A stretch of 64,000 nucleotides of DNA from Halorubrum aethiopicum (GTDB lineage Archaea; Halobacteriota; Halobacteria; Halobacteriales; Haloferacaceae), in assembly GCF_001542905.1 (NCBI RefSeq), contig NZ_LOAJ01000001.1:682001-746000 (forward strand). Direction: 5' to 3'. Positions 1 to 64,000 of this stretch are shown here, piece after piece. A program made the position numbers and the translations under genes. The first letter of the stretch is position 1. The number at the start of each line of letters is the position of its first letter. The notes under the pieces are model-generated. The model was not told the origin of the DNA. It worked only from the letters and a program-made list of their open reading frames with translations, and did no database searches.

Positions 1-1
1 C

Positions 2-838
2 GGCTTCGACGTCTTCGGGGCGGCGCTCTCGCGGCCCGCCGACGTCGTCACGGTCGAGCGGGCCGACCGGACCACCATCGAGGTGACCGGCGTCGGGGCC
101 CAATACATCCCGGAGGACCCCGAGGGCAACACCGTCGGGGCGGTCGTCGAGGCGCTCGACGCGCCCGCACACATCCACATCGACAAGGGCGTCCGCCCCG
201 CCTCGGGGCTCGGCTCCTCGGCGGCCAGCGCCGCGGGGGCCGCGGTCGCGTTGAACCGCCTCTACGACCGGGGCTACTCCCGGGAGGAGCTCGTCCCCAT
301 CGCCGCCGAGGGCGAGGCGGTCGTCTCCGGCGTCGCCCACTCCGACAACGTCGCCCCCTCGCTGCTCGGGGGATTCACGATCTCGACGACCGACGGGACC
401 AACAGCGTCGACGCGCGCGTCCCGCTCGTGGTGTGTCTCCCCGACGTGGCCGTCTCGACGCGGGACGCCCGCCGGGTCGTCCCCGAGACCGCCTCGATGG
501 ACGACCTCGTCGAGACCGTCGGCAACGCCGCCACGCTCGCGGTCGGGATGTGTCGCTCGGACCCGGCGCTCGTCGGCGCGGGGATGAGCGACCCGGTCGT
601 CACCCCGGAGCGCGCCCGGCTCATCACCGGCTACGACGCGGTCCACGACGCCGCGCTCGCGGCCGGCGCGACCGGCGTCACGGTGAGCGGGGCCGGTCCC
701 GCGGTCGTCGCCGCCTGTCGAGAGAGGGACCGGCAGGCGATCGCGGCCGCCATGCTCGACGCCTTCGCCGACGCCGACATCGACGCCCGCGCCTACCAGA
801 CCCGGATCGGTCGGGGCGCGACGATCGTCGAGGAGTAA
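2..838 (+). CDS. thrB: Homoserine kinase (5' end cut by window)
   Basis: GHMP-family kinase that phosphorylates L-homoserine to O-phosphohomoserine in threonine synthesis; cytoplasmic. The frame is open from base 2, so the N-terminus lies outside the window; 278 residues are visible. The first visible residues, GFDVFGAAL, normally follow the family's N-terminal SANLG segment, so only some 15-25 residues should be missing. The phosphate-binding loop GLGSSAASAAG lies near visible residue 68 and the C-terminal glycine motif VSGAGPAVVA near residue 227. It ends 6 bp before the convergent arginine deiminase-family gene. Nothing in the visible part looks damaged. Confidence 0.93.
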   Translation, partial: GFDVFGAALSRPADVVTVERADRTTIEVTGVGAQYIPEDPEGNTVGAVVEALDAPAHIHIDKGVRPASGLGSSAASAAGAAVALNRLYDRGYSREELVPIAAEGEAVVSGVAHSDNVAPSLLGGFTISTTDGTNSVDARVPLVVCLPDVAVSTRDARRVVPETASMDDLVETVGNAATLAVGMCRSDPALVGAGMSDPVVTPERARLITGYDAVHDAALAAGATGVTVSGAGPAVVAACRERDRQAIAAAMLDAFADADIDARAYQTRIGRGATIVEE

Positions 839-844
839 GGGGGG

Positions 845-2089
845 TTACGCCCGCCGGATCGGCGAGGTCATACAGTGGATCCCGCCGCCGCCGTTCGTGA
901 GGTGGTGCGGGTCGAGCCCCTCGCCGTCCGGCAGCACGTCGACGCCCTCGCGTTTCAGCCGCTCGATGGTGCGGTTCTTCTCCGGGTCGTACTCGCCGTC
1001 GTCGGTCTCGTAGATGGGGAGGACGGTCCCGTCCGCGACCGTGAGGAAGTTCGTCGCCCACCGCTCCGGGTACGGCGCGTCGATGACCTCGTAGCCGTGG
1101 CGGTCGAGGAGGTCGGCGACCGTCTCCTCGCCGCGGCGCTCGTATCCCTCCCCGACTCGCTCGAACACCTCGACGGTCGCGGCCTCGATCAGGGGTTCAC
1201 GCGCCACGGCGAGCCCCTCGGCGGCGACGTTGAGCCAGCCGTCGAGGTGGAGCAGCCGCGAGGAGGTGCCGTGTTCGGCGGCGAGCCGCTCGTCGGCCGA
1301 CAGCGGCGGGCGGACCAGTCCGACCTCGTCGTAGCCGACCGCGCCCGCCTCAATGAGTTCTTTCCCGCCCTCGTAGGTCGTCCGGAAGACGGTCTCCTCG
1401 CCGTCCTCGAGCGCCGAGACGCCCACGAGCGCGAAGTCGCCGAGTGGGAGAAAGTCGCCGCCCTCGAGGGTCTCTGTCGCGCTCGTCCGGTGGGCGAGCT
1501 CCGCCCCGCGGGCGTGCCACGCCGCCTCGATCAGGGGGCGCTCCCGTCGGCGCGTCGCGGTCCCGAGTCGCGGGAGGATCGGGCCGCGGTCGCCGACGAG
1601 CTGGCAGTCGCGCTGGAAGTAGAGGTTCGTGATCGCCTCCTCGACCCGGACGCTGGTGTCGAGCGTCCCCGAATCGAGCGATCCCGAGTCGCCGTCGTCG
1701 CCCTCGACCTCGGCGGTCCGCCCGACCGTGGGTCCGAGCAGGACGGCCTGGAGCCGCTCGTAGGCGGTCGCGTCGGCGAGGTTCCCGGCCAGATCCGCCC
1801 GCGTCGGCGGCGAGGGTCCGCCGTCGTCGATCCCGATCGCCTCCTCCACGAGCCCGTCGAGGACGCCGCCGTCGGCCAGGTCCTCATGGATATGGCGGAC
1901 CTCGACGCCGGCGTCCTCCAGGACCTCGACCATTCGGTGGTGTTCGCGTTTCGCCTCGCGAACCGAGAAGGGGCGCGCGAAGTGGTTCGGACCGGGATCC
2001 ATGGCCCCGATCGCCGCCTCGATCCCCGGCTCGTGGACCCGCACCGCGCGCAACGTGTCGTACTCGGCCTCGACGGTCGGTTTCGGCAT
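845..2089 (-). CDS. Arginine deiminase / amidinotransferase-family protein
   Basis: Guanidino-group-modifying superfamily (arginine deiminase, dimethylargininase, amidinotransferase), 414 residues. The frame extends upstream to 2167, but the ATG at 2089 is preferred because the protein then starts MPKPTVEAEYDTLRAVRVHE and the extra upstream residues look like translated leader. Visible family signatures are FQRD near the middle, EGGDF, and the C-terminal catalytic cysteine block GGGIHCMTSP with Cys near residue 406. The fold and cysteine are clear. Whether it deiminates free arginine (ArcA) or another guanidino substrate cannot be told, because no carbamoyltransferase or carbamate kinase lies nearby. 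Repeat copy A sits just upstream of its start. Confidence 0.8.
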   Translation of the reverse strand: MPKPTVEAEYDTLRAVRVHEPGIEAAIGAMDPGPNHFARPFSVREAKREHHRMVEVLEDAGVEVRHIHEDLADGGVLDGLVEEAIGIDDGGPSPPTRADLAGNLADATAYERLQAVLLGPTVGRTAEVEGDDGDSGSLDSGTLDTSVRVEEAITNLYFQRDCQLVGDRGPILPRLGTATRRRERPLIEAAWHARGAELAHRTSATETLEGGDFLPLGDFALVGVSALEDGEETVFRTTYEGGKELIEAGAVGYDEVGLVRPPLSADERLAAEHGTSSRLLHLDGWLNVAAEGLAVAREPLIEAATVEVFERVGEGYERRGEETVADLLDRHGYEVIDAPYPERWATNFLTVADGTVLPIYETDDGEYDPEKNRTIERLKREGVDVLPDGEGLDPHHLTNGGGGIHCMTSPIRRA

Positions 2090-2147
2090 GTGATGGTGTC
2101 GCGTACCGAACTCGCACGAATAAACGGATCGGGATCGGTCGACACAG

Positions 2148-2565
2148 GTGAGGGAGTGAACGATCACGGTGGCGCGCCTCCGAGCGAGCCAGCGGCTCGC
2201 GAGGAGCCCGCGAGGGACGCGGCGAGTGGAGCGAGCCGCGAGGCTGGGTAGGTGTGAGGTGCGGGGCTGTGCGGGACGGGGTGGGACTCAAAGGGGCAGT
2301 CGCGAGGACGAAGACGCGCGACGTAAGGACCGCAGCGAAGGAGCGAGTGAAACGAGCGACTGAGCGAGGACCGCAACGAGCGCATCGAGTCCTCGCGGCT
2401 GGGGCTTTGGAGGGTGTTCACCGCAGTCACGCTCACCCCGTCAGCAACGACGGAATATCGAGCGACTGGGGTTTTGACGACGGTCACCGCGCCAGCAACG
2501 ATCCTGTTCTCATCACCCCGATCTTCATCGAAACATCCGTTCTACAAGCAGACGGATTCTCCTGC
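2148..2565 (+). repeat. Dispersed haloarchaeal repeat, copy A
   Basis: First of five related intergenic copies in the window, filling most of the 2090-2642 gap. The left end reads GGTGGCGCGCC (2168-2178), followed by the shared block GCCGCGAGGCTGGG and a GTGAGGTGCGGGG core. Inverted-repeat arms are CAGTCGCGAGGAC (2297-2309) and GTCCTCGCGGCTG (2389-2401), with one G-T wobble. The right end has CTTTGG and the palindrome GGTGTTCACC (2413-2422). A second, diverged CTGGGG-TTTTG block follows, then about 80 bp (2478-2563) that closely match the right flank of copy D. No ORF is supported inside it. Confidence 0.85.
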
Positions 2566-2642
2566 CCGGTTCGTCACTATCCAGCTCGAAAGGATCCGAA
2601 AACCACCGCCGATCCACTCACGTACCGCGCCTGCCTCCCGAT

Positions 2643-3551
<909 letters not shown>

Positions 3552-3740
3552 GTTCGGAGGTACGACCGCGGGCCACTTAACGGGTCGCTTTCGACGGGCT
3601 GACGCTCGCCGCCGTGGCGTTTCCTCCCCCGACGCGTCGCTCCGTCTCCGGCTCCGTCGCCGCCTTCGGATCGCGGTGTCGTCCCCCGAGCGGCTCCCGC
3701 GACCGCAAACTCGAAGGCCGTCGGCCGCGAGGTGTCCCCC

Positions 3741-4418
3741 ATGCCGACCGGTGTCATCATCGCGGGCGGGCGGTCGACGCGCTTCGGCGACGCCGACAAG
3801 TCGGTCGCCGAGCTCGCGGGGGTCCCGATGATCCGCCGGGTCGCGGACCGCCTCGCGGGCGCGGGCGACCCGGTCCCGCCGGGCGCGGCGCGGGCCAGCG
3901 GCGGCGATCCGGTCGTCGACGACCTCGTGGTGAACTGTCGGCCGGACCAGCGCGAGGCCATCGGCGAGGCCCTGGACGGGTACCCGCTCCCGATCCGGTG
4001 GGCGCTCGACGACGAGCCGGACCGCGGACCGCTCGCGGGGATCCGCAACGCGTGCCGGGCCGCCTCCGGGGAGTACGCGCTCGTCGTCGCCTGCGACGTC
4101 CCGTTCGTCGACCCGTCGTTCGCCGAGACGCTCTTCTCGGACGCGGTCGACGCCGACGCCGACGCGGCGATCCCGCGGCTCGAGGACCGGTGGTTCCAGA
4201 CGACGCAGGCGGTCTACCGCGCGGACGCGACGGCGGCCGCCTGCGACCGCGCGCTCGACCGCGGCGACGGGAAGATCCTCGCCGCGGTCGAGGAGTTGTC
4301 GGTCGTCCGGATCGAGGACGCGATCATCCGAGATCGAACCTCAGAGCACACCTTCACGAACGTCAACACCCGCGAGGAGTTCGAGGCGGCCGAGGCGCGC
4401 CTCGCCGAGCACGTCTGA
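3741..4418 (+). CDS. mobA: Molybdenum cofactor guanylyltransferase MobA-like
   Basis: Nucleotidyltransferase that attaches GMP to molybdopterin to form the bis-MGD type cofactor; cytoplasmic, 225 residues. The N-terminal signature [18 protein letters not shown] is the MobA LAGGxSxRxGxDK motif, and [10 protein letters not shown] carries the metal-binding aspartate. A GTG at 3732 is in frame, but the ATG at 3741 directly before PTGVIIAGG is the better start. No other molybdenum genes adjoin it, so a related sugar- or CMP-transferase cannot be wholly excluded, although the motif spacing fits MobA well. It is followed by a 14-bp tandem repeat and a convergent J-domain gene. Confidence 0.85.
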
Positions 4419-4424
4419 ACCGGC

Positions 4425-4493
4425 GAGTCGGACCCGTGAGTCCGAATCAGTGAGTCAGAACCAGCGAGTCCGAACCAGCGAGTCCGAATCAGT
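4425..4493 (+). repeat. Tandem 14-bp repeat, about five units
   Basis: Units start at about 4425, 4438, 4452, 4466 and 4480. Typical units are GAGTCCGAATCAGT and GAGTCCGAACCAGC; units 2 and 5 are identical. The array fills the gap between convergent mobA and the J-domain gene, and its last unit overlaps the J-domain stop codon. It may be replication-slippage sequence; no protein is predicted in it. Confidence 0.8.
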
Positions 4494-5061
4494 CCGTCAG
4501 GACCTCGTAGGCGCGGTTCAGCTGCTTGAACGCCTCCTCGTCGCCCTCCTCCCCGTCGGGATGGAGCCGCTTCGCGCGCTCGCGGTACGCCGACCGGACG
4601 GTCTCGTCGTCGGCGCTCGGGTCGAGGTCCAGCGTCGCGTACGCCTCCCGCTCCGACATCCCGCGCGTCGAGGGCGCTCGGTCGCGGGGGTCGCGGGAGC
4701 CGCCGGGGCCGCGGGCGTCGCGAGCGCCGCCCCCGAACCGCCCGCGCGACGTTCCGGTGCCGGTGCGACCGGACCCGGCCGCGCCCGCTCCGGCGCTGCG
4801 ATACGCGTCGCGGCGGTTCTCCGCGGCGCGGGCGCGCTGTCTCGCGCGTTCCCGATCCGTCGGTCCGACCCGCTCTGCCTCGCGGCGAACGCGCTCGCGG
4901 AGCCTGCCGCTGGCGTGGAACCACATGAGGTACGCCGCGACCCCGAACGGGACGGCGACGGCCAACAGCAGGGGGTTGACGACGACGCCGGCGACGACGA
5001 GAAGCGCCGTCAGCCCGACGAACGTCGCCGCCATCCCGACGAGGACGGTGCGGTTCGTCAC
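4489..5061 (-). CDS. Membrane-anchored J-domain protein
   Basis: A 190-residue protein with two hydrophobic segments near the N-terminus (about residues 4-24 and 26-43), a basic then glycine/arginine-rich linker (about 50-125), and a C-terminal J domain (about 130-190) with the diagnostic HPD tripeptide in [14 protein letters not shown] domains stimulate DnaK ATPase, so this is probably a membrane-tethered Hsp70 co-chaperone rather than DnaJ, since the Gly/Phe, zinc-finger and substrate-binding domains are absent. The GTG at 5061 is chosen because it precedes the first membrane segment; the frame stays open antisense through mutS only as GC-rich shadow. It is divergent from mutS, sharing a 114-bp gap. 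Confidence 0.85.
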
Positions 5062-5143
5062 GGCCGTACTGGGGGTTCCAGAACCGTAAGGGTCTCGGGG
5101 ACGAGGGTCGGCTCCGGCCGCAGAGCGCGCTCGGTGAGCGTGT

Positions 5144-5158
5144 CGTTTATACTCGCGG
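5144..5158 (+). promoter_or_regulatory. Likely mutS TATA box
   Basis: TTTATACTC lies about 25 bp before the mutS ATG. This is the spacing expected for a leaderless or nearly leaderless haloarchaeal mRNA, because archaeal TATA boxes centre about 27 bp upstream of transcription start. Confidence 0.5.
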
Positions 5159-5175
5159 GCGACCCGCTTGCGGGT

Positions 5176-8097
5176 ATGTCTACCGCGGATCGGGAGACGG
5201 TCACGGGGGTTCCCCCCGGGATCGCGGCGGCCCGCGAGGAGCTCACGCCGATGCTCTCGCAGTACGCGGAGCTGTGTGCCGCCCACGAGGACGCGCTCGT
5301 CCTCTTTCAGGTCGGCGACTTCTACGAGGCGTTCTGCGAGGCCGCCGAGGCCGTCGCGCGCACCTGCGAGGTGACGCTCACCGAGCGCTCGGACTCGACC
5401 GGCGACTACCCGATGGCGGGGATCCCCATCGACAACGCCGCCTCCTACCTCGAGTCGTTGCTCGACGCCGGCTACCGGATCGCGATCGGCGACCAGGTCG
5501 AGGACGCCGAGGCGGCCTCCGGGCTCGTCGACCGCGCCGTGACCGAGGTGATCACGCCGGGGACCGTCGTCGAGGACGACCTGCTGGAGTCGGGGACGAC
5601 GAACTACGTCGCCGCCGTTGCGGCCGAGCCGGCGGGGTCGACCCTCGGGCTCGCCGCCGTCGACGTCGCCACCGGCGAGTGTCTCGTCACCGCGGGCGAC
5701 CCCGGGACCGTCGCCGAGGAGCTCGACCGGATCGCTCCCGCGGAGGTGGTGGTCGGGCCGGGGGTGGCCGGCGGCGATGAGGACCGCGAAACCGCCTCCA
5801 TCGCCTTCGAACCCGCCGCGGGCGACCCGGACCGGACGGTCCACGGCTACGACCCCGCCGTCTTCGAGCGTCGAGCCGCGCTCGACCGGCTGGAGCCGTA
5901 CCTCTCCGCCCCCGAGCGCCGGTTCGACGGGGACGCGGAGCTCCGGGCCGCGGGCGCGGTGTTGGCGTACGCGGAGTACACCCAGGGCGACGACGGCCCG
6001 CTCGCGTACGTCTCGCGGGTCCGGCGGTACGACCCGCGCGACCGGCTCCGGCTCGACGCGGCGGCCCAGCGCAGCCTCGAGCTGTTCGAGAACCGCGGGC
6101 TCGGCGCGAGCGACACGCTGTTCGACGCCCTCGACTCGACGAACTGCGCGCTCGGCCGGCGGTGTCTCGAGCGCTGGCTCCGCCGGCCGCTCGTCGACGC
6201 CGACGCGATCCGGTCGCGCCACGACGCGGTCGGCGAGCTCGCGGACCGGACCCTCGTTCGCGAGGGGATCGCGGACGCGCTCGCGACCGCCTACGACCTC
6301 GAGCGGCTCGTCGGTCGGGTCTCTCGCGGCCGCGCCGACGCCCGCGACCTCCGGTCGCTGTACGCCACGCTCGCGGTCGTCCCCGAACTGAAGGCGACGC
6401 TGGCGGAAGGGGACGAGAGAGGCGAGGGCGACGAGGGGGGACGCCCGGCGGACCTCCCCCGGACCGACCACCTCCGCGCCCTCCGCGACCGGCTCGACGA
6501 GCTGGCGGAGGTCCGCGAGCTGATCGATTCGGCGATCGCCGCCGACCCGCCACAGGAGATCACGGAGGGCGGCGTGATCTCTGCGGGGTTCGACGACGAC
6601 CTCGACGACCTCCGCGCGACCGAGCGGGAGGGCCGCCAGTGGGTCGCGGACCTGGAGGCCGAAGAGCGCGACCGCACCGGGATCGACTCGCTGTCGGTCG
6701 GGCACAACCAGGTCCACGGCTACTACATCGAGGTGACCGACGCCAACCTCGACCGGGTGCCCGACGACTACCGCCGCCGCCAGACGCTGAAGAACAGCGA
6801 GCGGTACTACACGCCGGCGCTGAAGGAGCGCGAGGAGGAGATCGTGGGGGCCGCGGAGCGCGCGGACGCCCTGGAGTACGAGCTGTTCGTCGAGGTCCGC
6901 GACCGGGTCGCGGAGGAGACCGAGCGGGTCCAGGCGCTCGCGGACGCGCTCGCCGAGCTCGACGCGCTGGCGTCGCTGGCGACGGTCGCCGTCGAGCACG
7001 ACTACGTCCGCCCCGAGGTCGTCGACGACCCGGACGCGGGCATCGAGATCGAGGGCGGCCGCCACCCGGTCGTCGAGCGCGCCGAGGCGTCGTTCGTCCC
7101 GAACGACGCGGACCTCCCGCGCGGCTCGATCGCGGTGATCACGGGGCCGAACATGAGCGGGAAGTCCACGTACATGCGGGCGGTCGCGCTCGCGGTCGTG
7201 CTCGCACAGACCGGCTCGTTCGTCCCCGCGCAGGCCGCCCGGCTCCCCGTCTTCTCCCGGCTGTTCACCCGGGTCGGTGCCTCCGACGACATCGCCGGCG
7301 GCCAGTCGACGTTCATGCGCGAGATGAGCGAGCTGACGGAGATCCTCCACGACGCCGGCCCGGACTCGCTCGTCCTGCTCGACGAGGTCGGCCGCGGGAC
7401 CGCCACCACCGACGGGCGGGCGATCGCTCGGGCGGCCGCGGAGTTCGTCCACGACGAACTCGGGGCGACGACGCTCTTCGCCACGCACTACCACGACCTC
7501 ACCGACCTCGCCGACGAGCGCGAGCGCGCGTTCAACCTCCACTTCACCGCCACCCGCGAGGACGGCGAGGTGACGTTCCTCCACCGGGTCGTCCCCGGCG
7601 CGTCCTCCTCGTCGTACGGCGTCGAGGTGGCCGAACTCGCCGGCGTGCCGGATCCCGTCGTCGAGCGCTCGCGCGAACTCGTCGCCGAGACCGAGGCGGG
7701 AGCCGGCGCGACCCCCGATCCGGAGCGGACGGACCGCGGGGTCGACCCCGATCGCGAGCCCGACCCCGACGCGGGGGACGTCTCGCTCCGCGAGTTCCTC
7801 GCCGAGGAGGAGGCCGACGACCCCCCGGCGATCGAGCCGGCCGACGATCCCGCCGCCGGCGACGAGGCGGACTCCGGGCCCGACGCGGAGCCCGGAATCG
7901 GCACGGACCCCGGAATCGGCGCGGAGCCCGGCACTGACGGGGACCTCGACACCGGTTCGACCCCCGACGCGTCCGGCGACCTCCCGCCGTCGGTCGCCGC
8001 GGAGCTCCGCGATCTGGACCTCGGACGAACGACCCCGATCGAGGCGTTGAACGCCCTCCACGACCTCCAGAATCGACTCGAGAACGATGACGACTGA
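5176..8097 (+). CDS. mutS: DNA mismatch recognition protein MutS
   Basis: Mismatch-recognition ATPase, 973 residues; binds mispairs and recruits MutL. The N-terminal mismatch-reading motif is present (VGDFYEAF, with Phe-x-Glu), as are the C-terminal ATPase Walker [10 protein letters not shown] near residue 657 and Walker [12 protein letters not shown] near 733. The ATG at 5176 gives the usual start; the open frame upstream to 4450 is shadow. Between the ATPase and the last 40 residues is a roughly 120-residue acidic Pro/Asp/Gly-rich low-complexity segment (from about residue 840) with repeats such as [14 protein letters not shown], longer than bacterial MutS needs. The stop overlaps the mutL start, so the two are co-translated. 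Confidence 0.96.
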
Positions 8098-9916
8098 GCG
8101 ACGGCGCGGGGGCGGGGACGAGGGTCGCGGGAGCGCCGGAGACGACGCCGAAAGCGCCGGTCGCGTCCGCCGGCTCGATCCCGCCACCGTCGACCGGATC
8201 GCCGCCGGCGAGGTGATCACCCGGCCCGCACGGGTCGTCGCCGAACTGGTCGACAACGCGCTCGACGCCGGCGCGTCCCGCGTCGAGGTCGCGGTCGACG
8301 GCGACGGCACCGACCGGATCCGGGTCGCCGACGACGGCCGGGGGATGGCCCGTGCGGACGCCCGGCTCGCGGTCGAGCGCCACGCGACGAGCAAGCTCGC
8401 GCCCGACGCGGACCCGGTCGGCGTCGGCTCGCTCGGGTTCCGCGGGGAGGCGCTCGCGGCCGTCGCCGACGCCGCGCGCCTCGAGGTGACGACCAACGAC
8501 GGCGGCGGTGGCGACGGCGGCGGTGGCGACGGCGATGCGGTCGACGGCGACGCGGACACCGTCGACGGCGCGGTCGGAACGCGGGTCGTCGTCGGCCCGC
8601 GGAGCGACGCGGCCGCGGACGACGAGCCCGAGGTGGGAGACGCCGGTCGCGCCCGCGGGACGACCGTCGTCGTCCGAGACCTCTTCTCGACGCGGCCCGC
8701 CAGACGGGAGTCGCTCGCCGGCTCGCGCGCCGAGTTCGCGCGGATCTCGACGCTCGTCGCCGACTACGCGCTCGCGAACCCGGAGGTCGCGTTCACGCTC
8801 GCACACGACGGGTCGACGACGCTGTCGACGCCCGGAACCGGGGTCACCGACGCGCTGTTCGGCGTCTACGACCGCGAGACGGCGAGCCGGTCGACGGAGG
8901 TGGCCGCGAGCGTCGGGATCGAGGTTGCGGGCGGGGCCGGCGACGACGACCGCGCGATCGACGTCGACGTCGCCGGCGCGCTCGCGTACCCCTCCGTCAC
9001 CCGCGCCGCGAGCGACCACCTCCGGGTGTCCGTGAACGGCCGGCCCGTTCGCGACGACCGGCTCGCGGGCGCGGTGCGCGCGGGGTACGGCCGCCTGCTG
9101 CCGGACGGCCGCGAGCCGGTCGCCGCCGTCGACGTCTCTCTGCCGCCCGAGCGCGTCGACCCGAACGTCCACCCGGCGAAACGCGAGGTGGGGCTCCGCG
9201 ACGCCGAGGCGGTCGCCGACGCGGTCGAGGGGGTCGTCGCCGACGCGCTCACCGGCGCGGACCTCCGACGGAAGGCCGACGTCGACACCGACCTCGAGAC
9301 CGCGCTCGAGCCGGTCGGCGGGGCGGACGGGTCGCGGGCGACGTTCGCGGACGCGGAGCCGATCGGGACGTTCCGCGACCTCTACGCGTTGGTCGAGTCG
9401 GGCGACGAGCTGCTCGTGATCGACGCCCACGCCGCCCACGAGCGCGTGAACTACGAGCGGCTCGCCCGCGCGTTCGCGGACGAGTCCGTCCCGACCGCCG
9501 CCGTCGACCCGCCGGCGACGCTGTCGCTGTCGGCCGGGGAGGCCGCGGCCGCGGAGGCGCACGCCGACGCGCTCGCCGCGCTCGGGTTCGAGACGGAGCC
9601 GTTCGGCGGGGGGACGGTCCGGGTGCGAACGGTTCCGGCCCCGTTCGGCCGGACCGCCGACCCGGAGGCGCTGCGCGACGCGCTCGCGACGCTCTCCAAG
9701 GGGAAGTCGCCGCGCGACGCTCGGGAGCGGCTGCTCGCCGACCTGGCGTGTCACCCGTCGCTGAAGCGGGGCGACGCGATCGACCGGTCGGCGATCCGCG
9801 CGCTGCTCGACCGGCTCGGCGAGTGCGAGCGACCGTTCGCGTGTCCGCACGGCCGCCCGACGGTGCTCTCGGTGGCGGAGGCGACGTTCGCCGCCGGCTT
9901 CGAGCGGGAGGGGTGA
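8087..9916 (+). CDS. mutL: DNA mismatch repair protein MutL (endonuclease type)
   Basis: Mismatch-repair matchmaker, 609 residues, overlapping mutS by 11 bp. The N-terminal GHKL ATPase motifs are complete: [30 protein letters not shown] and [12 protein letters not shown]. The C-terminal domain carries [12 protein letters not shown] near residue 446, which fits the metal-dependent nicking motif DQHA(x)2E(x)4E with Ala in place of Gln, and CPHGRP near the end, the other metal-site motif. It should therefore nick the error strand itself, as in organisms without MutH. The linker contains an acidic Gly/Asp repeat near residue 140. Confidence 0.95.
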
Positions 9917-9988
9917 GCCGCCGCGGTCGATGTCGCGCGCAGGTTCGGCTCCGGAACCGTTTTGGCCCGTTCTCCCCTCCGTCGGTTC

Positions 9989-11620
9989 GTGCCGCTGGAG
10001 TCGAACGCACGGATCGTGGGCGAGCTCGCGAGCCGCGGCTACAACGCCGAGCGCGAGGCCGTGACGCTGCTCGCCGGGGCCGACGACGTCGCCGCGGCGC
10101 TCGAGGCCACCGTCGAGGCCGCCCCCGAGGACGCGCTCCGGATCACGACCGACCACGTCCGCGCCGCTCTCGACGGTCGCGCGGTCGCTTCTGGCGACGA
10201 TGCGGTCGCTTCGGGCGACGATGCGGTCGCTCCGAGTGACGGTGCGAGCGGTGCCTCGTCCGGCCAACCGTCCGCTGCGCCAGCCAGCGACGCCGGATCT
10301 CCAGTTGAAACGAAGGGGTCAGGAGTCGAGGACTCGACGGCTCCGACCGCGGGGGTCGTCGCCGAGGGGGGACCCGAGGGCCACGGCGACGCCGCCCACG
10401 ACCGGGACCCGTCGCGCCGCGAGCTCGAGGTCGGCAACGACATGACGGGCCATAGCACGGGGACCGGCGAGTACGCCGACTTCGTCCGGACGTTCCGCGA
10501 CCGCTACGAGCGGCTCTCCGGGCTCCTGCGCGGCCGCGTCAACCACCGGCCGGCGGAGGCGATCGCCGACATGCCCGGCGGCAGCGACGCCGCGATGATC
10601 GGCCTGGTCAACGACGTGCGCTCCACCAAGTCGGGTCACTGGCTGATCGAACTCGAGGACACCACCGGGACGTTCCCCGCGCTGGTGATGAAGGACAAGG
10701 GGCTCGCCGACGTCGTCGACGAGATACTCATGGACGAGTGTCTCGCGATCGAGGGGACGCTCGCGGACGACTCGGGGATCCTCTTCGCGGACTCGCTCCA
10801 CTTCCCCGACGTCCCGCGAACCCGCGTCACCGGCGGAGCGGACCGCCACGTCCAGGCCGCGCTGATCTCCGACGTCCACGTCGGCAGCGAGGAGTTCGTC
10901 GCCGACGCCTGGAGCCGCTTCACCGACTGGCTCCACACGCCCGAGGCCGCGCCCGTCGAGTACCTGCTGATCGCCGGCGACATGGTCGAGGGCGTCGGCG
11001 TCTACCCCGACCAGGACGAGGAGCTAGACGTCGTCGACATCTACGAGCAGTACGAGCTGTTCGCGGAGTACCTGAAGGAGGTCCCCGGCGACACCGAGAT
11101 CGTGATGATCCCCGGCAACCACGACGCCGTCCGGCTCGCCGAGCCGCAGCCGGGATTCAACGACGAGATCCGCGATATCATGGACGTTCACGACGCGCGG
11201 ATCGTCTCGAATCCCGCGACCGTCAGCGTCGAGGGCGTCGAGGTGTTGATGTACCACGGCGTCTCGCTCGACGAGGTCATCGCCGAGCTTCCGGAGGAGA
11301 AGGCCAGCTACGACGAGCCACATAAGGCGATGTTCCAACTCCTGAAGAAGCGCCACGTCGCGCCGCAGTTCGGCGGACACACCCGCGTCGCCCCCGAGGA
11401 GCGCGACTACCTCGTGATCGAGGACGTGCCGGACGTGTTTCACACCGGCCACGTCCACAAGCTCGGCTGGGGGAAGTACCACGACGTGCTCGCGGTCAAC
11501 TCCGGCTGCTGGCAGTCCCAGACCGACTTCCAGAAGTCCGTCAACATCGACCCCGACGCCGGCTACGCGCCGATCCTCGACCTCGACACCCTCGATATGA
11601 CCGTCCGGAAGTTCACCTGA
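9989..11620 (+). CDS. polD1: DNA polymerase D small subunit DP1 (3'-5' exonuclease)
   Basis: Small subunit of the archaeal family D replicative polymerase: proofreading exonuclease and OB-fold scaffold, 543 residues. After an N-terminal region of about 70 residues and a poorly conserved acidic linker come an OB-fold (about 190-280) and a calcineurin-like phosphoesterase with motifs SDVHVGSEEF, AGDMVEGVGV, IPGNHDAVR, MYHGVS and HTGHVHKLGW, all metal ligands intact. The GTG at 9989 is preferred to the TTG at 9962 because it starts the conserved VPLESNARIV sequence. It follows mutL by 72 bp on the same strand; the large catalytic subunit DP2 is not in the window. Confidence 0.93.
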   Translation: MPLESNARIVGELASRGYNAEREAVTLLAGADDVAAALEATVEAAPEDALRITTDHVRAALDGRAVASGDDAVASGDDAVAPSDGASGASSGQPSAAPASDAGSPVETKGSGVEDSTAPTAGVVAEGGPEGHGDAAHDRDPSRRELEVGNDMTGHSTGTGEYADFVRTFRDRYERLSGLLRGRVNHRPAEAIADMPGGSDAAMIGLVNDVRSTKSGHWLIELEDTTGTFPALVMKDKGLADVVDEILMDECLAIEGTLADDSGILFADSLHFPDVPRTRVTGGADRHVQAALISDVHVGSEEFVADAWSRFTDWLHTPEAAPVEYLLIAGDMVEGVGVYPDQDEELDVVDIYEQYELFAEYLKEVPGDTEIVMIPGNHDAVRLAEPQPGFNDEIRDIMDVHDARIVSNPATVSVEGVEVLMYHGVSLDEVIAELPEEKASYDEPHKAMFQLLKKRHVAPQFGGHTRVAPEERDYLVIEDVPDVFHTGHVHKLGWGKYHDVLAVNSGCWQSQTDFQKSVNIDPDAGYAPILDLDTLDMTVRKFT

Positions 11621-11863
11621 ACGGTCCGCGTCGCTCGAGTCTCCCGCGTCACTCGCGCGGTCACCGTTGGCGTCGGCATCGGCATCGCCGTCCGCACGTT
11701 TTTCCCCGGAAGCGCGGCCAGAACTCGCGTGACCTGACCGCCGCCCGCGGCGCACTGGACGGGAGCGCGACGCCCCGCCGCGGAGCCCGCCCGATCCGCG
11801 TCGCCCGTTCGCCCCTTCCCAGTGGCCACCGCACCGCTCCCCTTCGGCACCGCTCCCGACGCC

Positions 11864-12493
11864 TCACTCGATCTCCACTCGACCGCTCGTCGCGTCGTTT
11901 AGCCGTTCGACCAGTTCCTCGACGTCTCCGACCGGCATCCGCAGGTCGAATCGGACCCGCTCGTCGTAGTCGGCGTCGAACTCGACGCCGGTCGACTCGA
12001 TCACGCCGCGGACGGTTCCGGAGTCGTCGTAGCCGGTCGACACGACCAGTCGGCGGTGCGGTCGCTCCTCGACGACGCCCGCCTCGTCGACGGCGTCCTT
12101 GACCGCCCGCGAGTACGCGCGGGCGAGCCCCCCTACCCCGAGGTTTGTCCCGCCGTAGTACCGCGTGACGACGGCGACGACGTTTCGGAGGTCCCGCTTC
12201 TCGAGGACGTTCAGCGCCGGCTTCCCCGCCGATCCGCTCGGCTCGCCGTCGTCGTCGCCGTACTCGCGGAGCATGACCTCGGATCCCGGCGTCCGCTCGG
12301 ACGCCTCGCCCGCCGGAACCCGGTAGGCCGGGACGTTGTGGGTCGCGTCCGCGTACTCCGCCCTGACGGCGTCGACGAACGCCTCGGCCTCCTCGACGGT
12401 GTCGGCGGGCGCGACGTGTCCGAGGAACTCCGAGCCGCGGACCTCGAACGTCGCCGTGGCGCGCTCCGCGACCGTGCGGTAGGTGTCGCTCAC
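11864..12493 (-). CDS. IMPACT / YigZ family protein
   Basis: UPF0029 (Impact N-terminal) family, 209 residues, a normal length. Its central family signature VVTRYYGGTNLGVGGLARAY is intact, followed by the C-terminal EF-G-like domain that distinguishes the YigZ type. The eukaryotic homologue IMPACT binds GCN1; the archaeal and bacterial function is not established, so none is assigned here. The ATG at 12493 is the only sensible start. The 243-bp gap to DP1 shows no gene. Confidence 0.9.
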   Translation of the reverse strand: MSDTYRTVAERATATFEVRGSEFLGHVAPADTVEEAEAFVDAVRAEYADATHNVPAYRVPAGEASERTPGSEVMLREYGDDDGEPSGSAGKPALNVLEKRDLRNVVAVVTRYYGGTNLGVGGLARAYSRAVKDAVDEAGVVEERPHRRLVVSTGYDDSGTVRGVIESTGVEFDADYDERVRFDLRMPVGDVEELVERLNDATSGRVEIE

Positions 12494-12532
12494 TACCCGT
12501 CGATCCGGGACTCGGCTAATAAGGCGTGTCGG

Positions 12533-13021
12533 TCAGCCGTTCTCCGACTCGTTGGGACCCGACTCGCTCCTTCCCGGCTCGTCGCCCGCTTGACGGGCCA
12601 CGACGACGCTCGTCGGCGGCGCGAGCCGGTAGAGCGCGACGAACGCGACCGCGCCGACGACCTCGGCCGCCTTCCCGACGATCGCCAGCGGGTCGGCCGC
12701 CAGCGCCGCGACCGTCGTTCCGCCGTGCCAGGCGACGTAGCCGACGAGGTACGCGGCGAGCGTGCCCGCGCCGAGCGCGTACAGTCGCCGGTACTCGTCG
12801 GCCCGCAGCGTCGCGGCCGCGACGACGGCGGTGAAGGCGGCCGCGAGGACGAAGAGGTACGGCCGGGGGTCGGTCGGATCGGCCAGCCGGGGCCACGCCC
12901 ACAGCAGGTGGGCCGCCGCGCTCACCGTCGCCGCCTGGACGGCCGCGATCCGGAGGACGCGCTTTCGGGCGCTCCCCGTCGAGCGTTCGGTTCCGTCGGT
13001 TCGGGATCCGTCTTCTCCCAT
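12533..13021 (-). CDS. Haloarchaeal membrane protein, unknown function
   Basis: A 162-residue protein with a basic N-terminus, four hydrophobic segments (about residues 22-42, 54-70, 83-100 and 112-134) and a polar tail of about 25 residues. No family is recognised and no catalytic residues stand out. It lies 39 bp upstream of the IMPACT-family gene on the same strand, and its start is only 4 bp downstream of the pspAB stop, so the three genes from 13631 to 11864 may form one transcript. Membrane topology is inferred from hydrophobicity only. Confidence 0.75.
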   Translation of the reverse strand: MGEDGSRTDGTERSTGSARKRVLRIAAVQAATVSAAAHLLWAWPRLADPTDPRPYLFVLAAAFTAVVAAATLRADEYRRLYALGAGTLAAYLVGYVAWHGGTTVAALAADPLAIVGKAAEVVGAVAFVALYRLAPPTSVVVARQAGDEPGRSESGPNESENG

Positions 13022-13025
13022 CCGA

Positions 13026-13631
13026 TCACTCCCAGGGGTGTCGGCCGGGGGCGTCGGGCCACAGCGGGTACCAGTAGGACTCGTCGTCCTCGAGCCCGAG
13101 CTCCCCGTCGAGGACCGACTGGAGCTTGAACTCGGCGCGCTGGTTCCGGTCGCTCGTCCCGTCGGGGGCGAAGGGATAGTACGCCCCGCGGCGGAACGAG
13201 TAGATCCAGTAGGCGTGGCCGTCGTCGTTCTCGAAGCCGAAGACGGCCGCGAGGAGCCGCGAGCCGAACCCCTCCTCGATGAACTGGTCGGCGGCGAAGT
13301 GGACGCTCGTCACGAGGTCCTCGGGGTCGTCGTCCTCGAGGACGAACCAGTGGTAGCCGTGGTCGTCCTCGTGGCGGTGGAACCCGGTCCCCGTCTCGAT
13401 CTCGCCGGCCTCGAGGATCTCCTCGACCATCGAGACGGCGTCGTCGAAGCGGGTGCTGTCGACGCCGGAGAAACAGAGCGCGGCCTCGCCGACGTGGTCG
13501 TAGCCGAGGTCCGCCTCCATCGTCATGTACGCCGTCGACATCCCGAAGAGGTCCTCGGGATCGGCCTCTCGGGTCGCGTCCGTCTCGGCGCTCGTCCCGA
13601 GCACGGCGCGGATCGTATCGAAGATGCCCAT
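13026..13631 (-). CDS. pspAB: PspA-associated protein PspAB
   Basis: A 201-residue protein starting MGIFDTIRAVLGTSAETDA, which I recognise as the PspAB family found in archaea and actinobacteria near PspA-type membrane-stress genes. No membrane segment or enzyme motif is visible; the protein is acidic and aromatic-rich towards the C-terminus. The family is linked to phage-shock-like envelope stress by genome context, but its biochemical role is unknown. PspA itself is not in the window. The ATG at 13631 is chosen over a long open frame that is mostly antisense shadow of neighbouring genes. Confidence 0.85.
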   Translation of the reverse strand: MGIFDTIRAVLGTSAETDATREADPEDLFGMSTAYMTMEADLGYDHVGEAALCFSGVDSTRFDDAVSMVEEILEAGEIETGTGFHRHEDDHGYHWFVLEDDDPEDLVTSVHFAADQFIEEGFGSRLLAAVFGFENDDGHAYWIYSFRRGAYYPFAPDGTSDRNQRAEFKLQSVLDGELGLEDDESYWYPLWPDAPGRHPWE

Positions 13632-13660
13632 CGGTTGGATCCCCCTAGGAGGCGGGGGGT

Positions 13661-14572
13661 TTAGGGCGTTTCTCCCCGGTCGAGGAACGCCAGGACGCCG
13701 CGCGTGTTCAGGCTCGCCTCGGCCCGGGCGCGTTCGGGGTTCCAGAACTCCACGTCGGCGCTCGTCTCCTCGAAGTGTGCGACGACCGCCTCGTCGTCGC
13801 CGAGTTCCTCGCGTTTCGCCCGGACCGCCTCCACCCACTCGACGTACGCCCGTTTCGCCTCCTCGATCAGGTCGGGGTCGTACTCCCGCGGACCGAAGTG
13901 GCCGAAACAGAGGTAGTCGGGCTCGAGGTCGGCTACCGTCCCGAGGTCGCGGAGACACTGGTCGAGGTCGAACTGCGGCGGCGGGGTCGTCTGCCGGACC
14001 GCGTCGACCTCGGGGACGTAGATGCCCGCGGCGTCCGCAGTGAAGACGACGCCGGCGTCCGGGTCGTGGTACACCGCGTGGTGGGGCGCGTGTCCCGGCG
14101 CGTCGTGGACGACGAGTTCGCGGTCGCCGAGGTCGACCCGGTCGCCGTCGGTCAGTCCCGTGATCCGATCTTCGGGGACGGGTTCGGGCTCGTCGTAGTA
14201 CTCCCACTGGTCGCGCACGGCCGACTTCGTCCCGGCGACGAGTCTGTCCGGGTCGACGAGGTGTCGGACCCCTCGCTCCGGGAGCGCGACCTCGGCGTTC
14301 GGGTACCGCGCGGCCAGGTGACCCGCGCCGCCGGCGTGATCGAGGTGGGCGTGCGTCGGAACGATCCACGCCAGTTCGTCGACGCCGATGCCGATCGCCT
14401 CGATCGTCTCGAAGAGCGCCTCCCGGTTCGCCCCCGTGCCGGTGTCGATCACGGCGGGGCGCTCGGCGTCGTACACGTACACCGACCCGTACTCGTCGGT
14501 GTCGAACATCCCCGTGTCGTGGACGTACAGATCCGGCACGCCGCGCACCGGCTCGAACTCGCCAGCGTTCAT
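13661..14572 (-). CDS. MBL-fold metallo-hydrolase
   Basis: Metallo-beta-lactamase superfamily hydrolase, 303 residues. The zinc motif HxHxDH is present as THAHLDHAGG near residue 93, followed by further ligands in GHAPHHAVY and FTADAAG, and the late histidine in CFGHFGP. Residues 210-303 form a helical C-terminal part, as in glyoxalase II-like or YcbL-like hydrolases. The substrate cannot be told from sequence; a thioester or similar metabolite is plausible. It is transcribed towards pspAB, 29 bp away, and its start is divergent from the epimerase gene. Confidence 0.88.
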   Translation of the reverse strand: MNAGEFEPVRGVPDLYVHDTGMFDTDEYGSVYVYDAERPAVIDTGTGANREALFETIEAIGIGVDELAWIVPTHAHLDHAGGAGHLAARYPNAEVALPERGVRHLVDPDRLVAGTKSAVRDQWEYYDEPEPVPEDRITGLTDGDRVDLGDRELVVHDAPGHAPHHAVYHDPDAGVVFTADAAGIYVPEVDAVRQTTPPPQFDLDQCLRDLGTVADLEPDYLCFGHFGPREYDPDLIEEAKRAYVEWVEAVRAKREELGDDEAVVAHFEETSADVEFWNPERARAEASLNTRGVLAFLDRGETP

Positions 14573-14732
14573 ACGGGCCCGCCGACGGCCAGGGTCTTTT
14601 ACGGATCGGTCGGCAGCGGCGGTATCGGCGGCGGCCGAGCCGCGTTCCGTTCCCGATCCGCGTTCTGCTCTCGGTCCCGTTTCCGCTCTCCCCCGTACGG
14701 AGGCTTATGGTCGCGCCGGCCCTCCCTCCGGT

Positions 14733-15671
14733 ATGCGCGTGCTCGTCACCGGCGCGACCGGGTTCGTCGGGAGTCGGCTCGTCCCGACGCTGCTCGATCG
14801 CGGCCACGAGGTCGTCGCGCTCGTCCGCGACGCCGACGGTTACGCCCCGCCGTCCGGCGTCCGCGTCGTCGAGGGCGACCTCCTGGAGCCGGAGAGCCTC
14901 CCGCCGGCGTTCCGAGCCGACGGCGAGGTCGTCGACGCCGCCTACTACCTCGTCCACTCGATGGACGGCGGCCCCGGCTACGAGGAGCGCGATCGGAACT
15001 GCGCGCGGAACTTCGCCGAGGCGGCCTCCGCGGCGGGCGTCTCCCGGGTCGTCTACCTCGGCGGGCTCGGCGAGGACCGCGACGGCCTCTCCGAACACCT
15101 CCGGTCGCGCCGGGAGGTCGAGCGCGTCCTCGCGGAGGGGTCGTACGCGCTGACGACGCTGCGGGCCGCGATCGTGATCGGCGCGGGCAGCGCCAGCTTC
15201 GAGGTGATCCGCGGGCTCGCCCGGCGGCTCCCGCTCATGGTCACCCCGCGGTGGGTCGACACGCTCTGTCAGCCGATCGCGATCGACGACGTCGTCGCGT
15301 ACCTCGCCGGCGTCCTGGACGCCTCCGAGACCGCGGGCGACACCTACGAGATCGGCGGCCCCGAGGTGTTGACGTACGCGGAGATACTCCGGCGGACCCG
15401 CCGGCAGTTCGGCCACGGCCTGTACATCCTCCGCGCGCCCGTTCTGAGCCCGGAGCTGTCCGCCCGGTGGCTCCGGCTCGTCACCGACGTGAACCCCTAC
15501 CTCGCCCGGTCGCTCGTCGAGGGGCTCCGCAACACGGTGATCGTCGAGGACGACCGGATCCGGGAGCTCGTCCCCGTCGAACCGACGCCGTTCGACCTCG
15601 CGGTCGCCCGCGCGCTCGACGCCGAGCGGGCGGCGGGACCGATCGGGTCCGGGGCGGGGGCGACCTCGTGA
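14733..15671 (+). CDS. NAD(P)-binding epimerase-like protein
   Basis: Short-chain (extended/atypical) Rossmann protein, 312 residues, starting MRVLVTGATGFVGSRLV with the GxxGxxG dinucleotide site at residues 7-13. The active site of classic epimerases (YxxxK) is not clear, so it is more like the atypical NmrA/YwnB or complex I assembly subgroup, which bind NAD(P) and may act as sensors or ubiquinone-related factors. The ATG at 14733 starts the conserved strand; the open frame further upstream is shadow. Its stop overlaps the start of the next gene by 4 bp, implying translational coupling with that membrane protein. Confidence 0.85.
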   Translation: MRVLVTGATGFVGSRLVPTLLDRGHEVVALVRDADGYAPPSGVRVVEGDLLEPESLPPAFRADGEVVDAAYYLVHSMDGGPGYEERDRNCARNFAEAASAAGVSRVVYLGGLGEDRDGLSEHLRSRREVERVLAEGSYALTTLRAAIVIGAGSASFEVIRGLARRLPLMVTPRWVDTLCQPIAIDDVVAYLAGVLDASETAGDTYEIGGPEVLTYAEILRRTRRQFGHGLYILRAPVLSPELSARWLRLVTDVNPYLARSLVEGLRNTVIVEDDRIRELVPVEPTPFDLAVARALDAERAAGPIGSGAGATS

Positions 15672-16342
15672 GCCGGAGCTACGGCGAGACGTGGGTGTAC
15701 GAGAGCCTCGTCGGGGGGATCCCCGGCCTGGCGATCCCCCGGCGGGTCGCCGTCGCCGTCCAGTTCCTCCTCTTCGAGGTCGCGGTCCTCGTCCTCGGCT
15801 GGTACTACGGGCTGTGGAACGCGGTCCTCGCGGGGACGATCGCGGTGCTCGTGGCCGCGGTCGGCAGCGTCGAGATGCACCGGCTCGGCGCGAACAACCG
15901 GCTGCTGTCGACGCCGCCGGAGCACAAGCGCCTGCTGTTCGGGTCGAGCATCGAGATCGTGTTGGGCGTGCTGGCGTTCATCGCGCTCGTGACGTACCTC
16001 TTCGTCTGGGACGGGGCGCTGCTCGAGCGGCTCTTCGGCGCGAGTCCGCCCGCGCCGGTCGTGTACGTCACCCTGCTCGTCCTCTGGGATCTTACCTACC
16101 GGATCGGCACCTCCTGGTGGAGCGCGGTCGTCGCGCTCTGGCGGGCGGTCCACGTCGACCTCTCCCCGGAGGACGCCGCGATCGCCCAGCGGCTCGACGC
16201 GGAGAACGTCGCCTTCTCGGCGGTACAGCTGGCGTTGACTCCGTTTCTCCTCGAGGAACCGATCCTGCTCGGCGCGGTCGTCGGCCACGTGCTCGCCGTC
16301 GCCGTCGTCTGTTCGGCCGCGATCCTCCTCACCGGCCGCTGA
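15668..16342 (+). CDS. Integral membrane protein coupled to the epimerase-like gene
   Basis: A 224-residue protein starting at GTG 15668, overlapping the preceding stop (GTGA arrangement). It has about five to six hydrophobic segments: residues 22-45, 47-64, 88-108, 123-143 and a pair near 180-222. A conserved-looking soluble loop holds RLGANNRLLSTPPEHKRLLF. No known transporter or enzyme motif is seen. The coupling suggests the soluble NAD(P)-binding protein and this membrane protein act together, but the process is unknown. Confidence 0.8.
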   Translation: MSRSYGETWVYESLVGGIPGLAIPRRVAVAVQFLLFEVAVLVLGWYYGLWNAVLAGTIAVLVAAVGSVEMHRLGANNRLLSTPPEHKRLLFGSSIEIVLGVLAFIALVTYLFVWDGALLERLFGASPPAPVVYVTLLVLWDLTYRIGTSWWSAVVALWRAVHVDLSPEDAAIAQRLDAENVAFSAVQLALTPFLLEEPILLGAVVGHVLAVAVVCSAAILLTGR

Positions 16343-16387
16343 TCGTCGAGCGAATCGCCGAGAACCGCCGAACGCCTCGGATCCCTG

Positions 16388-16561
16388 CTACTCTCCTTTC
16401 ATCTCCTGGAACTTGTCGAGGAGTGCCTCCGTGGAGTCGCCGGAGTCGTACGTGAGCGAGCCCGAATACTCCGGCCGCTCGGCGTCGAAATCGGCGTCGA
16501 CAGCGCTCGTCTTCGCTTCCCGCCTTTCGTGTTCGGCTTCGTCATAGGCACCCATTGACAT
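16388..16561 (-). CDS. Small acidic DUF5786-family protein
   Basis: A 57-residue protein reading MSMGAYDEAEHERREAKTSA at its start and ending in ALLDKFQEMKGE. I recognise this as the haloarchaeal DUF5786 family, whose members are all about this size. No domain of known function, metal site or membrane segment is seen. Two ATG codons (16561 and 16555) are in frame; 16561 matches family members from memory. A TATA-like element (CTTATACATATA, coding-strand complement near 16583-16597) lies upstream. It is convergent with the membrane protein gene, with a 45-bp gap. Confidence 0.85.
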   Translation of the reverse strand: MSMGAYDEAEHERREAKTSAVDADFDAERPEYSGSLTYDSGDSTEALLDKFQEMKGE

Positions 16562-16708
16562 GGTACGGCTTCACTTAGCAACTCTTATACATATACCTGT
16601 CGCCGGATCCGCGGGCGTTCTCGTTCGTGATACTCGCCGTTCCGTCCGATGTCGCGGTTTCTCCGGACTCACCGGAAGCCATTAGCCGGGCCGTGCGGTA
16701 GCGGACGC

Positions 16709-17758
16709 GTGGCACAACCGCTCCGATTCAGGCGCGCGCCCGGCCGGTGGGACGGGAACCGGGTCCGCTCGCGGATCGAACGCCCGCTCGACGAGAACCT
16801 CGGGGCGACCGCGAGCGACCCGTGGTTCAAACCGCCCGCCGGATACGAGGCGCGGCGGTTCGACATGGACGACGGCTCGTGGGCGCTGTTCTGTTGGACC
16901 GACGACGACGCCGACCCGCCGGCGGGCGCGAGCGGCGGCCCCGTCGGCTACTGGCTCGGCAACACGGAGACGCCGAGCGACCTCTGGCGAACGGACAAGT
17001 ACGGCTTCGAGGAGGTCCCCTATCCCGTCTCGCGGTGGGCCCAGCGGGAGCTGCTCGCGGGGCTCCACGACGACGAGCCGTGGCTCGCCGACTACCCGCA
17101 CGTCTCGTGGTTCTTCCTCCCGGTGTTCTGCTCGAAGGACGGCGCGGAGACGACCCGGGCGTTCTTCCGCGACCACGCCGCCGGCTTCCCCGACGCGACC
17201 CGCGAGGAGGGGACGGGCTACGTCGAGCGGCTCCTCCGGCCCGGGATCCTCGACGAGTACCGCGAGACGATGGCCGGCAAGCTCGGCACCTCCACCTCGA
17301 TGGACCTCGTCCGGATGAGCGCGACCGTCGCGGAGTTCACGGCCGCGAAGCTCATCGCGGATTCGGGGTACGCGCTGACTCCCGAGATCGAGGTGACGAC
17401 CGGCCACTCGCTCGACTTCCGCGCGACCGACCCCGACACGGGAACCGGCTCGCTCGTCGAGGTCACCCGGCCGCAGCCGGTCGCGACCCGGTCGGCGTCC
17501 GGCCCGGTCGCCGCCGTCCGCGACACGGTGGAGACGAAGACCAGCGGCCAGCTGGAGGCGCACGGCGGCGGGGCGACGCTGTTCGTCGACTGCTCGTCGT
17601 TCCCCGACGACGACTGGGCCGCGGTCCGCGACGCGCGACCCGACGTGCGCCACCGACCTGCGGTCGTCCTCCGCGCCCGCCCCAACGGCCGGATCGAGGC
17701 CTACCGGAAGGGTTCGGTGCCGATCGACCTCTCCCCGGCCGTCGAGTGGATCGACTGA
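16709..17758 (+). CDS. DUF5784 family protein
   Basis: A 349-residue soluble haloarchaeal protein; the body (WFKPPAGYEARRFDMDDGSW, YWLGNTETPSDLW, YPHVSWFFLPVFCSKDG) matches my recollection of DUF5784. Function is unknown. The GTG at 16709 begins the conserved AQPLRFRRAPGRW; residues upstream in the open frame look like untranslated leader. The C-terminal third contains SLDFRA (Asp236), then LVEVTRP (Glu251 and Thr253), spacing that resembles a PD-(D/E)xK nuclease core with the lysine replaced. That resemblance is an inference by eye and unproven. No neighbour suggests a pathway. Confidence 0.75.
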   Translation: MAQPLRFRRAPGRWDGNRVRSRIERPLDENLGATASDPWFKPPAGYEARRFDMDDGSWALFCWTDDDADPPAGASGGPVGYWLGNTETPSDLWRTDKYGFEEVPYPVSRWAQRELLAGLHDDEPWLADYPHVSWFFLPVFCSKDGAETTRAFFRDHAAGFPDATREEGTGYVERLLRPGILDEYRETMAGKLGTSTSMDLVRMSATVAEFTAAKLIADSGYALTPEIEVTTGHSLDFRATDPDTGTGSLVEVTRPQPVATRSASGPVAAVRDTVETKTSGQLEAHGGGATLFVDCSSFPDDDWAAVRDARPDVRHRPAVVLRARPNGRIEAYRKGSVPIDLSPAVEWID

Positions 17759-17832
17759 GGCCGGCGAAGCGGTTGCGTACCGGCGAAAGATACGATCGAT
17801 CGGCGTGGCTGACGCGACGATCGGTCTTCGGT

Positions 17833-18024
17833 GCGGTGGCGCGCCGGTGAGCGCCCGGAGGGCGCGAACCCGACCGCGAGGGACGCGGCGAGCGTGGCGA
17901 GGTACGAACGAAGTGAGTACCTCGATAAGCGAGCGGCGAAGCCGCGAGCCGTGAGCCGCGAGGCTGGGGAGGCGTGAGGTGCGGGGCGGTTGCGGTGCGG
18001 GGTGGGGCTTTGGAGGTGTTCACC
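17833..18024 (+). repeat. Dispersed haloarchaeal repeat, copy B (internally deleted)
   Basis: It begins GCGGTGGCGCGCC (17833-17845), contains GCGAGGGACGCGGCGAGC and GCCGCGAGGCTGGGGAGG, then GTGAGGTGCGGGG. It jumps straight from GGGTGGGG to CTTTGGAGGTGTTCACC (18008-18024). The region holding the inverted-repeat arms in copies A, C, D and E is missing, so this is a deletion derivative. It lies between the convergent DUF5784 and DUF5789 genes and accounts for most of the 348-bp gap; the rest of the gap shows nothing recognisable. Confidence 0.85.
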
Positions 18025-18106
18025 GCAGTCGTATCTCTCACTTCGTACTGCCGCGGCTCGTCGGGAACCGTCCGCAAAAATCGAACCGCTAACCGCCGCT
18101 ACCGTC

Positions 18107-18391
18107 TCAGAACGAGACCGGCTGCGGGCCGTTCTCCCCGTCCGTCGTCGGGTCGCGGTCCGAGTAGAACCGTCGGCCGACGCCGCGGTGACAGACGCCG
18201 GCCCGCAGCGTGTCGAAGACCTCCTCGGGCGCGTCGAACGTCTGATCGCCGAACCGCTCGAGCACGTCCCCGATCCGCTCCGAGCCGTCGGCGAGCTCTA
18301 CGGTCGCGTTTCCGTGAGCCGCGATCAGCTCTTCGGAGGTGGTCGGGAACTGGTGCCGTTCGATCCGGTCGTCGACGCCGTTCAAGCGCAT
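18107..18391 (-). CDS. DUF5789 family small protein
   Basis: A 94-residue acidic protein starting MRLNGVDDRIERHQFPTTSE and ending in a GRRFYSDRDP segment, both typical of the haloarchaeal DUF5789 family as I remember it. No enzymatic or DNA-binding motif is evident. The ATG at 18391 is chosen over an in-frame TTG one codon upstream. The family is widespread in haloarchaea but uncharacterised. It stands alone: convergent with DUF5784 across repeat copy B and divergent from the PHP-domain gene. Confidence 0.8.
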   Translation of the reverse strand: MRLNGVDDRIERHQFPTTSEELIAAHGNATVELADGSERIGDVLERFGDQTFDAPEEVFDTLRAGVCHRGVGRRFYSDRDPTTDGENGPQPVSF

Positions 18392-18575
18392 CAACTACGC
18401 CGAGCCGCCGGAGGTTCTTAATGATTGTCCATGAATATCCTTAGTCGGGCGTTACTTCCTTATACGTCATAATACCGCGTGCGAGGTACGTCATGATTCC
18501 ACACGTCACGGTTCCGCACGGCCGCGCGCGATGCGGTTCCGTCGGTGCTTTGTGGATCCGGCGAGAACCGGCGGC

Positions 18576-19397
18576 ATGACCGCCGACGAATCCGGCTCCG
18601 TGACCGACCCCGATCTCGTCGCCGACCTCCACGCCCACACGACCGTCTCCGACGGCACCTTGACGATCGACGAGATCCCGGCGGCCGCCCGCGAGGCCGG
18701 GCTCGACTGGGTCGCCGTCACCGACCACGACCGGATCCACCCCGGGATCGACGCGCCCGTCGTCGAGCGCGACGGGGTCCGGATCGTTCGGGGGATCGAG
18801 CTTCGCGTCGACGCCGGCTTCGAGCGGCTCGATCTACTGGGATACGCCGTCGAGCACACTGACGCGCTCGACGCCGAGATCGATCGGCTCCAGACCGACC
18901 GTCGCGAGCGCGGCGCGGCGATCCTGCGTCGCGTCGAGGACCGGCTCGGCGTCGACCTCGACGTGGAGCCCCGTCCCGGCCTCGGCCGGCCGCACATCGC
19001 CCGCGCGATCGAGGCGTCGGCCGCGCCGTACGGCTACGCCGACGCCTTCGACGAGCTGATCGGGAACGACGGGCCGTGTTACGTCGCCCGCGACGTGACC
19101 GCCCTCGACCGCGGGATCGATCTGCTCCGGGAGTCGTGCGCGCTCGTCGGCCTCGCGCACCCGTTCCGCTACGACGACGTCGACGCGGCGCTCGACGTCG
19201 CCCGCGATCTCGATGCAGTCGAGCGATTCTACCCGTACGGCCGACCGGTCGACACCGACCGGATCGACGAGGTGGTCGCCGACGCGGACCTCCTCGCGAC
19301 GGGCGGGAGCGACGCCCACGAGCGGACCCTCGGCGCGGCCGGACTGGCCGAGGCCGCGTTCGCGCCGGTCCGCGAGCGACTGCCGGCTCCGCGCTGA
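18576..19397 (+). CDS. PHP-domain phosphoesterase
   Basis: Polymerase-and-histidinol-phosphatase-fold metal phosphoesterase, 273 residues. The metal ligands are visible in order: DLHAHTTVSDG (residues ~15-25), VTDHD (~50), the Glu in GIEL (~73), GRPHIA with its histidine (~145), AHPFRYD (~197) and GSDAH (~246). Stand-alone proteins of this type include nucleoside 3',5'-bisphosphate phosphatases (YciV/RNase AM type), so an RNA or nucleotide substrate is plausible but inferred. The ATG at 18576 is preferred because 45 nucleotides of open frame upstream encode no family residues. Confidence 0.85.
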   Translation: MTADESGSVTDPDLVADLHAHTTVSDGTLTIDEIPAAAREAGLDWVAVTDHDRIHPGIDAPVVERDGVRIVRGIELRVDAGFERLDLLGYAVEHTDALDAEIDRLQTDRRERGAAILRRVEDRLGVDLDVEPRPGLGRPHIARAIEASAAPYGYADAFDELIGNDGPCYVARDVTALDRGIDLLRESCALVGLAHPFRYDDVDAALDVARDLDAVERFYPYGRPVDTDRIDEVVADADLLATGGSDAHERTLGAAGLAEAAFAPVRERLPAPR

Positions 19398-19415
19398 ACG
19401 GCCTCCGGGCCCCGG

Positions 19416-19480
19416 CGAGGGACGTGACCTCCGGCCGAGGGACGGAACCTCCGGCCGAGGGACGGAGCCCCGGCCGAGGA
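19416..19480 (+). repeat. Tandem 20-bp repeat, about 3.3 units
   Basis: Units begin at 19416, 19436, 19456 and 19475 (partial). The typical unit is CGAGGGACGGAACCTCCGGC. It sits in the short gap between the PHP gene and the zinc-finger microprotein, directly upstream of a TTAA-containing promoter-like stretch (GGGTTAACTC). Confidence 0.8.
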
Positions 19481-19515
19481 ACAGGGTTAACTCTCGGCGC
19501 GACCGAGGGATCAGC

Positions 19516-19686
19516 ATGCGGTGTCACTACTGCGACAGCGAGGCCGCCTACGAGGCCGAACAGGCCGGCGTCGTCGTCGGGCTCTGCGCCGAGCACTTCC
19601 GCGAACGCGTCGAGGAGCTGGCCGACGACGAGGGGCTGGCGGCGCTCTCGGACCGGCTCGACGTCGAATCGAGCGAGACCGAGTGA
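19516..19686 (+). CDS. Small zinc-finger-like protein (DUF6757 type)
   Basis: A 56-residue protein with a likely metal-binding knuckle pair: CHYC at residues 3-6 and CAEH near residues 24-27, separated by a short strand-rich segment. I recall similar haloarchaeal proteins as DUF6757; the number is from memory. The small size, paired Cys/His and acidic helical tail suggest a treble-clef-like zinc ribbon, perhaps for protein or nucleic acid binding; no function is known. The ATG at 19516 is about 20 bp after a TTAACTC promoter-like stretch, so the transcript is probably leaderless. Confidence 0.8.
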   Translation: MRCHYCDSEAAYEAEQAGVVVGLCAEHFRERVEELADDEGLAALSDRLDVESSETE

Positions 19687-19763
19687 CGCGTCAGTCGTCC
19701 GTTTTCTCGATCAGTCAGCGCGCGAACGAACCCTAAAAGGCGGTCCGCGACCAACCGGCCCGT

Positions 19764-20744
19764 ATGTACCCCACCGACCGCCCGCGTCGGCTCCGCACCG
19801 ACGGGATCCGCCCGCTCGTCAGCGAGTCGTCGCTGTCGGCGTCCGACCTCGTCGCGCCCGTCTTCGTCGACGCGACGACCGACGAGCGCGTGCCGATCGA
19901 GTCGATGCCGGGCCACGAGCGCGTCCCCCTCGACGAGGCGGTCGCGCGCGTCGAGGAGGTCCGCGAGACCGGCGTCGAGGGCGTGATCCTCTTCGGGATC
20001 CCCGAGACGAAGGACCCGACCGGGAGCCGGGCGTACGCCGACGACGGCGTGGTTCAGCGGGCGATCCGCCGGATCACCGCCGAGACCGACGCGTACGTGA
20101 TCGGCGACGTCTGCCTCTGTGAGTACACCGACCACGGCCACTGCGGGGTGATCGAGCCGGAAGCCGAGAGCGACCCGACGCTGACGGTGCGAAACGACGA
20201 GACGCTGGCGCTGCTCGCGGAGACCGCGGTGTCGCAGGCCGACGCCGGCGCGGACATGGTCGCGCCCTCGGCGATGGCGGACGGACAGGTGGCGACGATC
20301 CGGGAGGCGCTCGACGACGCGGGCCACGAGGACGTGGCGCTCATGAGCTACGCCGCGAAGTACGAGTCCGCCTTCTACGGCCCGTTCCGCGACGCCGCCG
20401 ACGGCGCGCCCGCCTTCGGCGACCGCCGACACTACCAGATGGACCCCGCCAACCGACGGGAGGCGCTCCGGGAGGCCCGACTCGACGCCGAGGAGGGCGC
20501 GGACGTGCTGATGGTGAAGCCCGGACTCCCGTACCTCGACGTCGTCTCGGACCTCCGTCGGGAGTTCGACCGGCCGATCGCCGCCTACAACGTCTCCGGC
20601 GAGTACGCCATGCTCCACGCGGCCGCCGAGAAGGGCTGGCTCGATCTGGAGGCGGTCGCCCACGAGTCGCTCGTCTCTCTCAAGCGCGCGGGCGCGGACC
20701 TGATCGTGACCTACTTCGCGGAGGACCTGGCCGACCGGCTGTAA
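19764..20744 (+). CDS. hemB: Delta-aminolevulinic acid dehydratase (porphobilinogen synthase)
   Basis: Condenses two 5-aminolevulinate molecules to porphobilinogen, the second committed step of tetrapyrrole synthesis; 326 residues, full length. The cysteine-rich zinc site is [17 protein letters not shown] near residues 114-130. The two Schiff-base lysines sit in [17 protein letters not shown] (near 199) and [13 protein letters not shown] (near 252). The ATG at 19764 begins the usual [11 protein letters not shown] sequence about 25 bp after a CCTAAAAGG promoter-like element. No other haem genes are adjacent; CbiE, which uses the same pathway downstream, lies at 37257. Confidence 0.97.
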
Positions 20745-20806
20745 GCGGCCCGCCGGTCGCCGCGGTCTCGTCGACCGGTCGCGTCACCCGCCGCGTTCGA
20801 GTCGAG

Positions 20807-21286
20807 TCATCCGTCGCGTTCGAGTCGAAACCGCGTCGTCGCCCTCCCCTCGAAGCGCGGCCCCGGTCCCGCCGCCGCGAAGTCGGCGTCCTCGAGCGCG
20901 TCGGCGCGACGCTCCTCGCCGTCGACGACGACCGCCTCGACGTCCATTCCCTCCCGTTTCGCGAACCGTTTGGGCTCCTCGAGCAGGCGATCGAGCGCCG
21001 GGGCCGTCCCGGCGAAGTCGGTCACGTGGACGGTCCCCGCGCGGACGTCGAACGCGACGAACCCGGCGAGTCCGTCGGGCGCGTCGAAGCCGCTCTCCGC
21101 GCCGGGGTTTCCACTCTCGGGATCGGCGTCTCCGTCCCCCGAACCGACGTTCCGGTCCTCGTCGCGATCGGCGGCCGCGACCCTGACCGTCCGGTCGTGT
21201 ATCGTGTCCACGAGCACGTCCGCCGGTCGACCGGTCACCTCGGCGAGCGCCTCGGCGTCCGACTCGAGCGCGTCACGGATCCGCAT
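20807..21286 (-). CDS. GNAT-like acetyltransferase-related protein
   Basis: A 159-residue protein whose start MRIRDALESDAEALAEVTG resembles the first helix of GNAT N-acetyltransferases. Residues 45-68 are an acidic Gly/Asp low-complexity insert. The later core GFVAFDVRAGTVHVTDFAGT could be the beta4 region, but the acetyl-CoA loop (Q/RxxGxG/A) is not evident. It is therefore either a divergent GNAT or a degenerate relative; catalysis is doubtful. The gene is convergent with hemB (62 bp apart) and divergent from the microprotein gene at 21391. Confidence 0.6.
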   Translation of the reverse strand: MRIRDALESDAEALAEVTGRPADVLVDTIHDRTVRVAAADRDEDRNVGSGDGDADPESGNPGAESGFDAPDGLAGFVAFDVRAGTVHVTDFAGTAPALDRLLEEPKRFAKREGMDVEAVVVDGEERRADALEDADFAAAGPGPRFEGRATTRFRLERDG

Positions 21287-21390
21287 ACCCGTCGTCTCTC
21301 GGCCGGCCGGTTAAGTCCGCGGTCGCCGGGAGGGCGAGCCCGCGGCCGCCGACCGAATGAATTTAACGCGCCGGCGCGCACGTCTCCTCC

Positions 21391-21489
21391 ATGAGCAAAT
21401 CCACCAAGATCGTTCTCGGCACGGTCGGGATCTCCGCCGCGCTCGCGGTGCTTATCATCCTCTCGTACGTCTTCGGGACGGCCGGGTGA
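21391..21489 (+). CDS. 32-residue single-pass membrane microprotein
   Basis: An ATG at 21391 opens a 32-codon frame: a short basic start (MSKSTK), one hydrophobic helix (about residues 7-28) and a tiny GTAG tail. The stop overlaps the ATG of the next gene (TGATG), the classic arrangement for translational coupling. A TATA-like ATTTAACGC lies about 30 bp upstream, placing the transcript start at or near the ATG. Its short length makes chance possible, but base composition, coupling and promoter position agree with a real gene. Function is unknown. Confidence 0.65.
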   Translation: MSKSTKIVLGTVGISAALAVLIILSYVFGTAG

Positions 21490-22400
21490 TGTTCTCGGCT
21501 CGCGATCTCGACGCCGACCTGGCGGCGGTTCGCGACCGTCACGCGCCCGGTTCGCCGGTGATCGACGTCGACGCCGAGTTCGAGACGCTGCCGCCCGCGG
21601 CCGCGGAGGACCTCGGACTGTTCGTCGACGGCCTCGTTCCGTTCTCGTGTCCCGACGAGTGGCTCCCCGCCGACGCGCCCGAGACCCTCCGACGGTACGC
21701 GGGACCGACGTTCACGGTCGGGCTCCCCGGCGCGGGGACCGCGGTCCGCACGACGCAGACGGAGCCGCAGGCGGTCCTCCTCAAGCGCCGCGCGGAGGGG
21801 ACGCCCGAGGACTTCCTCGCGTTTCTGATCGCCGACCGGCTGGTCCAGGTCGGGGTCGAGCCGGCGGCGGGAACGGTCGCCTCGTCCGAGGAACCCGGCG
21901 ACCGGCTTCCGGAGACGTTCCTCCCCTTCTTCGGGCCGCGCTACCGCGACCTCGACGCGGCGATCCGGCGGCCGGAGTCGAGCGCCGACGGGGACGCCTC
22001 GCCCGCCGACGGAGCCGACGACGCGACCTCCTCCGAGGCGACCGCCCGGTTCGACGCCGCGGACGTCTTCCAGGTCGCGAACGCGCTGTACGACGCGTGG
22101 GTCGGCCTCCACGTCCGCGACGTCTTCGCCACCTGGGAGGGGGAGTTCCCCCGACTGTACGACGCCTGGATCGACGCCGGCGAGCGGCTGGAGGGGCGGC
22201 TCGTGGACCTCCCGAGCGAGGTCGCCCGCGGGGAGACCGACTTCGCGAGCGCGACCGAGTACGCCTGCTCGGCGGTTCGACACGGGCTCGAGCTCCCCGC
22301 GCCCTTCGCCGCGCTGGACACCGCGGCGTACCGCGAGCGGGGCGCTCCCTACGCGGTGACGTGGGCGGAGAAGACGTTCGCGTCGCTGCGCGAGGAGTAG
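21489..22400 (+). CDS. Haloarchaeal conserved protein (DUF7089 type)
   Basis: A 303-residue soluble acidic protein that I recall as haloarchaeal DUF7089; the name is from memory. It starts MFSARDLDADLAAVRDRH at the ATG overlapping the microprotein stop. Residues about 155-185 are an Asp/Ser/Ala-rich insert. The conserved-looking core blocks are LRRYAGPTFTVGLPG and NALYDAWVGLHVRDVF. No catalytic motif or membrane segment is seen. It ends 4 bp from the convergent KaiC-like gene at 22405, so the two transcripts must overlap at their 3' ends. Confidence 0.7.
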   Translation: MFSARDLDADLAAVRDRHAPGSPVIDVDAEFETLPPAAAEDLGLFVDGLVPFSCPDEWLPADAPETLRRYAGPTFTVGLPGAGTAVRTTQTEPQAVLLKRRAEGTPEDFLAFLIADRLVQVGVEPAAGTVASSEEPGDRLPETFLPFFGPRYRDLDAAIRRPESSADGDASPADGADDATSSEATARFDAADVFQVANALYDAWVGLHVRDVFATWEGEFPRLYDAWIDAGERLEGRLVDLPSEVARGETDFASATEYACSAVRHGLELPAPFAALDTAAYRERGAPYAVTWAEKTFASLREE

Positions 22401-22404
22401 CCTC

Positions 22405-22982
22405 TCAGAGGTCGACGGAGACGTTGCCGTCGCCGTCGAGCGAGATGACCCCGTCGAAGAGCTCCCGGAAGCGGTCGAGCGTCGCCACCTCGTGGACCTC
22501 CTCGGAGAGGTGGAAGATGCCGACCGCGTCGTGTGCTTTCAGCAGCTCGAGGATCTCCCCGGCGGCCTCGTAGACGGCGTCGTCGTCGGCGTAGTACGCC
22601 ATCTCCGTGAGCGAGTCGACGGAGACGCGGCGTTTCCCCTCCGTCTCCTCTAAGAACCGCTCGACGCGGTCGACCACGCCGTCGAGGTCGTCGGGGGCGG
22701 AGACGTAGTAGACGTCGTCGGAGGAGCGTCGCGAGTACCCCCGTTCGACGGAGAGGGTGTCGAGGATCGTCGCCTTCTCCTCGTCGACGTCGTAGTACTC
22801 GAGCTTCTGTTCGACCTCGCGCGCGGTCGTCCGCGTCGAGACGACGAGGAAGGCGTCGGTGTCGGTCTTCAGGAAGTCGGTGTCGATCCGGTCGGTCTCG
22901 CCGATGCTCGGATGAACGAGCAGGAGCCCCGTCCCCCCGGGATCGTTTCGGGTCCGTTCTCGACGGCGAGCGCGTAGTCCAT
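22405..22982 (-). CDS. KaiC/RecA-like fold protein (DUF7090 type), apparent N-terminal frameshift
   Basis: About 193 residues when read across the frameshift. The body (GLLLVHPSIGETDRIDTDFL, VVSTRTTAREVEQKLEYYDV, VSVDSLTEMAYY) resembles the core of KaiC/RadA-like ATPases, but the P-loop GKT/S is absent, so it is probably a non-ATPase relative. From the ATG at 22982 the frame reads MDYALAVENGPETIP, which I recall as the family N-terminus, then falls out of frame at a G6 tract (plus-strand C6 22933-22938). Seven bases would join it to PGGTGLLLVHP. The alternative in-frame start at 22986 gives an arginine-rich leader (RARRRERTRN) typical of out-of-frame GC-rich DNA. Assembly error is the likeliest cause. 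Confidence 0.75.
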
Positions 22983-23134
22983 ACACGGGGAACCGGCCCG
23001 ACCGACTTAACGGTGCGGGCCCGCGGTCATCGCTGCCGGACGCCCCCGCCGACGGCCGGTTCCGACGCCCCGTCCCCGCCGAACTCCCCCACCGCCGGAC
23101 GGCTTTTCACGAGCCCCCTCGTCGGTACGTCCGC

Positions 23135-23707
23135 ATGGACGGTCACGAAAGCGCGCGGGAGGTGTACCGGCAAGCGCTCCCCGTCGTGCTCGTCAGCCTC
23201 GTCGCCGGGCTGTTCGCGGGCACGATCCTCGGCTCCGAGACCATGCGATCCGGGATCGAGAGCGTTACCGGCATCCTGCTCCTCCTCCCGGCGTTTCTCG
23301 CGACCCGCGGCGGCGTCTACGGCTCGCTCGGCGCTCGGCTCTCGACGGGCCTCCACCAGGGGGTGATCGAGCCGACGTTCGCGCTCGACCGGCGGCTCAC
23401 GAACGCGATCGTCGCCTCCTTCATCAACGGGATGACGGTCTCCGTGTTCATCGCGGTCGTCACCTACCTCGCTCTCTTCCTCCTCGGCGGGCAGGGGAGC
23501 CTGCTCGAGCTCGTCGGAATCATGCTCGTCGCCGGCTTCCTCTCGGCGGCGCTGATGCTCTCGGTGTTGATCACCGTCATCTTCGTCGGCTACAGGCGCG
23601 GGCTCAACCCCGACAACGTGATCGGCCCGGTCGTGACGACGCTGGGCGACGTCTTCGGCGTCTTCTTCCTGCTCGTGGGGATCTACGTCGTGGGGGTGAT
23701 CACGTGA
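23135..23707 (+). CDS. MgtE-like membrane transporter, first half
   Basis: A 190-residue protein with about five membrane segments and no cytoplasmic N and CBS domains. Blocks such as LLLLPAFLATRGGVYGSLGA and the ending YRRGLNPDNVIGPVVTTLGD match the membrane domain of MgtE/SLC41 magnesium channels, where the Asp in the NPD block lines the ion path. The typical MgtE membrane domain has five helices, so this gene holds one complete domain. The GTGA overlap with the next gene, a second copy, implies a heterodimer in place of the usual homodimer. The cation is presumably Mg2+ but was not shown. Confidence 0.85.
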   Translation: MDGHESAREVYRQALPVVLVSLVAGLFAGTILGSETMRSGIESVTGILLLLPAFLATRGGVYGSLGARLSTGLHQGVIEPTFALDRRLTNAIVASFINGMTVSVFIAVVTYLALFLLGGQGSLLELVGIMLVAGFLSAALMLSVLITVIFVGYRRGLNPDNVIGPVVTTLGDVFGVFFLLVGIYVVGVIT

Positions 23708-24360
23708 GCGAGCCGCGGGGTGACGACGCCGCTATCGACATCGACGACGCCGACGCGACCTCCCCAGCGACGGCCGCGGACGACGCGATCCCGGACGAGG
23801 CGGCCCCCGTCGACGAGTGGTCGATATCCCGCATCGTCCGCACGATGATCCCGCTTCTCGCGGCCCTGTCGGTGCTCCAGCTCGTCTCGGGGACCGTCCT
23901 CGAGAGCTTCGAGCGGACCCTGCTACAGTACCCCGCGCTCCTCGTTCTGCTTCCGGTCCAGATCGGCACGGCCGGGAACCTCGCGTCGATCATGTGTTCG
24001 CGGCTCACCACGCAGCTGTACCTCGGGACCTACGAGCCGCGGCTCTCGAACCCGGACGTTCGCGCCAACGTGGTCGCCGTCTTCGCGCTCGCGGGGACCG
24101 TCTTCGGGCTCGTCGGCGTCGCGGCGTGGGCCATCGGCGTCGCGCTCGGCGGGTCGCTCGCGCTCGCTCGCGTGCTCCTGATCGCGCTCGTCTCCGGGAT
24201 GCTCCTCGCGGTGCTCGTCGTGGTCGCGAGCGTCGTCGCCGTCGAGGTCTCCTATCGGGTCGGGCTCAACCCCGACGACACGACGATCCCGGTCGTGACG
24301 AACGTGTGTGACGTCGCGGGCGTGTTGATCCTGTTCGCGGTCGTCGGCGTCGTCGTGTGA
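23704..24360 (+). CDS. MgtE-like membrane transporter, second half
   Basis: A 218-residue paralogue of the preceding protein, started at GTG 23704 which overlaps its stop by 4 bp. After an acidic tail of about 40 residues and WSISRIVRTMIPLL come five membrane segments. The matching motif blocks are LLPVQIGTAGNLASIMCSRL and YRVGLNPDDTTIPVVTNVCD. Sequences of the two halves differ enough that the split is old, not a recent frameshift. Together they should form one divalent-cation transporter in the cell membrane. No regulatory CBS domains are present, so gating differs from bacterial MgtE. Confidence 0.85.
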   Translation: MSEPRGDDAAIDIDDADATSPATAADDAIPDEAAPVDEWSISRIVRTMIPLLAALSVLQLVSGTVLESFERTLLQYPALLVLLPVQIGTAGNLASIMCSRLTTQLYLGTYEPRLSNPDVRANVVAVFALAGTVFGLVGVAAWAIGVALGGSLALARVLLIALVSGMLLAVLVVVASVVAVEVSYRVGLNPDDTTIPVVTNVCDVAGVLILFAVVGVVV

Positions 24361-24386
24361 CCGCGTCCGGTTCGGGAGGCGACGGA

Positions 24387-24827
24387 TCAGAACACGCTGT
24401 CGGCCGTCGCGGCCCCGACGACGCTGAAGACCGCGCCGACGGAGACCGCCTTGGCCGTCGTCACCCACAGCGCCGTCCCCGTGACGCCCTGCTCGATGAG
24501 GAACGTGTCGGGCGCGTCGAAGAGGACCGCGAGCACGATCACCGACCCGAACGAGACCGTCATCAGCGAGAGGAACCTGACGGGGATCCCGACGACCTCC
24601 TGTTCGGCCTCGGGGTCGCGTCCGGTGTCCGCACGGTACAGGGTGGCGTACCCGATCGCGGCGACCATGACGGCCGTGAGGACCGCCTGGAGCCAGTTCA
24701 TCCCGATCGCGAGCACCCACACCTCCTCGGTGACGACGAACGGCCCGGCCAGGAGGAACCCGCCGACCATCTGCTGGGCGGAGTCGGCGACCCGAAATCG
24801 CGGCCGTCGGAGGCTCGGGCGTTTCAT
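24387..24827 (-). CDS. DUF2391 integral membrane protein
   Basis: A 146-residue membrane protein starting MKRPSLRRPRFRVADSAQQM, with about four hydrophobic segments (residues 22-40, 42-58, 82-102, 117-140). The segment VGGFLLAGPFVVTEEVWVLA matches my memory of the DUF2391 family. The ATG at 24827 is preferred over the upstream start at 24932 because the extra 35 residues are Arg/Gly-rich and not membrane-protein-like. Function is unknown. It is convergent with the MgtE pair (26 bp apart) and divergent from the methyltransferase. Confidence 0.8.
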   Translation of the reverse strand: MKRPSLRRPRFRVADSAQQMVGGFLLAGPFVVTEEVWVLAIGMNWLQAVLTAVMVAAIGYATLYRADTGRDPEAEQEVVGIPVRFLSLMTVSFGSVIVLAVLFDAPDTFLIEQGVTGTALWVTTAKAVSVGAVFSVVGAATADSVF

Positions 24828-24999
24828 ACCTCGACCACCCGGCCTCGGGAGAAAAACGCGTCGCTCGCGCCGTCGCCCCGATCGTGCCCGTCCTTCGCCC
24901 GCCCCACCCAATTCCACCCCATCCCACCTCACCTCTCCGCGCCTCGCCGCACCCGCCCGCCGTCGATCCGGTTTTCACCCCTCCCGCCGTCCTCGGCGT

Positions 25000-25677
25000 A
25001 TGAGCGTCAGAGAGGAGTTCGACGCGTGGGCGAGCGCCGGCAGGGACCGGGGCATGGAGGACCGCCACTGGCACACCGCGAAACACGTCCTCGCCCGCAT
25101 GCCGGTCGAGCCGGGCGATACCGTCCTCGATCTGGGAACCGGCTCCGGCTACGCGCTCAGAGCGCTCCGCGAGCGTGACATCGGCCGCGGCTACGGCCTC
25201 GACGGCGCGCCGGAGATGGCCCGGAACGCCCGCGGATACACCGACGACGACGCGATCGGCTTCCTCGTGGGCGACTTCGACGCGCTCCCGTTCGCCGACG
25301 ACTCGGTGGATCACGTCTTCTCGATGGAGGCGTTCTACTACGCGACGAACCCGCACAACACTCTCGAGGAGGTCCGTCGCGTGTTGAACCCCGGTGGAAC
25401 CTTCTACTGTGCGGTCAACTACTTCGCCGAGAGCGAGCAGACCCACGGGTGGCAGGAGAACATCTCGATCGACATGACGCTGTGGAGCCGCGCGGAGTAC
25501 CGCGAGGCGTTCCGCGAGGCCGGGCTGTACGTCGCCGGACAGGACGCGATCCCGGACCGGGAGATCGAGATCCCGCCGGAATCGGCGTTCCCGACCGACG
25601 AGTGGGAGCGCCGCGAGGCGATGGTCGACCGCTACCGGACGTGGGGGACGCTTCTGACGGTCGGCGTCGCACCTTGA
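25000..25677 (+). CDS. Class I SAM-dependent methyltransferase
   Basis: Rossmann-fold methyltransferase of the UbiE/type 11 class, 225 residues. Motif I is VLDLGTGSGYALRAL (about residues 44-58), the acidic loop is GYGLDGAPEMA, and post-motif sequences are GDFDALPFADDSVDHVFSME and VRRVLNPGGTFYC. The ATG at 25000 begins MSVREEFDAWASAG. The substrate is not evident; a small molecule or quinone-type acceptor is possible. Repeat copy C lies between its stop and valS. Confidence 0.9.
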   Translation: MSVREEFDAWASAGRDRGMEDRHWHTAKHVLARMPVEPGDTVLDLGTGSGYALRALRERDIGRGYGLDGAPEMARNARGYTDDDAIGFLVGDFDALPFADDSVDHVFSMEAFYYATNPHNTLEEVRRVLNPGGTFYCAVNYFAESEQTHGWQENISIDMTLWSRAEYREAFREAGLYVAGQDAIPDREIEIPPESAFPTDEWERREAMVDRYRTWGTLLTVGVAP

Positions 25678-25699
25678 TCGGAACGTCGGTTTCGAAGTA

Positions 25700-25945
25700 T
25701 TGGACGGTTTCAAAGTCCCCACTGATCGGCTACCCGAACTGGGTGCCATAACTGTGGAGAACATTCACAAAGCCCCAGTCGCGAGGATTCGCGCGGCTCG
25801 CTGCGGTCCTCAGTCGCCGGGCTTCGTCCTCGCGACTGCCCCTTTGAATCCCACCCCGCCCCGCGACCGCACCTCACGCCTCCCCAGCCTCGTCGCTGGC
25901 GCGGTTCCGCGCCAGCGACTCCCTCGCGCGCGTTGCTCGCGCGCG
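25700..25945 (-). repeat. Dispersed haloarchaeal repeat, copy C
   Basis: Inverted relative to copies A, B and D. Arms on the plus strand are CAGTCGCGAGGAT (25776-25788) and GTCCTCGCGACTG (25826-25838), enclosing 37 nt. Next to them are the CAAAGCCC and CCCCTTTGAATCCCACC flanks, and then CACCTCACGCCTCCCCAGCC. The GGTGGCGCGCC end has diverged. A second, weaker block (TTTCAAAGTCCCCACTGATC, 25708-25727) corresponds to the double block of copies A and E. It explains most of the 348-bp gap before valS. Confidence 0.85.
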
Positions 25946-26025
25946 CCGGATCACTTAGTCCGGCCGCCGCGGTTCCGGCGTAACCGAGGCCGTTAAGAGG
26001 GAACCGCGGGAAATCCCACCCGATA

Positions 26026-28655
26026 ATGCCCAGCGGAGAGTACGACCCCGACACCGCCGAGCCGCACTGGCAGCGGCGATGGGTCGACGAGGAGACGTAC
26101 GCGTACCCCGACGACCCCGTCGATCCGAACACCGCGTTCTCCATCGACACCCCCCGCCGACCGTCTCCGGCAGCCTCCACTGGGGCCACGTGTACGGCTC
26201 GATCCTCCAGGACGTCGTCGCCCGCTTCCACCGGATGTACGACAGCGAGGTGTTCTACCCGTTCGGCTACGACGACAACGGGATCGCCTCCGAGCGGCTC
26301 ACCGAGCGCGAACTCGACGTTCGCCACCAGGACTTCGAGCGCCGCGAGTTCCAGCGCAAGTGCCGGGAGGTGTGTCTGGAGTACGAAGAGGAGTTCACGG
26401 AGAAGATGCAGGGCGTCGGCCTCTCCATCGACTGGAACAACACCTACCGCACCATCTCGCCGGAGGTCCAGCGCGTCTCCCAGCTCTCCTTCATCGACCT
26501 CTACGAGAAGGGCCGCGAGTACCGCCAGGAGGCCCCGGCGATCTGGTGTCCCGACTGCGAGACCGCCATCTCGCAGGTCGAGACCGAGGACGCGGAGCGC
26601 GACTCGCACTTCCACGACATCGAGTTCGGCGTCGCGGGGAGCGAGGACGCCTTCACCATCTCCACGACGCGACCCGAACTCCTCCCCGCCTGCGTCGCCG
26701 TCTTCGTCCACCCCGACGACGAGGAGAACGCGGACCTCGTCGGCCGCGAGGCGGCGGTGCCCCTGTTCGGCCACGAGGTGCCGATCATCGCGGACGACCG
26801 CGTCGACATGGAGACGGGGTCGGGGATCGTGATGTGTTGTACCTTCGGCGACCAGAACGACATCGAGTGGTACCAGGCGCACGACCTGGACCTCCGGGTC
26901 GCCATCGACGAGTCCGCCCACATGACCGACGTCGCCGGCGAGTACGAGGGGCTCCACTCCTCGGAGGCCCGCGAGGCCATCGTCGAGGACCTCGAGGCGG
27001 CCGGCGCGCTCCTCGATCGGTGGGAGATCACCCACACCGTCAACGTCCACGAGCGATGCGAGACGAGCGTCGAGTTCCTCGTCACGGAGCAGTGGTACAT
27101 CGAGGTGCTGGACAAACGCGAGGAGTACCTCGAGGCCGGCCGCGAGATGGAGTGGTTCCCCGAGAAGATGTTCACCCGGTATCAACACTGGGTCGAGGGC
27201 CTCCAGTGGGACTGGCTCATCTCCCGGCAGCGCTCCTCCGGGATCCCCTTCCCCGTCTGGTACTGTGCGGACTGCGACCGCGAGGTCGTCGCCGAGAAGG
27301 CCGACCTCCCCGTCGACCCGCTCTCGGACGATCCGCCGGTCGACGCCTGTCCGGAGTGCGGTCACGGGGAGTTCGTCCCCGAGGACGACGTGCTCGACAC
27401 GTGGGCGACCTCCTCTCTCACCCCGCTCATCAACGCCGGCTGGGACTACGACGAGGACGCCGGCGAGTTCGCCATGGACCGCCCGGAGATCTATCCGATG
27501 AACGTCCGGCCGCAGGGCCACGACATCATCTCCTTCTGGCTGTTCCACACCGTGATCAAGTGTTACGAGCACACCGGCGAGGTCCCCTTCGAGTCGACGA
27601 TGATCAACGGGATGGTGCTCGACGAGAACCGCGAGAAGATGTCGAAGTCCAAGGGGAACGTCGTCGACCCCGACGCGGTGTTGGAGGAGTACCCCGTCGA
27701 CGCCGCCCGCTACTGGGCGTCCGGCTCCGCGATCGGCGACGACCTCCCGTACCAGGAGAAGGGGCTCCGCGCGGGCGAGAAGCTCATCCGGAAGCTCTGG
27801 AACGCCTCGAAGCTGGTCGAGTCGCTCGCGCCCGAGCCGTACCCCGACGAGCCCGAGGGCGGCCTCCGCGAGATCGACCGCTGGCTGCTCGCCGAGCTCG
27901 ACCGCGAGGTCGAGACGCTCACCGGCAGACTCGAGAATCGCGAGTTCTCGAAGGCGCGCGACGGGCTCCGGAGCTTCTTCTGGAACACGTTCTGTGACGA
28001 CTACCTCGAGATCGCCAAACAGCGCGAGGACGCCTCGGCGGCGTACACGCTCCGGACCGCCCACCGCCGGTTCCTGAAGCTGTTCGCGCCGGTGCTCGCG
28101 CACGTCACGGAGGAGCTGTGGCAGGACATGTACGCGGACGCGGCCGCGGGGGACGCGGGCGACTCGATCCACCTCGCCGACTGGCCCGAACCCCTCGGAC
28201 TCGACGCCGACGCCGACGCCGGCCGCGCCGCGATGGCGGTCGTGGGCGCGCTCCGTCGGTACAAAAGCGAGAACCAGCTCCCGCTCAACGCCGACCTCGA
28301 CGCGGTCGAGGTGTACGCCGACATCCGCGGGTTCGAGGACGACGTCACCGGCGTGATGCACGTCGCGGACCTCGCGGTCCACCCGGACGCGGAGGCTCCC
28401 GTCGAGACGGTGGTCACCGGGATCGACCTCGACTACGCCACCGTCGGCCCGAAACACGGGGACCGCGTCGGCGACATCGACGCCGCGCTCGCGAGCGGGG
28501 ACTACGAGATCGACGGCGACGAGCTCCACGTCGCGGGCGTGACGCTGGAGGACGGCGAGTTCTCGATCGAGGAGAACAGGCGGTACGCGGGCGAGGGCGA
28601 ACTCCTGGACGCGGAGGACGTCGTCGTCATCGTCCGAAACGCTGTCGAGGCCTGA
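26026..28655 (+). CDS. valS: Valyl-tRNA synthetase, apparent frameshift near the N-terminus
   Basis: Charges tRNA-Val and edits mischarged threonine; about 876 residues if the frame is restored. The protein opens in one frame (MPSGEYDPDTAEPHWQRRW ... FSIDTP) and continues in another (PPTVSGSLHWGHVYG) after a C6 run at 26150-26155; seven C would join them exactly. The ATP-binding HIGH-type motif HWGH is just after the break, the editing domain occupies about residues 190-330, zinc-type CxxC pairs (WCPDCETA, YCADCD, CPECGHGEF) are present, and KMSKSKGNVVDP is near residue 540. All catalytic parts are intact, and the gene is essential, so an assembly error is far likelier than a real lesion. Confidence 0.92.
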
Positions 28656-28674
28656 TCGCTCGAACTCGACCCGA

Positions 28675-29732
28675 TCACTCGAGGTCCGCGCCGACCGCGT
28701 CCGCGACCGTCTCGAAGCCGTCGCGCTCGAGGAGGTCGAGCAGTCCCCGGTTGATCGAACGGGCGAGCCCCGGACCCTCGTAGACGAGCGCGGTGTACAG
28801 CTGGACGACCGACGCGCCGGCGCGGATCTTCTCGTATGCGCCCGCCGCGTCGGAGACGCCGCCGACGCCGACGACCGGCACGTCCGTCCGCTCCGCGACG
28901 AACCGGACCAGGTCGGTGGAGACGTCCTCGATCGGCTTTCCCGACAGTCCCCCCGCTCCGCGCGGTTCGGGCTCTCCAGCGTGTCGGGACGCGAGACGGT
29001 CGTGTTGGTCGCGATCACACCGTCGAGGCGGAGGTCGTCGACGACGGCGAGCGCGTCCGCGATCGCCTCCCGCGGGAGGTCGGGCGAGAGCTTGACCAGA
29101 AGCGGCGACGCGCCCGCCTCCGAGAGCGTTCCGAGGATCTCCTCGAGCGCCTCGCGGTTCTGTAGCTCGCGGAGGCCGGGCGTGTTGGGACTCGAGACGT
29201 TGACGACGAAGTAGTCGCCCGCGTCGGCGACGCGCTCGTAGGTGTACAGGTAGTCGTCGGCCGCCTCCGACAGCGGCGTCGACTTCGACTTCCCGACGTT
29301 GACGCCGACCGGCACGTCCGGCATCGGCTCCCGGTCGAGGCGGTCGCCGACGACGTCCGCGCCCTCGTTGTTGAAGCCCATCCGGTTGATCAACGCGTCG
29401 TCCTCGCGGAGCCGGAACAGTCGCGGTCGGGGGTTCCCCGGCTGTCCCTCGGCGGTCACGCCGCCGACCTCGACGTGGCCGAACCCGAGCGCGGCGAGCG
29501 CCCGCGGCACCTCGGCGTTCTTGTCGAAGCCGGCGGCCACGCCGACCGGGTTCGGAAACGCGATGTCGAACGCGTCGACCCGTAACCGCTCGTCCTCCAC
29601 GGCGTACCGCTCCCGGAGCGCCGGCTCGATCGGAGTGCCCTGTACGCCACGGAGGAGGCGGTGTCCCGCGGTGTGTGCCGTCTCGGCCGGGAGCGCGAAC
29701 AACGCCGGCTTCGCGAGGTCGTAGAGCCCCAT
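28675..29732 (-). CDS. pyrD: Dihydroorotate dehydrogenase (quinone), apparent frameshift
   Basis: Class 2, membrane-associated flavoenzyme oxidising dihydroorotate to orotate with quinone, the fourth pyrimidine step; about 352 residues if repaired. From the ATG at 29732 (MGLYDLAKPALFALPAETAH) the frame covers the FMN-binding core with NPVGVAAGFDKNAE and NVSSPNTPGL (catalytic serine region) and reaches NTTVSRPDTLESPNRAERG. The remainder (LSGKPIEDVSTDLVRF, PVVGVGGVSDA, GASVVQLYTALVYEGP) is in another frame. The switch is at a six-base run (plus strand C6 28949-28954) where seven would restore frame. It is convergent with valS, 19 bp apart. Confidence 0.92.
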
Positions 29733-29852
29733 CGGTCGGTTCTCGTCGTGGACGGGTATCAATCCGCCGACCCGCGGTACCGGCGGCACGGACGTCGTCG
29801 GTCGGGACGCGAGAAACGGCCTCGTCTCGGACGGCCACGGACCGCGATGGCC

Positions 29853-30056
29853 TCAGAAGTCGTGTTCGAGCTGCTCGGGGTCCGAGTCCGCCTTCTGGAT
29901 GATGATCTTGCCGTCGCGGACGCGAACGAACACCTCGTCGCCGATCTCCATCCCGGCGACGGCGAGCTCGTCCTCGTGGAGGTTCACGTGGACGTTGTGG
30001 TACTCCCCGTCGTCGTCCTTGGCGCCACTCGGGCTGAGCTTCTTTTTGCGGACCAT
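29853..30056 (-). CDS. Small AbrB/SpoVT-like protein
   Basis: A 67-residue protein starting MVRKKKLSPSGAKDDDGEY, followed by a swapped-hairpin-like stretch (VHVNLHEDELAVAGMEIGDE, then VFVRVRDGKIIIQKAD) that resembles the AbrB/MazE DNA-binding fold. A basic start and acidic remainder suit a haloarchaeal DNA-binding regulator, perhaps an autoregulator; the target is unknown. A CTTATATG element (coding strand) 30-40 bp before the ATG fits a leaderless transcript. It is divergent from MC1, separated by 243 bp. Confidence 0.75.
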   Translation of the reverse strand: MVRKKKLSPSGAKDDDGEYHNVHVNLHEDELAVAGMEIGDEVFVRVRDGKIIIQKADSDPEQLEHDF

Positions 30057-30299
30057 CGCGGGTGTATGGCTCGCACTTCGCCACAGCAGACATATAAGTG
30101 TTGTTTACGCGTCGGATCGCCGTCTCGGGTGGAAACGGAGGTCGATCGACTTCCACTCCCGTCGTTCGATTCGACCACCGGAACCGCCTCGAGATCGAGG
30201 GCCCGTTCCGGCGTATTTATAAGTTATGTGCCGATCAGTTTTCATTTCGCCGATATATTTATTACGGGTTGTGTGTTGGGTTGACACGGAGGTAAAACC
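30057..30299. promoter_or_regulatory. Divergent promoter region between AbrB-like gene and MC1
   Basis: Three AT-rich patches stand out against the GC-rich background: ACATATAAGTG (30089-30099, for the minus-strand gene), GTATTTATAAG (30213-30223) and GATATATTTATTAC (30250-30263), the last two probably TATA boxes for MC1. A strong Shine-Dalgarno GGAGGT (30289-30294) precedes the MC1 ATG by 5 bp and complements the 16S 3' end CCTCC. A long leader with SD is unusual next to the mostly leaderless genes here. Confidence 0.6.
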
Positions 30300-30629
30300 A
30301 TGGTACGTGAAGACGGTAAGCGAAACTTCGCCCTCCGGGAGGAGGACGGGTCGGAACCGAGCGAGTTCTCCGGGAACATGCCGAGACAGGCGGCGCTCAA
30401 GGCGGCTCGGACCCTCGAGCCCGCCCCTTCCGAGGAGGAGGCGGAACGGATCACGCTCAGGCTCCGCGAGAAAGGGACGGAAAAGGTACACGAATACGAG
30501 GGGTGGGCGTGGAAGGCGAGCGCTCCCGAAGTCGACGAGGCCGACGACGACTTCTGGCTCAACGACCTCGACGACATCACGAAGGCGAACGTCTCGAAAC
30601 AGGGTATCGAGTACCTCGACGAGGAGTAA
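30300..30629 (+). CDS. mc1: Non-histone chromosomal protein MC1
   Basis: Archaeal chromatin protein MC1, 109 residues, a monomer that bends DNA sharply. The single MC1 domain runs about residues 3-90: RNFALREEDGSEPSEFSGNM, PRQAALKAARTL, ITLRLREKGTEKVHEYEGW. The basic arch residues are reduced and the C-terminal tail is acidic, as in haloarchaeal versions. The ATG at 30300 follows a strong GGAGGT, and two TATA-like sequences lie upstream, consistent with high expression. It sits immediately upstream of the rRNA operon, but the operon has its own promoters, so co-transcription is not required. Confidence 0.95.
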   Translation: MVREDGKRNFALREEDGSEPSEFSGNMPRQAALKAARTLEPAPSEEEAERITLRLREKGTEKVHEYEGWAWKASAPEVDEADDDFWLNDLDDITKANVSKQGIEYLDEE

Positions 30630-30764
30630 CTCCCTGTCCCGTCCGCTCCGACGAGCCCGCGTTTCTTTCACGGACCGACTCCGCCAGCCGCGCGTTGGGG
30701 ACCGGACGGTCGCCGCTCGGATCCGCCTTTCGCGCCATGAAACCGCATGACGTGGCGGGTTCGG

Positions 30765-30806
30765 TTCGACGGGGTTAAATGTGTACCCCGATTCGAATGG
30801 AATGCG
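30765..30806 (+). promoter_or_regulatory. rRNA operon promoter P1
   Basis: TTCGACGGGGTTAAATGTGT carries an upstream TTCGA box and the TATA box, flanked by CGGGG and CCCCG that form an inverted repeat with an 11-nt interval. An AATGCGAAG motif at 30800-30808, about 27 bp downstream, matches the start-site motif known at haloarchaeal rRNA promoters. The 130 bp between MC1 and this promoter show nothing else recognisable. Confidence 0.85.
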
Positions 30807-30860
30807 AAGGCCCCCGCGGTGGGGGCAGCGGCCGGCCGCCGACGGCGGCCGGTCGACGCG

Positions 30861-30907
30861 TTCCGACGGGGTTAAATGTATACCCCGATTCGAACCGAAT
30901 GCGAAGA
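30861..30907 (+). promoter_or_regulatory. rRNA operon promoter P2
   Basis: Near-identical copy of P1: ACGGGGTTAAATGTATACCC followed by the start-site motif AATGCGAAG at 30898-30906. The CGGGG/CCCCG flank is preserved. It lies 96 bp downstream of P1; the spacer between them is GC-rich with a GCCGGCCGCC-type palindrome. Confidence 0.85.
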
Positions 30908-30962
30908 ACGCATCGCGAACTCGGGCCGTTCAACCCGGCCCGGTTTCGCAGGACCGACGAAG

Positions 30963-30990
30963 TCCGATGGGTTTATGTCCCATGCTGGAC
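30963..30990 (+). promoter_or_regulatory. rRNA operon promoter P3 (diverged)
   Basis: TCCGATGGGTTTATGTCCCA has the same plan as P1 and P2, a TATA-like TTTATG flanked by the inverted repeat ATGGG/CCCAT, but the downstream start-site motif is not clear. It is probably the proximal, weaker promoter. Confidence 0.6.
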
Positions 30991-31054
30991 AACGTTCAGG
31001 TCCGCGAAGGATGAGGATTTCGCCCCCTGCGCTCCGGCGTAAGAGGAGATCTGA

Positions 31055-31125
31055 TGTGAGCCGTGGACGTTCGGTGTCATCCGGGTCGCCGGTGGCAACG
31101 GACTCCACATTGGACCATGCAATGG
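31055..31125 (+). other. 16S rRNA precursor processing stem, 5' arm
   Basis: Complements 32740-32808 downstream of 16S. The outer 15 bp (31055-31069 with 32794-32808) pair perfectly, and pairing continues with internal loops to about 31123. Such stems hold the bulge-helix-bulge motif cut by the archaeal splicing endonuclease to release pre-16S. Confidence 0.8.
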
Positions 31126-31194
31126 TGTGTTGACAACGAGTCAACACCCGCCAACATAACCCCCTCGTGCCGGGAATCAGGCGCGAGGGTACAC

Positions 31195-32665
<1,471 letters not shown>

Positions 32666-32739
32666 CAGACCCGAGACCTCCCTTCAGGGAGGCTCATCTT
32701 ACCTTCGACCGTTCACACGAACGGTCACTACTCATTCAC

Positions 32740-32808
32740 TTCGCATGCGTCCAACACGGAATCCGCGTCACCGCCGGCCCGGACACTTTTGAGCGTCCAC
32801 GGCTCACA
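32740..32808 (+). other. 16S rRNA precursor processing stem, 3' arm
   Basis: Partner of 31055-31125; CGTCCACGGCTCACA at 32794-32808 is the exact reverse complement of 31055-31069. Confidence 0.8.
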
Positions 32809-32854
32809 CCTACACACCCCCACACCAGACCATATCCTCTCCACATGGAGAGGT

Positions 32855-32926
32855 GGGCTCATAGCTCAGCGGTAGAGTGCCTCCCTTGCAAGGAGGATGC
32901 CCTGGGTTCGAATCCCAGTGAGTCCA
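32855..32926 (+). tRNA. tRNA-Ala (anticodon TGC)
   Basis: 72 nt in the 16S-23S spacer, the usual place in haloarchaea. The acceptor stem GGGCTCA/TGAGTCC closes (one G-T). The D arm contains AGCTCAGCGGTAGAG. The anticodon stem-loop is CCTCC-CTTGCAA-GGAGG with anticodon TGC, and the T arm is CTGGG-TTCGAAT-CCCAG. Discriminator is A; CCA is not encoded. No intron. Confidence 0.97.
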
Positions 32927-33063
32927 TGTCAGTCCGGCCGGTTCGAAACGTGCCCCTTAAGGGCGTACCGACGAACCGTTCGGACACGACGACCGATGCA
33001 CCATCCCGGGAAACCGCGGATGGGAAGGGTTCGACGAACACGCGCTGCCACGCGTGATTCGAT

Positions 33064-33130
33064 GACGACCGTGTATACGTGCGATCCAGACGTCCACTGA
33101 ACTCATACGAGTTCGTGGAACGTCAGTGAA
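33064..33130 (+). other. 23S rRNA precursor processing stem, 5' arm
   Basis: Positions 33064-33089 are complementary to 36157-36182 with one G-T pair in 26, and 33098-33111 (TGAACTCATACGAG) pairs exactly with 36135-36148. The offset between the two helices gives the bulges expected of a bulge-helix-bulge cleavage site. Confidence 0.85.
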
Positions 33131-33199
33131 CCATACAGTCGGACTACCTCTTATGAGGTACTCTGACACCGTCAGTGTTCTTTGAACACTGACACACTA

Positions 33200-36110
<2,911 letters not shown>

Positions 36111-36112
36111 CA

Positions 36113-36182
36113 TACGGTCACTGGACCTTCCACACTCGTATGAGTTCAGGCGGTAGCTGGATCGCACGCATACACGGTCGTC
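36113..36182 (+). other. 23S rRNA precursor processing stem, 3' arm
   Basis: Partner of 33064-33130 (see that entry). It lies in the 23S-5S spacer. Confidence 0.85.
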
Positions 36183-36194
36183 AATAAGACGAGC

Positions 36195-36250
36195 CACTGA
36201 CACAGGGGTCTCTCTTGAGAGAGTCTCGGTTCGAGTCCGGGAGTCAGCAT
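36195..36250 (+). ncRNA. tRNA-like mini-structure upstream of 5S rRNA
   Basis: A complete T arm, CTCGG-TTCGAGT-CCGGG (36225-36241), with an acceptor-like helix CTGAC (36197-36201) / GTCAG (36243-36247) and a central hairpin CTCTC-TT-GAGAG (36210-36221), but no D arm or true anticodon loop. It ends two to three bases before 5S. In Haloferax volcanii, tRNase Z matures the 5S 5' end using a tRNA-like fold just upstream; this looks like the same device. It is not a functional tRNA gene. Confidence 0.7.
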
Positions 36251-36372
36251 GAAGGCGGCCATAGCGGTGGGGGCACACCCGTACCCGTTCCGAACACGGA
36301 AGTTAAGCCCACCCGCGTACCGGGAAGTACTGGAGTGAGCGATCCTCTGGGAACCGCGGTTCGCCGCCTCGC
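36251..36372 (+). rRNA. rrf: 5S ribosomal RNA
   Basis: About 122 nt, aligning with the Haloarcula 5S by eye: AGGCGGCCATAGCGGTGGGG at the 5' side, CCCGAACACGG-type centre (TTCCGAACACGGAAGTTAAG), and GGTTCGCCGCC at the 3' side pairing with GGCGGCC. Exact ends are uncertain by one or two bases. Confidence 0.95.
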
Positions 36373-36393
36373 CACTCATACTTCATCACATTC

Positions 36394-36426
36394 GAGCCCA
36401 CGGACACCGCGTCCGTGGGCTCTTTT
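36394..36426 (+). terminator. Hairpin terminator of the rRNA operon
   Basis: Perfect 12-bp inverted repeat GAGCCCACGGAC (36394-36405) / GTCCGTGGGCTC (36411-36422) with a 5-nt loop, followed by TTTT. Its form is like a bacterial intrinsic terminator; archaeal termination depends mainly on the T run, so the hairpin may instead stabilise the RNA end. Confidence 0.75.
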
Positions 36427-36454
36427 CATGTATTTCGCCGAGCAGCGACGCTTC

Positions 36455-36475
36455 CCGATAGGCTTAAACGCTCGA
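36455..36475 (+). promoter_or_regulatory. tRNA-Cys promoter
   Basis: AGGCTTAAACG (36460-36470) is a TATA-like element about 30 bp before the tRNA-Cys 5' end, downstream of the rRNA terminator, so tRNA-Cys is probably transcribed separately from the rRNA operon. Confidence 0.6.
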
Positions 36476-36494
36476 CAGCGGTACGTTCGATAGC

Positions 36495-36570
36495 GCCAAG
36501 GTGGCAGAGTCTGGTCAGACGCAGCGGCCTGCAGAGCCGCCCGACGCCGGTTCAAATCCGGCCCTTGGCT
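36495..36570 (+). tRNA. tRNA-Cys (anticodon GCA)
   Basis: 76 nt. Acceptor stem GCCAAGG/CCTTGGC, anticodon stem-loop GCGGC-CTGCAGA-GCCGC with anticodon GCA, and T arm GCCGG-TTCAAAT-CCGGC. Discriminator T; CCA is not encoded. A T6 run at 36570-36575 directly follows and should terminate transcription. tRNA-Cys after 5S is the standard haloarchaeal order. Confidence 0.97.
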
Positions 36571-36640
36571 TTTTTCCACACGCACAGCCGCCGGGCTCGG
36601 CCGGTTCGACCGATGCCGTAGATATCGCCGTAGGACCTCG

Positions 36641-36997
36641 TTAGAAGGTGATGATCTCGTAGTCGTTGTCGACGAGCGAGCGGATGCTCGGGTGGCCGTC
36701 GTGTTCGTCGAGGGTGACGAGACCGGCGTCGGCGACGGCCTCGTCGACGCCGAACGCGCCCGAACAGTAGTCACAGACGACCGCGTCGTCGCGGACCGTC
36801 CGATACAGCTCGTGGTAGTCGCTCTCCTCGTCTTCGAGTTCGGGGACCCACTGGGTGCCGGCCCCATCGAAGACCAGTTCGAGTTCGTCGCCGTCGGTGT
36901 CGGCGAACTCCTTTGCGGCCTCCAGCGCGTTCGCGAGGCGGCCGTAGTCGGCGTGCGATTCGTTGCCGGCGAGGATCACTATCGCTGCTTTCGTCAT
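36641..36997 (-). CDS. DsrE-family protein
   Basis: A 118-residue DsrE/DsrF-like protein starting MTKAAIVILAGNESHADYGR. Cysteines in VVCDYCSGAFGV (near residue 78) sit where sulfur-carrier members place their active cysteine. The family includes sulfur-transfer proteins, but many archaeal members are uncharacterised. The ATG at 36997 is preferred to the upstream start at 37078, which adds a Thr/Ala-rich stretch unlike the family. Convergent with tRNA-Cys. Confidence 0.85.
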   Translation of the reverse strand: MTKAAIVILAGNESHADYGRLANALEAAKEFADTDGDELELVFDGAGTQWVPELEDEESDYHELYRTVRDDAVVCDYCSGAFGVDEAVADAGLVTLDEHDGHPSIRSLVDNDYEIITF

Positions 36998-37256
36998 CGC
37001 ACCCGTCACGAGGGCCACCGTCGTACTAAACTCGGCGCGGGTGTGTGTCGCGGACGCCGACTCGTCACGTGAATACACGACACGTATCGCCGGGGCGTCG
37101 TATCTCGTCTCGCGTTCCGCTGCTCGCGTCGGGAGGTCGTTCTCGGATCGCTCGCGGGGATCGGCGTCGGATCAGCCGTGGTCCGAACCGCCACGGCGGT
37201 CTCTCCGACCGCGTCGAATCGGATCGGTGTTACGGTCCCGTCACGTGTTCTGCGTC

Positions 37257-38141
37257 ATGAGCGATGGGAACGCCGGAGATGGCCGGGAGGAGTCGACCGA
37301 TCGACGCGGTCCGAACGCCACCGCCTCGGGCGATGTCGACGGGACGGACGACGCGGGGAATCTCGACACCGGATCCGACCCGGCGGCGTACGCGGCCGCG
37401 ACGCCCGAGGTCGGGCTTCCGGACGCGCCGGGACCGGCCGGCGACGCGCCGGCGGTCCGCGCGGTCGGGGTCGGCCCCGGGAACCCGGAGTTCCTCGTTC
37501 CGCGGGCCGACCGGGCGATCCGGCGGGCGGACGTCGTCATCGGGTTCGAGACGGTCGTCGACCTCGTCCGCGACCGCACCGACGCGGACCTCCTCTCCTG
37601 CGGGTACCGCGACGAGGCCGAGACGCTGGCGACGTTCGCCGACCGCGTCGCCGGCGGCGACCGCGGGGTCGCGGTTCTGATGGGAGACCCGAACCACTCG
37701 GGGTACCAGTTCCTCGGAAAGGTCGAGCGCGCCGTCGACGAGGCGACGGACGGCGGGGTAGGGGTTCGCGTCGTCCCCGGCGTCTCCTCGCTTCAGGTCG
37801 CGGCGAGCAGGTGCCGGACGCCGATGGAGGACGCGACGTTCGTCACGCTCCACAAGCGCGGCGACCTCGCGGTCGACCTCGACCGGCTCCGCCGGGACGT
37901 CGGCGACCGCCACCTGCTCGTTCTCCCACGTCCGTTCGACTGGATGCCGGGGGACGTCGCGGCGGACCTGCTCGAACACGGCGGGCGGGCGGACGCGACC
38001 GCGCTCGTCTGCGAGCGGCTCACCCGCGACGACGAGGCGATCGCGCGGACGACGCTTGGCGACCTCGCCGAGCACGCGGGCGGCGACGGCCGCGACGACT
38101 CCCCGTTCTCGGACCTCTCGGTGCTCGTCGTCAGGCGGTGA
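37257..38141 (+). CDS. cbiE: Cobalt-precorrin-7 C5-methyltransferase CbiE
   Basis: Tetrapyrrole methylase that methylates C5 in anaerobic cobalamin synthesis; 294 residues. The SAM-binding core starts VRAVGVGPGNPEFLVPRA (about residue 68) and contains RADVVIGFETVVDLV, VLMGDPNHSGYQFLGKV and VRVVPGVSSLQVAASRC. The first 65 residues are an acidic Asp/Gly/Ala-rich extension absent from bacterial CbiE. No CbiT domain is fused, and the other cobalamin genes are outside this window. The ATG at 37257 is used. HemB at 19764 supplies the precursor pathway. Confidence 0.87.
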   Translation: MSDGNAGDGREESTDRRGPNATASGDVDGTDDAGNLDTGSDPAAYAAATPEVGLPDAPGPAGDAPAVRAVGVGPGNPEFLVPRADRAIRRADVVIGFETVVDLVRDRTDADLLSCGYRDEAETLATFADRVAGGDRGVAVLMGDPNHSGYQFLGKVERAVDEATDGGVGVRVVPGVSSLQVAASRCRTPMEDATFVTLHKRGDLAVDLDRLRRDVGDRHLLVLPRPFDWMPGDVAADLLEHGGRADATALVCERLTRDDEAIARTTLGDLAEHAGGDGRDDSPFSDLSVLVVRR

Positions 38142-38213
38142 CGGGGCGGGGGAGTCCCGGCGACTCGCTACGGGTTAGTAACCGTTATACATCGGGTGAC
38201 CCACACTCGAACC

Positions 38214-39068
38214 ATGCAACGACGCGCTGTAGCCGTATACGTCGCGTTCTTCTTGCTCGTCGGGAGCGCGACCGGTGTGCTCGTCACGACGGCCCAGACT
38301 CCCGGGATATCCTTCGAGAACCCGGACTACGACCTGTCGTCGGGCGACTCCTTCGAGGTGGACGGGAACGAATACACCGTCGCGGCCATCACCGAGACGG
38401 AGGAGGGCGGCGGCGGACACGGGGGCAGTGTCACGACGACGATCACCGCGACCGTCGAACGGAACCGGACCGCGGAGGCGTCGGAGTCGTGGGCGAACGG
38501 CTCGAGCGTCACGCTCGACGGCGGAGAGTGGAGCGTCCGGATCTCGGGCGACGACCCCAGCTCGTTCACGCTCGTCGAAGTCCTCGACCGGACCGCGATC
38601 CTCGAGGAGGACCCGAACGCCGACAACGAGACGATCGAGCGTGACGGCGAGGAGTACGTCGTCGTGACCGAGAACGGCGAGTCGCGGCTCGTCCCGGCGA
38701 ACGAGTACTTCCCCGAGCCGGCGGAGCGCTCGTACGCGGTCGACGACGAGTTCGCGTACGGCGACCGGACGGTCACCGTCGACTCCGTCTCGAGCGACGC
38801 GGCCGTGGTGGTCTGGATGACGACGGAGACGGTCTCGACCGAGATCGCTCAGAACTCGCGGGTGACGATCGGCGACACGGAGTTCGTCGCCCACTTCGAG
38901 GACGCGTCGACGCTGACGCTGTCGACCGACTTCGAGTCGTTCGAGGCCCAGCAGGCCGCGATCGATCGCCACGAGACGCGGAGCGACGGCCTGTGGCGCG
39001 TGATGATCGTCAGCCTGCTGTCGTCGGGGCTGTTCCTCGCGATGGCGTTCATGCCCTCGCGGTACTGA
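38214..39068 (+). CDS. Membrane-anchored extracytoplasmic protein, unknown
   Basis: A 284-residue protein with an N-terminal hydrophobic helix (about residues 6-27, after MQRR), a long acidic Thr/Ser/Val beta-rich extracellular part with several N-x-T/S sites (for example ERNRTAEAS), and a C-terminal membrane helix (about 265-281, VMIVSLLSSGLFLAMAFM). Two-helix topology with a surface-exposed domain is the best guess; the function is unrecognised. The ATG at 38214 is preferred over an upstream start because the membrane helix begins directly after it. Confidence 0.75.
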   Translation: MQRRAVAVYVAFFLLVGSATGVLVTTAQTPGISFENPDYDLSSGDSFEVDGNEYTVAAITETEEGGGGHGGSVTTTITATVERNRTAEASESWANGSSVTLDGGEWSVRISGDDPSSFTLVEVLDRTAILEEDPNADNETIERDGEEYVVVTENGESRLVPANEYFPEPAERSYAVDDEFAYGDRTVTVDSVSSDAAVVVWMTTETVSTEIAQNSRVTIGDTEFVAHFEDASTLTLSTDFESFEAQQAAIDRHETRSDGLWRVMIVSLLSSGLFLAMAFMPSRY

Positions 39069-39161
39069 ACCGGCCGCCGACCGACTTCGTCGAACCGCGT
39101 TCCTCCCGCGTCGTTTCCGCCGGATCGACATCCACTAGCGCCCGGAACCGGTAGCGCAGCC

Positions 39162-39368
39162 ATGAACTCCCTCGCCGAGACGGTGCGACAGCTCGCGCCC
39201 CACTGGGGCGTCATGTTCGTCGCGATGCTTTCCGCGCTCGCCGTCGCGGAGCGCGTCGTCGCCGCCGTCCCGCTCTGGGGGTCGCTCCTCGTCGTCCTCG
39301 TCGTCGCCGTCGGCTACCCGCCGGTCGTTCGCGTCCTCGGCGTCGCTCCCGACGTGTGGGAGCGGTGA
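39162..39368 (+). CDS. Small two-helix membrane protein
   Basis: A 68-residue protein, MNSLAETVRQLAPHWGVMFV at the start, with two hydrophobic segments (about residues 15-32 and 36-57). No family is recognised. The gene is convergent with the 51-residue membrane protein at 39412. Real-gene status rests on composition and an ATG preceded by short noncoding sequence; a conserved family is plausible. Confidence 0.65.
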   Translation: MNSLAETVRQLAPHWGVMFVAMLSALAVAERVVAAVPLWGSLLVVLVVAVGYPPVVRVLGVAPDVWER

Positions 39369-39411
39369 CCGCGAGCTCGACCGCGACCGCTTCGACTGCG
39401 GTCCGTTCGTG

Positions 39412-39567
39412 CTACTCCTCTTCGGGGCTCGCGTCGGCGGCCGGGTCGGGGCCGATCCCGGGTCCGTACGCGCCGACGCCGACGCCGAGCGCGAAGGAGG
39501 CGACGGCCGAGACGGCTATCCACAGCAGTTCGGGGTGTTCGTGGCCGGTGTGTAACAGGATCTCCAC
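39412..39567 (-). CDS. Small single-helix membrane protein
   Basis: A 51-residue protein read from GTG 39567: short His-rich N-terminus (EILLHTGHEHPELLW), one membrane helix (about residues 15-35) and a Pro/Asp/Glu tail. An ATG two bases upstream is out of frame, and the longer ORF start would add a basic leader. The family is not identified. It is convergent with the gene at 39162 and its start lies near the VOC gene promoter. Confidence 0.55.
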   Translation of the reverse strand: MEILLHTGHEHPELLWIAVSAVASFALGVGVGAYGPGIGPDPAADASPEEE

Positions 39568-39685
39568 ATCGTCCCCTCCTCGCGACGACGCTAAAATCCG
39601 TTCGGTTCGACCCGATAACATCCACGTCAGCCGATCACCGTCCGGTCTCTCCCGGCTTTATTCCGGTGGGTCCCCAAGGGGTGGT

Positions 39686-40300
39686 ATGACCGACGAGAGC
39701 GAGGTCCCGGTGACCGCGGAGCGACCCGACGCGCCGTTTCACACGACCGGCACCGACCACATCACGATCTGGGGCAGCAACGAGGCGGACACGGTCGCGT
39801 TCTACCGCGACCTGCTGGGGATGCCGCTCGTCTTACGCCAGCCCAACCTCGACGACCCCTCGCAGACGCACCTCTTCTTCGACACCGGCGACGGCCGGAT
39901 CCTCACCGTCTTCGTGAGCGACGACCGCCCCTCCGCGCGCGGCCAGCGGCCGGGGACGGGCGCGGTCCATCACCTCTGTTTCAGCGTCGACCCCGACGAG
40001 TACGAGGAGATCATGCGCGCGCTCGAGGAGGCCGGCAAGGGGTACAACGTCTTCGACCGCGGGATCTTCCACTCCATCTACACCCAGGACAACAACGGGC
40101 TCGTGATCGAGCTCTCCTCGGACAAGTACGAGATCCCCGCCGACCGCAAGGGCGAGGTGCTCGCAACCGCCCAGCGGCTCCGCGAGGAGGACGGCGCGGA
40201 CTTCGCACAGGATCGCCACATGGAGGCGGCCTTGGAGGAGCTCGGCCTGCCGGTGAACAAGTACGACCTGCCCGAGGCCGACGCCGGAGTCGGCGTATGA
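39686..40300 (+). CDS. VOC-family (glyoxalase/dioxygenase-like) protein
   Basis: Vicinal-oxygen-chelate fold, 204 residues, with one complete pair of modules. Metal-ligand positions fit TDHITIWGSN (His near residue 25), HHLCFSVDPDE (His near 94) and VIELSS (Glu near 137). The C-terminal 50 residues are helical and specific to this branch. The substrate is unknown; glyoxalase I, dioxygenase or lyase activity are all possible. The stop overlaps the next gene's ATG by 4 bp, implying it works with that esterase. Confidence 0.85.
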   Translation: MTDESEVPVTAERPDAPFHTTGTDHITIWGSNEADTVAFYRDLLGMPLVLRQPNLDDPSQTHLFFDTGDGRILTVFVSDDRPSARGQRPGTGAVHHLCFSVDPDEYEEIMRALEEAGKGYNVFDRGIFHSIYTQDNNGLVIELSSDKYEIPADRKGEVLATAQRLREEDGADFAQDRHMEAALEELGLPVNKYDLPEADAGVGV

Positions 40301-40977
40301 GCCGGAAGAACCCGCACGCCGGCGACGACCCCCACGGCGACGAGGAGCTGGTTACGGCCGGGACGCCCCTCGAGGAGGCCGATGCGGCGGTCGTCCTCGT
40401 CCACGGCCGGGGAGCCACCGCCCGGAGCATCGTCGGGTTCGGCGAGGAGGTGTCGCCCGCGGACGGGGGCGTCGCGCTGCTCGCGCCGCAGGCGGCCGCG
40501 AACACCTGGTATCCGAACTCGTTTCTCGCGCCGGTCGAGGAGAACGAGCCCGGACGGAGTTCGGGACTGCGTGCCGTGGAGACCGCCGTCGAGACGGCGG
40601 CCGACGCCGGGATCCCCTCCGAGCGCGTCCTCGTCGCCGGCTTCTCACAGGGCGCGTGTCTCGCGAGCGAGTTCGTCGCGCGGAACCCCCGCGAGTACGG
40701 CGGGCTCGCCGTCCTGAGCGGCGGGCTGATCGGCGACTCGGTCGCCGTCGACGACTACGTCGCGGACGCCCCCGACGACGCGCTCGCCGGAACCCCCGCC
40801 TTCCTCGGCTGTAGCGACGTCGACCCGCACATCCCCGAGGAGCGCGTCCACGAGACGGCCGCGGTGGTGGAGGCGCTCGGCGGCGACGTCGAGACCCGGA
40901 TCTACGAGGGGATGGGCCACGGGATCAACGAAGACGAGACGGAGCACGTCTCGGCGATGGTCGCGGCGCTGGCGTAG
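40297..40977 (+). CDS. Carboxylesterase/phospholipase-like alpha/beta hydrolase
   Basis: Alpha/beta hydrolase of the phospholipase/carboxylesterase (YpfH/Est) family, 226 residues. The nucleophile elbow is GFSQGA (Ser near residue 118), the acid is in CSDVDPHIP (near 172), and the base is His in GMGHGIN (near 209). The oxyanion-hole region VVLVHGRGAT is present. It overlaps the VOC gene by 4 bp. A linked pathway with the VOC protein (for example degradation of an aromatic or lactone ester) is plausible but only inferred. Confidence 0.88.
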   Translation: MSRKNPHAGDDPHGDEELVTAGTPLEEADAAVVLVHGRGATARSIVGFGEEVSPADGGVALLAPQAAANTWYPNSFLAPVEENEPGRSSGLRAVETAVETAADAGIPSERVLVAGFSQGACLASEFVARNPREYGGLAVLSGGLIGDSVAVDDYVADAPDDALAGTPAFLGCSDVDPHIPEERVHETAAVVEALGGDVETRIYEGMGHGINEDETEHVSAMVAALA

Positions 40978-41078
40978 CCGCCGCCGAGACTCCCCCGCCG
41001 CGAGGACGGACCGTCGCCCTCCCGGCCCGGACCGTCCCCGTTCCGTACCTTTTTCGCCGGCGGCGTCGACCCCGACAC

Positions 41079-41768
41079 GTGACCTTCAGCATCTGCGTCC
41101 GCGAGCGGTACACCGACGACGCGGGCGACGGCCAGGTCCGGTTCGGGGTGGCGGTCACCACGCGGCTGCCGGGCGTCGGCGCGCTGTGCCCGTTCGCCTC
41201 GGAACGCGGCGCGGTGGCGACGCAGTCGCACACCAACGTCGAACTCGGCCGCAAGGGGCTCGAGTACCTCGCCGACGGGCTCGCGGTCGGGGACGCGCTC
41301 GACGCGCTGCTGGCGGCCGACGAGGGTCGCGACCGGCGACAGCTCCACGGCGTCGACGCCGACGGGACCTTCGCGTTCACCGGGGACGAGTGCGGGGAGT
41401 GGTGCGGCCACCGCGTCGGGCAGAACTACACCGCCGCCGGCAACCTCCTCGTCGGGCCGGCCGCGCTCGAGGACGCCGCGGCCGCCTACGAGTCGACCGC
41501 GCACGGGGAGGCACCGCTCGCCGAGCGGCTGATCGACGCGCTCGCGGCGGGCCACGACGCGGGCGGCGACAAACGCGAGGACCTCTCGGTCCAGTCGGCG
41601 GCGGTTCTGGTCGCGCGGACCGAGGAGACGGGCCGTCTCGATCCCTTCCACGACGACCTCCGCGTCGACGCCACCGAGACGCCGATCGCCGACCTCCGGG
41701 AGACGTTCGAGACCGCCCGCCGCGGCTACGAGGACGCGCTGGCGCGGTACGCGGACGACGGGGAGTAG
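41079..41768 (+). CDS. DUF1028 family protein (Ntn-hydrolase-like)
   Basis: A 229-residue DUF1028 protein. The body includes ALCPFASERGAVATQSHTNV, GRKGLEYLADGL and GQNYTAAGNLLVG, matching the Ntn-hydrolase-like fold of that family. The function is not established; some members are linked with peptidoglycan or amino-acid amide metabolism. The GTG at 41079 is the start. A stretch with TTTTTCGCC (41049) upstream may hold the promoter. Confidence 0.85.
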   Translation: MTFSICVRERYTDDAGDGQVRFGVAVTTRLPGVGALCPFASERGAVATQSHTNVELGRKGLEYLADGLAVGDALDALLAADEGRDRRQLHGVDADGTFAFTGDECGEWCGHRVGQNYTAAGNLLVGPAALEDAAAAYESTAHGEAPLAERLIDALAAGHDAGGDKREDLSVQSAAVLVARTEETGRLDPFHDDLRVDATETPIADLRETFETARRGYEDALARYADDGE

Positions 41769-41796
41769 ACCTCGGCGACCGCGGCCGTGGCGCGGA

Positions 41797-42672
41797 TCAC
41801 GGCCGGAGTCGGGCGAGCACCGGCAGGTGATCGGAGGGGTAGCGTCCCCGGTCGTCCCGGTCCGCGAGCGTCGCGAACGCCTCCGTTTCGACCGTCGACG
41901 AGACGAGCACGTGGTCGATCCGTCGGTTGTCGATCAGCCGCGAGAAGTCGGTGAGGCTCGTCCGCGGCCCGTGTCGCACGTCGGCGGCCGCGGCCGCGTC
42001 GCGGAGGGCGTCGCCCGCTCCGCCGTCCGGGTCGTCCCCGGTCAGGATCCGGTGGGGATCCGACCCGGCCGTACAGTTGAAGTCGCCGACGAGCACTCGC
42101 GGAACCCGCTCGGATCCGTCGAAGGGGTCGTCGGCGGAACCCGCGTCTCCGTCCTCGCCGTCCACTGCGGCGAGTTCGGGGATCCGCTCGCGCAGCAGTC
42201 GGGCGGACTCGCGCCGTGCGCGCGCGCTCACGTGATCGAGGTGCGTGTTGACGACGAGCAACGGGGAGTCGGCGGGTCCGGCCGGTCCGTCCGGCTCCTC
42301 CCGCGGTCGGATCCGGGCCCAGGTGGCGATCCGCGGGTGCGCGGCGTCCCAGCCGGTCGAGGGCTCCGCCGGCGTCTCCGAGAGCCAGAACGTGCCGTCG
42401 TCGACCGCCCGCCAGCGGTCGGTGCGGACGCCGATCGGGCATCCCTCGCCGGCGTCGTCGCGCTTTCGCCCGCGCCCGAGGAGGGCGTACTCGGGAAGCC
42501 GCTCGCGGAGGTCGTCCCGCTGGGCGGGCAGCGGCTCCTGGAACGCGACGACGTCCGGCCGGTGAAACCGGACCAGGTCGGCGACCCCGTCCCTGCGGGC
42601 GTACCAGGCGTCGTGGCCGTCGTGTCGGTTGTCGTAGCGGACGTTGTAGCTCAGGACCCGGATCCGGCTCAT
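41797..42672 (-). CDS. Endonuclease/exonuclease/phosphatase family protein
   Basis: EEP-fold metal-dependent phosphodiesterase, 291 residues. Motifs in order are LSYNVRYDN (Asn), VVAFQEP (metal-binding Glu near residue 46), NTHLDHVS (His near 155), VLVGDFNCT (Asp/Asn near 193) and SDHLPVLA (final Asp-His near 280). Substrate could be DNA, inositol phosphate or sphingomyelin; closest architecture is a small soluble EEP protein without membrane anchor. It is convergent with DUF1028. Confidence 0.87.
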   Translation of the reverse strand: MSRIRVLSYNVRYDNRHDGHDAWYARRDGVADLVRFHRPDVVAFQEPLPAQRDDLRERLPEYALLGRGRKRDDAGEGCPIGVRTDRWRAVDDGTFWLSETPAEPSTGWDAAHPRIATWARIRPREEPDGPAGPADSPLLVVNTHLDHVSARARRESARLLRERIPELAAVDGEDGDAGSADDPFDGSERVPRVLVGDFNCTAGSDPHRILTGDDPDGGAGDALRDAAAAADVRHGPRTSLTDFSRLIDNRRIDHVLVSSTVETEAFATLADRDDRGRYPSDHLPVLARLRP

Positions 42673-42751
42673 CTCACTCGCCCGGTTGTGAGCGCTTCGA
42701 CGTAAACCGCCCGACGTGCGCGCCCGGCGCGTTCCGCCGGACGCGGCCGGA

Positions 42752-44482
42752 TCACTCGACGGTCTCCTCCGCGGCCCCCGGCGCGTTCCGCTTCACGCCC
42801 GTGACGGCCTCGACCGCGTTCGACCGGGAGGCGTAGCCCTCGCCGCAGTCGGCGACGACGTTGCCGTTGCGGTGGCGGAGCCGCCAGCGCCACTCGCCCC
42901 CGGCGTCCTCGTAGATCTCGAAGGCGGCGTTTCCGACCTCCAGCGCGTCGGCCTCGGGGGCGTATCCGCGGACGCCCTCGATCGCGTCTCTCGCCCCGCT
43001 CCTCGAGGCGTACCCTCCGCCGCAGTCGGCGATGACGTTGCCGTTGCGGTGGCGGAGCCGCCAGCGGAACTCCCCGGCGTTGTCCTCGTACAGTTCGAAC
43101 GTCGCCTTCGCCCCGCCGTCGCCGGACCCGCCCTCGCCGGCGGACTCGTCACCGGCTTCCCCGTCGTCCGGCTCTGCGTCGAGGTCCGCGAGGTCGGCGT
43201 CGCCGACGTTCGACCGCACGCTCTCGAGTCCTTGGCGGGCCTTCGACCGGCTGCTGTACCCCTGCCCGGAGTCGGCGAGGACGTTGCCGTTCTCGTGGAT
43301 CAGCCGCCAGCGCCACTTTCCGCCCTTGTCCCGGTACACCTCGAAGGCGGCGGGGTCGACCCGGAGGTAGTCGGCGGCGGCGACGTGCTCGCGGACCCGC
43401 GAGAGCGCGCGCTTCGCGTTGGACTTCGAGGCGTATCCCTCCCCGGAGTCGCCGATGGTGTTGCCGTTGTCGTGGCGGAGCCGCCAGCGCCACTCGTCGG
43501 CGGCGTCCTCGAACAGCTCGAACGTCGCCTCGCTCTCGATCGTCTCGTCGTCGCTCGGAACGGCCACGTCCGGCTCGTCGGCGTCCGCGGGCTCGGGGCC
43601 GTCGTCGTCGGCGAGCGCCTCGGCCTCCTCGACGGGCGTCTCGATCCGCAACAGCCCCGCGCCCAGCGCGTTCCGCCTGACGCTGTGGAGTCCCTTCTGG
43701 GCCTTCCCGCGGCTGCTGTACCCCTGTCCCGAGGTCGCGATGACGTTGCCGTTGCGGTGGCGGAGCCGCCAGCGCGGCCGCCCGCTCGCGTCCTCGAACA
43801 GCTCGAACCTGGCCTTGCTCTCGTGGAGCGCCGCGGTCTCGGCCCGTGCGGCCGCGGTCTCGGCCTCGCGTTCCTCCGCGTCCGCCGCCGCTCCCGCCTC
43901 GATCTCCTCGATGCGGTCCTCGGCGGCGGCGAGTTCCTCGCGGGTCGTCTCGAGCTCGTCCTCCGTCGCCGCGAGCTCCGCTTCCGTCTCCTCGCTGGCG
44001 GCCGCGGTGGCGGCCGTCTCGGCTTGCATCCGCTCGTAGTCCTCGCGGACGGGGTCGGTCACGAGGGGAACGATCGTCCCCGCCAGCCCGATCACGACGA
44101 TGCCGGCCGCGTACAGCGCGTTGACGGTCGCGTTCCCCGTCGCCCGCGACCAGCCATCGGGGAAGACGACGAAGAAGTAGGCGACTCCGGCGAGCGTCAA
44201 CAGCCCGCCCAGCGCCCCGAGCGTCGTCGCGGATCGTCGCAGCGGGAACCGAACGATCGCCCCGAGCATCACGAGCGGCGGCGAGAGCGCCACGAGCGCG
44301 TATCCCACGGCACGAGTCGTCGTCCGCGGCGCGGTGACCGCGAAGACGACGACGCCGAGCACGCCCACGAGCACGCCCAGCGAGAATATCCAGTATCCAC
44401 GCACCTCGTCGTCCGTCGTCGGGGTCCCGATGCGCCCCTCGTACAGTTCCGCCAGCGGTCCCGTCGGCGTGTCTTCTGCCAT
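42752..44482 (-). CDS. Membrane protein with coiled coil and five DUF1508 (YegP) repeats
   Basis: A 576-residue multi-domain protein. Four membrane helices (about residues 30-50, 57-77, 86-106, 120-140) are followed by an Ala/Glu coiled coil (about 148-220). Five DUF1508 modules then follow near residues 222, 319, 379, 459 and 519. Each has the core RWRLRHxNGNxIxxSGxGY with the S/C change in the last two. Bacterial YegP has two such repeats of about 50 residues; five on a membrane anchor is unusual. The ATG at 44482 follows a TATA-like ATATATAAC by about 30 bp; the frame open further to 46600 is antisense to ligA. Function unknown. Confidence 0.88.
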   Translation of the reverse strand: MAEDTPTGPLAELYEGRIGTPTTDDEVRGYWIFSLGVLVGVLGVVVFAVTAPRTTTRAVGYALVALSPPLVMLGAIVRFPLRRSATTLGALGGLLTLAGVAYFFVVFPDGWSRATGNATVNALYAAGIVVIGLAGTIVPLVTDPVREDYERMQAETAATAAASEETEAELAATEDELETTREELAAAEDRIEEIEAGAAADAEEREAETAAARAETAALHESKARFELFEDASGRPRWRLRHRNGNVIATSGQGYSSRGKAQKGLHSVRRNALGAGLLRIETPVEEAEALADDDGPEPADADEPDVAVPSDDETIESEATFELFEDAADEWRWRLRHDNGNTIGDSGEGYASKSNAKRALSRVREHVAAADYLRVDPAAFEVYRDKGGKWRWRLIHENGNVLADSGQGYSSRSKARQGLESVRSNVGDADLADLDAEPDDGEAGDESAGEGGSGDGGAKATFELYEDNAGEFRWRLRHRNGNVIADCGGGYASRSGARDAIEGVRGYAPEADALEVGNAAFEIYEDAGGEWRWRLRHRNGNVVADCGEGYASRSNAVEAVTGVKRNAPGAAEETVE

Positions 44483-44596
44483 GTTCGGGATAATACACGT
44501 CCGGTGTGTTATATATGTGGGTTGGTACCACTGCCTGTGCGGGGTCCACCGACCGGGTCGGACGCTTTTAACTGATACCGCCCCTACCGTCGGTCG

Positions 44597-46780
<2,184 letters not shown>

Positions 46781-46826
46781 CGCCGGAGCGGAGGGTTCGA
46801 AGGAAGGATATCCGGAGCCCCCCGTC

Positions 46827-48263
46827 TCAGGCGAGCGGGAGGACCGTGGAGACGATCAACACGGTGATCAGCCCGGTCACCGAGATGATCGTCGTGAGGG
46901 CGGTCCAGGTCTGGAGCGTCTCCCCCTTGGTGAGCCCTCCGATCTCGCTGACGAGCCAGAAGCCGGAGTCGTTGAACCACGAGAAGATGTTTCCGCCGGC
47001 CCCGATGGCCATCACGAGGTACGCCGGGTGGACGGTCAGCTGTCCGGTGAGCGGCGCCATGATCCCGGCGGCGGTCAACATCGCGGCGGTGGCCGACCCC
47101 TGGGCGATGCGGACGATCGCGGCGATGAGCCAGGCGGTGATGAGCAGGCCGATCCCGACCTCCTGGAGCGCGCCCGCCAGGTAGTCACCGATGCCGGAGG
47201 CGGCGAGCAGCGCGCCGAACGCCCCGCCGGCCGCGGTGATCGCGGCGATGTTCCCGCCGCTCTGGAGGGCCTCGGTGAGCTCGTCGCTCCACTCGCTCTG
47301 GCTCATGGTGTCGTAGCGGTAGAACGTGTACGCGGCCGCGAGCGCGGCGACCGTCAACGCGACGTTCTTGTTGCCGAGGAAGTCCGTGATCGGTTGGAGC
47401 GAGGCCAGCGCCGGAACGGCCTCCTGGAACGTGTTGACGAACGTCGAGGACGCGATCAGCAGGACGGCCAGCAGGATCGGAGCCAGCGACTCGAGGACGC
47501 CGGGGAGCTCGCTGGTCGGCCGGTCGGCGACCTCCTGGAGCTCCTCCGTCGACGTCGCCATCGTGTCCCGCAGCGGGATGTCGAGTCGGGCGTTGATCCA
47601 GCGACCGTAGACGAGCCCGGACATGATCGCCGCCGGGATGGCGGTGACCAGCCCGACGAGGATCGTCGTCCCCAGGTTGCTCCCGACCTGGTCGGCGACC
47701 GCGAGCGGGCCGGGCGTGGGCGGGACGAACACGTGCGTCGTCGCGGCCCCCGCCCCGACGACGACGATGAACAGCGTGTAGTCGCGACCGACGCGCGCCC
47801 GCATCGAGCGCGCGAGCGGCGCCATCAGGTAGAACACGCTGTCGAAGAACACCGGGACCGCCAACACCGAACTGCTCCCGAGCAGCGCGACGTCGGAGTT
47901 GCTCTCGCCGAGCAGGCCCTGGAAGCCCCGGACGATCCGTTGGGCCGCGCCGCTCTCCAACATCCCCTTGCCGATGACGGCGGCCATCAGGATCGGTATC
48001 CCGATCCCCGCCATCCCGTTCCCGAACGCCGTCGCTACCTGGCTTCCGGCGTCGGCGGCGGTGAAGTCCGCGACGAAGATCGTGTTCACCACGCCGACGA
48101 GGAACGCCGAGATGATCAGCCCGATGAACGCCGGCAGGTCCAACCACACCAGCAGTCCGATCACGATTATGAGACCGATAATGAAAGTTAGTAGTGGACT
48201 GTGCGCGAACTGAACGGTTCCTTGGAGTGGTACGGGTGCCATCCCGATCGATGTCCTGAACAT
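46827..48263 (-). CDS. GntP-family permease
   Basis: Integral membrane carrier of the gluconate:H+ symporter (GntP) family, 478 residues with about 12-13 helices. Recognised blocks are FIIGLIIVIGLLVWLDLPAF, FGNGMAGIGIPILMAAVIGKG and FSWFNDSGFWLVSE near the C-terminus. Likely substrates are sugar acids such as gluconate or a keto-deoxy sugar acid; no catabolic genes adjoin to decide. The start at 48263 (MFRTSIGMAP) lies just after an SD-like GAGG and TTTTAAT; a second Met seven codons on is possible. Confidence 0.87.
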   Translation of the reverse strand: MFRTSIGMAPVPLQGTVQFAHSPLLTFIIGLIIVIGLLVWLDLPAFIGLIISAFLVGVVNTIFVADFTAADAGSQVATAFGNGMAGIGIPILMAAVIGKGMLESGAAQRIVRGFQGLLGESNSDVALLGSSSVLAVPVFFDSVFYLMAPLARSMRARVGRDYTLFIVVVGAGAATTHVFVPPTPGPLAVADQVGSNLGTTILVGLVTAIPAAIMSGLVYGRWINARLDIPLRDTMATSTEELQEVADRPTSELPGVLESLAPILLAVLLIASSTFVNTFQEAVPALASLQPITDFLGNKNVALTVAALAAAYTFYRYDTMSQSEWSDELTEALQSGGNIAAITAAGGAFGALLAASGIGDYLAGALQEVGIGLLITAWLIAAIVRIAQGSATAAMLTAAGIMAPLTGQLTVHPAYLVMAIGAGGNIFSWFNDSGFWLVSEIGGLTKGETLQTWTALTTIISVTGLITVLIVSTVLPLA

Positions 48264-48553
48264 ACCTCATTAAAATTTGTGGAGCCCGAAGAATCGCGTT
48301 ACTGCGGGTTGGTAACATCCACGATCGGGACGCGTACCCTCCGCGTTGGTCGCGTTTCAATCCGAGAAAAACTAGTCAGATAAAACTCAGATATTTTTTA
48401 TTGGTTTCGAAAATATATGTCTCTCCTCGTTCAGTTCCCGCGTCGGGAGGCGGTGTGGCGTCGGCCGCGACGGTTCTCCTCCCGCCGATCGGCGGACCGT
48501 CGCCGCGGCGGCGAGGCACAACCCTTTATCAAATGCCGCGGGAACGGGGGGGT
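48264..48553. promoter_or_regulatory. AT-rich divergent intergenic region
   Basis: 290 bp between the divergent GntP and ABC transporter genes. It contains the most AT-rich patch of the window (48373-48418, TCAGATATTTTTTATTGG and AAAATATATG). TTAAAATTT at 48270-48278 is the probable gntP promoter, and CCCTTTATCAAATG near 48521 the probable ABC promoter, about 27 bp before its ATG. No ORF is supported. Confidence 0.6.
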
Positions 48554-49507
48554 ATGACCGCAATCGAGCTGCGCGGCGTGACGAAGGAGTTCCCGGGCGT
48601 CACCGCCGTGTCCGACCTCGATCTCACGGTCGAGGAGGGCGAGGTGTACGGCTTCCTCGGCCCCAACGGGGCCGGCAAGTCGACGACCATCGACATGGTG
48701 CTCGATCTCGTCCGGCCGACAGCGGGCACGGTGACGGTGCTCGGCCGCGACGCCACCGCCGACAGCGTCGAGATCCGGCGGCGGACCGGCGTCCTCCCCG
48801 ACGGCTTCTCCGTGTACGAGCGGCTCTCCGGCCGGAGACACGTCGAGTTCGCGATCGAGTCGAAGGCGGTCGACGTCGAGGCCGATCCCGTCCTCGAGCG
48901 CGTCGGCCTCCTCGAGGACGCCGACCGCAGGGCGGGCGACTACTCCAAGGGGATGCGCCAGCGGCTCGCGCTCGCGATGGCGCTCGTCGGCGACCCCGAC
49001 CTGTTGATCCTCGACGAGCCGTCCTCCGGGCTCGACCCCGCGGGCGTGAAGGACATGCGCGAGATCGTCGCCGCGGAGGCCGACCGCGGCGCGACCGTCT
49101 TCTTCTCCTCGCACGTGCTCGCGCAGGTCGAGGCCGTCTGTGACCGCGTCGGCATCCTCCGGGAGGGCGAACTCGTCGCCGAGGACTCCATCGACGGGCT
49201 CCGCGAGACGGTCGGCGACGGGGAGACGCTGGAGGTCGCCGTCGACGACGCGACCGACGCGGTCGTCGACGCGGTCCGCGCGGTCGAGGGGGTCTCGCGG
49301 GTCGACCGCGACGGCGACACGCTCCGCGTGAGCTGTGACCCCGGCGTGAAGACGCGGGTCATCGCCGCGGCCGAGGACGCCGGGGCCGTCGTCGACGACT
49401 TCCACACCGAGGAGGCGTCGCTGGAGGACCTCTTCTTAGCGTACACGGAGGGCGAGGAAACGCCGACCGGACGGGAGGACGCGGCCACGGGAGAGGTGGA
49501 CGCATGA
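48554..49507 (+). CDS. ABC transporter ATP-binding protein
   Basis: ABC-2-type exporter ATPase, 317 residues. Walker A GPNGAGKST (about residues 37-45), signature YSKGMRQRLALA (about 131-142), Walker B LLILDEPSSGLDP and H-loop SSHVLA are all intact. The C-terminal 90 residues form the accessory domain typical of exporters. The ATG at 48554 starts MTAIELRGVTKEFPG. It overlaps the permease by 4 bp. The substrate (drug, sodium or peptide) is unknown. Confidence 0.93.
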   Translation: MTAIELRGVTKEFPGVTAVSDLDLTVEEGEVYGFLGPNGAGKSTTIDMVLDLVRPTAGTVTVLGRDATADSVEIRRRTGVLPDGFSVYERLSGRRHVEFAIESKAVDVEADPVLERVGLLEDADRRAGDYSKGMRQRLALAMALVGDPDLLILDEPSSGLDPAGVKDMREIVAAEADRGATVFFSSHVLAQVEAVCDRVGILREGELVAEDSIDGLRETVGDGETLEVAVDDATDAVVDAVRAVEGVSRVDRDGDTLRVSCDPGVKTRVIAAAEDAGAVVDDFHTEEASLEDLFLAYTEGEETPTGREDAATGEVDA

Positions 49508-50319
49508 GTCTCCTCGCGGTCGCGAACAAGGACTTCCAGGACACGGTCCGGTCGCGCGGCATGGTCCTCCTCGTCGCGCTGTTCTCGCTTCTCGTCGCCC
49601 TCTTCGCGTACGTCGTCCGCCCGCAGGGTCAGGCCGGCCAGTTCGCGACCGAACTCCTCTTGAGCGCGTTCGTCGGACCGGTGCTCGTGACCGGGCTGGT
49701 CCCGCTCGTGGGCGTCGTCGTCGGCTACAACGCGGTGAGCGGCGAGCGCGAGTCCGGATCGCTGAAGCTGCTCCTCTCTCTCCCCCACTCGCGGGCCGAC
49801 GTCGTCTTCGGGAAGGTGCTCGGTCGGGGCGCGGCGCTGGCGCTCGCGACGTTCGCCGGCTTCCTGTTGCCCGCGCTCGTGTTGATCGTCGTTCCGGTGA
49901 CGTTCAACGCGGGATCGTTCCTCGGGTACACCGTCTTCGCCGCGGCGCTCGGGGTCGTGTTCGTCGCCATCGCGGTCGGCTGCTCGGCGGCGGTGGCGAC
50001 CCGCCAGCGCGCGCTCATCGCCGGCGTCGGCGTCTACGCGCTCTTCGTGCTCCTGTGGGGGCTGTTCACCGGTCGCGTGGTCGGCGCGTTCTCCGGCCCG
50101 ATCGAGGCCCTGCCCGTCTCCATGGCGCAGATACGCACCTTCCTCGACGCCGCGAACCCGACGAGCGGGATCGAACTCCTCGCCAACGCGTTCCTGGGCG
50201 ACCAACTCCTCTCGGGTGATTCCGTCAACCAGCAGGTGTCCGCGGTCGCGATGCTGGTCTTCTGGACGCTCGCGCCGCCGCTCGCCGGGCTGTTGAAGTT
50301 CGACCGCGCAGACCTCTGA
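49504..50319 (+). CDS. ABC-2 type exporter permease
   Basis: A 271-residue membrane protein with six predicted helices and an N-terminal cytoplasmic segment (MSLLAVANKDFQDTVRSRGM). The layout, including a conserved-looking ERESGSLKLLLSLPHSR after helix 2, is typical of ABC-2/NosY-like permeases. It overlaps the ATPase gene by 4 bp, so they form one transporter, presumably as two ATPases and two permeases. Loops are short and no periplasmic domain is present. Confidence 0.92.
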   Translation: MSLLAVANKDFQDTVRSRGMVLLVALFSLLVALFAYVVRPQGQAGQFATELLLSAFVGPVLVTGLVPLVGVVVGYNAVSGERESGSLKLLLSLPHSRADVVFGKVLGRGAALALATFAGFLLPALVLIVVPVTFNAGSFLGYTVFAAALGVVFVAIAVGCSAAVATRQRALIAGVGVYALFVLLWGLFTGRVVGAFSGPIEALPVSMAQIRTFLDAANPTSGIELLANAFLGDQLLSGDSVNQQVSAVAMLVFWTLAPPLAGLLKFDRADL

Positions 50320-50410
50320 TCTCGGCGGTTCGAGGTTTTCTCCCGCTCGGTCCTTTCCGGTCCACCGCACCCTTGATGGCCGGCGAGCCCCACCGTTCAC
50401 ACGATCCTCG

Positions 50411-51655
50411 ATGGACAGACGCCGATTCCTCTCGCTCGCCGGCCTCGCCGGGACCGGAACGCTCGCCGGCTGTGCGGGCCGCGACGACTCGGGCGGCGAC
50501 GGCGACGACGCCGGCGGGAGCGACGACGCCGGCGGTGGTGCTGGCACCGCCGGAGGCGACGACGATACCGCCACCGACGGCTCGGACGCGGCGTTCGCGG
50601 TCGAGACCGTCGCGTCGGGCTTCTCGCACCCGTGGGCGATCGACTTCCTCCCCGACGGCGACCTCCTCGTCACGGAACGTCCTGGGACGCTGAACGTCGT
50701 CGACCCGGACTCCGGCGAGGTTCGGTCGGTCGACGGGACGCCGACGGTCGACGCCCGCGGACAGGGCGGACTCCTCGACGTCGCGCTCGGACCGACGGCT
50801 TCGGATCCCTGGGCGTACCTCACGTACTCGGCGGCGAACGCCGACGGCGACACCACGACCCACGTCGGCCGCGGTCGGCTCGACCGGGAGAACGCCCGTC
50901 TCGAGGCGTTCGAACGCCTCCACGCCGCGGAGCCGTTCGTCGACTCGACGGGCCACTACGGCTCGCGGATCGCCTTCGACGCGGACGGGCGGCTGTACGT
51001 GACCGTCGGCGACCGCCAGTTCAAGGACTTCGGACCGGACCACGTCGCCCAGGACCTCGGCGTCGAACTCGGCAAGACCCTCCGGCTCGAGGCGGACGGC
51101 TCGGTTCCCGACGACAACCCGTTCGTCGACGACCCGGACGCGCGGGACGCGGTCTTCAGCTACGGCCACCGCAACGCCCAGGGATTGACCGTCCACCCCG
51201 ACACCGGCGACCTGTGGGAGAGCGAGTACGGCGAGCAGGACGGCGACGAGATCAACGTGCTCCGTGAGGGCGGCAACTACGGCTGGCCCGTCGCCGACGA
51301 GGGGTGTACCTACGGCTCCGGCGAGCCCATCGGCGTCTCCCACGACGACCGCGAGGACGTGATCGCGCCGGCGTACTCGTGGCCCTGCGGGAGCGGCGGC
51401 TTCCCGCCGGGCGGCATGACGTTCTGTACCGGGGCCGCGTTCCCCGCGTGGGAGGGGGACCTGTTCGTGGGCGGGCTCGCCTCGCGCGCGCTCGCCCGAC
51501 TGACGGTCGAGGGGCGGGAGGCGACCGGGATCGAGCGGCTGCTCGCGGATCGGGAGTGGCGGGTCCGCACCGTCGCGGAGCACCCGGACACGGGCCACCT
51601 CTACGTCGCGGTCGACGCCGGCGACGCTCCGGTCGCGCGGCTGACGCCGGCGTGA
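50411..51655 (+). CDS. PQQ-dependent sugar dehydrogenase-like Tat lipoprotein
   Basis: A 414-residue secreted beta-propeller of the aldose sugar dehydrogenase/soluble glucose dehydrogenase family. The N-terminus MDRRRFLSLAGLAGTGTLAGC has twin arginines, a hydrophobic core and a lipobox cysteine at about residue 21, so export by Tat and lipid anchoring are expected. A Gly/Asp linker of about 40 residues precedes HPWAIDFLPDGDLLVTERPG, then ASD motifs such as HRNAQGLTVHPDTGDLWESE and EINVLREGGNYGWP. Whether PQQ is made here is unknown. Confidence 0.87.
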   Translation: MDRRRFLSLAGLAGTGTLAGCAGRDDSGGDGDDAGGSDDAGGGAGTAGGDDDTATDGSDAAFAVETVASGFSHPWAIDFLPDGDLLVTERPGTLNVVDPDSGEVRSVDGTPTVDARGQGGLLDVALGPTASDPWAYLTYSAANADGDTTTHVGRGRLDRENARLEAFERLHAAEPFVDSTGHYGSRIAFDADGRLYVTVGDRQFKDFGPDHVAQDLGVELGKTLRLEADGSVPDDNPFVDDPDARDAVFSYGHRNAQGLTVHPDTGDLWESEYGEQDGDEINVLREGGNYGWPVADEGCTYGSGEPIGVSHDDREDVIAPAYSWPCGSGGFPPGGMTFCTGAAFPAWEGDLFVGGLASRALARLTVEGREATGIERLLADREWRVRTVAEHPDTGHLYVAVDAGDAPVARLTPA

Positions 51656-51677
51656 GGTCGGTGGCCCGTCGGCCTTC

Positions 51678-52979
51678 TCACTCCGTCGCCGTCTCGATCG
51701 CCGCCTCGAGGTCGGCGACGATGTCCGCGGGGTCCTCGATCCCGACGGAGAGTCGCACCATGTCGCCGGTGACGCCCGCCGCCGCCTGCTCCTCCTCCGT
51801 CAGCTGCTGGTGGGTCGTCGAGGCGGGGTGGATCACCAGGGTTTTCGCGTCGCCGACGTTCGCGAGCAGCGAGGCGAGATCCGTGTTCTCGACGGTCGCC
51901 TTCGCGGCCTCGAAGCCGGCCTCCAGCCCGAACGTGATCATGCCGCCGTAGCCGCCGTCGAGGTACTCGCTCGCCTCCGCGTGGGTCTCGTGGCTCTCCA
52001 GGCCGGGGTAGTTCACCCACGCCACGTCCGCGTGTTCCTCGAGGTACTCCGCGACGACCGCCGCGTTCTCGCAGTGCCGGTCCATCCGCAGCGGGAGCGA
52101 CTCGGTTTGCTGGAGCGTGTTCCACGCGTCGAAGGGGGCCTGCTGGTTGCCGAGATCGCGAAGCCCGCGGGTGACGGCCGCGAAGGTGAACGCGGCGTCG
52201 CCGAACGCGTCGACGTAGTTGATCCCGTGGTAGGCGGGGTTGTCCTTCGCTATCTCGGGGAACTTCTCGGGGTACTCGCCCCACGGGAACGAGCCGCCGT
52301 CGACGAGGACGCCGCCGATCGTGGTCCCGTTGCCGGTGAGCCACTTCGTCGTCGACTCCCAGACGAGGTCCGCGCCGTGGTCGAGCGGCCGGCAGAGGTA
52401 CGGCGTCGCGAACGTGTTGTCGACGAACAGCGGGACGCCGTGGTCGTGGGCGATCTCCGCGACCCGCTCGATGTCCGGCGTGACGAGCGACGGGTTGCCG
52501 ATCGTCTCGAGGTGGACGTAGGCGGTGTCGTCGTCGATCGCCTCGGCGTACCCCTCGTAGTCGAGCGGGTCGACGAACCGCGTGGTGACCCCGCGGCGCT
52601 CGACGGAGTGGGTGAGGTAGGTGTAGGTGCCGCCGTACAGCGCCGAGGAGGTGACGACGTTGTCGCCGGCCGACGCCAGCATGAACGTCGCGAGGTCGAG
52701 CGCCGCCATCCCCGAGGAGGTGGCGATCGCGCCCACGCCGTTCTCGAGGGAGGCGATCCGCTCCTCTAACGCCGCGTTCGTCGGGTTCATGATCCGCGAG
52801 TAGACGTTGCCGGCCTCCTCCAACGCGAACAGCCGCGCGGCGTGGTCGGCGTCGTCGAACTCGTAGGCGGTCGTCTGGTAGATCGGGGTCGCGCGCGCCC
52901 CCGTCGTCGGGTCCGGGGTCGATCCGGCGTGGACGCTTCGCGTGCGGAACTCGCGGTCGGTGTCCTCGTCGCTTGGCAT
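51678..52979 (-). CDS. metY: O-acetylhomoserine sulfhydrylase (Cys/Met metabolism PLP enzyme)
   Basis: PLP-dependent gamma-synthase, 433 residues: homocysteine from O-acetylhomoserine and sulfide. The length and the FDPLDYEGYAEA insert fit MetY rather than shorter cystathionine synthases or lyases. The cofactor lysine is in ESTTKWLTGNGT (near residue 212), the phosphate loop is SSGMAALDLAT (near 85), and TRSVHAGSTPDPTTGA is the N-terminal signature. An acetyltransferase (MetX) is not in the window. TTAAAGCC near 53005 may be its promoter. Confidence 0.9.
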   Translation of the reverse strand: MPSDEDTDREFRTRSVHAGSTPDPTTGARATPIYQTTAYEFDDADHAARLFALEEAGNVYSRIMNPTNAALEERIASLENGVGAIATSSGMAALDLATFMLASAGDNVVTSSALYGGTYTYLTHSVERRGVTTRFVDPLDYEGYAEAIDDDTAYVHLETIGNPSLVTPDIERVAEIAHDHGVPLFVDNTFATPYLCRPLDHGADLVWESTTKWLTGNGTTIGGVLVDGGSFPWGEYPEKFPEIAKDNPAYHGINYVDAFGDAAFTFAAVTRGLRDLGNQQAPFDAWNTLQQTESLPLRMDRHCENAAVVAEYLEEHADVAWVNYPGLESHETHAEASEYLDGGYGGMITFGLEAGFEAAKATVENTDLASLLANVGDAKTLVIHPASTTHQQLTEEEQAAAGVTGDMVRLSVGIEDPADIVADLEAAIETATE

Positions 52980-53167
52980 GTCGGTCCCTCCGTGCGCGAT
53001 CCGGTTAAAGCCGATAGACGTTCACGGATGCTACCGGTAGCTCGGAGAGGCCGTTCGTTGGAGAGATCACGACCGCGTCCCTCGGCGTCGGCAGCGTAGC
53101 CGGCGTAGCGTCCCGTTGAAGTCCCCGACAAGTGAGATACACTGACTCGGTTGTGATCACTACAGAT

Positions 53168-53517
53168 GAGAGTGAGTGATCGATTGCGGTGGCGCGCCTC
53201 CGAGTGCCCCGACGGGGCACGAGGAGCCCGCGAGGGACGCGGCGACTGTAAGGAGCCGCGAGGCTGGGGAGGTGTGAGGTGCGGGGGGGTTGCGGTTGGG
53301 TGGGACTCAAAGGGGCAGTCGCGAGGACGAAGCCCGGCGCAGCAAGCACCGGAACGAGGGAGCGAACGAAGTGAACGACCGAGTGAGGAGCACAGCAAGC
53401 CGCGCGAGTCCTCACGACTGGGGCTTTGGCGGTGTTCACCGCGCCAGCAACGATCCCCTTCTATCCATCCGATTCATCCACGAAACACCCGTTCTGTAAG
53501 CACTCAGATCCTGACGA
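53168..53517 (+). repeat. Dispersed haloarchaeal repeat, copy D
   Basis: The most complete copy. The left end is GCGGTGGCGCGCC (53186-53198), then CGAGGGACGCGGCGA, GCCGCGAGGCTGGGGAGG and a GTGAGGTGCGGGG core with a G7 run. Arms are CAGTCGCGAGGAC (53316-53328) and GTCCTCACGACTG (53408-53420). CTTTGG and the GGTGTTCACC palindrome follow, and the right extension 53430-53515 matches 2478-2563 of copy A. It fills the 597-bp gap between metY and the monooxygenase gene together with about 190 bp of metY upstream DNA. Confidence 0.88.
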
Positions 53518-53576
53518 GGATCTCAGTAGAGAACGCATCCGAAGAACAGGATTCAACGGAGCCCTCTCGTTGGAGC

Positions 53577-53897
53577 TTACACGAACGGGTTCGCGTCCTC
53601 GCCGAACCCGCTCCCGTACGCCTCGACGACCTCCGTGACGGTGACCTCGTACGCGTCGTACCACTCCGTCCACCGCCGTTTCGCGCGTTCGTGGTCCGCG
53701 TCCGCCCCGAACGACTCGAGCGCGTCCAACGACTCCCAGTAGTAGACGACGAGCACTTCCTCGTCGTCCGGGGCGTGCCAGGTCCGTTTGCCCAGGTACC
53801 CCTCGGTGTCCTCGGCGGCCGCCTGTATCGCGTCGTTCAACTCGTGGAACTCCGCGTCGTACTCGCCCGGAGCGAGGCGGAACGTCACCAGATACAT
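53577..53897 (-). CDS. Antibiotic biosynthesis monooxygenase-like protein
   Basis: A 106-residue dimeric alpha/beta-barrel-like protein resembling the ABM family: MYLVTFRLAPGEYDAEFHEL, VLVVYYWESLDALE and SFGADADHERAKRRWTEWYD. ABM-fold proteins include monooxygenases and heme-degrading enzymes, so no precise role is assigned. The ATG at 53897 begins the first strand; the open frame beyond is antisense to the SPFH gene. It is divergent from the SPFH gene. Confidence 0.75.
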   Translation of the reverse strand: MYLVTFRLAPGEYDAEFHELNDAIQAAAEDTEGYLGKRTWHAPDDEEVLVVYYWESLDALESFGADADHERAKRRWTEWYDAYEVTVTEVVEAYGSGFGEDANPFV

Positions 53898-54071
53898 CCG
53901 GCGTACCCACTCGTCCACAGACCAAGACGCTTCTCCACGGCGCGGACGGCGGTCGGCGACCACACCGTCGATCCGGAGCCGCACCGCGGATCCCCGCGCG
54001 TCGCCCGCTCCGCGCGTCTCCGACCCCGGTTTCGTGCGAACTGTTAACGTCGTCGAACCGTAACCTCGGGT

Positions 54072-55364
54072 ATGGGAACACAAGGTCCGCAGAGCGACCC
54101 TCCAGACCTCGGCGACCTGACGGGGCAGATCCCCGACTCCGTCTGGCAGTACACGGCGCTGGCGTTCGCGCTGGTCGTCGGGTTCGCGGCGCTGAGCCAG
54201 AGCCTCACCCTCGGGGTCGGCGTGCTGGCGATCCTGGTCGCGCTCGTCACGCTCGCCAGCGCGGTCGAGGTCGTCGACGCCTACGACAAGGAGGCGCTGA
54301 CGGTGTTCGGCGAGTACCGGACGCTGCTCGACCCCGGCGTCCACCTCATCCCTCCGTTCGTCTCGCGGACGTACGCGTTCGACATGCGGACGCAGACGCT
54401 GGACGTCCCTCGTCAGGAGGCGATCACGCGTGACAACTCGCCGGTGACCGCGGACGCGGTCGTCTACATCAAGGTGATGGACGCGAAGAAGGCGTTCCTC
54501 GAGGTCGACGACTACAAGAGGGCGACCTCGAACCTGGCCCAGACGACGCTCCGGGCCGTCCTCGGCGACATGGAGCTCGACGACACGCTCTCGCGGCGCG
54601 AGCAGATCAACGACCGGATCAACGAGGAGCTGGACGAGCCGACCGACGAGTGGGGGATCCGCGTCGAGGGCGTCGAGGTCCGCGAGGTGAGCCCCTCCGA
54701 GGAGGTCAAACGCGCCATGGAGCAACAGACCGGCGCGGAGCGCCGCCGCCGCGCGATGATCCTCGAGGCGCAGGGGGAACGGCGCTCGGCGGTCGAGCAG
54801 GCGGAGGGTGACAAGCAGTCGAACATCATCCGCGCGCAGGGGGAGAAACAGAGCCAGATCCTCGAGGCGCAGGGCGACGCCATCTCGACCGTGTTGCGGG
54901 CGCGCTCGGCGGAGTCGATGGGCGAGCGCGCGATCATCGAGCGCGGCATGGACACCCTGGCGGCGATCGGGAAGGGAGATTCGACGACGTTCGTGCTCCC
55001 GCAGGAGCTCACGAGCCTCGTCGGCCGCTACGGCAAGGCGCTCTCCGGCTCCGACGTCCAGCAGATGGACGGGCTGGAGGGCAAGGAGTTCGACGAGGAG
55101 ACGGAACGGCTGCTCGGGCTCGACGACATCGAGAGCGCGCTCGAACAGCTCGACACGGTCGCCGACGACGACCTCCGGACCGACGAGAGCCGCGAGCGCG
55201 ACGCGGCGGGCGTCGCCGGCGACGTGGACGTGGGCGGGGACGTCGACGTGGGCGGCGACGTGGACGTCGGAGCCGGGGCGGACCTCGACGACGCGGGGGG
55301 CCCCGACCGCGAGGCCGACCGCGACATCGAACTGGAGTCGGAGTCGGAGAGTCCGGGCCGGTGA
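54072..55364 (+). CDS. SPFH/stomatin-like membrane protein
   Basis: A 430-residue stomatin/prohibitin-like scaffold. Two N-terminal hydrophobic segments (about residues 28-42 and 46-68) are followed by the SPFH/band-7 domain (about 70-230: VDAYDKEALTVFGEYRTLLD, SPVTADAVVYIKVMDAKKAF), an Ala/Glu/Gln coiled coil (about 222-290), and a variable acidic tail with a triple GDVDVG repeat. Such proteins oligomerise in membranes and organise proteases or channels. No NfeD or FtsH partner is adjacent, unlike in many bacteria. Confidence 0.9.
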   Translation: MGTQGPQSDPPDLGDLTGQIPDSVWQYTALAFALVVGFAALSQSLTLGVGVLAILVALVTLASAVEVVDAYDKEALTVFGEYRTLLDPGVHLIPPFVSRTYAFDMRTQTLDVPRQEAITRDNSPVTADAVVYIKVMDAKKAFLEVDDYKRATSNLAQTTLRAVLGDMELDDTLSRREQINDRINEELDEPTDEWGIRVEGVEVREVSPSEEVKRAMEQQTGAERRRRAMILEAQGERRSAVEQAEGDKQSNIIRAQGEKQSQILEAQGDAISTVLRARSAESMGERAIIERGMDTLAAIGKGDSTTFVLPQELTSLVGRYGKALSGSDVQQMDGLEGKEFDEETERLLGLDDIESALEQLDTVADDDLRTDESRERDAAGVAGDVDVGGDVDVGGDVDVGAGADLDDAGGPDREADRDIELESESESPGR

Positions 55365-55420
55365 GACCCCGGAGCGGCGAGAGCCTCGATCGGTGAGCCC
55401 CCGGCGTCGCTCGCGGGGGC

Positions 55421-56413
55421 CTACCAGTCGAGCGAGCCGCCGGACTGGTACTCGGTCACCTGTCGCTCGAAGAAGTTGGCCTCGCGGTTGAGGTCGACCG
55501 CCTCCGACATCCACGGGAACGGGTTCTCGGTCCCGTACGCCTCCTCCATCCCGAGCTGGGTGAGCCGCCGGTCCGCGATGTACTCGACGTACTCGATGAA
55601 CCCCTCCGCGGACATCCCCATCAGGTCCGGCGGGCACGCCTCCGCGGCGTAGGTCGACTCGAGCTCGACCGCCTCGCGGATCAGCCCGTCGATCTCCGCC
55701 TCGAACTCGTCGGTCCAGACGCCGGGGTTCTCCTCGCGGATCGTGTTGATCAGCTCGACCCCGAAGTTGAGGTGGAGCGACTCGTCGCGCATGATGTACT
55801 CGAACTGCTCGCCGACCCCGACCATCTTCCCGCGCCGCTTCAACGCCAGCATCATCGCGAAGCCGGCGTAGAAGAAGATCCCCTCCATGATCACGTAGAA
55901 GCCGACGAGATCGCGGAGGAACTCGCGCACGTCGTCGTCGGTCTCGATCGTGAAATCGGGGCGGTCGATGGCGCGGGTCAACTCGACGACGAAGTCGTCC
56001 TTCGCCTCGATGGCGGGGATGCGGTCGTACATCCCGTAGAGGTACTCGGGATCGAAGCCGAGCGAGTCACAGCAGTAGATGAACGTGTCCGTGTGGACCG
56101 CCTCCTCGTACGCCTGCCGGAGCAGGTACTGACGGCACTCCGGCGCGGTGACGTAGTCGTAGACGGCGAGGACGAGGTTGTTCGCGGTCAGCGACTCGGC
56201 CGTCGAGAAGAACCCGAGGTTCCACTCGACGAGGCGGCGCTCGGCGTCGGTCAGCTCGTCGCCCTCCCACTGGTGGACGTCGTCCGCCATCGGGATCTCC
56301 TCGGGCACCCAGTTGTTGTTGACCCCGTCGCGGTAGTACTCGCGGGCCCAGTCGTAGTCGATCGGCAGGATCTTGTTCGGGTCGTGCTGGCTGTCGGTGT
56401 TGATGAGCGGCAT
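55421..56413 (-). CDS. nrdB: Ribonucleotide reductase small subunit
   Basis: Class I beta subunit, 330 residues. Blocks include RRLVEWNLGFFSTAESLTAN, EAVHTDTFIYCCDSLGFD and VIMEGIFFYAGFAMMLALKR, in which the carboxylate and histidine ligands of the dimetal site are recognisable. The C-terminal GGSLDW tail suits binding to NrdA. The start ATG 56413 gives MPLINTDSQHDPNKILPID; the open frame upstream codes for a Thr/His-rich stretch and is a leader. The 65-nt spacer from nrdA is almost free of G on the coding strand. Confidence 0.95.
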   Translation of the reverse strand: MPLINTDSQHDPNKILPIDYDWAREYYRDGVNNNWVPEEIPMADDVHQWEGDELTDAERRLVEWNLGFFSTAESLTANNLVLAVYDYVTAPECRQYLLRQAYEEAVHTDTFIYCCDSLGFDPEYLYGMYDRIPAIEAKDDFVVELTRAIDRPDFTIETDDDVREFLRDLVGFYVIMEGIFFYAGFAMMLALKRRGKMVGVGEQFEYIMRDESLHLNFGVELINTIREENPGVWTDEFEAEIDGLIREAVELESTYAAEACPPDLMGMSAEGFIEYVEYIADRRLTQLGMEEAYGTENPFPWMSEAVDLNREANFFERQVTEYQSGGSLDW

Positions 56414-56478
56414 GGTGTGGGTCGTGTGTTGTGGTGTAGTGTGTGACGTGGTGTCGGCCGTCGTTCGTCTCCTCCGGC

Positions 56479-59076
56479 TCACTGACAGGCGTCGCAGGTC
56501 GGGTCCTCGACGGTCGGCAGCCCGTCGACGCGGTCCGTGTCGCCTCCGTCGCTGGCGTCCGTCCCCGCATCTTCACGGGGTTCGTCGGTCGCACCGTCCT
56601 CGTCGTCGAACCCGCCGCCGCGCGACTGCGTGTCGTCGTACTCGGCCATGTCCAGCGTCGACTGCTCGATGCTCGACGCGCCGAGCGTGCGCAGGTAGTA
56701 GGTCGTCTTCAGCCCCAGCTCCCAGGCGGTCCGGTACACGTCGTCGAGCAGCGAGCCGTCCGTCGACGGGAAGAAGACGTTGTGCGACTGGCTCTGGTCG
56801 ATCCACGCGCCGCGGCGCGCGGTGAGCCGAAGCTGGTGACGGGGATCGATCTCGAACGCGCCGCGGTAGAGGTCCGAGAGCTCGCCGGGCAGGTCGAGGT
56901 CGCCGACTGCGCCGTCGTGGTACTTCAGGCGATCGAGCGCCTCCGACCCCCACTGCCCCTCGGCTTTGAGGTCGGCGACGAGCCGCTCGTTGACGACGGT
57001 GAAGTCGCCGGACATGTTGGACTTGACGTAGAGGTTCGAGTACAGCGGCTCGATCGACGGGGAGGTGCCCGCGATGGTGGAGATGGTCGCGGTCGGCGCG
57101 ACCGCGGTGGTGTTGGAGTTGCGCATGCCGTGTTCCGCGATCCGCTCGCGGACCGCGTCCCAGTCGAGCGTCTCCTCGCGGGCGACGGGGATCTCCCGGC
57201 CGCGCTCCTCGGCGAGCAGGTCGAGGGTGTCCTGCGGCAGCAGGTCGCGGTCCCACTTCGAGCCCTCGAAGGAGTCGTACGCGCCGCGCTCGCCGGCCAG
57301 CCGCGCGGAGTTGTCGATCGCGTGGTAGCCCAGCAGCTCCCCGGCCCGCCCCGCGAACGCGAGGGCGCGCTCGGAGTTCATCGGGACGCGCGCGAGCTGG
57401 AGCGCCTCGTGGAAGCCCATCATCCCGAGCCCGATGGGCCGGTGGCGCATGTTGGAGCGCTCGGCCTTCTCCGTCGGGTAGAAGTTGAGGTCGACGACGT
57501 TGTCGAGCATCCGCATCGCGGTCTCGGCGGTGTCGGCGAACAGTTCGGCGTCCAGTTCGGCCGCGTCGCCGTCGACGCCGACGGCGACCGGGCCGCCCGC
57601 GTCCGCGTCGTCGCCGTCCGCCCCGCTTCCGCGGGCCGCGGCCGCGACGTCGTCGGGGGCGGGGTGGGCCTCGGCGTCGCCGCGGAAGGTCATGTGTCGC
57701 GCGAGGTTGACCGAGCCGAGGTTACAGACGGCGGTCTCCTCCTCGCTCGTGTTGAGCGTGATCTCCGTACAGAGGTTCGAGGAGTTGACGACCCCGGCGT
57801 GGTCCTGGGGCGACCGGACGTTACACGGGTCCTTGAACGTGATCCACGGGTGGCCGGTCTCGAAGAGTCGCGTCAGGGTCTCCCGCCAGAGCTCGCTCGC
57901 GTCGACGGTCTCGTACTGGCGAAGCTCACCCGCTTCGGCCGCCTCCTCGTACGCCTCGTACCGCTCCTCGAACTCCTCGCCGTAGGTCCCGTGGAGGTCG
58001 GGCACCTCGTCGGGCGAGAACAGCGTCCACTCCGCGTCGTTCTCGACCCGCTTCATGAACAGGTCGGGCACCCACGCCGCGGTGTTCATGTCGTGGGTGC
58101 GCCGGCGCTCGTCGCCGGTGTTCCGCCGGAGGTCGATGAAGGCGGGGAAATCGAGGTGCCACGCCTCGAGGTAGGCGGCCGCGGCCCCGCGACGCTTCCC
58201 CGATCGATTTATCGCGCCGGTCACGTCGTTGGAGATCTTCAGGAAGGGGACCGTCCCGGTCGACTCGACGCCGGTCGAGGAGACCAGCGCGCCGTCCGCG
58301 CGGAGCGGGGTCCAGTCGTTGCCGAGCCCGCCCGACCACTTCGAGAGCTTCGCGTGCTCCTTGTACGCCTCGAAGATCCCCTCGAGGTCGTCGGGGACGG
58401 TGGTGAGGTAACACGAGGAGAGCTGCGGGTGTGTCGTCCCGGCGTGGAACAGCGTCGGCGTGGAGTGGACGAACCGCAGCGTGGAGAGGACCTCGTAGAA
58501 CTCCTCGGCGCGCGCGGCCCGCTCCGACTCCTCCTCGCGGAGCGCGACGCCCATCGCCACCCGCATCCAGAAGACCTGCGGGAGCTCGAACGGCTCCGCG
58601 TCCGCCTCCCGGAGGTAGTAGCGCTGTTCGAGCGTGTCGAGCGCGGTGTACTCGAACAGCTCGTCCCGCGCCGGATCCAGCGCCTCCGCCAGCCGGTCGA
58701 GGTCGTACTCGCCCATCCGTTCGTCGAGGAGGTCCGCCTCGAGGCCGCGGTCGATCGCCTCGCGGAAGGCGTCGCGGTACGCCGCCGCGAGGTCGCCCTC
58801 GTCGTCGGGCGGGCGCTCGCCGGTCACCCGACGGAAGTAGTCCTCGCGGGCGACGCGGGCCGCCATCGCGTCGTAGGCGGGGTCGCGCTCGATCCGCGCC
58901 GTGAGCGCGTCCACGGTCGCCTCGGCGACCTCGTCGGCGTCGGCCCCGTCGTAGAGCGCGCGCTCGATCTCGGCGACCAGCCGGTCGCGTTCGTCGGCGT
59001 CCAGTACGTCCTCGTTCCCCTCCCGGGCTCGGTCGAGTAGGTCGCGAACCGCGGTGTCGTGTGTCGTCGTGCTCAT
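56479..59076 (-). CDS. nrdA: Ribonucleotide reductase large subunit
   Basis: Class I alpha subunit reducing ribonucleoside diphosphates, 865 residues. Visible motifs include LSKWSGGLGNDWTPLRADG, the radical-site NLCTE in NSSNLCTEITLNTSEEE, CNLGSVNLARHM, GLGMMGFHEALQ and APTATISTIAGTSPSIEPLY. The C-terminal CDACQ pair (final residues) is the redox-active shuttle that thioredoxin or glutaredoxin reduces. The ATG at 59076 starts MSTTTHDTAVRDLL. N-terminal ATP-cone-like sequence (about residues 4-90) suggests dATP control. nrdB follows 65 bp downstream. Confidence 0.96.
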   Translation of the reverse strand: MSTTTHDTAVRDLLDRAREGNEDVLDADERDRLVAEIERALYDGADADEVAEATVDALTARIERDPAYDAMAARVAREDYFRRVTGERPPDDEGDLAAAYRDAFREAIDRGLEADLLDERMGEYDLDRLAEALDPARDELFEYTALDTLEQRYYLREADAEPFELPQVFWMRVAMGVALREEESERAARAEEFYEVLSTLRFVHSTPTLFHAGTTHPQLSSCYLTTVPDDLEGIFEAYKEHAKLSKWSGGLGNDWTPLRADGALVSSTGVESTGTVPFLKISNDVTGAINRSGKRRGAAAAYLEAWHLDFPAFIDLRRNTGDERRRTHDMNTAAWVPDLFMKRVENDAEWTLFSPDEVPDLHGTYGEEFEERYEAYEEAAEAGELRQYETVDASELWRETLTRLFETGHPWITFKDPCNVRSPQDHAGVVNSSNLCTEITLNTSEEETAVCNLGSVNLARHMTFRGDAEAHPAPDDVAAAARGSGADGDDADAGGPVAVGVDGDAAELDAELFADTAETAMRMLDNVVDLNFYPTEKAERSNMRHRPIGLGMMGFHEALQLARVPMNSERALAFAGRAGELLGYHAIDNSARLAGERGAYDSFEGSKWDRDLLPQDTLDLLAEERGREIPVAREETLDWDAVRERIAEHGMRNSNTTAVAPTATISTIAGTSPSIEPLYSNLYVKSNMSGDFTVVNERLVADLKAEGQWGSEALDRLKYHDGAVGDLDLPGELSDLYRGAFEIDPRHQLRLTARRGAWIDQSQSHNVFFPSTDGSLLDDVYRTAWELGLKTTYYLRTLGASSIEQSTLDMAEYDDTQSRGGGFDDEDGATDEPREDAGTDASDGGDTDRVDGLPTVEDPTCDACQ

Positions 59077-59410
59077 GTGTGCTCCGTGGCTCCACGGGTC
59101 GGCGTGCCGGGCAGCGTTGCCACTCTCGACGCGTTCGTGATACGGCGCGAACGCGCGGCTACCCGTGGAAACCGGGCGAACCGCTCCGAACGAACCGTCC
59201 CGTGTGAGCCGTGTCAAACGTCTCCGGCTGCACCGGCATAAACATTACCAACAGAATTTCAGTAATACAATCGTAGTTGCTTATCGCACAACTGAGCCCG
59301 TGCTGTCGTCGGTCGCGCTTCGGGCCGGTCGCGTCCCGAACCGGCCGCCTCACGGCCGCGCGGAGCGGTTCACTGCCGCGCGGAGCGGTTCGGGGACCGA
59401 GCGACACGCC
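59077..59410. promoter_or_regulatory. nrdA upstream region
   Basis: 334 bp. The AT-rich stretch 59237-59285 (ATAAACATTACCAACAG and TTCAGTAATACAATCGTAG) is the likely control region for nrdA and has TTTATG on the coding strand. Near the far end a 20-bp sequence, CACGGCCGCGCGGAGCGGTT (59351-59370), is repeated in tandem with one difference (59371-59390). No gene is seen. Confidence 0.6.
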
Positions 59411-59977
59411 TCACGGTCGCCAGCTCTCGGCGTCGAGGACCCACAGGAGACCGATCGCGACGCCCCCGCCGAGAAGTCCCGCGGCCAGCGCGAGGGCGGG
59501 CGCGGGGGCGAGCGCGATCCCGACCAGCAGGAGGACGGCCCCGGCGAGCAGCGCCACCGTGTCCTCGCGGGTCGCCCCGAGGACGACGGGCGCGAGCGAC
59601 CCGCCGACGACCGCGCCGGCGACGACGAACGGCGTCACCCCCGAGACGCGCAGCGCCGGCGCCGACAGGGCGTCGGGGCCGACGTCGACGCCGAGGGCGA
59701 CGCCGACGGCGACACAGAGCAGCGGCGACGCGAGGCTCGCGCGCGCGCTCAGCGTCCGACCGCGGACGGCCGCGATCCCGGAGAGGAGCGTCACCGCCCC
59801 GGCGGCCACGAGCGCGGGCGGGGCCAACCCGATCAACGATCTCGGTTCCGCGAGCGTCGGGACCGCGGTGCCGGCGGTGACGGACCGAAGCGCGAGCGGC
59901 TGGGCGAGGAGCAGCCCCGCGATCGCGAGCTGGACCGCCCCGAGCGCGCGGCGGGGGACGGCGGTGCCGGAGGTCAC
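59411..59977 (-). CDS. Multi-pass membrane protein, unknown
   Basis: A 188-residue protein with about six hydrophobic segments (near residues 11-31, 45-66, 76-95, 107-128, 138-155, 160-180), rich in Ala, Leu, Gly and Val. No charged or catalytic motif is visible in the helices, and no family is recognised. The ATG at 59977 (MTSGTAVPRRALG) follows ATATAT-like sequence (60001-60009), a likely TATA. Its stop faces the nrdA upstream region. Confidence 0.7.
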   Translation of the reverse strand: MTSGTAVPRRALGAVQLAIAGLLLAQPLALRSVTAGTAVPTLAEPRSLIGLAPPALVAAGAVTLLSGIAAVRGRTLSARASLASPLLCVAVGVALGVDVGPDALSAPALRVSGVTPFVVAGAVVGGSLAPVVLGATREDTVALLAGAVLLLVGIALAPAPALALAAGLLGGGVAIGLLWVLDAESWRP

Positions 59978-60070
59978 GTTCGTGCGACGCCGGCGGGGCG
60001 TATATATTCGCCGAACCGGCCGAGGGCGTCGCCGCCCCGTCGGCTCCGCCGGCCGATGGAGGGCCCGTGC

Positions 60071-60598
60071 TCAGATCGTGACGCCGGCGCGGTCGCCCTC
60101 GATCGACACGACGACGCGCTCCGGCGGCCCGCGCTCGTCGGCCAGCCGGACGAGGAGCGTGTGGACCGCGAGGTCGTCCTCGTCGCCCGGGCGGTGACCG
60201 ATCTCGTCGGCCGCGACCCGCAGCGCGCGGTCGCCGATCCGGCTCACCGACCCGAGGCGGACGTCGAGCCCCGGCGGGGCCAGTCGCTGGGCGATCACGA
60301 GCACGGCGTCGCCCCCGTCGTCGACGAACGGGGTCGCGTCGACGAACGAGCGCGTCCGCGTCGCGCCCGGGCGGACCGCCCCCCGTGCGGCCGTGGCCGA
60401 CCGAAACGAGAGGGCGTGCGTCAAGAGCTCCGGCGGCTGACTGCGCACGCTCTCTTCGGGAGCCAACGGGTCGTCGTCCACGTACCGGCTCCTGACCCCG
60501 ATGTCTCCCGGGGCCGACGCCGCGAGGTCGTGGATCCGGTCCGTACACCCCGCGGTCGCGACGGCGAACGCGCCGGCAACGACCGCGCGACGATACAT
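60071..60598 (-). CDS. Predicted lipoprotein, unknown
   Basis: A 175-residue protein with signal MYRRAVVAGAFAVATAGC: two basic residues, a short hydrophobic core and a lipobox cysteine at residue 18, so lipid anchoring at the outer face of the membrane is expected. The mature part is a polar, beta-rich domain with many Asp and Arg residues; no motif is recognised. Its start is 67 bp downstream of the DUF2061 stop, and its own stop lies 93 bp upstream of the start of the membrane protein at 59977; all three genes share a strand. Confidence 0.7.
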   Translation of the reverse strand: MYRRAVVAGAFAVATAGCTDRIHDLAASAPGDIGVRSRYVDDDPLAPEESVRSQPPELLTHALSFRSATAARGAVRPGATRTRSFVDATPFVDDGGDAVLVIAQRLAPPGLDVRLGSVSRIGDRALRVAADEIGHRPGDEDDLAVHTLLVRLADERGPPERVVVSIEGDRAGVTI

Positions 60599-60665
60599 GC
60601 TCTCCGGTCGGTCGGTCCTCGGTAAAAACCCCGTCGCCGCGGCTCGCTCGGCTGATAATCGGTGG

Positions 60666-60911
60666 CTACTCGGATGTCGACGCGGGGACTCCCCACGAGA
60701 TCCGGTCCCAGGTTCGCTCGTAGAAGTAGTACGTTCCGGTCTTCACGACGTTCGCGACGAGCCCGATGTTCACCGCGTCGCCGATGTCCCCCACGACCGC
60801 CCACGCGACGGTCACGGTGATGAGGACCATGATCAGCCGGTAACAGAGCGTCTTCACGATCGCGCGCCGACGCGCCTGGAGCGCCGACCGCGAGCGGAGG
60901 TCCCCGAGCAT
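60666..60911 (-). CDS. DUF2061 family membrane protein
   Basis: An 81-residue protein starting MLGDLRSRSALQARRRAIVK, with two hydrophobic segments (about residues 20-42 and 49-62) and ending in the family block KTGTYYFYERTWDRISWG. DUF2061 proteins are small membrane proteins, sometimes fused to or near adenylylsulfate kinase genes; no function is established. The ATG at 60911 is about 45 bp after an AACTATATG element (60972-60980, minus-strand reading CATATAGTT). Confidence 0.85.
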   Translation of the reverse strand: MLGDLRSRSALQARRRAIVKTLCYRLIMVLITVTVAWAVVGDIGDAVNIGLVANVVKTGTYYFYERTWDRISWGVPASTSE

Positions 60912-61028
60912 GCTCGTTCGTGGAGCCGCGCGAAGTAAGTAACTCGTATCGGCTACGTTCTTACCTATTCATAACTATATGTGGTTTCCTACTTCCCCAA
61001 CGCCCCGCGCCACGAAACCGATTCCCGC

Positions 61029-63083
61029 TCACTCCTCGAGCATCGGCGCGGGGACGCCCTCCTCGTCGCCGTCGAGTTCGAACGCTCGCCGAAGCTCCGC
61101 GATCCGGTCGCGGATGTCCGCGGCCAGCTCGAACTCCAGGTTGCTCGCGGCCTCGTTCATCCGCTCCTCGAGCGCCTCGATCCGGGCCTCCGCCTCCTCT
61201 TCGCTCTCCACGTCGCCGACGCTGACCGACGAGGTGTCCGTCCTCGAGCCCGGCAGGTTCGTCTCGCCGACCGGCTTGTCGATGGTGGTCGCCTCGTAGC
61301 CGTGTTCGGCGTTGTACTCCAGTTGGATCTCGCGGCGGCGCTGGGTCTCCTCTATCGCCGCCTCCATCGAGTCGGTGACCCGGTCGGCGTAGAGGACGAC
61401 CTCGCCGTTGACGTTGCGCGCGGCCCGTCCCATCGTCTGGACGAGCGTGGTGGTGGAGCGTAAGAATCCCTCCTGGTCGGCGTCGAGGATGGCGACGAGG
61501 CTCACCTCGGGGATGTCGAGCCCCTCCCGAAGCAGGTTGATCCCGACGAGCACGTCGATGTTCCCGAGCCGCAGGTCGCGGATGATCTCGTGGCGCTCCA
61601 ACGTGTCCGTCTCGTCGTGCATGTACGCCACGTCGATCCCCGCCTCCTCGAAGTACTCCGTGAGGTCCTCCGCCATCCGCTTCGTGAGCGTGGTGACGAG
61701 GACGCGCTCGTCGCGCTCGATGCGCTCGCCGACCCGGTCGAGCAGGTCCTCGACCTGCCCGGTCGCGTCGGCCACCTCCACCTTCGGGTCGACGAGGTGG
61801 GTCGGCCGGACGATCTGTTCGACCACGTTCGCCGACTCCTCGCGCTCGTACTCGCCCGGCGTCGCGGAGACGTACAGCGTCCGGTCGGCCTTCTCCTCGA
61901 ACTCCTCGAACGTCAGCGGACGGTTGTCGTAGGCGGTCGGGAGCCGGAACCCGTTCTCGACGAGCGAGTCCTTGCGGGACTTGTCGCCCTCGTACTGCCC
62001 TTTGATCTGGGGGATCGTCTGGTGTGACTCGTCGATCACGGTGAGGAAGTCGTCGGGGAAGTAATCGAGCAGGGTGTAGGGGGCGTCGCCGGGGTCGCGG
62101 TCGTCCATGTGGACGGAGTAGTTCTCGATTCCCGAGCAGTAGCCCGCCTCCCGGAGCATCTCGACGTCGAAGGTGGTGCGCTCCTCGATGCGCTGGGCCG
62201 CGACGAGGTCGCCCTCCCGCTCGAAGTGGGCCACGCGCTTCTCCATCAACTCCTCGATCTCGGCGATCGCCTGCTCCAGCTTGTCGTCGGGGATCGAGTA
62301 GTGCTCGGCGGGATGGAGCATGACCGCGGGCTCCTCGCTCACGACCTCGCCTTTCATCGGGTCGACTTTCACCATCCGGTCTATCTCCTCGCCCCACAGC
62401 TCGACCCGGACCGCGTACCGGCCGTACATCGGGTAGATCTCGACGGTGTCGCCGCGCACCCGGAAGGTGCCCTGCGTGAAGTCCACGTCGTTGCGCTCGT
62501 AGTTCAAATCGACCAGATCCGCGAGCAGCCCCTCGCGACCCACCTCCTCGCCGACCTCCAGCCGGAGGGCCATCTCGCGGTAGTTCTCGGGGTCGCCGAG
62601 CCCGTAGATCGCGGAGACCGAGGCGACGACGATGACGTCGTCGCGGGTGAGAAGCGAGCGCGTCGCGGAGTGGCGCAGCCGGTCGATCTCCTCGTTTATC
62701 GACATCTCCTTGTCGATGAACGTGTCCGTCTGCTCGACGTACGCCTCCGGCTGGTAGTAGTCGTAGTAGGAGACGAAGTACTCGACGGCGTTGTCGGGAA
62801 ACAGCTCGCGGAACTCCTCGTACAGCTGGGCCGCGAGCGTCTTGTTGTGGGCGAGAACGAGGGTGGGCTGATCGAGTTCCTCGGCGACCCACGAGACCGT
62901 GTTGGTCTTGCCGGAGCCAGTCACGCCGAGCAGCGTCTGTTTCTCCGCGCCCGCCTCGAACCCCTCGACGAGCTTCTCGATCGCCTCGGGCTGGTCGCCC
63001 GCGGGCTCGAACGGGGCGTCCACCCGGAGCGGTCTGTCGGCGGTCGGGCGGTCCTCGGAGAGGGGGGAGTCGGCGTCGCTCAC
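61029..63083 (-). CDS. uvrB: Excinuclease ABC subunit B
   Basis: UvrB helicase-like protein of nucleotide excision repair, 684 residues, acquired from bacteria by haloarchaea. Walker A GVTGSGKT is at residues 53-60, the beta-hairpin that inserts at lesions is [12 protein letters not shown] (about 104-115), later helicase motifs include [20 protein letters not shown] and QTMGRAARN, and the C-terminal UvrC-interaction UVR motif is [17 protein letters not shown]. The GTG at 63083 gives [18 protein letters not shown] after translation; no better ATG exists. UvrA and UvrC are outside the window. Confidence 0.96.
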
Positions 63084-63204
63084 GATACGCGTCGTTGGCG
63101 GCGGAACCACTTGAGCGGCGCGGCCAGACGGTCGACGACGAGGTTCCCAGACAGAGAGGTCCATCGGGGGAAGACCGATTATCGGCCGGAGCGAACACCG
63201 ACCA

Positions 63205-63591
63205 GTGTCCCTCCAACTCACGCCCGTCGCCGCGGTCGGCGCCGCCCTCGTCCTGTTCGTCTGGGCCGCGTCCGGCGTCTGGGTCAACTTCGACGCGCAC
63301 GCCCGGGGAAGCGACTATCCGGCCGTCTGGGGGATCTTCGCACCGCTTTCAGGTGTTGTGCTGTTCTATTACCTGCTGTGGTGGCGGCGCGGCCGCCCCC
63401 GCCAGTGGCCGCCGTCCCGGTCGGAGCGAGCGGCCGCCACCGTCGTCGTCGCCGGGATCGGCGGCCTGATCGCCGGGAGCCTCGTGTCGCCGCCCGATCC
63501 CGCCTCGCAGTTGACCGTCTGGCCGGTCACGTTCGCCTGCTGTCTCCCCGTCGCGTACTGGCTGGTGAGGAGGCGGCTCGACGCGGCCTGA
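63205..63591 (+). CDS. Small membrane protein, unknown
   Basis: A 128-residue protein starting at GTG 63205 ([16 protein letters not shown]), with four hydrophobic segments (about residues 6-26, 43-60, 76-93, 103-120) and a basic RRGRPRQ loop. No known family. It is divergent from uvrB, separated by 121 bp containing a probable divergent promoter region (CCGATTATCGG near 63175). Confidence 0.7.
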
Positions 63592-63614
63592 GACGGATCT
63601 CCCGGTCGGTGGAG

Positions 63615-63960
63615 AAGATCGAGGTCTCCAAATCCCCAGCCGCTCAGTTATAAGACGTTGACTGCCGATCGACGGTGAACACCGCCAAAGCCCCGGCCGC
63701 GAGGACTCGCGCGCTTTGCTGCGCTCCTCGTCACTCGCTTCGCTCGTTCCTGCGGTGCTTGCTGCAGCGTGCTTCGTCCTCGCGGCCGCCCCTTTGAGTC
63801 CCACCCCGCACCGCTCCGCACAGCAGCCTCACGCCTCCCCAGCCTCGTCGCTCACTTCGGGGCTCCCCGCTGGTCGCCCACTCCCTCGCGACTCCCTCGC
63901 GGGCTGGCTCGCGGCCGCCGGTGGCGGCCGCTCGCAGGCGCGCCACCGCGACGGGTCTCT
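63615..63960 (-). repeat. Dispersed haloarchaeal repeat, copy E
   Basis: Inverted relative to copies A and D. Plus-strand arms are CGGCCGCGAGGAC (63694-63706) and GTCCTCGCGGCCG (63776-63788), perfectly paired and with two compensated base pairs compared with other copies. GGTGAACACC (63674-63683), CCACCCCGCACCG, CACGCCTCCCCAGCC and the end GGCGCGCCACCGC (63937-63949) are all present. A second block (CCAAATCCCCAGCCGCTC, 63628-63645) corresponds to the double block of copies A and C. The rest of the 3' end of the window shows nothing else. Confidence 0.85.
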
Positions 63961-64000
63961 CGTTCCGTCGCTCCCCGGACGAAAACGTTTCCCGCACGCC

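Follow-up and report, generated by a model that had tools for sequence, protein, structure and literature searches.

A non-coding repeat of about 250 bases, composed of a folded 5' domain (with the hairpins hp1 and hp2) and a branched hairpin denoted P4, forms a real and large family that none of the sources searched lists. The family is present in many copies, with a conserved fold and folding strand, mostly in intergenic positions and partly at conserved sites, and in sister species the same sites hold different hairpin alleles. We infer that the element is mobile, and we tentatively favor the view that it is a REP-like, non-coding, non-autonomous repeat whose folded strand is recognized by a putative mobilizer and whose copies overwrite one another.

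Copies in the window and anatomy of the element

The window is the whole stretch of 64,000 nucleotides analyzed here (C1:682001-746000; the genome, denoted G000, comprises 3.33 Mb on three contigs). The element body is bounded by GCGGTGGCGCGCC (start) and TTCACCGC (end). The five copies claimed in the earlier note (A to E) were all found in the places given there, the claimed spans including some shared flank:

2166..2424, plus strand: copy A, full element (5' domain, P4, and tail), aligned as L013 in alignment A1
2283..2410, plus strand: branched P4 hairpin of copy A, with the CAAAG/CTTTG root and GGG/GGG loop
2460..2491, plus strand: second (solo) tail unit of copy A, GAGCGACTGGGGTTTTG...TCACCGC
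17833..18026, plus strand: copy B, its 5' domain carrying an insert in hp2 and its P4 missing save for the 3' tail
about 25755..25950, minus strand: copy C, P4 and a variant 5' domain without GCGGTGGCGCGCC
53186..53443, plus strand: copy D, full element, aligned as L001 in A1
53302..53429, plus strand: branched P4 hairpin of copy D
63672..63949, minus strand: copy E, full element with compensated arms

The left end of copy C is unlike that of the other copies. As described previously, the arms are kept in four copies (in copy B, only the 3' tail of the hairpin remains), copy E differs from copy D by two base pairs changed on both sides, with a G-T intermediate in copy A, and CAAAG/CTTTG prolong the helix past the GGG/GGG loop. 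Searched across the window, AGGTGTTCACC (at most one mismatch) gave seven matches, four of them in the element (shuffles, 0.40), and GCCGCGAGGCTGGG (at most two mismatches) gave 12, five of them in the element (shuffles, 3.0). With our own simple gene caller, the placement between genes that was claimed earlier fits all five copies, with one exception noted for copy A, whose first bases are touched by the start of a minus-strand gene call (845-2167). An Rfam search of the window matched only archaeal rRNA and tRNA, and none of the matches fell on the element.

The window also contains other repeats, namely, a 14-base tandem repeat (about CAGCGAGTCCGAAC) at 4429-4504, around a called gene start at 4450, and, at 42784-43807, a 139-base repeat in five copies that are 65-73% alike, together with a 300-base pair at 70%; the same gene caller found few genes in the latter stretch.

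Sequence islands kept among 49 copies are GCGGTGGCGCGCC, GCGAGGGAcGC, GCGAGGCTGGGGAGGcGTGAGGTGCGG, GGGACTCAAAGGGGCAG, CTGGGGCTTTGG, and TTCACCGC. Between them lie hairpins, the stems of which vary from copy to copy: the number of forms among 88 copies is 64 for hp1, 66 for hp2, and 85 for hp3, the approximate cut used somewhat inflating the hp1 and hp2 numbers. The 3-bp base of hp1 occurs as GGT/ACC, TCC/GGA, TGC/GCA, CGG/CCG, and other variants, and the hp1 stem is perfectly complementary in 149 of the 176 copies read (among 200 copies, 13 gave no hp1 match and 11 a second pattern, with pairing unscored). In the consensus fold, a helix CGCGCC/GGYGTG closes the 5' domain around hp1 and hp2; next come a linker rich in G and then P4, which is long and branched. 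GCGGTG and CACCGC, at the two ends of the element, are complementary to each other: the RNA fold predicted from copy D alone contains this pairing, whereas the consensus fold of the alignment does not.

Coding was considered and rejected: there is no period of three between the body anchors, despite the spacing of tandem tail units in multiples of three (77 of 82 spacings, mostly 51 and 57). Of 209 copies, 65 to 103 have a given P4 frame free of stops on the element strand, and 55 to 130 on the other strand. Tandem 3'-tail units were observed downstream of the element at L158, L232, L196, L251, and other loci, with stops in the frames through some of them; a CRISPR-like nature of these arrays was rejected since, among the arrays inspected, many of the spacers are locally duplicated, almost identical sequences. 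A module of two hairpins, GTTCGA...TCGTCATCACGA...TCGAACGACAAC, is nested in hp2 or P4 stems at L039, L041, L042, and L052, occurs also in L399 of another family, and is probably a separate small repeat. A block that starts with CCACCTTTTTC(AT)CGTCGGG, shared upstream of the element by L006, L041, L050, L037, and L074, is perhaps another hairpin repeat.

Covariation and the folding strand

Three MAFFT alignments, none of them fitted to a structure, were analyzed, with each structure predicted from its own alignment by RNAalifold. A1 consists of 84 non-redundant copies (282 distinct cores, 209 with full anchors, 90 within length limits). A2 includes 62 of 80 P4 references, four of the 84 (L191, L192, L193, and L304, in which P4 is inverted, interrupted, or unusual) having been left out earlier. 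A3 includes 39 of 45 loci from other genera (L384, L385, L387, L389, L390, and L392 left out).

In A1, 96.1% of the cells are paired, and 35 of the 60 predicted pairs changed on both sides. The covariation is 0.404, compared with a shuffled mean of 0.160 (0 of 500 shuffles as high) and at most 0.075 when the columns were slid by 1-3, so that the covariation check proposed in the earlier note, carried out with pair counts, shuffles, and slid controls on the RNAalifold structure, came out positive. In the helix that closes the 5' domain, changes are confined to one side (G-C to G.U), so that it is conserved but not covarying. The 39 P4s of other genera in A3 behave similarly: 96.6% of the cells are paired, 27 of the 34 pairs changed on both sides, and the covariation is 0.590, against 0.179 when shuffled and at most 0.082 when slid. 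The P4 root is compensated between groups, with CAAAG/CTTTG in Halorubrum and GAAAG/CTTTC or GGAAG/CTTCC elsewhere. Covariation in Halorubrum and, independently, in other haloarchaeal genera strongly supports the earlier suggestion that RNA or DNA secondary structure is under selection.

The fold and its strand are well supported. At the 60 pairs of the 84 copies, G.U cells number 359 and A.C cells 54 (204 vs 54 once the mostly-G.U pairs are removed), indicating that the modeled strand is the folding strand; one G.U pair is invariant in all 84 copies. Tandem GA faces GA in 74 of the 84 copies in hp1, in 71 in hp2, and in 74 and 69 at two places in P4, and GGG faces GGG in 192 of 200 copies. 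Tandem G.A pairs are sheared and stable. Repair templated by the opposite arm would convert these mismatches into pairs, so their persistence favors selection on the fold.

Folding energies for the single sequence of copy D lend no support to this and in part point in the opposite direction. As RNA, the element strand is no more stable than shuffled sequences (z = -0.71), and its fold includes hp1, hp2, and P4 but not the helix closing the 5' domain. As DNA, the element strand (z = 0.02) folds without P4, and the other strand, with the P4 root present, is more stable than its shuffles (z = -1.99). In a few copies, such as L192, L304, and the G204 locus L272 (G204 being a sister-species genome), the interior of P4 is inverted with the root stem kept, so that the inner part does not always stay on the same strand; this suggests an inversion as if the two arms had recombined.

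Copy number and placement in the genome

The core TGGGACTCAAAGGGGC (16 bases, at most two mismatches) matches the genome at 106 places, 58 on the plus strand and 48 on the minus strand (reversed control, 2); of these places, 100 were listed, and every one lies on the main contig. For a 25-base island in the 5' domain (at most three mismatches), 125 matches were counted (control, 0), which implies that some copies, such as copy B, lack a recognizable P4 core. Both counts bear out the expectation of many genomic copies; by simple arithmetic, about a hundred copies of about 260 bases amount to near 1% of the genome.

Placement and alleles were counted on 103 distinct copies compiled from the 100 listed core places and BLAST loci. 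Among the 94 with both ends, 12 share more than 60 bases with a called ORF. The 86 copies with genes called on both sides lie most commonly between convergent genes (37) and most rarely between divergent ones (11), and the orientation of the element is neutral to its neighbors in codirectional settings (18 vs 20). The genes were called by a simple codon-usage script, and the window background is small (15 gaps of at least 150 bases), making this a weak test. A replication-strand bias was rejected, the orientation of those listed core places that lie below 2.43 Mb (86 copies) having no run structure (z = 0.44); the run test was confined to this region, where core places of both strands were listed, and three minus-strand copies beyond it are known from fetched loci.

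Shared sites and allele turnover

We compared G000, the genome of the window, with two genomes of sister species, G204 and G170. Both flanks were matched at a G000 copy for 22 of 36 G204 copies and 20 of 37 G170 copies, the remainder including copies cut by contig ends. At 39 of these 42 shared sites, G000 has a core in the same orientation, and none has a core in the opposite orientation only; at the other three, one of which is copy B, no G000 core is found at up to two mismatches.

The occupants of these sites differ. In the 34 of the 42 orthologous pairs that could be parsed, hp1 is identical in 18%, compared with 2% of non-orthologous pairs, the former value being lowered by several pairs misparsed at hp1. 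P4 is identical in none of the 34 (0% in non-orthologous pairs), the hp1 class is equal in 41% vs 19%, and island identity is 94.6% vs 93.3%; one orthologous pair is 99% identical along the whole element. The alleles of hp1 and hp2 assort as in shuffles (mutual information 0.67 vs 0.62, 216 of 1000), whereas hp1-hp3 and hp2-hp3 are linked above chance (5 and 0 of 1000 shuffles, respectively), so that reassortment is incomplete. Near-identical tracts join unrelated G000 sites (L036/L064, 96.5% over 399 bp; L041/L050, 97.7% over 341 bp; L006/L050, 98.8% over 240 bp), which points to recent copying from site to site, and we observed P4 loss that leaves the tail behind as well as tails duplicated in tandem. 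Allele exchange, such tracts, P4 loss, and tail duplication are all expected of a recombining set of copies.

The earlier note had proposed a comparison of strains for the presence and absence of copies. Sites indeed proved to be often shared, but neither target-site duplications nor a clean empty-site junction emerged, the latter having been sought at 11 G000 sites matched to G204 or G170 copies. Two of these sites hold a copy (L322 and L323; core at up to three mismatches), one (L324) aligns through to the G204 locus with no core, two (L331 and L332) are P4-less remnants, two (L325 and L326) look empty but have no clean junction, and four (L327 to L330) showed no core in a core search without base-by-base alignment. 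Opposite copy D, G204 has a decayed copy rather than an empty site. True gain by transposition is nevertheless likely.

Distribution across genomes

Among 391 genomes of the class, a 15-base core (at most one mismatch) occurs at 6 to 186 places in 43 of the 46 Halorubrum genomes, the own genome included, and is missing from the other three. A variant core, GACTGAAAGGGGCAG, has 72 matches in one genome of another genus, and the remaining genomes of other genera have 0 to 2 core matches, which is the control level (0 to 5). In a scan of named genomes, 75 of the 80 matches listed were from Halorubrum, three from Halobellus captivus, and two from uncultured haloarchaea.

The P4 module is far more widespread. 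A P4 covariance model (R1) detected it in 125 of 157 genomes of the family, representing 21 of 28 genera, and 86 of the 125 are outside the genus; with 23 candidates scored per genome, the per-genome counts are floors. In other families, it was found in 27 of 40 genomes of our choosing, the best match being full length (E = 3e-19). Forty-five P4 loci of other genera were drawn from the scans of 16 genomes and of the 40 genomes of other families. Those inspected share GGGACTGAAAGGGGC...GCAAGCACCGCAG...GAGGAGCGCAGCGAG...GGGGGCTTTCG, with variations, and some carry a 5' domain; by eye, at least 19 head-to-head P4 pairs, 26-36 bases apart, were seen in at least seven genomes. P4 is the old module: the majority of the genomes sampled from the class carry it, in several arrangements, and in Halorubrum it is mainly fused to the 5' domain.

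A query that we composed found P4-like stretches in 15 plasmid records of other haloarchaeal genera. Halorubrum copy D had no match in the plasmid set, which includes at least one Halorubrum plasmid, or in the phage set, nor did a paired P4 locus in the phage set or one 20-base Halorubrum island in 2.9 million viral contigs; all of these sets may omit records close to this genome.

Outside G000, G204, and G170, in genomes nearly all from Halorubrum, a TATA-like hexamer precedes the element by 2-27 bases in 38 of 73 copies, and one is located 30-55 bases after the tail start in 33 of the 73. Before the element, the hexamer was found in 3 of 89 copies in G000, 1 of 22 in G204, and 0 of 23 in G170. 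A promoter before every copy was therefore rejected.

Comparison with known elements

That the element belongs to no named family holds for Rfam 15 and the literature searched, a scope short of subscription journals, supplements, and ISfinder. Rfam searches with 10 own loci (E up to 5) and 10 loci of other genera (E up to 1) yielded nothing above the gathering threshold, and the three weak sub-threshold matches among these 20 loci did not fall on the element. Judged by title, none of the ten papers that contain one of five island strings was about archaea.

REP and BIME elements and REPINs of bacteria work with RAYT transposases. Like these, the haloarchaeal element is a folded palindrome in many extragenic, chromosomal copies that folds on one strand, is inherited at its sites, and often lies between gene ends; unlike them, it has a far larger, branched fold (about 250 nt, 60 pairs) and stem sequences that are not conserved. 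G000 encodes no member of PF01797, which we take to be the Y1 transposase, the enzyme of bacterial REPs, and mobilization of the IS200/IS605 type was rejected for this genome on the same grounds; PF01797 is present in 41 of 52 genomes of the genus, and several of the 11 without it are copy-rich. Terminal inverted repeats with a target-site duplication, as in MITEs, were found in none of 194 Halorubrum copies. We therefore do not file the element with either the RAYT-dependent repeats or the MITEs.

Among the 45 P4 loci of other genera, one showed terminal inverted repeats with a duplication; because control windows gave 1 and 5 of 45, only this locus, L385, which was inspected by eye, counts. 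Inverted ends with TGTTYAG, about 206-332 bp apart, flank four of the 45 loci (controls, 0 and 0 of 45) and none of 200 Halorubrum copies on both sides; these ends resemble those of IS6-type elements. P4 lies inside the inverted ends GGTCGTGTTTAGTTAA / GGTACTGTTTAGTTAG at L385 (1454-1669; genome G333) and also at L374, L384, and L405, and L385 has an exact 8-bp duplication, GCCAACGG, at these ends. Presumably, L385 is an IS6-like MITE with P4 as its body. HEARO and omega RNAs of IscB/TnpB elements are structured and dispersed, with and without the gene, and resemble the present element in this respect, but no such Rfam match was obtained in the 20 loci.

Among elements described from a haloarchaeon, the closest in kind are two groups of repeats of Haloquadratum, the palindrome-associated transposable elements (PATEs) of Haloquadratum walsbyi and the small mobile repeats (SMRs) (PMC3119063). 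PATEs are transposase-free dispersed repeats with palindromes and no target duplication, and they include core-deleted "terminal-only" copies and smaller repeats inserted in the palindromes (PMC3119063), in all of which they resemble the present element; they are tied to IS605-type ends, whereas G000 lacks an IS200-type (Y1) enzyme, the comparison resting on the published description of PATEs. SMR-A, of about 110 bp, is close to P4 in size and has prominent inverted ends, no target duplication, and, according to the same source, an unknown mobilizer. SMR copies of one type are commonly more than 95% alike (PMC3119063), whereas P4 copies are not highly alike and have a branched, covarying interior. 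The repeat does not appear in the available parts of PMC10927574 and PMC12558985.

Possible origins of the family

Under the REP-like reading that we tentatively favor, the strand with the arms CAAAGGGGCAG...CTGGGGCTTTGG, which folds into the 5' domain and the branched P4, would be recognized as a folded single strand by a putative trans-acting activity, and copies losing the fold would cease to be propagated, so that the fold would be maintained by this form of selection. The hundred-odd copies would overwrite one another by ectopic recombination or gene conversion, swapping hairpins while sites and orientation stay; the same process would delete P4 or duplicate the tail.

Alternatively, many of the loci could be transcribed from the element strand to yield functional structured RNAs, with selection acting on the RNA rather than the DNA; such a molecule might be, for instance, a stable small RNA or a decoy that binds a protein. 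We consider this unlikely. The tolerance of G.U pairs, including the invariant one, the appearance of P4 in the RNA fold of copy D but not in the DNA fold of the same strand, and the hexamer before 38 of 73 copies in other genomes would be compatible with such RNAs. However, the rarity of the hexamer in G000, G204, and G170 leaves no consistent promoter-like motif, orientation is neutral to neighboring genes, and the core matches range from 0 to 186 among species of the genus.

We regard as improbable a regulatory or architectural role in the chromosome, whether between convergent genes, as a bidirectional 3'-end or a barrier to transcription, or as a site for a nucleoid protein. The excess between convergent genes points in this direction, as do the rarity of divergent settings, the location of all listed core places on the main contig, and the plasmid, phage, and viral sets without a match to Halorubrum queries, but insertion tolerance alone predicts an excess between convergent genes, and the lack of orientation run structure, the three genus genomes without a core match, and the P4-like stretches on plasmids of other genera argue against such a role.

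It is similarly doubtful that P4, alone or with the 5' domain, represents a class-wide family of mobile structured RNAs in haloarchaea, in which an RNA alternating Watson-Crick steps with tandem sheared G.A pairs would be recognized by a hitherto undescribed protein and would drive its own spread. Finally, covariation without selection, with quasi-palindrome correction and gene conversion producing the paired changes in the absence of a functional fold, seems very unlikely: hairpins that differ wholesale at orthologous sites with flanks 82-98% identical, allele change faster than single compensated mutations would allow, and the inverted P4 interiors would fit, but the GA/GA and GGG/GGG motifs are kept, the G.U excess marks one folding strand, and other genera and families retain the same fold and the same motifs in the loops.

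Implications

Dispersed extragenic repeats are common; one with a two-domain branched fold, many natural compensated variants, and a core module present in the majority of the class genomes sampled is unusual. Because mismatched motifs are kept inside freely swapped stems, the family already provides the data needed to tell selection on a fold apart from templated mutation. If the mobile-RNA reading were true, archaea would own a SINE-like or HEARO-like system. The family also poses a testable question, namely, what recognizes and moves the folded element where a genome is devoid of the Y1 enzyme of bacterial REPs, and it lends itself to studies of the spread of such elements and of the reasons for which their fold persists.
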